From Desulfobacteraceae bacterium (GTDB lineage: Bacteria; Desulfobacterota; Desulfobacteria; Desulfobacterales; JAABRJ01), in contig JAJDNY010000158.1 in NCBI GenBank assembly GCA_022340425.1, positions 1 to 33,167 of the forward strand: DNA of 33,167 nt, written 5' to 3'. The position numbers were made by a program, and so were the translations under genes. The notes beneath the pieces are model-generated. The model saw nothing but the letters and a program-made list of their open reading frames with translations. It was not told the origin of the DNA and did no database searches. This document shows, one piece after another, positions 1 through 33,167 of the stretch. Every line of letters starts with the position of its first letter. Within the stretch, counting starts at the first letter, position 1.

Positions 1-354
1 CCCCTGGCCGGCTTCGAGTACGGGTTTCCGGCCGGGCTGGTGGATCCGGGCGAAAGCGTGGCAGCCGCCGCCGCGCGCGAGCTGAAGGAGGAAACCGGGC
101 TTGAGCTCACCCGGGTGGTGCGCAGCGGCCCCCCGGTCTACTCTTCGGCCGGCCTGACGGACGAATCGGTGGCGATGGTGTTTGTTGAATGCCGGGGGAC
201 GCCCTCCAGCGCCGGCAATCAGGGGGCCGAGCTGATCGAGGTGCTGCTGGTCTCCCCGGCCGAGGCCAAGCAGCTGTGCCGTGAGCCGGATTTGAAATTC
301 GATGCCAAGGCGTGGCTGGTCCTGGACCAGTTTGCGCGTTTCGGCCGGCTTTAG
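1..354 (+). CDS. Nudix hydrolase, 5'-truncated by the window edge
   Basis: The frame is open from the first base and ends with TAG at 352-354, so about 117 C-terminal residues are seen and the start lies outside. A complete Nudix box (G-x5-E-x7-R-E-U-x-E-E-x-G-U) covers about codons 13-35: GLVDPGE, then RELKEETGL. The Glu residues of RELKEE bind the catalytic metal in this family. The words FPAGLVDPGE before it resemble ADP-ribose pyrophosphatase-type (NudF-like) members, which cleave nucleoside diphosphate sugars to the nucleoside monophosphate and sugar phosphate. Substrate cannot be fixed without the N-terminus. galE starts 75 nt downstream on the same strand, so the pair may be co-transcribed, which would fit a role with nucleotide sugars; that link is inference. 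Confidence 0.85.
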   Translation, partial: PLAGFEYGFPAGLVDPGESVAAAAARELKEETGLELTRVVRSGPPVYSSAGLTDESVAMVFVECRGTPSSAGNQGAELIEVLLVSPAEAKQLCREPDLKFDAKAWLVLDQFARFGRL

Positions 355-429
355 GGACGCCGTTCACCCCACCGGCCGAAAACAGCAGCGACGGGCGGTG
401 AACGGCCGCTGAAGGCAGGAGGTAACCCC

Positions 430-1437
430 ATGGATGTTCTGGTGGTCGGCGGTGCCGGCTATATCGGTAGTTTTGTCAGCCGGATGCTGCTGGCCGAAGG
501 CTACCGCCCGACGGTGTTGGACAACCTCTCACTGGGGCACCGGGCGGCTCTGGATCCCGCGATCCCGCTGGTAACCGGGGATTTGGCCGATACCGGGTTG
601 CTCGGAAGGCTTTTCAGCGAGCGGCACTTCGATGCGGTCATGCACTTTGCAGCGCTGGCATCGGTGGCGGAATCGGTGCAGATGCCCCTGACCTACTACC
701 GCAACAACGTCGCCAACACCCTCAACCTGCTGGATGCCATGCGCCATGCCGGCGTCGGGCGTTTCATCTTCTCCTCCAGCGCCGCCATCTTCGGCAGCCC
801 CGAACGAATCCCCATCGATGAGCACCACCCGGCCAGGCCCATCAACCCCTACGGCCGCTCCAAGCTGATGGTGGAGGAAATCCTCCAAGACGCCGCCGCC
901 GCCGGCGACCTGCAGTTTGTGGCGCTGCGCTACTTCAATGCGGCCGGCGCCAGCCCCGACGGCCGCATGGGGGAGGATCACCGCTGCGAAACCCACCTGA
1001 TTCCGCTGGTGCTCAAAGCCGCCCTCAAGGGGGCGCAAAACGGCCCAGCACTCAAGGTCTTCGGAACCGATTACCCCACCCCGGACGGCACCTGTGTGCG
1101 GGACTATATCCATGTCAGCGATCTGGCCCGGGCCCACCTCCTGGCCCTGGACCACCTGGCTGCGGGGGGCGCCAGCGCGGCCTTCAACCTGGGCAACGGC
1201 AAGGGCTTTTCGGTAATGGAGGTCATCGCCACCGCCGAGAAGGTCACCGGACGCCGGGTGGCGTTTGAAACCGCCGCCCGCCGCGACGGGGACCCGCCGA
1301 TACTGGTGGCGGCCGCCGACCGTATTTCACGGGAGCTCGGCTGGCAGCCCGCCTTTCCCACGCTGGAGGTCATCATCGAGACCGCCTGGAAGTGGCATGC
1401 CTCCCACCCTGGGGGCTATTCCGCCGTTGCCACCTGA
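430..1437 (+). CDS. galE: UDP-glucose 4-epimerase GalE
   Basis: This 335-aa extended short-chain dehydrogenase/reductase interconverts UDP-glucose and UDP-galactose in the cytoplasm through bound NAD, feeding cell-surface polysaccharide synthesis. The N-terminal Rossmann motif GGAGYIG is at residues 7-13. The catalytic Ser lies in FSSSAAIFG (Ser115-117) and the Tyr-x3-Lys pair is Tyr141/Lys145 in NPYGRSK. The later RDYIHVSDLA segment (about 220-230) is typical of GalE. Length matches the family (about 330-340 aa). The start is supported by AGGAGGT at 417-423, six bases before the ATG. It follows the Nudix gene closely; the next gene is over 240 bp away behind its own promoter. A related epimerase of the same fold acting on another UDP-sugar is possible but less likely. 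Confidence 0.93.
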   Translation: MDVLVVGGAGYIGSFVSRMLLAEGYRPTVLDNLSLGHRAALDPAIPLVTGDLADTGLLGRLFSERHFDAVMHFAALASVAESVQMPLTYYRNNVANTLNLLDAMRHAGVGRFIFSSSAAIFGSPERIPIDEHHPARPINPYGRSKLMVEEILQDAAAAGDLQFVALRYFNAAGASPDGRMGEDHRCETHLIPLVLKAALKGAQNGPALKVFGTDYPTPDGTCVRDYIHVSDLARAHLLALDHLAAGGASAAFNLGNGKGFSVMEVIATAEKVTGRRVAFETAARRDGDPPILVAAADRISRELGWQPAFPTLEVIIETAWKWHASHPGGYSAVAT

Positions 1438-1588
1438 TCCCCCCGGCTGGGATCCCCCGCAACCATTGGGAAAAAAACTACTCAATTGCCCCGCCCCGCC
1501 GCTCAAAACTGTGAAAGCGGCTTCTCACCGGTTTTCCATCGAGAAATAACTGCCTAATATCAATACATTTTTATATGAACAGGCGTGC

Positions 1589-1604
1589 TGGCACGGATCT
1601 GGCT
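1589..1604 (+). promoter_or_regulatory. sigma-54 (RpoN) -24/-12 promoter upstream of the PilZ gene
   Basis: TGGCACG at 1589-1595, four bases, then TGGCT at 1600-1604 match the RpoN consensus TGGCACG-N4-TTGCW with one mismatch. The essential GG (-24) and GC (-12) are in the right register, 10 bases apart. A start site near 1616 would give a leader of about 65 nt before the ATG at 1681. No enhancer-binding protein gene is in the window. Confidence 0.6.
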
Positions 1605-1680
1605 TAAACTGCAGCTAACGGCTTCACGAGCAGGTTGACAGCACCTGATGCACAGTTACAGCAGAAACCGAGGTGAGACC

Positions 1681-2169
1681 ATGAACGAAAAAGTCTATAT
1701 CAACAAAGACGACAGTGCGACCTTTGTCTGCCCCCAGTGCCAGCGCTCCAAAACCGTGGACGTCTCGCATGTCATCAAGGCCGACCGCTCGGTCAAGGTC
1801 AAGTGCCGCTGCAGCTGCGGGCACACCTATGCCGTGATGCTGGAGCGGCGCCGGCACTACCGCAAACCGGCCAATCTGCCGGGGGTCTATACCCATTTGG
1901 CGGACGGCAAGCAGGTCGACCGGGGTCCCATGAACGTGGTCGACCTGTCCCGCAACGGGTTGAAGCTGCAGCCGGTTTTCGGCACCCAGCGCGGCTTTCA
2001 GGTGGGCGAAAAACTCCTGGTGGAATTTCAACTGGACGATCGGACGAAATCGCAGCTCAAAAAAGAAGTGGTGGTAAGAACCGTCACCCCCCAGTTCGTG
2101 GGAACCGAGTTTGTTTCGGACAACTACTATGAAAACGCCCTCGGTTTTTACCTTCTGAACGCGTCCTGA
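1681..2169 (+). CDS. zinc-ribbon plus PilZ domain protein (probable c-di-GMP receptor)
   Basis: This 162-aa protein has two parts. Residues 15-48 hold C17-x2-C20 and C42-x-C44-x-C46, a zinc-ribbon-like metal site. Residues from about 55 form a PilZ domain, with the R-x3-R motif at Arg57-Arg61 (RRHYR) and the D-x-S-x2-G motif at Asp88-Gly93 (DLSRNG). Those two motifs bind cyclic di-GMP in PilZ proteins, so it is probably a c-di-GMP-responsive switch; its partner is unknown. I chose the ATG at 1681 because AGGTGAG at 1671-1677 sits just before it; an in-frame ATG at 1648 is possible but has no ribosome site. The sigma-54-type promoter at 1589-1604 suggests expression along with motility or envelope genes controlled by RpoN. 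It stands alone and faces panB across a terminator. Confidence 0.85.
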   Translation: MNEKVYINKDDSATFVCPQCQRSKTVDVSHVIKADRSVKVKCRCSCGHTYAVMLERRRHYRKPANLPGVYTHLADGKQVDRGPMNVVDLSRNGLKLQPVFGTQRGFQVGEKLLVEFQLDDRTKSQLKKEVVVRTVTPQFVGTEFVSDNYYENALGFYLLNAS

Positions 2170-2223
2170 ACCGGAACCCGGGCTGAAGCCGACACTGACC
2201 CACCGGGAGTTTCGCACCCATAC

Positions 2224-2260
2224 GGGCCCCCACGCGCAGCAGGCTGCCGCGCGGGGGCCC
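2224..2260. terminator. bidirectional hairpin between the PilZ gene and panB
   Basis: Arms 2224-2236 and 2248-2260 pair over 12 of 13 bases (GGGCCCCC with GGGGGCCC at the base), and inner GCAG/CTGC extends the stem. The U-tract is poor on the plus strand (GTTGTCGTTA), so it may rely on Rho. Its place between two convergent genes supports termination for both. Confidence 0.5.
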
Positions 2261-2299
2261 GTTGTCGTTAGGCCTTGAGCCAACGGCGCCGCCCTCGGC

Positions 2300-3139
2300 T
2301 CAAGGCCCCAGCTTGTCCAGCTCCTCGGACTTCATCCCGAAGCTGTGTTTCTCCTCGGGGAAGCGGCCGGCCTGAACATCTTGCTTGTAGGCCGCGATGG
2401 CCGCGGCGACGGTCTCACCGATGCGGGCATACTGTTTGACGAATTTGGGGGTGAAGCGATCGAAGAGTCCCACCATGTCATGGGTCACCAGCACCTGGCC
2501 GTCACAATCGGGGCCGGCCCCGATGCCGATCGTCGGAACAGCCACGGACTCGGTGATCAGGCGGGCGATCGGGGCCGGAATGGCCTCCAGTACGATCGAG
2601 AAGCAGCCGGCGGCGGCCAGGGCACGGGCATCGGCAATCAGGCTGCGGGCCGCCTCGGCGCTCTGCCCCTGGACCTTGAAACCGCCCAGGGCCGAGGCCG
2701 TCTGGGGGGTCAGACCGATATGGCCCTGGACCGGAATGCCGGCCCGGACCAGGGCCGCAACCGTCTCGGCCATGGGCCGGCCGCCTTCCAGTTTGACGGC
2801 ATCCGCGCGGCCTTCCTTCATCAGCCGGTTGGCGTTTTCGACGGCCTTGGCGACGGACACGTTGTAGGAGCCGAAGGGCATGTCCCCGACCACCAGGGCG
2901 CGCGTGACCGCGCGGGAGACCGCCTTGAGATGGTGGACCATCTCGTCCATGCTGACCGAGACGGTGTCCGGATACCCCAGCACCACCATTCCCAGCGAAT
3001 CCCCCACCAGAACCATATCAATCCCCGCCCGGTCCACCAGCAGGGCCCAGGGGTAGTCGTAGGCAGTCAGCACGGTGATCTTTTCACCGCTCTGCTTGCG
3101 GGCCTGAATTTCCGGGATCGTGGTCTTAACATCTGCCAT
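2300..3139 (-). CDS. panB: 3-methyl-2-oxobutanoate hydroxymethyltransferase PanB
   Basis: This 279-aa TIM-barrel enzyme transfers a hydroxymethyl group from 5,10-methylene-tetrahydrofolate to 2-oxoisovalerate, giving ketopantoate, the first committed step of pantothenate and CoA synthesis. The two metal-binding Asp residues are Asp47 (VGDSLGM) and Asp86 (VGDMPFGSY). KLEGG (116-120) and HIGLTPQ (140-146) are family signatures, and the catalytic Glu is Glu185 (VLEAIP). Length is close to the usual 265-280 aa. AAGGAG lies 8 bases before the ATG. panE, the next enzyme of the pathway, lies upstream on the same strand, but the spacer between them is filled by a palindromic insertion. The 10-formyl/methylene-THF pool it uses is shared with the Wood-Ljungdahl methyl branch. 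Confidence 0.96.
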   Translation of the reverse strand: MADVKTTIPEIQARKQSGEKITVLTAYDYPWALLVDRAGIDMVLVGDSLGMVVLGYPDTVSVSMDEMVHHLKAVSRAVTRALVVGDMPFGSYNVSVAKAVENANRLMKEGRADAVKLEGGRPMAETVAALVRAGIPVQGHIGLTPQTASALGGFKVQGQSAEAARSLIADARALAAAGCFSIVLEAIPAPIARLITESVAVPTIGIGAGPDCDGQVLVTHDMVGLFDRFTPKFVKQYARIGETVAAAIAAYKQDVQAGRFPEEKHSFGMKSEELDKLGP

Positions 3140-3168
3140 CGCGTGTCTCCTTGTAGGGGGCCGTGGGG

Positions 3169-3333
3169 CTTAGGGTCGCGGCAAGAAATAATTCCACAAT
3201 ATGGGGCCGGATTTTGGTTCGTCACCAAGGCACATTCGCCGGTGCATATCGGGATCTGTGCCGGCGGATGTAACGCCGATGACGGGCCAAAAGACAAGCA
3301 AGATGTGGCATTATTTCTTGCCGAGGCCCTTAG
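3169..3333. mobile_element. MITE-like palindromic element with 5-bp direct repeats
   Basis: Arms 3174-3198 and 3304-3328 are inverted repeats matching at 22 of 25 positions (shared core CGGCAAGAAATAAT). They are flanked by identical direct repeats CTTAG at 3169-3173 and 3329-3333, as a transposase leaves on insertion. The inner 105 bp is also imperfectly palindromic (CACATTCGCCGG pairs with CCGGCGGATGTA), so the whole 155 bp can fold into one long hairpin. It has no coding capacity. The right-hand repeat contains the panE stop codon, and the left one is about 30 bp from the panB start, so the element sits exactly in the panE-panB spacer. A role as attenuator or mRNA-stabilising hairpin is possible. 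No second copy was seen in this window. Confidence 0.65.
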
Positions 3334-4268
3334 CTAAGGCGGGAGGCGGCTGTCGCTTCCAGGGCCGCGACCAAGGCGGTCAGAAGCGTGTTTACCGGCG
3401 CCGCAAGCCCCAGCTCGCCGGCCAAACGGGCAACTGCACCGTTGATCACGGCAACCTCGGTGGGGGCGCCCCTGAGAACGTCCTGGAGCATGCTGGCGCG
3501 GTTTTGGGCCGTCCGCCGGCAGACGGCCTTGACATGCGCCAGCGGGTCCGGGTACGGCAGGGCAATCCCCCGGGCATGGGCCACCGCCACCGCCTCGGCC
3601 ACGGCTTGAGCCATGAGCCGTTGGCAGGCCGGTTCGGCCGCCAGCACCCCATTGGGAACCCGCAACAGCGCCGCCAGGGCGTTGATCCCGACATTGACGA
3701 TCAGCTTGCCCCACACCAGAGCGTCCGCATCGTCGGCCAGTTCGGTCTGAATGCCGGCAGCGTTGAAGAGGCGGCAGACAGCCGCGGCCACTCGCTCGGG
3801 GGGGCCTGCACGGGCGATCCAGGTGGGGCCGTCGCCGGCGTGCCGCACGTGGCCGGGCTCCACGAGGGTGGCGCCCTGGGAGGTCACCCCGACCAGCGCC
3901 CGCCGGGGTCCCAGAACTTCGGCCAGCACCTCGCGGTTGCCCAGACCGTTCTGCAGGCTGAGAGCAACTCCCCCAGGCTTCAGGAGCCGGGCGGCCGTCT
4001 CGGCCGCCGCCCGCGTCTGACCGGCCTTGGTGAAAACGATCGCCAGGTCAAACGGCTCGCCGAGCGCCTTCGGATCACTGACGGCCGCCAGCCGCTGGAC
4101 CCGACAGGAGCAGTCCGGCCCCTCCACCGTGAGCCCCTTGACGTTGATGGCGTCGATATGGGCTTTGCGGCGATTTACCAGCACCACGGGGGCGACCGCC
4201 GCCAGCAGGGAACCGAACAGCGAGCCCATGGCGCCGGCGCCGATCACGGCAATTCGCATGGCGTCCAC
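3330..4268 (-). CDS. panE: 2-dehydropantoate 2-reductase PanE
   Basis: This 312-aa protein reduces ketopantoate to pantoate with NADPH, the step after PanB. The N-terminal nucleotide-binding motif GAGAMG is at residues 10-15, SLQNGLGN is at 104-111, and the catalytic Lys is Lys188 in WGKLIVNVGIN. The C-terminal helical half is complete (NRASMLQD...). The longest frame starts with GTG at 4268; an ATG three codons later (4259) would start directly at MRIAVIGAGAMG and is equally plausible, since neither has a clear ribosome site. It begins 24 nt after the M16 peptidase reading frame, probably in one transcript. Its stop codon lies within the CTTAG repeat of the palindromic element. A paralogue of the ketopantoate reductase family acting on another 2-oxo acid cannot be excluded, but the nearby panB argues for PanE. 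Confidence 0.93.
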   Translation of the reverse strand: MDAMRIAVIGAGAMGSLFGSLLAAVAPVVLVNRRKAHIDAINVKGLTVEGPDCSCRVQRLAAVSDPKALGEPFDLAIVFTKAGQTRAAAETAARLLKPGGVALSLQNGLGNREVLAEVLGPRRALVGVTSQGATLVEPGHVRHAGDGPTWIARAGPPERVAAAVCRLFNAAGIQTELADDADALVWGKLIVNVGINALAALLRVPNGVLAAEPACQRLMAQAVAEAVAVAHARGIALPYPDPLAHVKAVCRRTAQNRASMLQDVLRGAPTEVAVINGAVARLAGELGLAAPVNTLLTALVAALEATAASRLS

Positions 4269-4292
4269 GGGGTTCGTCCAGTTGGCCGGGGG

Positions 4293-6020
4293 TCAGATTC
4301 GGAAAAGCGATAGCGCCTGCATTGCAGGGAATTCATTGACGGCCTTGAGTTTGTCTTCGTTGGAGATCACGGCCACCGCCGGCGGCTTGCCGGTTGCACC
4401 GAAATAGGTCTCAGCGGCCGCACGCACCTGCTCGCGGGTAACCGCCAGCAGGCGGGTCTTGTACTCCTTGCGGGCCTCGTCGCTGAGACCGACGATACCG
4501 CGGTAGAAGGCTTTGCGGGCCGCCGGGCCCGGCGGGTCGGGCTTGTCGATTTCCGAGCAGATCTGCAGCACGGCTTCCTTGATGTCCTCGTCGCTGTAGG
4601 CGCCGCTGCGGATGAAGCCGCCGGCGGCATCGTAAACCTTGAGGGTGCTGACCACGTGCGGGTCGCGGTAGGAGCCCAGGCAAAAGAGCCCGTCCTCGGC
4701 CCCGTACAGCGCAAAACCGCCGTAGGCTCCGCCTTTTTCCCGGATTTCGCGGTGAAGGAAAAGCGAGCGCAAGAGCTTGGCGATCACCGCCAGGGCCGGC
4801 GCATCGGGATGGTCCATGCGCACCGTCCGGAAGGCCCGGGCGACGAAGGAAACCGCCGTGGTGGTGCTCCAGCCCTCAAAGGGGGGCTCCGGCGCGAGCG
4901 GCAGCTCCGGCGGGGCGAAGCCTGCCGCGGCAGGTGACGGCGGCAAGCTGTTTTCCAGGGCGGCCGCCAGCGGGGCGGCGACATCCAGGGCCGAGGATTC
5001 ACCCACCAGGGCGATCTTAAACCGCCCCCGTCGCAGGAGCAGGCGCCCCAGCGTGCTGAGCTCATCGGCCAGTTTTTTCAAATCCTCGTCGGCCAGCCGC
5101 TCGCTGACCCCCTTGATGAATTTGAGGTGATGAACCCCGCTCCAGATCTCACTCAACATATTGGCCGTGCTGAAATGGCGTGCCGCCAGACTGATGGCCA
5201 GCCGATGCCCGTTCTGGACCACCATCGACTCCAGCCCCGCCCGGTATTCCAGCAGCAGGGTGCGCAGCCGGGTGAGGTCCGCAAAGTCGAAGGCCGTGAC
5301 CATCTCCTGCAGGATCTCGAAAGTCGGCGCGGCGTTGCGCGCCAGGCACTTGCCGTTGAAGGCGATAAAGGCCAGACAGTCGCCGGCGGCATCGAAGCGG
5401 GTGCGGGCGCTGGCCGCAAGGCCGATGCCGCCGGTATAGCGGTCCATCAAACGCGCCATCTCGCTGTAATCCCGCTGGCTGCTGCCGATTCGGGAAAAGG
5501 CATGGCAGAAAAAAGGCACCAGCGGCAGCTGGCTGACGGGAACGTCGCCGGCATCGATGGCGGCGGTAAAGTAGAAAATGCCCGAGGTGCCCTGGTCGTA
5601 GATCACCGCGCCGCAATCCGGGCGCGGCGCCGCGGGCCGGACCACCTGCACCGACGGCGGGATATCGCTTAGCGTCAGGGTCGGCAGGACCGAGAGGTCC
5701 TCCTCCCGCTCCTGCAATTGCACCAAGGCCCGGGCGTCGGCGGCGATTTTGGCCATCTCCGGGGCCGAGAGCTTCGCCCCGATGGCCGCCAGTTCCCTCG
5801 CCACCCGCGCCTCGTCGGCGTCGGCCATCTGCTGGTCGGGCGCCAGGGTGAACAACACCCGGTGAGGGTTGTCGATAAAATAGCGCTGGATGCGATTTTC
5901 AAAAAACGGCTCGCGTGTCATCGCCTCCCGGATCCGGTCCAGGTCGGCATCGAACTGAAAGGCGCGCACCGGGTCGCCGCCGTGGAACCAGCAGCCGGAA
6001 AAAAACAGCATCAACTTCAA
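4293..6020 (-). CDS. C-terminal part of interrupted M16C (PreP-like) metallopeptidase
   Basis: This 575-aa frame is the second half of the peptidase whose first half is at 6030-7280. It is in the same frame, separated only by one TAA at 6030-6032. The codons after the stop (PYGLKLMLFF) continue the M16C sequence naturally. It carries the M16C-associated linker region (about residues 1-290) and the C-terminal M16 domains, which close the peptide chamber but hold no zinc site. The first start codons available are TTG at 6020 and ATG at 6011; no ribosome site is suitably placed, the nearest GGAG being about 28 bases before the TTG. Separate translation is therefore doubtful. Either the gene is recently inactivated, the base is a sequencing error, or a restart makes a two-piece enzyme. 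Confidence 0.75.
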   Translation of the reverse strand: MKLMLFFSGCWFHGGDPVRAFQFDADLDRIREAMTREPFFENRIQRYFIDNPHRVLFTLAPDQQMADADEARVARELAAIGAKLSAPEMAKIAADARALVQLQEREEDLSVLPTLTLSDIPPSVQVVRPAAPRPDCGAVIYDQGTSGIFYFTAAIDAGDVPVSQLPLVPFFCHAFSRIGSSQRDYSEMARLMDRYTGGIGLAASARTRFDAAGDCLAFIAFNGKCLARNAAPTFEILQEMVTAFDFADLTRLRTLLLEYRAGLESMVVQNGHRLAISLAARHFSTANMLSEIWSGVHHLKFIKGVSERLADEDLKKLADELSTLGRLLLRRGRFKIALVGESSALDVAAPLAAALENSLPPSPAAAGFAPPELPLAPEPPFEGWSTTTAVSFVARAFRTVRMDHPDAPALAVIAKLLRSLFLHREIREKGGAYGGFALYGAEDGLFCLGSYRDPHVVSTLKVYDAAGGFIRSGAYSDEDIKEAVLQICSEIDKPDPPGPAARKAFYRGIVGLSDEARKEYKTRLLAVTREQVRAAAETYFGATGKPPAVAVISNEDKLKAVNEFPAMQALSLFRI

Positions 6021-6029
6021 ACCATACGG

Positions 6030-7280
6030 TTACGGGGTGTTGGTGATCTCCTTGCGGTGAAATTCCAGCTGATGGATGGCGGCTTCGATCAGGTCGCGAT
6101 CGACCCCGTCGCGCACCAGGCCCTGAAGGACCCCCTCGATGATGGCGGCCACCGGCTCGGCGTCCGTCTGGCGAACGTCCTTGAGGCCCGCGGCGAACAT
6201 CGTGTCGCGATGGTCCGACACGAAACCGGCGGTGTCGCAGAGCGCCGTCCCGAGTCCGGAGTCGATCAGCGCCTTGCGCATCGGGGAGGCGCTGTTGCCC
6301 ATCAGGATCTGCTCGAGAAGGGTCAGGACCAGCACCTCGAAGGTGTTCTGGATATCGGCCGTCAGCCAGGCCAGGCAGGCCTGGTACTTTTTGGCCGGAT
6401 CTTCGCCCTTGTCGAAGGGATAGGGATAGGTGACCATCCGGGGGGCCGGCCAGCGGGGCTGGGATTTGACCTCGGTCCGGGGGTCGATGCGGTTGAAGTG
6501 GGTCAGCACCTTGCTCTCGATGAAGGCCAGATGCTCGACCAGCGGCAGGTTGCCGTAGGTGTAGAAAAAGGCGTTGCTGGGGTGATAGTGCCGCCGATGG
6601 AAGGCCACCAATTGGGCGTGGGTCAGCTGGGGAATCACGGCCGGGTCCCCACCGGAATTGTGGCTGTAAGTGGTATCCGGATAGAGAGCGTTGAGCAGCG
6701 AGCGGGCCATCACCTGATCCGGCGAGGACATGGCGCCCTTCATCTCATTGTAGACGACCCCCTTGTAGACCAGCTGGGGCGGCTGCCCGGCATCCGCGGC
6801 CGGCTCCGGCTCCAGGCGAATCCCCTCCTGCTTGAAGTTGAGCTCCTCCAGCTTGGGGTAGAAGGTGGCGTCCAGGTAGACGTCCATCAGATTGTAGTAA
6901 TCCTTCCGGTTCTGGGTCGAAAAGGGGTACATGGTCCAGTCCGAGGCCGTGAAGGCGTTCATGAAGGTGCTCAGACTGCGTTTGAGCATGGAGAAAAAGG
7001 GGTCGCGCACCGGATATTTGCGCGAGCCGCAGAGCACGGTGTGCTCCAGGATATGGGCCACCCCGGTGGAGTCGACGGGCACGGTTTTGAAGGCCACGCT
7101 GAAGGTGTTCTCGCGGTCGTCGTTTTGAATGTGCACGTGCCGGGCGCCGGTCCGCTCGTGTTCCAGCTCGATGAAAACGGAGCGGATCTCCCCCAAATTT
7201 TCCACACGTTTGACGCTGTAGCCGGATATGCGGTCACCGGGTTTGAGCTCCTTCTGTTTATCTGGCTGGATGGCTGGCAT
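6030..7280 (-). CDS. N-terminal, zinc-binding part of interrupted M16C (PreP-like) metallopeptidase
   Basis: This 416-aa frame holds the catalytic domain of a presequence-protease-type M16C peptidase, an ATP-independent enzyme that degrades small peptides. The inverted zinc motif HxxEH is His76-Ile-Leu-Glu79-His80, and the distal ligand is Glu179 (YNEMKG). Family words SDWTMYPF and DPFFSMLKRS are present. The full family protein is about 970-1000 aa; this frame plus the next (416 + 575) gives that length. It ends at an in-frame TAA just after EITNTP, where homologues continue. AAGGAG about 7 bases before the ATG supports the start. All zinc ligands are in this half, but the closed chamber needs the other half, so the fragment alone is unlikely to be a normal enzyme. 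Confidence 0.82.
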   Translation of the reverse strand: MPAIQPDKQKELKPGDRISGYSVKRVENLGEIRSVFIELEHERTGARHVHIQNDDRENTFSVAFKTVPVDSTGVAHILEHTVLCGSRKYPVRDPFFSMLKRSLSTFMNAFTASDWTMYPFSTQNRKDYYNLMDVYLDATFYPKLEELNFKQEGIRLEPEPAADAGQPPQLVYKGVVYNEMKGAMSSPDQVMARSLLNALYPDTTYSHNSGGDPAVIPQLTHAQLVAFHRRHYHPSNAFFYTYGNLPLVEHLAFIESKVLTHFNRIDPRTEVKSQPRWPAPRMVTYPYPFDKGEDPAKKYQACLAWLTADIQNTFEVLVLTLLEQILMGNSASPMRKALIDSGLGTALCDTAGFVSDHRDTMFAAGLKDVRQTDAEPVAAIIEGVLQGLVRDGVDRDLIEAAIHQLEFHRKEITNTP

Positions 7281-7489
7281 CGCAACTCCTTGATTGAAAA
7301 TAGCGCCACAGCCGGCCTTTGCCGGCGGCCTTCACGCCGTCAGGGATCAATAGACAGGCGGCCTGTGCGGTGGTTTAGGCCCGCAGCCCCCGCGTCCCAC
7401 GGGCGGGCCGCACACCAGGGGTGATCGCCTGGGCCGGACCGGAGCGTTGCCGGCCGGCGGGTCGATTCCGGTCTGTGGGCGCCCGCAGT

Positions 7490-7867
7490 TTAGAGGGCCA
7501 CGTAGATGCCGCGGCCGACGCGCTTGATTTTGTCCATCTTATTCAGGCGGAAAATGATGTTCCGCAGTTTTTTCTCGCCGAAACCGGTCTTTTCCTGGAT
7601 TTCCCCGAAGCCCACCCCTTCCTTGTAGGGCTTGATAACCTCAAAGACCGCATCCGAGGCCGAGAGGGCCGCCTTGGCCCGGCTGGTTTTCTCGGCCGGC
7701 GGACGCCGGGCGCGACCGCTTCCGCCGGCGGCCTTGATCATTTTTTCCAGACGATCCAGCCGCTCCAACAGTTTGTCCACATCCTTCTTGGTGGGCACCT
7801 GATAGGTCTGCATAAAATACTTCACCATCGCATCAAAACTGATCGCCTTGTTTCTCTTTTTCGCCAT
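7490..7867 (-). CDS. small coiled-coil / winged-helix protein of unknown function
   Basis: I do not recognise a named family. The 125-aa protein starts with a basic segment (MAKKRNK). A short amphipathic helix follows (about 27-47, DVDKLLERLDRLEKMIKAA), then an Ala/Arg-rich linker. The C-terminal domain from about 72 looks like a winged helix: GFGEIQEKTGFGEKKLRNII as helix-turn-helix and IKRVGRGIYVAL as the wing. A DNA-binding regulator that dimerises through the helix is the likeliest reading. The start at 7867 is chosen because GGGAGGA lies just upstream; the frame is open to an ATG at 7933 without such a site. It is divergent from rsmA, with a candidate promoter at 7944-7971. Confidence 0.75.
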   Translation of the reverse strand: MAKKRNKAISFDAMVKYFMQTYQVPTKKDVDKLLERLDRLEKMIKAAGGSGRARRPPAEKTSRAKAALSASDAVFEVIKPYKEGVGFGEIQEKTGFGEKKLRNIIFRLNKMDKIKRVGRGIYVAL

Positions 7868-8228
7868 GCCATCCTCCCTGATTTCCGGCCGATGCCTAGC
7901 CTGTTGCGGCTGGGTAGCTATCCAGCACGCCAAATGCTAGTTTAATATAATCAAGAGGAATAAAAAGGCAAGAACTATTTGATAATGCAAGACATGCAAG
8001 AAGGCTGGAGCCTAATGGGGGTTTCCGGCGAGACATTCGGCCCCGGAATGGCGCCGGCGAAGATGAGCTAAATTTTTATTTATCAGCCAAATCAGGTAGT
8101 TATTTTGCAGCGAGGCGCCGCGGTCGGGGTGATTGCCAGTCCGCTGGTTTCGTGTTAAAAGCGTCGCAGCAATTAAAACCATAAAAAAAACCCGCAGCAC
8201 TGCCTGCAAGCCCGTCGCGGCCGCCCCC
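7868..8228. other. intergenic region between divergent winged-helix gene and rsmA
   Basis: These 361 bp hold no convincing gene. An AT-rich stretch (about 7930-7985) carries the minus-strand promoter candidate. A second AT-rich stretch (about 8068-8115) could hold the rsmA promoter, but I could not define boxes there. The rsmA frame is open upstream to 8133 without a ribosome site. Confidence 0.4.
7944..7971 (-). promoter_or_regulatory. candidate sigma-70 promoter for the winged-helix gene
   Basis: Read on the minus strand, TTGCCT (7966-7971), a 16-base spacer and TATATT (7944-7949) lie in an AT-rich patch that stands out from the GC-rich surroundings. The -10 box is about 77 bases before the chosen start. 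Confidence 0.4.
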
Positions 8229-9083
8229 ATGGCTTCACCCCACAGACTGCTCAAAGCCTCGCAAATGCGGGCGAAAAAACAACTGGGCCAGAACTTTCTG
8301 AGCGACCCCCAAGCGGCCGAAGCCATCGTCGCCCGCTCACAGGTCGGCCCCCGGTCGGTGGTGCTGGAAATCGGGGCCGGTCTCGGGGCACTTACCGTGC
8401 CCCTGGCCCGCAAGGCCGCCCGGGTTTTGGCTGTGGAAAAAGACCGGGAGCTGCTTCCCCTGTTGAAAACGGAGCTGCTGGCAAAGAAAATCGGCAACGT
8501 CGAGGTGATCGCCGCGGACATTCTGGCCCTGGACTGGGAGACCCTGGCGCAAGCGCCGGACGAAAAACTCCTGGTCATGGGCAACCTGCCCTACAATATC
8601 TCTTCCCAGATCCTGGTGCGCCTGATTCGCCACCGCCGCTGGGTGGAGCGGGCCGTGCTGATGTTTCAAAAGGAGCTCGCCCAGCGAATCACGGCCGCAT
8701 CGGGAAACCGTGATTACGGCCGCCTGTCGGTCATGCTGCATTACTGCGCCCGGATCCGGCCGGTGATGGATCTCAAGGCCAGCCAGTTCTATCCCCGTCC
8801 CAAGGTCGATTCCGTCGTTTTGGAAATCGACTTTCTATCGACCCCGCCGGTGCCTGCCGACGACGAAGATTTTTTTGGACAGGTCGTCAAAGCGGCATTC
8901 GGCCGACGCCGCAAAACCTTGCGCAACGCCCTCGCCGGCAGTCAGCTGCAGCTGAGCCCGCCCGCCGCCGCCGCGCTGCTGCAGACGGCGGCAATAGACC
9001 CCGCGCGACGCGCCGAAACCCTCAGCGTCGCTGAATTCGTGGCCCTCAGCAACACCATCGGCCGTTTTTTGCGAGCGGACTGA
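8229..9083 (+). CDS. rsmA: 16S rRNA dimethyladenosine transferase RsmA (KsgA)
   Basis: This 284-aa SAM-dependent enzyme dimethylates two adjacent adenosines in the 3' hairpin of 16S rRNA during small-subunit maturation. Seen are the N-terminal GQNFL signature, the SAM-binding EIGAGLGALT (from residue 47), and motif IV NLPYNIS at 119-125, which positions the target adenine. The C-terminal helical domain with FGRRRKTLRNAL is typical. Length is near the usual 270-285 aa. The ATG at 8229 gives a normal N-terminus; a longer frame from 8133 and a shorter start at 8265 exist, and none has a clear ribosome site. It ends 14 bp from the end of the convergent GAPDH gene. Confidence 0.95.
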   Translation: MASPHRLLKASQMRAKKQLGQNFLSDPQAAEAIVARSQVGPRSVVLEIGAGLGALTVPLARKAARVLAVEKDRELLPLLKTELLAKKIGNVEVIAADILALDWETLAQAPDEKLLVMGNLPYNISSQILVRLIRHRRWVERAVLMFQKELAQRITAASGNRDYGRLSVMLHYCARIRPVMDLKASQFYPRPKVDSVVLEIDFLSTPPVPADDEDFFGQVVKAAFGRRRKTLRNALAGSQLQLSPPAAAALLQTAAIDPARRAETLSVAEFVALSNTIGRFLRAD

Positions 9084-9097
9084 AAAAGGGCGCACCG

Positions 9098-10354
9098 CTA
9101 CAGGGACTCGGCCACCGAAAGCGTCCGATCCCCCAGCATGTGGACATAGCTCCCCATTTCGTTGTCGTACCAGCCGTAGACCACCGCCTGGGTCACGGGC
9201 ACCCGCACCACGGGGTCCTTGACCGCCGCCAGCAGGGAGGCGTCCAAACCCGGGAGTCGTTCGAGGTCGATGGTCACTTCGGCGGTCCGGGTGTGGGTCT
9301 CATGGCCTTCGATGATGGCCGCCGCCTTGGGCAGCCCGACGATATCCCCGGACACGTTTTGCTCCTCGGAAAAATGGAGGTAGTGCTGGGGGTCATCGGC
9401 CGCGGCCTGACGATAAACGGCGTTGATCCGCTCGCGCCGGATGGACTCCCCGCTGAGTTCGTCCTGGAGGTTGAGCACCAGGATGATCAGCGAGCCGGTG
9501 GCGGTGGCGACCCGCACCGACTCGGCAATGAAGCCGATCTGCTCCATTTCGGGGATCACCAGGCGCAGGGCCTTGGCAGCACCGGTGGTGGTCAGGATGA
9601 TGTTGTTCATCACGCTGCGGTTCTTGCGCAGGTCGGTTTTGCCGGCCTTGGGCAGACGGTCCAGCACCGCCTGGGAGCCGGTGGCGGCGTGCACCGTGGC
9701 CATCGACGCCGAGAGGATCTTCTTGGCCCCGAAATGGTTGATCAGGGGCTTCATCATATGGGCCAGGCAGGTGGTGGTGCAGGAGGCGTTTGAGATGATC
9801 CGGTGGCGGCGGGGGTCGTAGGCCGTCTCGTTGATCCCCATCACGGTGGTCACCGCGTCCTCGGGCGTGGCTCTGCCCTTGTCGCCGATCTTGAAGGGCG
9901 CCGAGACGATCACCTTCTCGGCGCCGGCATCCAGATGGCCGCGAACGGAGCCTTTGGCGGCATCGACGGGAAGCGCCGGGTCCAAGAACTGACCGGTGGT
10001 ATCCACCACCAGCCGCACCCCGTTTTCCCGCCAGGGGATCGCCGCCGGATTGCGCTGCTCCCGCAGAAACCGCACCGGCATCCCGTCGACCAGCATCCGG
10101 CCGCTGCTTTCGTCCACCTCGCTGATCACCGGTGCTGAGTTGTGCCCGTAGAGATACCCGTGCAGGCAGCCGTAGTTGGAGTCGCGCGCCAGGTAGTGGG
10201 CGATATCCGCCAGGGAGGTGCCGCTCTCACGGCCGATATTGATCACCAGTTCCCGGAAATACTTCCGACCCACCTGGTTCCAGGCCGTCAGTTTGCCGAT
10301 CCGCCCGAAACCGTTGATGCCCAGGGCCAGTTCGCTCCGATTCTGCTCAGCCAT
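9098..10354 (-). CDS. glyceraldehyde-3-phosphate dehydrogenase, long variant
   Basis: This 418-aa GAPDH is longer than the usual 330-340. It has the Rossmann start GINGFGRIG (12-20), catalytic Cys192 in NASCTTTCLAH (usual form SCTTNC), the base His222 in ATVHAATGSQ, and the C-terminal WYDNEMGSY. The extra length is spread over the cofactor domain and the C-terminal half. Where common GAPDHs have an Asp after the second beta strand (VND) that selects NAD, this protein has VINIGR, so NADP or dual use is possible; that is inference. AAAGGAG sits 7 bases before the ATG at 10354; the frame is open 18 codons further. It follows the dikinase-like gene by 77 nt, at the tail of the gene series that starts with the ACS operon, which suggests a gluconeogenic role from acetyl-CoA. 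Confidence 0.9.
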   Translation of the reverse strand: MAEQNRSELALGINGFGRIGKLTAWNQVGRKYFRELVINIGRESGTSLADIAHYLARDSNYGCLHGYLYGHNSAPVISEVDESSGRMLVDGMPVRFLREQRNPAAIPWRENGVRLVVDTTGQFLDPALPVDAAKGSVRGHLDAGAEKVIVSAPFKIGDKGRATPEDAVTTVMGINETAYDPRRHRIISNASCTTTCLAHMMKPLINHFGAKKILSASMATVHAATGSQAVLDRLPKAGKTDLRKNRSVMNNIILTTTGAAKALRLVIPEMEQIGFIAESVRVATATGSLIILVLNLQDELSGESIRRERINAVYRQAAADDPQHYLHFSEEQNVSGDIVGLPKAAAIIEGHETHTRTAEVTIDLERLPGLDASLLAAVKDPVVRVPVTQAVVYGWYDNEMGSYVHMLGDRTLSVAESL

Positions 10355-10431
10355 CTTCAGCTCCTTTCTGTCAGGCGTCGCATGACGCTTGGGGTGGGAT
10401 TTTGGCATGCCGCGGCCGCCCGCGGGCCGGG

Positions 10432-13400
10432 TCAGGCCTGTCGGACCGCCAGAGAGCCCCTATAAACCGATCCTTCCTGGCCGTCGACACTGATGAAGCC
10501 GCCGCTGGTCAGCGTCAGGTCGTTGAAGCGGGCGGTGCCCGCCTTTTCATCACAGACCATTTTGCCGCAGCCGACCACGCAGGTTTTGCCCAGCCGGTGC
10601 GCCACCACCGCCGCATGCGAGGTCAGCCCGCCCCGAGCGGTCAAAAGGCCATCGGCGGCGTAGATCTCGCGGATGTCGTCAGGCACGGTGTCGCTGCGCA
10701 CCAGGATCAGGGCGGTATCCGGCTCCAGCTCCCGCCACTTGTCGATTTCCTCGAGACTGAAAACCATGCGCCCGCTCATCGCGCCGCCGCTGACCCCGAT
10801 GCCGTGCCCCAGGAATTTTTCCTCGGTCTTTTCGGAAGGGTCAAAGGTCATGACGCTCTTTAACTCGCGCATGGCCATGTCCCGGGTCTGAAGCAGGTAG
10901 AGGTCCTGGACTTTGGGGCTCTCGAAGGTGAATTCCATTTCTTGGGGGCTCCAGCCGTGCTTGTAGATCAGTTCGTTGGCCCACCTATCGAGGGCCGTGT
11001 AGATTTCCGGGTAATCGGTTTCCAGGGTGATGTCCGTGTCGCGCATCTCGATCTCCTGCTGGCTGAGGGAAATCGGCAGGGTCTGCACCAGCCCGGCGAC
11101 CACGTCCTCCCCCTGGTTGCCGATCGTAAAATCCCCCCACAGCTTCAGGATGTTGCCATACCAGCGGGGGTTGTGGGTAAAGATCACCCCGGTCCCGGCG
11201 ATGGGCGAAATATTGCCGTAGACCATGGACTGCACGGTGACCGCGGTGCCCCAGTCGTCGGAGATGCCCATGATCTTACGGTAGGCCTTGGCTTTGGCGG
11301 AGTCCCAGGAGCCGAAAACCCGCTTGATGGTCAGATGGAGCTGCTCCATGGGGTCCTCCAGCACGGCAATGCCCGCATCCTGGATGTTTTTCTTGTATGC
11401 CAGTGCCAGGGCCTTCATCTGCTCGCCGCTGAACTCGCGCTTGTGGGAAAACCCCCAGCGCTCCTTGAAGGCCTTCATGATGGCGTCGAAATCGTCGCGC
11501 ACAAGGTCGAAGGCCATCCCGTAGCACTGCAGAAAGCGGCGGTAGTTGTCCCATGCAAACCAGGTGTTGCCGGTCTTGGCGGCTATCCCGGCGGCGATCT
11601 CCTCGTTCATGCCGACGTTGAGGAAGGTGTCCATCATGCCGGGCTGGGAGATCGAGGAGCCGCTGCGGACGGAAAAGAGCAGTGGTTTGGCCGGGTCCCC
11701 GAAACGCTTGCCGGTTTCCCTTTCCAGGGCGGCGATGTGGCGGGCCACCTGATCGCGGAAATTTTCCTCGGCCGGTCGAAAGCTGTAGACGATCTCCAGA
11801 CCCCGGAATACCTCGGTGGTGATGATGAAGCCCGGCGGCACGGGCAGCCCGAAATTCTTCAACCGCACCATGTTGAGGCCCTTGTTGCCCAGGTGGATGA
11901 TACCGGCGGCGCGCGGGTTGCTATCGTTGAGGGCGGCCATGGCGCGCTGCGGGTCGTAGTTGAGCAGCAGGTGGAGCTTCTCCTTGGGCAGAATGTCGGC
12001 CTGGTAAAAGAGGGTGTTGAGGATCCGGCTCAAAAAAAGATCCAGCTGTTGAAGCCCCAAGGCCTGGGCGATTTTTTCGCGGAAAAAGACCTCCGAGACC
12101 CGGTGCTTGAGCCGCTCGGCGTCAGGCAGCGGGCCCACGGGCAGATAGGCCGGCAGAATCTGATCCGGCGAGAGCTGCCCCAGGATCTTGGTCAGGTTGC
12201 GTTCATGCACGTTGTTGAAATAATCGTTGATGATGTTCTTGACGGCCTGGGCGAAGCCCTTGAAGATGTCGAGGTACTGGGTGAAGGTAAACCCCTTAAT
12301 TTCCAGCGAATGGGCCAGAAAATCGAGCTGCCGCTCAAGCTCCAGGGAGGAGATGCCCTCCAGTTTAAGGGCCTGATTGAAAAGCAGCAGGCGGTCGTAG
12401 ACCTGGTAGAAGGTCGCCTTGGTGATCAGGCTGATGTCGATGGAGGCCACCAACTCCTCGAAGAGCACGTTCACCAGTGACTCGATCCGGAAGGTCAGCC
12501 CAAGGGCGTCGAACTTGAGTTCGTGATAGCTGCCGTACATGGAGGGGATGTCCACGGTGAAATGCCGCTTCTTGTAGATATCCTCCTTGATTTCGAACTC
12601 CTGCTCCGAGAGGATCAGGGCCTTCAGCTTCTCCAGAAAGTTGAGCAGCAGGGCCAGCTTGCGCTTGCCGGCGGGCTCGGCCAGGGCCGTTTTAAGCTCG
12701 CTGAGGTCCGGGAACCCCTCGGTCCGCAGCTGGTCCAGGTAGTGATCGATCTCGCGGAAATCCAGCCGGTATTTCTGGTGCAGCAGCTTGTAGAAAATCG
12801 CGGCCAGACCGACCCGCTCGACATCCCGGGACAGCGCCCCGTCCACTTCGGCGAGCAGCCGCTGCAGGTCCTCCTCGGAGAGGGCCAGCAGTCCTGCGGG
12901 CAGTTCCACCGCCTGGCCCTTGAGATGCTGGACCACCCGGTGCATGCCGTCCACCCAGGGCCCCTGGGGGGCGATCTGCTCGAAGATGCTGGGCGGCAGA
13001 TAGGCCTCCAAGGCGCTTTTATCAAGGGTTTCCCAAAACTTGAGGGTTGCCTCCATGAAACCGATGATGCGGTTGCTGCTCTCCACATGGCTTTGCTTGC
13101 GCAAAAAATGCACCAGCACATCCCGCCGGCCCGTGAGCTCGTCCAGCCGCGTGGAAATATCGCGCAGCCGGCCCTCGGCTCCGATATCGTTGAAGTAGGC
13201 CGGAAAAAGGCGCGCCAGCTGTTTGGCCAGATTGTAGACCGGTCCAATGCCGCTGTTGAGAAAACGGGTGATCTCGCGGGGAAAGAGGTCGGTATCCTTG
13301 ATGAAGACCCCCCCCAGGGAGAGATGGATGATCAGCGCCGACAGCAGCCGGGTGGACCACTTGGGGTGGAGTTCGATCAGTTCCAGCCAGGTACGAATAT

Positions 13401-14613
13401 TCTGCAGATGGGCGCTGTTGGCCTTGATCTGCCAGTCGTTACCGACCCCGGCGATCCCCGGGGTCTGAAACCCGAGATCGATCAGGGCATCGATAAAGAC
13501 GTTGACCAGGTCGCTTTCCTCGGTCTTGGAAATCCCCTTGCCCATGTTGAGCACGCAGTTGAGGGCGGTACCGGGAAATTTGCTGGTGCGGGTTTTCAGG
13601 ATCGTAAAGGTTTTTTGAATCAGGATGCTGAGATTGCGGTAGCGTTCGTGGGCGATGAGCCATGAAATGGTGCGGTTGATTTCGCGCAAGGTCTCCTCGT
13701 GGATCATGGCGAGACCCGACATGTTCATGATATGAAACAAAAACAAAAGTTTACAGTGGCTGCAGCGACCATCCGGGGCGCCGGCCCCCAGCAACTTCTG
13801 GGGGACTTCACGGTAGACTTTGACAAAGGTTTCATAGGCCGGCAGGTTCAGCAGGCGATCGAGGACCGTGCCGGATTCGGCTGCGGGGTCGGCGAGGATC
13901 TGGGCCAGCTCTTCTTCCAGTTCCTTCAGTCGGTTGTGCGAAATCTCGCTGAAAATATCGGCCAGAATGGCGTGGTCCTTGATCTCGTCGGTTTCGTTGG
14001 CAAACCACTGCTGGGGGTCGTCCGCCTTGAGGAAATAGGAGAAGGTGTAGCGGTAGTAGTGGGCCAGGAGCCGGTTCAGGTCGCCGCAGTCCGCCTCCGG
14101 GGCGCCGTCTGCGGCGCGAAAGGCCCGCGCGATTTTGGGCAGCTGGTAATAGCTCATGGCGACCAGGGCGAAGTCCTCCTCGGGCAGCGCCGTCAGTCGC
14201 CGGCAGGCATCCGAGATGACCGGCAGGAATTTCCCGAGCCCGGCCCCGGCGTCGGTGACGATCTTGTGAAGAAAGAGCAGCAGGTTGTCGACCGCGTCGG
14301 TTTTGACTTCCCGATCGCGGCTGGCGCGAACCGCTTCCAGGAAAATCTCGACGTACAGCCGGGCGGCCGCTTCCCCCTGGTCATGGCGGTTTATCAGGTG
14401 AAAATAGTCCAGCGTGTAGACCCGGGCCTCGCTGACGATGAACTGCCAGTTCTTGTAAGGGTGGGAGAGTTCCTTCAAGAAGGTGTTGACCCCGTCCATC
14501 AGGCCGAAGTATTTGGACATGACGGCTTGCAGCGGAGCGTAACGCGGGTCGATCTCGACCTCCACGTGATAGCTGGCCAGGTTGACTTCCAGGGCTTGGG
14601 ATTGAATTTTCAT
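10432..14613 (-). CDS. PEP synthase/pyruvate phosphate dikinase-like protein lacking the PEP/pyruvate barrel
   Basis: This 1393-aa protein has three regions. Residues 1 to about 900 are mostly helical and match nothing I recognise. From about 905 to 1270 lies a PPDK-type ATP-grasp domain (GNKGLNMVRLKNFGLPVPPGF, then SVRSGSSISQPGMMDTFLN). From about 1290 to 1375 lies the swivelling phosphohistidine domain, with His1333 in GGLTSHAAVVA. The protein ends 60 residues later, so the C-terminal TIM barrel that binds PEP/pyruvate in PPDK and PpsA is missing. It should be able to phosphorylate its own His from ATP, but the acceptor is unknown; the order differs from rifampin phosphotransferase, which has its acceptor domain between ATP-grasp and His. 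The long N-terminal region may supply the acceptor site. It lies between the DUF3786 and GAPDH genes in an ACS-linked series. Confidence 0.85.
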   Translation of the reverse strand: MKIQSQALEVNLASYHVEVEIDPRYAPLQAVMSKYFGLMDGVNTFLKELSHPYKNWQFIVSEARVYTLDYFHLINRHDQGEAAARLYVEIFLEAVRASRDREVKTDAVDNLLLFLHKIVTDAGAGLGKFLPVISDACRRLTALPEEDFALVAMSYYQLPKIARAFRAADGAPEADCGDLNRLLAHYYRYTFSYFLKADDPQQWFANETDEIKDHAILADIFSEISHNRLKELEEELAQILADPAAESGTVLDRLLNLPAYETFVKVYREVPQKLLGAGAPDGRCSHCKLLFLFHIMNMSGLAMIHEETLREINRTISWLIAHERYRNLSILIQKTFTILKTRTSKFPGTALNCVLNMGKGISKTEESDLVNVFIDALIDLGFQTPGIAGVGNDWQIKANSAHLQNIRTWLELIELHPKWSTRLLSALIIHLSLGGVFIKDTDLFPREITRFLNSGIGPVYNLAKQLARLFPAYFNDIGAEGRLRDISTRLDELTGRRDVLVHFLRKQSHVESSNRIIGFMEATLKFWETLDKSALEAYLPPSIFEQIAPQGPWVDGMHRVVQHLKGQAVELPAGLLALSEEDLQRLLAEVDGALSRDVERVGLAAIFYKLLHQKYRLDFREIDHYLDQLRTEGFPDLSELKTALAEPAGKRKLALLLNFLEKLKALILSEQEFEIKEDIYKKRHFTVDIPSMYGSYHELKFDALGLTFRIESLVNVLFEELVASIDISLITKATFYQVYDRLLLFNQALKLEGISSLELERQLDFLAHSLEIKGFTFTQYLDIFKGFAQAVKNIINDYFNNVHERNLTKILGQLSPDQILPAYLPVGPLPDAERLKHRVSEVFFREKIAQALGLQQLDLFLSRILNTLFYQADILPKEKLHLLLNYDPQRAMAALNDSNPRAAGIIHLGNKGLNMVRLKNFGLPVPPGFIITTEVFRGLEIVYSFRPAEENFRDQVARHIAALERETGKRFGDPAKPLLFSVRSGSSISQPGMMDTFLNVGMNEEIAAGIAAKTGNTWFAWDNYRRFLQCYGMAFDLVRDDFDAIMKAFKERWGFSHKREFSGEQMKALALAYKKNIQDAGIAVLEDPMEQLHLTIKRVFGSWDSAKAKAYRKIMGISDDWGTAVTVQSMVYGNISPIAGTGVIFTHNPRWYGNILKLWGDFTIGNQGEDVVAGLVQTLPISLSQQEIEMRDTDITLETDYPEIYTALDRWANELIYKHGWSPQEMEFTFESPKVQDLYLLQTRDMAMRELKSVMTFDPSEKTEEKFLGHGIGVSGGAMSGRMVFSLEEIDKWRELEPDTALILVRSDTVPDDIREIYAADGLLTARGGLTSHAAVVAHRLGKTCVVGCGKMVCDEKAGTARFNDLTLTSGGFISVDGQEGSVYRGSLAVRQA

Positions 14614-14677
14614 GAGCCTGTCTTTTTCAGGTGGCGGATATTTCAGCGGGCGGCGAGGCCCCGTGATGGGGGGTCTT

Positions 14678-15289
14678 TCAGCGCGACAGCGCCATCATCC
14701 GGTAGACCACCATCCCGGCCAACCAGGCGATGTCCTCGGGCGACAACCGCCCTTGGATCCCCGGGTTGAAGAGGATATTGGCCTCGGCCCCGAACTCCTC
14801 GTCCCCTTCCCAGAGAATGAACTGAACGGCCACCCGGGGAAAGACCCGCAGCTCAAAGCCCGCGTCCCCGGCCCCTATGGCCTGCCCCCCCAGGGCCGCC
14901 GCGGCCTTGCGAAAGGCCACGGCATTGGCGCCGAAAACTTTCTTGAGGGGCTCGATCGCCCGTTTGACGAAGGCGCTGAAATAAAAGGAGGCCCCCGGAA
15001 TCTCGCGGTAGGCCACCCAGTCCTGGGAGGGCAGACCGGCTTCGGCACCCAGGAGGTAGTGCAGAATCAACACCTGTTCCTGGAGCGGCACTTCGGCCGC
15101 CGGGTCCGCTGCGTCAGTGAAGTGAAAGGACGGGTAGTCCACCCGGTAGCGCCGGGTGAGAAAAGGGACCGCAAGCCCGTCATCGGCTTCCGCAAAGCCC
15201 GACCGCCGGCTGATGGCCGCCAGGGATTCACGCGCCAGGGCTTCGGCCGCAAGGTCCCGCGCCTGCTGATAGTCGTCGATACGTGCCAT
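14678..15289 (-). CDS. DUF3786 domain protein
   Basis: This 203-aa protein fits the DUF3786 family: VPFLTRRYRVDYPSF near residues 42-56, LQEQVLILHYLLGAE at about 70-84, and a conserved C-terminal half with ELRVFPRVAVQFILWEGDEEF. No catalytic function is established. From family knowledge, such proteins are common in anaerobes with corrinoid/CODH metabolism and often lie near acs/cdh genes, so a helper role in the pathway is plausible but inferred. It has no signal peptide or membrane segment. GGGGAGA just before the ATG supports the start. It lies behind acsE with a terminator-like hairpin in the spacer, and 64 nt before the dikinase-like gene. Confidence 0.75.
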   Translation of the reverse strand: MARIDDYQQARDLAAEALARESLAAISRRSGFAEADDGLAVPFLTRRYRVDYPSFHFTDAADPAAEVPLQEQVLILHYLLGAEAGLPSQDWVAYREIPGASFYFSAFVKRAIEPLKKVFGANAVAFRKAAAALGGQAIGAGDAGFELRVFPRVAVQFILWEGDEEFGAEANILFNPGIQGRLSPEDIAWLAGMVVYRMMALSR

Positions 15290-15375
15290 GTTCTCTCCCC
15301 ATGGGCTGAGGCGCGGGCGGTTTCAAAACCGGGCCCGACGCACTGCGGAGGCTTTTTTGAGGGCCGCCGAAATTG

Positions 15376-15408
15376 AAAAAGCCCCGCCCGCAAACGGGAG
15401 AGGCTTTT
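15376..15408 (-). terminator. intrinsic terminator-like hairpin after acsE
   Basis: On the minus strand the outer stem AAAAGCC/GGCTTTT (15402-15408 with 15377-15383) encloses CCCG-TTTG-CGGG and ends in TTTTT (15376-15380). It lies 20 nt after the acsE stop. It should end or reduce transcription of the ACS unit before the DUF3786 gene. Confidence 0.65.
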
Positions 15409-15427
15409 GGAGGGTCTCCGGCCGGGG

Positions 15428-16360
15428 TTACACTTCGAGCCAGGAGTCGGAGAAGAGGGTTTCCCCGAGAATGACCTTGCAGGACTTGACGTAGTTGCGG
15501 ATTTCCTCGGACACGCTGTTGAGATCCGGGGCATTGCCGTCCATGGTGGCCTGGATGGCTTCGAAAATATCCGGCCGCTTGCCGTGGGCCAGGGCCATGG
15601 TGATGTCGTCCTTGCAATCGGCGATAAAGGACTGCATGCCGTGGATATTGAGCATGACCGTAAAGGTGACGTTCATCACGTGCCGCAGATGATCCGGAAT
15701 GCCGCTGGAGATGTTGGAGACCCCGCAGGTGCTCATGGCCCCGGGCATGATCTCCTGCAGCATGTCCATGAAGTTCATCAGGCTGATGGCCTGGGGCTGC
15801 TGGATGTTGACGGGGGTCACGAGGCCGTCCACCCACATCTGATCGTTGGGGATGCCGGCCTCGTTGGCGACCGTCATCAGTTCCACCAGCAGGGCGGCGC
15901 GCTCGTTTTCGTCCCGCGGCAGGCCTTCGGGGCCCCACATCAGGGCGCAGAAATCGGCGTTGTACTTCGCCGCTATGGGCACCATGCGCTCGTAGCGCGC
16001 CTGCCGGACCATGATGGAGTTGATCATCTTGGGCATCTTGCACTTGGGCAGGGCGGCCTCGATGGCGTCGATGTTGGACGTGTCGAGCACCAGGGGAACA
16101 TCGTCGACCACCTCCTGGACCACTTCCACGACCCACGGCATCAACTCATGACCGTCTTTCTTGGCCGGACCGAGGTTGATGTCGATCATATCAACACCCT
16201 TGGATTTCTGGAAAAGGGCTTCCTCCTGGATGGGCTTGGGGTCGCGCTCCTTGAAGGCCTTGCCGATTTTGGTCCCGATAACGTTCAAGCTCTCGCCGAT
16301 GACCCAGAACTCGCCGACATCCTTTTTGGGCCGCAGTACTTCGATCAGTTTATCCGCCAT
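15428..16360 (-). CDS. acsE: methyltetrahydrofolate:corrinoid/iron-sulfur protein methyltransferase AcsE
   Basis: This 310-aa pterin-binding TIM barrel moves the methyl group of 5-methyl-tetrahydrofolate to Co(I) of the corrinoid iron-sulfur protein, the entry step of the methyl branch into acetyl-CoA synthase. Family words are IGESLNVIG at 21-29, IDINLGPAKKDG at 59-70 (pterin-binding Asp/Asn) and LVLDTSN near 90. It is longer than the well-studied Moorella enzyme (262 aa), by about 48 residues, partly in a C-terminal tail. GGAGGAAA before the ATG supports the start. It lies 117 nt after acsC, with a strong hairpin in the spacer, and is the last gene before the terminator-like hairpin. Confidence 0.95.
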   Translation of the reverse strand: MADKLIEVLRPKKDVGEFWVIGESLNVIGTKIGKAFKERDPKPIQEEALFQKSKGVDMIDINLGPAKKDGHELMPWVVEVVQEVVDDVPLVLDTSNIDAIEAALPKCKMPKMINSIMVRQARYERMVPIAAKYNADFCALMWGPEGLPRDENERAALLVELMTVANEAGIPNDQMWVDGLVTPVNIQQPQAISLMNFMDMLQEIMPGAMSTCGVSNISSGIPDHLRHVMNVTFTVMLNIHGMQSFIADCKDDITMALAHGKRPDIFEAIQATMDGNAPDLNSVSEEIRNYVKSCKVILGETLFSDSWLEV

Positions 16361-16445
16361 ACAAATTTCCTCCTACCTCGTTGTAGAGTTATACCGCTTG
16401 ACAGCGCACTGAAAAACCGCTTGGCGTGCAGTGCTGTCCGACCTT

Positions 16446-16465
16446 GCGGGGCCTTGCGGCCCCGC
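16446..16465 (-). other. GC hairpin with GCAA tetraloop in the acsC-acsE spacer
   Basis: On the minus strand an 8-bp perfect stem GCGGGGCC/GGCCCCGC closes a GCAA (GNRA-type) tetraloop, 12 nt after the acsC stop. It has no U-tract directly after it. A second weaker stem-loop follows. It may protect the upstream mRNA from 3' exonucleases rather than terminate. Confidence 0.55.
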
Positions 16466-16477
16466 AGACGACGGGCA

Positions 16478-17821
16478 TCAAACCTTCTGCTTCAGAAACG
16501 CCGACAGATGGGCCGCTTCCCGCGGGCCGACGGTGATCGTCCAGCCGGGCAGCTCTTCCTCGACGTCACCGGCAATCGCCGCGGCATAGCCCGGGATGAT
16601 CAGTTCGGTGTGCTTGACCTTGTCCATGATGCCGCATTTTTTGACGAACATGCCGACTTCGTCTCCGTTGAACTTGCCGGCCGCCCAGGCGGTCATGACC
16701 GAAAGCCCCTCGGAGTCCTTGATCAACAGCCAAGCCGGGACCTTGCTGGCTTCCACTTCGCCGGAAACGATAAAATAGGTCAGGGCGAAGTTGGTGGTCA
16801 CCAACACGGGCGAATTTTCATCGGGGTTGTTGATGGGGTAGATGTCTTCGGTGACCGTCATGGGGCGCTGGGGGTCGGTGAAGATGTTGAGCCGCTCCAG
16901 CAGCAGCGGGAAGAGGTTTTCACCGGTGAAATCCGAGAGGATCACGATGCTGCCGTACTTGGCGATGAACATGCTGGCGATCAGGGTTTCCATGTCCAGG
17001 TTGCCGGCCATTTCGCAGGGGAAGGCGATCGTCGGGAAGCCCACGGCACGGTTGCCGTTTTTAAGCGCCGCGCGCCGGATGGCCACCTGGTCTTCCAGGG
17101 CGGCCTTGATTTCACGTGACCCGGGGTCCAGCACGATGGTCTTGATGCCCATCCCCACGAGCTTCTCGGTGAGCGGCGGCAGGCCCTCCACCGAATCGGC
17201 CTTTACCGCCAGGGGCAGACCGTTTTCCTTGGCCAGCGCACTGTAGGCATCGATATTGGCGGCGGTGGCGGCATACATCAGCGGCTGTTTGAAGCCGGCG
17301 GCCTCGATGCCAGCCTTCATGACCTCGACGTCGTCGGTCATCAGCACCAGGTTGAACTCGGAGGTCTCGGCAATCGTCTTGGCGGCCGCACCGAAGGCCG
17401 CTTTGTCGCCGTTGACGTCCTTGAGGGCGACCAGCTCCGGCCGCAGGTTGAGCCCCACCCGCTCGTACTGCAGCGCGTTCCACGCCTTGAGCTTGGTCTT
17501 CAGGGCGTCGGCGACGATATCCGAGGGCACCAGGGCCCCCAGGGCGGTGGGGTTGAAAAATGTTTTTTCGTGGCGGTACATGACGGTTTCGCCGCCCACC
17601 TGAAACTTCCGGACCCCCTTGCCGATGGCGACCGGCAGAATCGGCGGGGCCGAGGCCTCCGCCAGCTTCTCACGGGCCTCGTCGGATACGTAGGGGCAAT
17701 CGTCCAGGCTGGCCTTGCCCGATGCCAGGTTCATGGCGAAGGCAAGGCAGGTGGGCACCCCGCACTCCTTGCAGTTGGTTTTGGGCAGAAGTTTGAAAAT
17801 CTGAATACCGGTTAATGCCAT
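16478..17821 (-). CDS. acsC: corrinoid/iron-sulfur protein large (gamma) subunit AcsC
   Basis: This 447-aa subunit carries the cobamide and the low-potential cluster of CFeSP, which ferries the methyl group from AcsE to acetyl-CoA synthase. The N-terminal [4Fe-4S] site is Cys17, Cys20, Cys25 and Cys42 (NCKECGVPTC, then DDCPY), identical in spacing to the Moorella protein. A TIM-barrel domain and the C-terminal cobamide-binding domain follow. The length is as expected. The ribosome site AAAGGAG lies before the ATG. It lies 113 nt after acsB; that spacer carries an 11-bp GC hairpin. The partner small subunit AcsD is encoded first in the operon, not next to it. Confidence 0.96.
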   Translation of the reverse strand: MALTGIQIFKLLPKTNCKECGVPTCLAFAMNLASGKASLDDCPYVSDEAREKLAEASAPPILPVAIGKGVRKFQVGGETVMYRHEKTFFNPTALGALVPSDIVADALKTKLKAWNALQYERVGLNLRPELVALKDVNGDKAAFGAAAKTIAETSEFNLVLMTDDVEVMKAGIEAAGFKQPLMYAATAANIDAYSALAKENGLPLAVKADSVEGLPPLTEKLVGMGIKTIVLDPGSREIKAALEDQVAIRRAALKNGNRAVGFPTIAFPCEMAGNLDMETLIASMFIAKYGSIVILSDFTGENLFPLLLERLNIFTDPQRPMTVTEDIYPINNPDENSPVLVTTNFALTYFIVSGEVEASKVPAWLLIKDSEGLSVMTAWAAGKFNGDEVGMFVKKCGIMDKVKHTELIIPGYAAAIAGDVEEELPGWTITVGPREAAHLSAFLKQKV

Positions 17822-17890
17822 ATTGGGTTCTCCTTTTAGGATTTAAATTGCGCACCGCGTTTCAGGTTTGCCCGCCTCCCCCCGGATTGT

Positions 17891-17914
17891 AGGGCGGGCG
17901 CACGCGCCCGCCCT
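17891..17914 (-). other. 11-bp GC hairpin in the acsB-acsC spacer
   Basis: Arms 17891-17901 and 17904-17914 are perfect inverted repeats (AGGGCGGGCGC pairs with GCGCCCGCCCT) around two bases, allowing 9-10 pairs and a small loop in RNA. No U-run follows on either strand. It lies 20 nt after the acsB stop, as an mRNA 3'-stabilising element would. Confidence 0.55.
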
Positions 17915-17934
17915 GTTCCAACCGGTCGGACAGA

Positions 17935-20148
17935 TTAACCGACAATGGGCTCCATGGTGAGGGCCGGATGGCCTTTTTCCTGGAGGAAGGACATGATCTC
18001 CTCCTCCGTGGTGCCCACGGTCTCGTCGGCGATCATGTCGTAGAGGTTCTCACAGCCCATCTCCTTGCCGCGGGCGATGATGCGGTCCTTGATCTCCTCC
18101 TTGAGCATCTTGGGCATCCAGACCATGCGCAGCAGCCCGCCGTCGCCGACGATGAACTTGCGCTGGGTGATGTTGTACTTGGAGTGCCCCACAAACCCCG
18201 GCGATGAAGCCCCGCCGCCCATGACGCCGGCCAGGGTGGTGAACTTCATGCCGCAGGGGGTCTCGCCGGCGTACTCGCGGTTGACCGTCATGACCCCGTT
18301 ACAGCCCGGCAGCAGCGCCGCGATGCACTCGCAGCAGCCGCAGGTGGTCATGGGGTCGACCACCATCGAGTAGAAGTTGTAGTGGGTGATGGCGCCGCGG
18401 GAGGCCTTGGTAACGAACTCGTTGACCCCTTTCCACTGACCCAGCTTGGGATCCAGGCATTCGCCCTTTTCGATGGGCTGGTTGGGACCGGTGGGGTTGA
18501 TCTCATAAGAGGCCTTGCAGTCCATCCAGTTGTAGGCGCCGCAGAGGCCGGTGCGCTCGGGGCTGACGGTACAGACGTGGGTGGGTGCGAAGGACTGGCA
18601 CAGGGTGCAGGAGTAGAAGGTCTCCTCGCTTTCGTCGGTCATGGTGTCAACTCGCGCGTCGCGCATCTTATACTCCGCGCGGGCCCTGGCGGTCAGCTTG
18701 TCCACATCCTCCTTCTTGGTGTAGAGGGTGACCTGGACCTTGTCGATGATCTTGGTGAAATCCTGGTGGAACTTGGCATGCAGGACGACGCCGATGTCTT
18801 TGAAGGTAAAGCCCTTCTCCACCGCCGCCTTGCTCACCCGGATCCAGGCGATATCGCGCTGGCCGATGTGCATCACGTACTGGATGTAGTTCACCAGGTG
18901 GTGGATCTGGCGCTCGATGATGGGCTCGAAGTCCGCCTGGAATTCGCGGCCGGCCACCTGCACGTAGATCCCCAGGGGCAAGACATCGCCCTGTTTGAGG
19001 TCGGGGATGTCGGGGCCGATCACGGTGACCTTGCCGTCCTCGATCTCGTTCATTTCGGCCATCTTGACCAGTTCGGTGCACTGGGTCTTACCGCCGCCCA
19101 TCTGGCAGAAGAGATCCGCCCCGCGCACCCGCTCGCCCTCGAAGGCCGGGCCGAAGGCGCACGGGATGTCGATCTTGGTCACCTGGACCTTGAGGCCGCG
19201 CACTTCGATGGAGCGCTGGGCCATCTCCTCGTGCTTGACGTTGGCCACGACGTGCTCGTAGGTGCAGATACCGGTGGGCAGAATTTCGGGGATGTCGGTG
19301 TCGGCCAGGGTCGGAAAACCCCAGTTGACGCAGCCGGCGGCCGCCGCGGCCCACTCGGCGTTGACGTCGCCCAGGGCGTTGACGAAGGCGAAGATGCGGT
19401 TTTTGTTGTAGAGCAGGATCTTGCGGTAATCGCCGGGCTGCACCCCGCCGAAGGCCATGGCCGCGCGGTTGGCGAAGCCGAGGGCGAAGATCGCCGAGGA
19501 GATGTCCGGCCCGAAGGGCACGATGCGGGTGTTCCAGCCGATCTGGACCCCGGCCTCGAGCAGCTGCTGGCTGACGGTGGTCCCGTTCTGGTTGGCGGCG
19601 CAGAAAATGTAGAGGGATTTCTGCTGGTATTCCTCCACGATCAGCTTGGCAGTTTCGGGATCCGGGGCCGCGCCGACGATGGCGGCGAAACCCGGGGCCG
19701 AACCATCGACGAATTCCACCCCGCGCTTGCGGAAAACGGTGTCGTCGGCGGCGCCCAGCCAGATCTTGCCGGCCTCCTCGTCGATCTCCTCGGAGTGCAG
19801 GTAGAAATCCGGGTCCTCCAGGTAGCGGATCGCCTCCTGGATTTCAAAGGCGAACAGGGCGGCCATGCCGGCGTCCAGCAGGGGCCCGAGGTACGGCAGG
19901 TGGTGCTTGCCCTTGAGGTGCGGCGGCAGGAGCTTGCGGGCGATCTCCAGCGGCTTTTGCATGTCCTCGAGGGTTTCCACCTTGTGGCCGGTCAGAGAGT
20001 AGATGACCGGCAGGAAGTAGGCGGTGTTGGGGAAGCCGACCTTGGTGGCGGCCTCGTGTTTTTCCAATGTGGTCTTGAGTAGACCTTCGACCTTGGAGAC
20101 GATGTTGTAGCCACCCTGGATGGCCGCAAATGCTACGAGTTTAGACAT
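17935..20148 (-). CDS. acsB: acetyl-CoA synthase catalytic (beta) subunit AcsB
   Basis: This 737-aa enzyme joins the CFeSP methyl group, CO from CODH and CoA into acetyl-CoA, and in sulfate reducers can also run in reverse. The A-cluster residues are all present: Cys514, Cys517, Cys526 and Cys536 for the [4Fe-4S] part (CTLCQSFAPTHVC, then GLCGAYNW) and Cys603-Gly-Cys605 (TTCGCCEC) for the distal nickel. Each sits eight residues later than in the Moorella protein. The N-terminal domain that docks on CODH is present, so this is the bacterial full-length form and not the shorter archaeal CdhC. AAGGAGG precedes the ATG. It follows cooS by 38 nt. Confidence 0.97.
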   Translation of the reverse strand: MSKLVAFAAIQGGYNIVSKVEGLLKTTLEKHEAATKVGFPNTAYFLPVIYSLTGHKVETLEDMQKPLEIARKLLPPHLKGKHHLPYLGPLLDAGMAALFAFEIQEAIRYLEDPDFYLHSEEIDEEAGKIWLGAADDTVFRKRGVEFVDGSAPGFAAIVGAAPDPETAKLIVEEYQQKSLYIFCAANQNGTTVSQQLLEAGVQIGWNTRIVPFGPDISSAIFALGFANRAAMAFGGVQPGDYRKILLYNKNRIFAFVNALGDVNAEWAAAAAGCVNWGFPTLADTDIPEILPTGICTYEHVVANVKHEEMAQRSIEVRGLKVQVTKIDIPCAFGPAFEGERVRGADLFCQMGGGKTQCTELVKMAEMNEIEDGKVTVIGPDIPDLKQGDVLPLGIYVQVAGREFQADFEPIIERQIHHLVNYIQYVMHIGQRDIAWIRVSKAAVEKGFTFKDIGVVLHAKFHQDFTKIIDKVQVTLYTKKEDVDKLTARARAEYKMRDARVDTMTDESEETFYSCTLCQSFAPTHVCTVSPERTGLCGAYNWMDCKASYEINPTGPNQPIEKGECLDPKLGQWKGVNEFVTKASRGAITHYNFYSMVVDPMTTCGCCECIAALLPGCNGVMTVNREYAGETPCGMKFTTLAGVMGGGASSPGFVGHSKYNITQRKFIVGDGGLLRMVWMPKMLKEEIKDRIIARGKEMGCENLYDMIADETVGTTEEEIMSFLQEKGHPALTMEPIVG

Positions 20149-20186
20149 ACCTTCCTCCTTCGTTGAGGATTTAAAATGAATTTATG

Positions 20187-22232
20187 TTAAGCCACATCCA
20201 ATTTCTGGCGGTCGGCCATGTCCATCAGGACCCGTTCGCGGGCCTTGTCGATGCCCAGCGCCTTGCGCTTCTTGTCGATGTGGGCGATCATTTTGCGCGC
20301 ATGCAGGATCGGGTCGACTTCCAGGTCCCACATGCCGCCGTACATCTTCTCGAATTCCTCGAAGAGATACTTCTGGAACTTGGGCGCCCCGGTCACCGGC
20401 AGGGTCACGCCGAAGACCGTGTAGACGCCGGAGGCGACGAAATAGTGCCCGATGCTGATGGCCTTCTCGCTCATCCACTCGGGGGCGCTGCCGGCCGCCG
20501 GCAGGTCACTGATGTCGTTGCCCAGCCCGCCAGCCTTGACCACCTCGGCGGCCGCCAGCAGGATGCGGCTGTTGTCCACACAGGAGCCCATGTGCAGGAC
20601 CGGCGGGATGCCGACGGTCTCACAGACCTCCGCCAGCCCGGGGCCGCAGAAGACGCCGGCGGTTTCCGGGGTCAGCAGCCCTTCCATGGCGCAGGCGATG
20701 CCGTTGCAGCCGGTGGTCAGGACGATGACGTCGTTTTTGATGAGCTCCTTGACCACCTCGATGTGGCCCTCGTTGTGGCGGGTGCGGGCGTTGTTGCAAC
20801 CGACGACGCCGGCAATGCCCCGGATGCGGCCGTTGATGATGTTGTCGTTGAGGGTGAAGTAGGAGCCGCGGAAGGTGCCGCCCAGGTGATACTGGATCGA
20901 TTCGACGCCAAAGCCGGCGATCTGGGTGGCCTTGTGTTTGGGGATCATCACGTCGGCGCCGCGGTTTTGGAAGTTGTCGATGGCGATCTTGATGATCTTT
21001 TTGGCGTCCTCCATGGCGTAGTGCTCATCGAATTCGATGTGCATCACGTTGTCCTGCTCCATGCGGGCGATGGGATGCGTGGTGATCACCTTGGTGTGGA
21101 AGCACTTGGCCACGTTGGCGATGTTCTGGAAGATGCACTGGATGTCCACCACCATGGCATCCACCGCGCCGGTGATGATGGCCAGTTCCTGCTGCAGAAA
21201 GGTGCCGCAGAGCGGCACGCCGTGGCGCTGCAACACCTCGTTGGCGGTACAGCAGATCCCGCTCAACTGGAGCCCCTTGGCGCCCTTGGACTTGGCGTAG
21301 TCTTGAATTTCCTGGGTCTGGGCGGCGGCCACGATCATCTCCGAGAGCACCGGCTCGTGCCCATGGATGACGAGGTTGACGTGGTCCTCTTTCAGCACGC
21401 CCAGGTTGGCCTCGGACTGCAGGGGGTAGGGGGTGCCGAAGAGCACGTCCTGGAGGTCGGTGGCCAGCATCGAGCCGCCCCAACCGTCGGCGATGGCGGC
21501 CCGGGTGCCCTGCTTCATCAGGTTTTTGTAGTCCTGGTCAACCCCGATGTGGGTGCGGTGCATGATCTCGACGATCTCGCGGTCGATGTTGCGGGGCAGC
21601 ACGCCGAACTTCTTCCACTTTTCATAGAGCGCCTCGGGGGCGCGTTTGAGGTAGTGCAGCTCGCCCTCGGGCTTGCCCCACTCGCCCATGGCGACATCGG
21701 CGACCTCCTTCGCTATTTCGTCGGTGTCGCGGTCAAGCTCCTGGCCGTCCACGGTCACCTTGGTGGCCACCCCCAGCCAGGGGGCGATTTCCAGCAGCTT
21801 GTTGGTGTCCTTGATGTGGTAGTCTTCGGTCTCCTTGTAGGCGGCGGACTTGAAGACCTCGGCCACGCAGCGGCCGTGATCGGAGTGGGCCGCGGCCCCG
21901 CCGGCGATCATACGGATGAAATTGCGCGCGGCGATGGTGTTGGGGGTGGCCCCGCAGAGCCCCTTGCGGTCGTCGCTGTTCTCGTCATAGTCCTTGGGCA
22001 GCGGCAGGCGGCAGGGTCCCATGCCGCAGTTCTTGCAGCAAATCCCCTGGGTGCCGATATTGCAGGGCTTCATGGCCGCGGCGCGGTCAAATACCGTGTC
22101 GATGCCCAGCGCCTGGGCCCGTCGAATCATCTCCTGGGAGGCGGTGTCGATGGTGGCGCCCACGGGGTCCGCAAGCTTGTCCTTTTTGGCGGTTTTGAGT
22201 TCCTTAGCGGCTTTTACTACTTCTTCTGCCAT
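20187..22232 (-). CDS. acsA: anaerobic carbon monoxide dehydrogenase catalytic subunit (CooS/AcsA)
   Basis: This 681-aa Ni-Fe-S enzyme reduces CO2 to CO for acetyl-CoA synthase, or oxidises CO. The N-terminal cysteines of the D and B clusters are Cys57, Cys65, Cys66, Cys69 and Cys74 (PCNIGTQGICCKNCGMGPC), followed by the LCGATPNTIAARN segment with the last B-cluster Cys. NLVIHGHEPVLSE holds the His ligand side of the C-cluster, and later GCNGIACAMEGL and MGSCVDNSR supply C-cluster cysteines. Length fits the ACS-bound type (about 670-680 aa). I chose the ATG at 22232, preceded by GAGGAGGAA; the frame is open six codons further. No cooC-type nickel-insertion ATPase gene is present in the window. 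Confidence 0.96.
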   Translation of the reverse strand: MAEEVVKAAKELKTAKKDKLADPVGATIDTASQEMIRRAQALGIDTVFDRAAAMKPCNIGTQGICCKNCGMGPCRLPLPKDYDENSDDRKGLCGATPNTIAARNFIRMIAGGAAAHSDHGRCVAEVFKSAAYKETEDYHIKDTNKLLEIAPWLGVATKVTVDGQELDRDTDEIAKEVADVAMGEWGKPEGELHYLKRAPEALYEKWKKFGVLPRNIDREIVEIMHRTHIGVDQDYKNLMKQGTRAAIADGWGGSMLATDLQDVLFGTPYPLQSEANLGVLKEDHVNLVIHGHEPVLSEMIVAAAQTQEIQDYAKSKGAKGLQLSGICCTANEVLQRHGVPLCGTFLQQELAIITGAVDAMVVDIQCIFQNIANVAKCFHTKVITTHPIARMEQDNVMHIEFDEHYAMEDAKKIIKIAIDNFQNRGADVMIPKHKATQIAGFGVESIQYHLGGTFRGSYFTLNDNIINGRIRGIAGVVGCNNARTRHNEGHIEVVKELIKNDVIVLTTGCNGIACAMEGLLTPETAGVFCGPGLAEVCETVGIPPVLHMGSCVDNSRILLAAAEVVKAGGLGNDISDLPAAGSAPEWMSEKAISIGHYFVASGVYTVFGVTLPVTGAPKFQKYLFEEFEKMYGGMWDLEVDPILHARKMIAHIDKKRKALGIDKARERVLMDMADRQKLDVA

Positions 22233-22307
22233 TTTTCGGTTCCTCCTCAACGTTGAATGAACTGCGGTACTTCGAAAACGACATGTTCAAATGGCGTCAG
22301 GCTGCCT

Positions 22308-23891
22308 TCAGGAAGCGTGGCGTCGGTGAATCCACTGCAGTTTGTCGACGACCTTGTCGATGCTGGGCTTCTGGACTTCGGCGGGGGTCTTCTTGACCTC
22401 GCCGGCGGCCTTGGCCGCACCGTGGGCACCGCTTTGGGCCATCCGGGCCTCGCGTTCTTTGGCCCGCTTGGCGCGGATCTCGTCCATTTCGGCCTCGATC
22501 TTGGCCTTCTCGGCCGCGGCGGCCTGGGCTTCGGCATCCGCCTTGGCCTTGGCTTCGGCCTCGGCTTTGGCCTTGGCATCCGCTTCGGCCTTGGCCTTGG
22601 CCTCGGCTTCGGCTTTGGCCTTGGCTTCCGCATCGGCCTTGGCCTGGGCTTCCGCCGCCGCTTTGGCCTTGGCTTCGGCCTCCGGATCGACCGCGGGTGC
22701 CTCCTTTACCGGGGCGGGCTTGGCTTCAGCCGCCGGTGCCGGGGCGGCCTTGGCTGCCGGTGCGGGTTTGGCGGCCGGAGCGGCCGGTGCGGCCTTGGCG
22801 GCGGCAGCCGGAGCGGCTTTGGCAGCCGGCGCGCCTTTCTTCTTTTCTTCCGTGATGGTCAGGTCCGGCTCCGGGGCGAGCGCGGCCAGGTCGATATCGA
22901 CATCATCCAGCCGTTTGGCGACGGGGGCGACCTCAGCGGCGGCGCCGCCGGCCAGGGCCAGATCGATGAAGGAGCGCACCATTCGAGCGGATTCGGGGTG
23001 ACGCATGATAAGCACATCCGAGCCGGCCAGGAGGTAAGTCACGGCCCCAACGGCCTCCATCATGATGGCCCGTCTTTCAGGGTCCCCCAGGATCGGCGCC
23101 TCATCCACGGGCTGTTTGGCCTCCTTGCACTTCCAGACCTCGTTGCCCAGGTTGTTGATGATCGGAAACTGCAGTTTGTCGTCCCCCTGGTTCATGGCCG
23201 CCATGCGCAGGCGCTCCATCACCGAGTAGCTGTACTCCATGCCGTAGCCCAGCCCGCCGGTGGTGGGGTCAATAATCACGCGGTTCATCGGGACACCGAG
23301 GTTTTCGAGCAGGATGTTGACCTGTTTGGCGAGGTTGACGTCGATCGGGGAGGAGGAGATGATGACGTGGCCGTAGCCCATGGCGGCAGCCCCGATGCCC
23401 TTGTGGTTGGCATCTTCCACAGGCCCGATCACCAGGGTGTGATCCTGGCATTCCTCGGCCACTTTCTTGAATACCGCCTCGTCCTTCTTGACGTTGGCGG
23501 TGCCCCAGGCGATCAGCGGAACGTTGATCGCGTCGGCGACTTTCTTGACGGTTTGGGCGGCGGCCTCGGGACTGGCGTCGTTGCCGTTGGGGTCGGTGCT
23601 TTTCAACTGCAGCACGATCAGGTCGGCGCCGTAGGATTCGATGCATTTCTTGGCCCATGCCACCGGATCTGAAACGACATCCTCGAAGGGTTTGAGCGCG
23701 GCTGCGGGCCAATCATCGGGTTTGATGTCCCAGACTTCCATCGCGATTTTGGGCTTGCAGGGCATCTTCCCCTCGAACTGGTAGAAGGGGTAGCATGTTT
23801 CCCCACCGACAGTGACCGCCTTGTTGCCACTGCCCAAGGTGATTTCCTTTATGCTCCCGGCATAAGATTCTTTGTAAAATTCGAAGCCCAA
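22308..23891 (-). CDS. acsD: corrinoid/iron-sulfur protein small (delta) subunit AcsD with long repeat-rich C-terminus
   Basis: Residues 1 to about 312 form the TIM-barrel small subunit of CFeSP, which with AcsC binds the cobamide (FEGKMPCKPKIAMEVWD, LQLKSTDPNG, IIDPTTGGLGYGMEYSYSVMERLR). Known AcsD/CdhD proteins end near 310-320 residues. Here about 215 more follow: an acidic stretch (DDVDIDLAALAPEPDL), an Ala/Pro/Lys linker (about 345-400), a helix built of EAKAKAEA-type repeats (about 402-475), and a basic tail ending VVDKLQWIHRRHAS. The repeat helix resembles TolA domain II or a single alpha-helix spacer. It may tether the methyl carrier to ACS/CODH or to another surface; this is inference. 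It is the first gene of the operon, 75 nt before cooS. The ribosome site AAGGAGG precedes the ATG. Confidence 0.92.
   Translation of the reverse strand: MGFEFYKESYAGSIKEITLGSGNKAVTVGGETCYPFYQFEGKMPCKPKIAMEVWDIKPDDWPAAALKPFEDVVSDPVAWAKKCIESYGADLIVLQLKSTDPNGNDASPEAAAQTVKKVADAINVPLIAWGTANVKKDEAVFKKVAEECQDHTLVIGPVEDANHKGIGAAAMGYGHVIISSSPIDVNLAKQVNILLENLGVPMNRVIIDPTTGGLGYGMEYSYSVMERLRMAAMNQGDDKLQFPIINNLGNEVWKCKEAKQPVDEAPILGDPERRAIMMEAVGAVTYLLAGSDVLIMRHPESARMVRSFIDLALAGGAAAEVAPVAKRLDDVDIDLAALAPEPDLTITEEKKKGAPAAKAAPAAAAKAAPAAPAAKPAPAAKAAPAPAAEAKPAPVKEAPAVDPEAEAKAKAAAEAQAKADAEAKAKAEAEAKAKAEADAKAKAEAEAKAKADAEAQAAAAEKAKIEAEMDEIRAKRAKEREARMAQSGAHGAAKAAGEVKKTPAEVQKPSIDKVVDKLQWIHRRHAS
22490..22690 (-). 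repeat. degenerate in-frame repeats encoding Ala/Glu/Lys-rich helix of AcsD
   Basis: Short units of 12-24 bases (variants of GCCAAGGCCGAAGC on the minus strand) are repeated in tandem within the acsD 3' part. They translate to EAKAKA, EAEAKA and DAKAKA words. Such DNA is prone to slippage, so repeat number may vary between strains and may be misassembled. Confidence 0.7.
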
Positions 23892-24173
23892 TGTTACCTC
23901 CTTGTGGAAAAAGTTTGTCAGTAAGATCCGTTACCCAACTCCCACACTTGCGGCCGACCGGAAGTCATCCGGGACCTGGACTACTGTCTCGATCCGCCTC
24001 CTTTCCAAATTTGGATGTGATTCTGGATACCCCTATCTTTACACCTGCAAGCCTCGGCCCAGAGGTGCAGCTCTTGCTACAAACCCGAGGGGCACTGGCA
24101 CCCCGCCAGGCTCAGGTTGAAATGACTTACATTGCGACCCCATCCGGACGCTACAATTTACCGAATATTTTGA

Positions 24174-24200
24174 CTTATATTACGGGTATTGGTTTGTCAA
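24174..24200 (-). promoter_or_regulatory. sigma-70-type promoter of the ACS operon
   Basis: On the minus strand a consensus -35 TTGACA (24195-24200) is followed after 15 bases by TATAAG (24174-24179). The spacer is two bases short of ideal, which often marks an activator-dependent promoter. The start would fall near 24167, about 275 nt before the acsD ATG. Confidence 0.5.
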
Positions 24201-24258
24201 GAGAGGAGTGCCCCGAAGGCTCTTTTTTTGAGAAATAACCAATAACCAGTGGCTGCCC

Positions 24259-24309
24259 GGGGCCCACGGCCCAGGGTCGAGCGGCCGATCCACTTGCGCA
24301 GTGGGCCCC
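24259..24309 (-). terminator. possible terminator after the RACo gene
   Basis: A 9-bp perfect stem GGGGCCCAC (24259-24267) / GTGGGCCCC (24301-24309) encloses 33 nt, 11 nt after the stop. Only a scattered U-rich stretch follows on the minus strand, so termination is uncertain. Confidence 0.35.
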
Positions 24310-24319
24310 AGGGCCGCCC

Positions 24320-26266
24320 TCAGGGTGCCACGTGGCGGCGCGCCGCCATCCGCTCCTTGACCTTGGGAAACAGATCGATGTCGGTGTGGGGCAGGAAAAG
24401 CGCCGCCACGTAGTGATCCATATAGGAGGTGGTCTCCGACAGCTCGAAGTTGGTCATCATCCGGGTGACTGCCGTCACGTCCCGCCGGATGCGGTTGGTA
24501 AGCGAGCTCATGCGGGCCCCCAGAAGCGAGCTGTTGCCCACGAAGATCACCTTGTCCAGGTCGATTTCGGGTAAGAGCCCGATGGTCATGGCCTTTTCGA
24601 GATCCACGTAGCTGCCGAAGCCGCCGGCCAGAATGATCCGCTCCAGATTTTCGATGCCCAGCCCGACCTCGTCCAGAAGGGTCATGCAGCCGCTGTACAT
24701 GGCGCCCTTTGCGCGGATCAGGTTGTCGATGTCGATTTCGGTGAGCACGACATCACGGCCGATCTGGGTAACGTCGGCACGGGCGAGCACATACTCCCAG
24801 ATGCCGTCGGTTTCGCGCACGCGGTCGGTGGGCAGATCACGGTTGAACTTGCCCAGGTTGTCGATCACGCCGGCCTCGAAGAGCGCGGCGACGATGTTGA
24901 TCAGGCCGGAGCCGCAGATGCCCCGCACCCCGACGTTGCCGACGGTGATGTTCATCGGCTCCAGGGTCAGCGGGTCCAGCGAGAAGTCCTCGATGGCGCC
25001 CTTTTCGGCGCGCATCCCGAATTTGATCCCCCCGCCCTCGAAGGCCGGGCCCGCCGAGCAGGCGGCGCAGGCCATCCAGTCCTTGTTGCCGATGACGATC
25101 TCGGCGTTGGTGCCGATGTCCATGAAAAGCGTCAGTTCCTCGCGCAGGTACATGCCCGAGCCCATCACCCCGGCCACGATATCCCCGCCGACGTAGCTGG
25201 AGATCTGCGGGTAGAAAAGCGCCATGGCGTGGTCGCCGAGGGCCAGCCCCAGGTCCACCGCACGGATCGGGGGGTAGAGGGTGGAGGCCGGCACATACGG
25301 CGAACGCCGCAGGTAGCGCGGGCTGATGCCGCAGAAAAGCTGAGTCATGGTGGTGTTGCCGGCCAGGGTGATGTGGGTGATGTTGTCACGGTCGATGGCG
25401 GCCTTGCGCACGATCCGGTCGATGATCTGGTTGGTGGTTTTCAGAACGGCCGCTTGGAGCTTGTCCATGCCGTTTTTTTCGAAAAAAACGATCCGGCTGA
25501 TGACATCCTCGCCGTAGCTGATCTGGCCGTTGAAGTCCCCGTGCTGGGCCAGCACCTCGCCTGTGTCGAGGTCCAGCAGCTGGCCGAAGATGGTGGTGGT
25601 GCCGATGTCCACCGCCACGGCATAGGAGTGGCCGGTGGTGTCGCCGGCCTGGATGTTGATAATCCGGTTTTTGCCGTCGGGACGCACCGGCCGGGCGATT
25701 GTCGCGGTGACGCGGAAGTTGTCGGCCCGCAGGACATCGGGGATCTTGCGCAGCACCGGCAGGTCCACCTCCAGGCGGTGATCGCCGAAATGGACGTGCA
25801 GAAAGCTGATCAGACGGGTGACGTCCGGCAGGTTGTCCTGGGCGGTGGGCTCGGGCAACTCCAGAAAGCGCTTTTCAACCGGCGGCACAAAGAGCCCCTG
25901 CTCCTTGAGGTCGTTGAAGTTCATCTGCCGGATGCGCGCGGTGCGCCGCTCGGCCACAGTCCGGTTGAGCACGCTGGCGTCGACGGCCGATTCGATCGGA
26001 ATGCGTACGACGGCATCGCTGAGAACCCGGGTCTGACAGGCCAGGCGGACGCCGGCGGCGATGTCCGCTTGGCTGAGCTTCTCGCTGATCCCCCCTTCGA
26101 CCTCGCCGCTTTCGATGACAACGCGGCATTTGCCGCAGACCCCCTCCCCGCCGCAGGAGGCGTTGATATGCACCCCGGCCGCCATCGCGGCCCGGATCAG
26201 CGGCTCCCCCGCGTTCAGGGTGGCCTTGAGGTTGTGGGGCAGGAATGTGACGCTAAAGCTGCTCAT
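24320..26266 (-). CDS. acsV: reductive activator of corrinoid/iron-sulfur protein (RACo, AcsV type)
   Basis: This 648-aa protein restores inactive Co(II) CFeSP to Co(I) at the cost of ATP. The N-terminal plant-type [2Fe-2S] site is Cys38, Cys44, Cys47 and Cys77 (SCGGEGVCGKC, then LACQTR). A linker and a middle region follow, then an ASKHA ATPase fold (DUF4445 family), with VAVDIGTTTIFGQLLD near 215-230, DIGTNAEIV and GGFGSY later. Length fits the family (about 620-650). AGGAG six bases before the ATG at 26266 sets the start; the frame stays open 25 codons upstream without a site. It lies 81 nt after the CoA-transferase-GNAT gene in the same direction and before the ACS operon, which has its own promoter. 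Close relatives reactivate methyltransferase corrinoid proteins, but the neighbours favour CFeSP. Confidence 0.88.
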   Translation of the reverse strand: MSSFSVTFLPHNLKATLNAGEPLIRAAMAAGVHINASCGGEGVCGKCRVVIESGEVEGGISEKLSQADIAAGVRLACQTRVLSDAVVRIPIESAVDASVLNRTVAERRTARIRQMNFNDLKEQGLFVPPVEKRFLELPEPTAQDNLPDVTRLISFLHVHFGDHRLEVDLPVLRKIPDVLRADNFRVTATIARPVRPDGKNRIINIQAGDTTGHSYAVAVDIGTTTIFGQLLDLDTGEVLAQHGDFNGQISYGEDVISRIVFFEKNGMDKLQAAVLKTTNQIIDRIVRKAAIDRDNITHITLAGNTTMTQLFCGISPRYLRRSPYVPASTLYPPIRAVDLGLALGDHAMALFYPQISSYVGGDIVAGVMGSGMYLREELTLFMDIGTNAEIVIGNKDWMACAACSAGPAFEGGGIKFGMRAEKGAIEDFSLDPLTLEPMNITVGNVGVRGICGSGLINIVAALFEAGVIDNLGKFNRDLPTDRVRETDGIWEYVLARADVTQIGRDVVLTEIDIDNLIRAKGAMYSGCMTLLDEVGLGIENLERIILAGGFGSYVDLEKAMTIGLLPEIDLDKVIFVGNSSLLGARMSSLTNRIRRDVTAVTRMMTNFELSETTSYMDHYVAALFLPHTDIDLFPKVKERMAARRHVAP

Positions 26267-26347
26267 TTCAGCTCCTAAGGTGTTTGAGAAAGATGGTGAA
26301 GGAACGGCGGCCCCGGAGGGTGCGCGGGTGGCCGTCGGCATTCGCCT

Positions 26348-28243
26348 TCAGCCGCCGGCCTTGCCCGCGCTGAGCGGGGCGTCGAACCTGCAGCTGAGGG
26401 CCAGCATGTCGCCGTCGAAAACCGTTTTGACCTTGTAGGGCAGATAGCTGAACAGCCGGATCATCCCCTGGTTCTGAGGTGAGGTGTAGGCCACCAGCCC
26501 GGAGATGCCGTTTTCGCGCGCCGCCTCTGCCAGCTTGCGGATCAGAACCCGCCCCAGCCCCTTGCCCTGGTACTCGCGGCTGACCGAAAAGGCCACCTCG
26601 GCCAGGTTGGCGGCCGGGTCCAGCAGGTACTCCCCCACGGCGACGACCTTGCCGAAGCCAAATTCCCCCACCAGGGCCAGGATGGTCAGGTCGTTGACGT
26701 AGTCGATGGCGTACATTGTCTCCACGTCGCCCCGCAGGAAGCTGGTTTTCTCATGAAAGAAGCGCGAGATGATATCGGCCTTGTCGAGATTGTAGAAATG
26801 CTCCTGGATCCGGCGCTCGTCCACCGGTTTGGACGGCCGGATGGTGATCTCTTCGCCGTCGACCTCGATGATTTCCTCCAGCTTGACGGGGTAAACGCCG
26901 TGGACCGACTCCTTCAGGGTGCGCTCGGCCCCCAGCAGCCCCATCTCTTTGGCCCGGCTGAGAAGCTCCTCGCGAAAATCGGGATGCGCGATGCTGATCA
27001 TTGCCATGGCACGCTCCTGCAAGCTCTTGCCGAAGAGGTTGACCGCCCCGTATTCGGTCACCACGTAATGCACGTCGCCGCGCGGAACCACCACCGCGGT
27101 GTCGCCCAGGATCGGCACGATCCGGCTTTTGGTCCCCTGCTCGGCGGTGGCGGGCAGCATCAGGATGGCCTTGCCGCCTTCGGACTGCGCCGCCCCGCGC
27201 ATGAAGTCCACCATTCCGGTGACCCCCGAAAAGTGGTTGTGGGGCAAGGCGTCGGCGGCCACCTGGCCGGTGAGGTCCATGGCCATGGCGACATTCATGG
27301 AAACCATTTTGTTGTGCCGGGAAATGATGCTGGGGTCGTTGACGTAGTCGGAGGGATAGAACTCGATGGAGGGGTTGTCATCCAGAAATTCATACAGGTT
27401 CTGGGTGCCGATGGCGCTGCTGGCCACCAGCTTGCCCTCGTTGAAGCCCTTCTTGCGGTTGGTGACGACCCCTTCGGAGACCAGCCGCATCAGCCCGTCG
27501 GTGATGTACTGGGTATGGACCCCCAGATCGTTTTTGTTCGAAAGAGCCAGCAGGGTGGCCTGGGGGGTGGCCCCCAGGCTGATTTCAATGGTGGAGCCGT
27601 CCTCGATCAGGCGGGCGATCAGCCGCCCGATGGTGTTGGCCGATTCCATGTCGGGCATGCGCCCGACGGTCAGAACGTCCTCTTCGTGCTCCACGATGAC
27701 GTCGACGTCGTTGACGTGAATGAAGCTGCGCCCCAGGATGCGGGGCATGCGGCTGTTGACCTGGGCGATCACCAGATCGGCCGAGAGGGCCGCGGCCAGG
27801 GTGATGTCCACCGAAACCCCCAGACTCATCCAGCCGAAATCGTCCGGTGCGCTGACCTGGATCAGCGCCACGTGGATGGGCAGCCGGCGGCTCTTGAAGA
27901 GCCGCGGGACCGCCGAGAGGTTGATGGGCGTAATGAAGCGCTTGTTCTGGGCGATATGCTTGGGGCTGCCTGAGCCCAGGTAAAAGGATCGGATATTGAG
28001 GTTCTGGCACTGGGTCTTGTCGGCGATCAAGGTCAGCGGGGTGGTCTCCAGCGTCAGCAGCCGAATGATTTCCAGATCGGTCAGGCGGCTGGAAACAGCC
28101 GAAAGCGCCCGCACCAGGCACTGCGGCTCGCCGCAGGAGGACCCGATAAAAACCCGTCTGCCGGGTCGGATCAGGCTGATCGCCTCGGTTGCCGAGCGCT
28201 TTTTCTCGACGTAACTGTCCGCCCAATAACCTGAAGTCGCCAT
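26348..28243 (-). CDS. acetyl-CoA hydrolase/transferase family protein fused to a GNAT domain
   Basis: This 631-aa protein joins two enzymes. Residues 1 to about 440 form a class I CoA-transferase of the 4-hydroxybutyrate/acetyl-CoA hydrolase type, with SSAIGTQNLYEFLDDNP (about 265-281), LPHNHFSGVTGMVDFMRGA and the TEYGAVNLFG segment (Glu397). Residues from about 470 form a GNAT acyltransferase, with the acetyl-CoA loop in REYQGKGLGRVLIRKL. The CoA-transferase part should exchange CoA between acyl-CoA and a carboxylate, but Gln245 stands in VHTQYITDG where characterised enzymes carry a catalytic Glu. The GNAT part may acetylate a protein lysine. GGGAG precedes the ATG. It heads the unit with RACo and is divergent from the TRAP transporter genes, so acyl-CoA activation of an imported carboxylate is a reasonable guess. 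Confidence 0.88.
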   Translation of the reverse strand: MATSGYWADSYVEKKRSATEAISLIRPGRRVFIGSSCGEPQCLVRALSAVSSRLTDLEIIRLLTLETTPLTLIADKTQCQNLNIRSFYLGSGSPKHIAQNKRFITPINLSAVPRLFKSRRLPIHVALIQVSAPDDFGWMSLGVSVDITLAAALSADLVIAQVNSRMPRILGRSFIHVNDVDVIVEHEEDVLTVGRMPDMESANTIGRLIARLIEDGSTIEISLGATPQATLLALSNKNDLGVHTQYITDGLMRLVSEGVVTNRKKGFNEGKLVASSAIGTQNLYEFLDDNPSIEFYPSDYVNDPSIISRHNKMVSMNVAMAMDLTGQVAADALPHNHFSGVTGMVDFMRGAAQSEGGKAILMLPATAEQGTKSRIVPILGDTAVVVPRGDVHYVVTEYGAVNLFGKSLQERAMAMISIAHPDFREELLSRAKEMGLLGAERTLKESVHGVYPVKLEEIIEVDGEEITIRPSKPVDERRIQEHFYNLDKADIISRFFHEKTSFLRGDVETMYAIDYVNDLTILALVGEFGFGKVVAVGEYLLDPAANLAEVAFSVSREYQGKGLGRVLIRKLAEAARENGISGLVAYTSPQNQGMIRLFSYLPYKVKTVFDGDMLALSCRFDAPLSAGKAGG

Positions 28244-28639
28244 TTCACTCCCTTGTGATGAAGGTGGTTCCGATTCTTGCAGCTCGCCGGCCGCCTGTGC
28301 GGCCCGGCCGGGGCCCCCGGGGCGCCCGCGGCCGCGGGCGCCTGCAACAGCCCGGCAGCAGCTTTATCAAGTTTCCCTTCGGCAAACAAGCCCTTTCGGC
28401 CAAAATTCCGCAAGTTAGCGACAGCGGCGCACCGCTCTGGCAAGGCGTGCGGTGCCCGTCGGCAGCCGCACCGGCCGGAAAAAGGGCTAAACCCTAAATG
28501 CAGTTCAATTGTTATTGTCAACTTCAACAGTTGACAATTCATCATGAGAAATTTAAAGAACGACAAATGAAATTTTCGCCCCGGTGAGTCAAACGTCGAC
28601 CGGCCCCACTGGGGTAGCGCTAACCCAAGGATGGTCCCA
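28244..28639. other. 396-bp divergent intergenic region
   Basis: No gene is supported here. The half near the CoA-transferase gene is very GC-rich and holds a perfect 22-bp palindrome of only G and C at 28321-28342 (core CCCGCGGCCGCGGG). The other half (28490-28570) is AT-rich and carries the operator-like repeat and promoter candidates. Confidence 0.5.
28514..28538. promoter_or_regulatory. operator-like inverted repeat overlapping divergent -35 boxes
   Basis: ATTGTCAAC (28514-28522) and GTTGACAAT (28530-28538) form a perfect 9-bp inverted repeat with a 7-base spacer. Each arm contains TTGACA, one per strand: 28531-28536 on plus, with TAAAGA 17 bases on, and 28516-28521 on minus, with TTTAGG 17 bases on. 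The -10 boxes are weak. The site lies about 100 bp before dctQ and 270 bp before the CoA-transferase gene, in an AT-rich patch. A dimeric regulator bound here could control both units. Confidence 0.55.
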
Positions 28640-29173
28640 ATGGAATCGCTCAAACGGCTCTGCAACTGGATCGACACTCTCAACAGCTGGATCGGCCGCG
28701 GCGTTTCGTGGGTTACGGGGCTGGTGGTGGCGGTGGTTTTTATCGACGTGGTGATGCGCTACACCATTCAAATGAGCTTCGTTTTCACCCAGGAGCTGGA
28801 ATGGCACCTCTTTGCCTTCATCTTTCTGATGGGCGCCGGCTACACCCTCCTCCAGGACGGGCATGTGCGGGTGGACATCATCTACCAGCAGCTGGGACCG
28901 CGCGCCCGGGCCTGGATCAACCTGATCGGGGTCATTTTTTTTCTCCTGCCGGGCTGCTACCTGATTTTTTCCACCTCCCTGAAATTCGTCTACAACTCCT
29001 GGAGCATCCTCGAAGGCTCCCCCGATCCCGGCGGCATCCCCTACCGCTTCATCATCAAGGCTGCCATCCCGGCCGGCTTTCTGCTGGTGGCCTTGCAGGG
29101 GGTTTCACTGGGCATCAAAAGCTGGTTCACCATCCGCGGCCTTGACCAGCCGCAAGAGCGGGAGGGGCGCTGA
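28640..29173 (+). CDS. dctQ: TRAP transporter small permease (DctQ family)
   Basis: This 177-aa membrane protein is the small subunit of a tripartite ATP-independent periplasmic transporter, which uses ion gradients to import carboxylates caught by a binding protein. It has four predicted membrane helices, at about 22-43, 50-75, 92-115 and 135-158, and the family words EWHLFAFIFLMGAGYTL and HVRVDI. I chose the ATG at 28640 because AAGG at 28627-28630 is well placed for it; an ATG at 28631 directly abuts that site and is unlikely. Its stop overlaps the dctM start by one base (TGATG), so the two are translationally coupled. Confidence 0.92.
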   Translation: MESLKRLCNWIDTLNSWIGRGVSWVTGLVVAVVFIDVVMRYTIQMSFVFTQELEWHLFAFIFLMGAGYTLLQDGHVRVDIIYQQLGPRARAWINLIGVIFFLLPGCYLIFSTSLKFVYNSWSILEGSPDPGGIPYRFIIKAAIPAGFLLVALQGVSLGIKSWFTIRGLDQPQEREGR

Positions 29174-30498
29174 TGGAATACCTGCCCGCCTGGATGTTTC
29201 TCGCCCTGACGATTCTCCTGATGGCCGGCTTCCCGGTCACCTTCACCCTGCTCGGCACCGCCCTTTTTTTCGGCCTGATCGGTTTCGGCTGGTCCTTTTT
29301 CAACCTGCTGCCGCTGCGGATCTGGGGCGTCATGACCAACGTCACCCTGCTGGCGGTGCCGCTTTTCGTTTTCATGGGGGTCATGCTGGAGCGCTCGGGG
29401 CTGGCCGAGGAGTTGCTGGACACCATGGGGCTGGTGTTCGGACGAATCCGCGGCGGGCTGGCAATATCGGTGATCGTGGTGGGCGCCCTGCTGGGCGCCT
29501 CAACCGGCATCGTGGGCGCCACCGTGGTCACCATGGGCCTGCTGGCGGTCCCAACCATGCTGAAACGCGGCTACCACAAGGAGCTCGCCACGGGCACCGT
29601 GTCGGCATCCGGCACCCTGGGGCAAATCATTCCCCCCAGCATCGTGCTGGTGCTGATCGGCGACATCGTCGGCGTGCCGGTCGGGGACCTGTTCATGGGT
29701 GCGGTGCTGCCCGGAATGGTCCTGGTGGGGTTGTACATCCTCTACGTCGTGCTGGCGGTCTGGATCCGGCCCGCCTGGGCGCCGAAAATTTCCAAGGCCG
29801 AAATGGCCGCTCTGACCCCGGCTGTGATGCTGCGCAAGGTCACCCGCGCCCTTTTTCCGCCGCTTTTTCTAATGGTGGCGGTCCTGGGGTCGATCTTTGC
29901 CGGGGTGGCCTCCCCCACCGAGGCGGCCGCGGTGGGTGCGGTGGGGGCCACCGCCCTGACTGTCGCCAACCGCAAGTTCAATCTCGCCATGCTCCAGGAG
30001 GTGATGGACGCCACCCTCAAGCTGACCTGCATGGTGTTTATCATCCTGGTGGGCGCGGCCGCTTTCGGCCTGGTGTTCCGCGGCATGGGCGGCGATCATC
30101 TGGTGCGCGGTTTCCTGGGGGGCATCGCCGAGAATCACGGCAAGTGGTTCGTCCTGGCCTTCGTCATGGGCCTGATCTTCGTGATCGGTTTTTTCCTGGA
30201 TTTTATCGAAATCACCTTTATCCACGTGCCGGTTCTGGCCCCCATCATGATCGAGTTCGGCTTCGACCCGATCTGGTTCTGCATCCTGATCGCCGTCAAC
30301 CTGCAGACCTCCTTCATGACGCCGCCGTTTGGCTTCTCCCTGTTCTATCTCAAGGCGGTCACCCCGCCGGAAATCTCAACCGGCAATATCTACCGGGGCA
30401 TCATCCCGTTTGTCTTCTTTCAGCTGATAGGCCTGTTGATCGTGGTGTTTTTCCCGGATCTGGTGACGTGGCTGCCCAAGGTGGTCTTTGGCCTTTGA
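29173..30498 (+). CDS. dctM: TRAP transporter large permease (DctM family)
   Basis: This 441-aa protein is the ion-coupled translocation subunit, with about 12 hydrophobic helices along its length. Family words are GFPVTFTLLGTALFFGL near the start, GALLGASTGIVGATVVTMGLLAVPTML at about 115-140, SGTLGQIIPPSIVLVLIG, and near the end NLQTSFMTPPFGFSLFYLK. Length is typical (about 425-450). GGAGGGG just inside the end of dctQ is its ribosome site. A 12-bp palindrome GGGGCCGGCCCC (30514-30525) lies 16 nt after the stop, before a 198-bp AT-rich spacer leading to the binding-protein gene, which may set different expression for the two. Confidence 0.95.
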   Translation: MEYLPAWMFLALTILLMAGFPVTFTLLGTALFFGLIGFGWSFFNLLPLRIWGVMTNVTLLAVPLFVFMGVMLERSGLAEELLDTMGLVFGRIRGGLAISVIVVGALLGASTGIVGATVVTMGLLAVPTMLKRGYHKELATGTVSASGTLGQIIPPSIVLVLIGDIVGVPVGDLFMGAVLPGMVLVGLYILYVVLAVWIRPAWAPKISKAEMAALTPAVMLRKVTRALFPPLFLMVAVLGSIFAGVASPTEAAAVGAVGATALTVANRKFNLAMLQEVMDATLKLTCMVFIILVGAAAFGLVFRGMGGDHLVRGFLGGIAENHGKWFVLAFVMGLIFVIGFFLDFIEITFIHVPVLAPIMIEFGFDPIWFCILIAVNLQTSFMTPPFGFSLFYLKAVTPPEISTGNIYRGIIPFVFFQLIGLLIVVFFPDLVTWLPKVVFGL

Positions 30499-30696
30499 CA
30501 CTCGGAAAGGATCGGGGCCGGCCCCAACGGTAAGAAGCAGACATTCTCCATTTTTTGAATTTTATTCATTTTAAGAATTCTCTTTTAATTTCTCTTGATT
30601 TTATACCCATTCTCATTTAGCTTCCGGTTTTATGGACAAATGGGTTGGCGCACGTGAATTGGGGTTAACCGCAGACACGAAAGGGGAACGAGCCGG

Positions 30697-31800
30697 ATGA
30701 AAAGACGCGAATTTTTGAAGAAGTCAGGTGCCGCGGCCGCCGCCGTCGCCGCCAGCAGCGTGGCGGCACCGATCGTAATGGCCGCGGAGAAAACCTACAA
30801 CTGGAAGATGGTCACCACCTGGCCCCCCAACTTGCCGGTTCTGCAGACCGGGGCGGAAAGATTTGCCAAACGGGTGACGGAGATTTCCCAGGGCCGTATC
30901 AAAATAGAGGTTTTTGCGGCCGGTGAGCTGGTCCCGGCGCTGGGTGTATTCGACGCCGTTTCCGCCGGCACCGTCGAGGTGGGCAGCGGGGCCTCCTACT
31001 ACTGGGCCGGCAAAACGCCTGCCGCCCAGTGGTTCTCGTCGGTGCCCTTCGGCCTCAACCCCCAGGGGAACAACACCTGGTTCTACAGCGCCGGCGGGCT
31101 CCAGTTGTGGGAGGAGACCTATGCGCCGTTCAACGTCATCCCCCGCCCCCAGGGCAATACCGGCGTTCAGATGGGCGGCTGGTTCCGCAGAAAGATGAAC
31201 ACCATCGAGGACTTCAAGGGTCTCAAGATGCGCATCCCCGGGCTGGGCGGCAAGGTCGTGGCCAAGGCCGGCACCACCGTCGTGCTGCTGCCGGGAGGCG
31301 AGATTTTCACCTCGCTGGAGCGCGGCGTCATCGACGCCACCGAGTGGGTCGGCCCCCTGCTGGACCTGCGCGCCGGGTTCTACAAGGCCGCCCCGTACTA
31401 CTATTACCCCGGCTGGCACGAGCCCGGCACGACCCTCGAGGTGATTTTCAACAAGCAGGCCTACGAGTCCCTGCCCAAAGACCTCCAGGCATTGCTGGAC
31501 GCGGTGGCCATGGAAACCAACCTCTGGAGCCTCTGCGAAGCCGAGGCCGGAAACGGCGCCGCCCTTGAAACCCTGATCCGCGACCACAAGGTCAACCTCC
31601 TGAGCTTTCCCGAGCCGTTGATGAACGACCTTCGCAAAATCGCCAAGGAGGTCCTGGAAGAGGAAGCCGACAAGGACGCCCAGTCTCGCAAGGTGCACGA
31701 GGCCTTCAAAAAATTCCAGGCCCAAATCGGCGTCTGGGGTTCGGTCTCCGAGTACGCCTACTACAACGTCATCGCCGACAAGTTCAGCACCTCCGCCTGA
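30697..31800 (+). CDS. TRAP transporter substrate-binding protein, 2-oxo acid/lactate type, Tat signal
   Basis: This 367-aa periplasmic DctP-family protein delivers the substrate to DctQM. The N-terminus has a twin-arginine signal (KRREFLKK at 2-9, Ala-rich core, likely cut near residue 29), so it is exported folded, perhaps with a metal. The mature part has the segments MGGWFRRKMNTIEDFKG and MRIPGLGG, and from residue 216 EWVGPLLDLRAGFYKAAPYYY followed by GWHEPGTTLEV. These words are typical of the subgroup containing TakP (2-oxo acids) and the calcium-lactate binder of Thermus, so a small monocarboxylate such as pyruvate or lactate is the likeliest ligand. A purine-rich GAAAGGGGAACGAG precedes the ATG. 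The gene ends at a strong terminator. Confidence 0.92.
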   Translation: MKRREFLKKSGAAAAAVAASSVAAPIVMAAEKTYNWKMVTTWPPNLPVLQTGAERFAKRVTEISQGRIKIEVFAAGELVPALGVFDAVSAGTVEVGSGASYYWAGKTPAAQWFSSVPFGLNPQGNNTWFYSAGGLQLWEETYAPFNVIPRPQGNTGVQMGGWFRRKMNTIEDFKGLKMRIPGLGGKVVAKAGTTVVLLPGGEIFTSLERGVIDATEWVGPLLDLRAGFYKAAPYYYYPGWHEPGTTLEVIFNKQAYESLPKDLQALLDAVAMETNLWSLCEAEAGNGAALETLIRDHKVNLLSFPEPLMNDLRKIAKEVLEEEADKDAQSRKVHEAFKKFQAQIGVWGSVSEYAYYNVIADKFSTSA

Positions 31801-31842
31801 TGGGCGCCGAGCCGGCACCACAAACCGTTTAAATCCGACTTA

Positions 31843-31876
31843 CGCCCCCGCCCTCCCCGGCGGGGGCGCCTCTTTT
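31843..31876 (+). terminator. intrinsic terminator after the TRAP binding-protein gene
   Basis: A perfect 10-bp stem CGCCCCCGCC (31843-31852) / GGCGGGGGCG (31859-31868) closes a 6-base loop and is followed by CCTCTTTT. It lies 42 nt after the stop codon. Confidence 0.8.
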
Positions 31877-32103
31877 GGGGGGCCGCAGGTCCCGCGGCCG
31901 CGCAGGCGTTGCCGGCAGCCGGCGGTCTTTTTCACCCTGAAAACCGATCCCGCCCCCGCCTCCCAAAGGCTGCCCCCAGCCCGCCTGCTACCCCGCCTCT
32001 CCTCTCCGGTTTCCCGTTAAGCTGGCGTGCGCTGCGGCCGATATGAAACGCATCGGCCGACATGACAACCGTCAGACCGCCCCGGCCGGGGGGAAAACTG
32101 GCA

Positions 32104-32157
32104 AAGCCCCAAAGCGCAGGCTTTGACCAGCCGTTTTGGGGCTTCACCCTTTTTTGG
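32104..32157 (+). terminator. terminator-like hairpin in the gene-free stretch
   Basis: A perfect 10-bp stem AAGCCCCAAA (32104-32113) / TTTGGGGCTT (32135-32144) encloses 21 nt and is followed by CACCCTTTTTT. Since the dctP transcript should already have ended at 31876, it implies another plus-strand transcript or a mobile repeat. Confidence 0.55.
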
Positions 32158-32244
32158 GCCGCCTGCTTCCGTTAGAGGTCGTCCCGCGGCGCCCGGCCAT
32201 TTGCTGCGGCCTGAGAAAAGCGTTTGCTCAGGTATATTATTTTT

Positions 32245-32273
32245 TTGACAACCCGCCCCATTTTACTTAGTTT
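32245..32273 (+). promoter_or_regulatory. candidate sigma-70 promoter for the small HTH protein gene
   Basis: A consensus TTGACA (32245-32250), a 17-base spacer and TAGTTT (32268-32273) lie behind an AT-rich stretch that could act as an UP element. The leader to the ATG would be about 120 nt. Confidence 0.45.
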
Positions 32274-32401
32274 TTGAAAGTTTGTTACACAATTTTGATT
32301 CCCGAGGTCAATTCGTACCGTGCTACCGTCAGCCCACGCGTCTTTCTTGCCCCGGATGCTGGCAAGCGGGTTGAACCGGGGTTTAGGGTTTAAAGGAGAC
32401 C

Positions 32402-32992
32402 ATGATGAATGATTTTCTTCATTCGCTGCGCAACGCGATGGACAAAAGAAACGAGAAAAACCGACGGAATTACAATGGCAATCAGTACAACCCCGCAGAC
32501 CGGCGTCGTCCCAAAGACCCCCGCTATGGCCACGGCCGCCAGTCCAACGAGAGCGGCCAGCTGACCCAGCTGGTGACCGAATTGCTGCCGGAAATCAAAA
32601 AATGTCTGGAAAACCTGGTCTCGAACCAGGACCGTCTGATCGATGCCAGCACCCAGCGGGCGGCGGTAGAGGCCCGCACGGCCGATGCGCTGGAGCAAAT
32701 TGCCGGGAGCCTGAGCAAGCTGATCGACCTCCAGCAGGAAGACCCCCGAATCACCCCAGCGCTTGGGACCTTTCTCTCCCCGGCGCTGCTGCCCCTCACC
32801 CCCCGGTTGGCGTCTGCGGCGGGGCCCGACCGGGAAGCCGTCCTGGCCACCATTCGGGCCCTGCGGGAGAACGGTCTGAGTTTTTCGGCCATCGCCGCGC
32901 ACCTCACCGAAAACAACATCCCGACCTTTTCCGGCAAAGGCCGGTGGTGCGGCCAAACCGTCCACAAGCTTCTCAAACAGCATACTTCATAG
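32402..32992 (+). CDS. basic coiled-coil protein with resolvase-like C-terminal HTH, unknown function
   Basis: I do not recognise a named family. The 196-aa protein starts with a basic, Asn/Arg-rich, probably disordered segment (1-46). An amphipathic helical region follows (about 50-115, LTQLVTELLPEIKKCLENLV and EQIAGSLSKLIDLQ), then a Pro/Leu-rich linker. The last domain (about 141-193) reads AVLATIRALRENGLSFSAIAAHLTENNIP then GRWCGQTVHKLL. This is the helix-turn-helix pattern found at the end of serine recombinases, where it chooses a start of the kind NxxGIPTxxGxxW. No recombinase catalytic domain is present. It is likely a DNA-associated protein. AAAGGAG precedes the ATG. A strong terminator follows. 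Confidence 0.75.
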   Translation: MMNDFLHSLRNAMDKRNEKNRRNYNGNQYNPADRRRPKDPRYGHGRQSNESGQLTQLVTELLPEIKKCLENLVSNQDRLIDASTQRAAVEARTADALEQIAGSLSKLIDLQQEDPRITPALGTFLSPALLPLTPRLASAAGPDREAVLATIRALRENGLSFSAIAAHLTENNIPTFSGKGRWCGQTVHKLLKQHTS

Positions 32993-33058
32993 CGCCAGAC
33001 CATCGCGGATCACTGGCACACGCGCCAGCCAAAAAAGATGAACCGGTAAAAAGTCAAA

Positions 33059-33105
33059 GGCCGTTTGGGAAGCCCCTGCCGGGGAGGTCCCAAACGGCCA
33101 TTTTC
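33059..33105. terminator. strong terminator hairpin after the HTH protein gene
   Basis: A perfect 12-bp stem GGCCGTTTGGGA (33059-33070) / TCCCAAACGGCC (33088-33099) encloses 17 nt with an inner CCCC/GGGG pair and is followed by ATTTTC. On the other strand the stem is followed by TTTGACTTTTT, so it can work in both directions. Confidence 0.75.
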
Positions 33106-33123
33106 AGGTCTGCCCGCCGGGGG

Positions 33124-33167
33124 TCAGGCGGAGGCGGCCTTGGCGCTCTTCTGGTATAAGGGGGAGA
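33124..33167 (-). CDS. possible 3' end of a minus-strand gene running off the window
   Basis: On the minus strand the frame is open from the window edge to TGA at 33124-33126 and would end LYQKSAKAASA. It is too short to identify. Its place just beyond a two-way terminator, convergent with the HTH protein gene, is the main support. Confidence 0.3.
   Translation of the reverse strand, partial: SPLYQKSAKAASA

Follow-up and report, generated by a model that had tools for sequence, protein, structure and literature searches.

The stretch of DNA analysed here (the window) comprises 33,167 nucleotides from a Desulfobacteraceae bacterium whose genome spans 3.97 Mb in 209 contigs. Within it, two gene units diverge from a 387-bp intergenic region: a TRAP transporter operon, dctQMP, reads along the plus strand, and a unit encoding a CoA-transferase fused to a GNAT domain and a RACo-like corrinoid reductive activator reads along the minus strand, where CODH/ACS genes (about 15428-23891) adjoin this RACo/CoA-transferase block farther along. 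The block of RACo, CoA-transferase/GNAT and divergent dctQM genes (window 24320-31800; L095-L101) is also present in several of the order's families, which suggests a common route of carboxylate uptake and activation. Among the window proteins scanned, none scored over the cut-off of any transcription-regulator family, so the statement in a preliminary description of this DNA that no regulator gene lies nearby holds inside the contig as far as it was scanned. A 196-aa frame near the contig end (32402-32992) matched the Recombinase family (PF07508) below threshold.

Table 1. Genes and sequence elements at the divergent dctQMP and CoA-transferase/RACo locus (window coordinates).
Feature	Position	Strand	Remarks
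RACo-like corrinoid reductive activator	24320..26341	-	PF14574, PF17651, PF17650, PF00111; AcsV model below its cut-off
CoA-transferase fused to GNAT domain	26348..28243	-	PF13336, PF02550, PF00583
TTGATA, probable -35 element of CoA-transferase/RACo unit	28365..28370	-	conserved element; about 143-145 bp from repeat
TAAATGCAGTTCA, degenerate TGAAT-N3-ATTCA copy	28495..28507	+	8/10 matches; 36 bp upstream of TTGACA
Perfect 10-5-10 inverted repeat, candidate operator	28514..28538		ATTGTCAACT-TCAAC-AGTTGACAAT
TTGACA, minus-strand copy in repeat	28516..28521	-	TTTAGG at 17 bp, no good -10; not conserved in CoA-transferase upstream regions
Right-arm TTGACA, probable dctQMP -35 box	28531..28536	+	-100 from dctQ ATG; inferred for this copy
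TAAAGA, weak candidate -10	28554..28559	+	17-bp spacing; 3/6 to TATAAT; not listed by consensus scan
dctQ, TRAP small permease	28631..29173	+	PF04290
dctM, TRAP large permease	29173..30498	+	PF06808; TIGR00786 over cut-off
dctP, TRAP solute-binding protein	30697..31800	+	PF03480

An AT-rich patch of the intergenic region holds a perfect inverted repeat, ATTGTCAACTTCAACAGTTGACAAT. The preliminary description had reported a perfect 9-7-9 repeat; its symmetry is indeed perfect, but positions 10 and 16 also pair, adding one pair to each arm and leaving arms of 10 and a loop of 5. TTGACA occurs on each strand of the repeat, as that description had noted, the minus-strand copy following automatically because the plus-strand copy sits in a palindrome. 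Counting perfect inverted repeats whose arms are 10 or longer and whose loops span 3-20 bases, we found seven across the window, whereas dinucleotide shuffles averaged 0.97; such a palindrome arose in 1.1% of 2000 shuffles of the 387-bp intergenic region and in 0.54% of 5000 shuffles of the 100-bp AT-rich patch. The repeat is thus locally unusual, but only modestly so once the 33-kb scan that brought it to notice is allowed for. A second, GC-rich perfect palindrome, GGCGCCCGCGGCCGCGGGCGCC, lies at 28321-28342, between the start of the CoA-transferase gene and its probable -35 element.

For comparison we used a set of 389 genomes of the order, 107 of which had a dctM match. From these, 66 regions (about 60% of the 107) were prepared for analysis of dctQ, chosen by rank together with three picked for the gene pair; two (L077 and L132) were dropped because they had no dctQ match, leaving 64 dctQ upstream regions, those of 63 relatives and the window. 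Perfect palindromes with arms of at least 10 were present in 7 of these 64 real upstream regions, the window counted among them, so symmetry alone is weak evidence. The other six all have longer loops (8-14), and four are GC-rich.

The right-arm TTGACA is the probable -35 box of dctQMP, a reading drawn from the relatives, where the -35 of dctQ is similarly placed: TTGAC[AT] with a -10-like hexamer behind it was found on the sense strand in 23 of the 64 upstream regions, whereas the opposite strand had it in 4 and shuffles in 0.96. From this box the dctQ transcript is predicted to start at about 28567, which would put the centre of the repeat (28526) near -41, with its symmetry lying over a promoter element as in a promoter-overlapping operator of dctQMP.

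The dctQ upstream regions of relatives carry a different palindrome, TGAAT-N3-ATTCA, which at 9 or more matches out of 10 appeared in 22 of the 64 regions against 1.9 in shuffles, an enrichment that is post hoc in that the motif was derived and counted in the same sequences, with the shuffles as control. It starts 17 bp upstream of TTGAC[AT] in six cases and 25-26 bp upstream in seven (L066, L067, L072, L075, L081, L090, L107, L111-L114, L116 and L092). Relaxing the match to 8 of 10 added, between 13 and 60 bp, one site at 24 bp, one at 57 bp and two at 36 bp, one of the latter being that of the window. The 36-bp spacing of this degenerate copy lies about one turn past the 17 and 25-26 bp of the relatives, and with a background of 0.0006 per position chance is an unlikely source of its placement, which thereby supports, independently, the reading of the right-arm TTGACA as the -35 box of dctQ. 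Like the repeat, the relatives' sites are palindromes placed by the dctQ -35 box; unlike it in sequence and position, they survive in the window only as the degenerate copy. This pattern suggests that the ancestral dctQ operator may have been TGAAT-N3-ATTCA and has decayed here.

On the other side of the intergenic region, the motif CTTG[AC][CT]AA occurred within 200 bases upstream of the CoA-transferase gene in 14 of 44 regions (including L004, L101, L107, L111, L112, L136, L137, L139 and L095). Shuffles gave 0.5 and the opposite strand 0; these are the two controls for a motif that was likewise derived and counted post hoc in the same sequences. In L107, L111, L112 and L092 a TATGAA lies 17 bp beyond the related TTG[AC][CT]A hexamer, and the CTTG[AC][CT]AA motif is likely to be the CoA-transferase promoter or a site overlapping it. 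Its counterpart in the window, the TTGATA listed in Table 1, is kept within a well-conserved block in the closest relative, G001, a member of the same genus whose CoA-transferase is 92% identical. The contig of G001 ends 169 bp upstream of the CoA-transferase gene, limiting the comparison to those bases, and a search for dctM in G001 at E 1e-120 returned no match there. Given this conserved -35-like element, transcription of the CoA-transferase unit probably begins far from the repeat, whose minus-strand TTGACA is probably just the mirror of the right arm.

A CoA-transferase gene divergent to dctQ was found in 16 of the 63 relatives, drawn from six other families; in one of them (L099) an MFS-type gene lies between the two. 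The repeat was absent from all 16, the best score being 13 of 20 positions, an absence that tells against the shared operator put forward in the preliminary description. The standard search covered 350 bases upstream; the gap is longer in L074, L082 and L099, and the whole gap was searched in 15 of the 16, including L074 and L082, with L099 covered over 350 bases.

Searches for further copies placed the repeat once in its own genome (0-3 mismatches). The 9-5-9 pattern (18 central positions) had no second copy there at up to three mismatches, and the 9-7-9 pattern matched one further place, with three mismatches, in contig C75; the genome-wide regulon anticipated in the preliminary description thus came down to the window copy alone. 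A family-level search of two genomes matched only in the own genome. Order-wide, at up to two mismatches, 27 of 389 genomes had a match against about 42 of 389 for a reversed-pattern control (the latter figure a hand count from the results table), which is no enrichment. The exact 9-5-9 pattern was found at five loci in unrelated taxa (three bacterial and two archaeal records) of genome_contigs, a collection of 84,980 species, close to the 3.7 expected by our own arithmetic at uniform composition. A variant two mismatches off the central pattern, TTGTCAACTCGTAAACTTGGCAA, is identical in seven genomes (L037-L042, L046) of two genera in one family, where some 125 bp separate it from the end of a two-gene pair. 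The listing of published work on regulators of TRAP operons contained nothing on this site. Literature containing both half-site 8-mers was, by title, nearly all unrelated, the exception being a table of BirA sites (PMC545781). As far as the matching parts of three further papers go, the half-site matches were oligonucleotides of a UmuDAb binding site (PMC11332147), oligonucleotides with AAGTTGAT/ATCAACTT arms (PMC8516035) and primers (PMC9455977). The exact 9-5-9 pattern was absent from viral contigs, and the intergenic region had no match among plasmids and phages.

The preliminary description read the repeat as a site at which one dimer covers both divergent -35 boxes, coupling transport to CoA transfer and corrinoid reactivation. 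That the operator-like palindrome lies over a plausible dctQMP -35 box stands; that it is common to both units does not, with the conserved promoter-like element of the CoA-transferase about 143 bp away from the repeat, a poor -10 behind the minus-strand TTGACA, and no conservation of the repeat along with the gene pair (0/16). TTGACA on both strands and the recurrence of the divergent pair in six further families within the order speak for a joint switch, and the hexamer 17 bp past the 28365-28370 element, TTGCAG, is a poor -10 that leaves room for a second CoA-transferase start near the repeat. On balance we consider such coupling improbable. The serious rival is chance, namely an ordinary -35 box with a functionless mirror to which nothing binds. 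The repeat is unique and unconserved, and palindromes of this size are found both in shuffled intergenic sequence (1.1%) and upstream of other dctQ genes (7/64), as this explanation predicts; yet the repeat is AT-rich and overlaps a promoter element, and its short loop measures 5 bases, whereas the other six have longer loops and are mostly GC-rich (4/6). We regard chance as unlikely, though it is the main alternative to be reckoned with.

Formation of an RNA hairpin in a leader transcript, with the 5-base loop closing a 10-pair stem, appears very improbable: the predicted energy of -12.3 kcal/mol over 61 nt is in its favour, but the z-score of only -1.62 is not exceptional, the predicted dctQ start falls downstream of the repeat, and there is no T-run on either side and no terminator called there. 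We give hardly any credence to a BirA-type box with contracted spacing, despite a close resemblance of the half-sites. In the table of PMC545781, the delta-proteobacterial box reads TTGTcAACC-N14-aGTTgACAA with a spacer of 14 or 15 in all listed sites, and the half-sites of the repeat (TTGTAAACC-like) agree with it in sequence and orientation, matching the Geobacter sulfurreducens bioB box of its Table 1 at 8 of 9 bases on the left and 9 of 9 on the right. The genome encodes a BirA ligase (L158, G000:C134) whose N-terminal extension, judged by eye from the translation, reads like a winged helix. The spacer of 5 against the tabulated 14 or 15, however, places the repeat outside this class; no biotin gene lies beside it, and normally spaced boxes turned up in 11 of the 58 genomes covered by a search but not in its own. 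No bioB scored over the curated cut-off in the genome, so that there is no BirA box of its own for comparison.

Two further families of sites were set aside by the orientation of their cores. LysR-type sites, a comparison proposed in the preliminary description, have a symmetric T-N11-A core, and symmetric positions 7 and 19 of the repeat read A-N11-T. The consensus of HcpR, the CRP/FNR-type regulator of sulfate reducers, has TTGAC/TTGTGA half-sites pointing inward, and the TTGAC of the repeat points outward.

We favour, at a probability of roughly one half, a lineage-specific and probably single-target candidate operator of dctQMP alone, lying over its -35 box. In this reading a homodimeric regulator, its gene lying elsewhere, would contact the half-sites TTGTCAACT and AGTTGACAA, about 14 bp apart centre to centre, at a candidate dimer site centred near -41 whose right arm holds the -35 box; the bound dimer would most likely exclude RNA polymerase from that box and so act as a repressor, although a class II activator is an alternative at this position. 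The CoA-transferase/RACo unit, started from its separate promoter about 143-145 bp off, would lie outside direct cover. The 10-5-10 symmetry (0.54% of patch shuffles), the placement of TTGACA, the degenerate TGAAT-N3-ATTCA copy and the separate CoA-transferase element argue for this reading. Weighing against it are the 0 of 16 relatives, the single copy, the want of order-wide enrichment, the weak TAAAGA, the 7 of 64 regions with palindromes and a regulator not found in the window, and we judge the operator role for dctQMP alone to be plausible but unproven.

Operators overlapping the -35 box form a general class among dimeric repressors of the TetR, GntR and MarR types. Like these, the repeat is a near-perfect palindrome, ~20-25 bp long, that covers part of the promoter of a transport operon; unlike them, it comes without a nearby cognate regulator gene, a second site or conservation, and with a half-site matched to no TetR, GntR or MarR family consensus. 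Seen together with the decayed TGAAT-N3-ATTCA copy, a candidate operator of dctQMP alone could also reflect regulatory rewiring, in which the older operator, common at related dctQ promoters and set in phase ahead of the -35 box, was replaced by a new single-target palindrome directly over that box. We think this quite unlikely; if true, it would mean a dedicated regulator for the transporter, uncoupled from the regulon of the relatives.

If bound, the repeat would reveal the switch of a carboxylate importer encoded beside a CODH/ACS cluster and would offer an example of operator replacement confined to one site. At present, more is gained from the two conserved promoter-like elements that flank a recurring gene pair: with one such element on each side, the transporter and the CoA-transferase/RACo unit are probably started separately.
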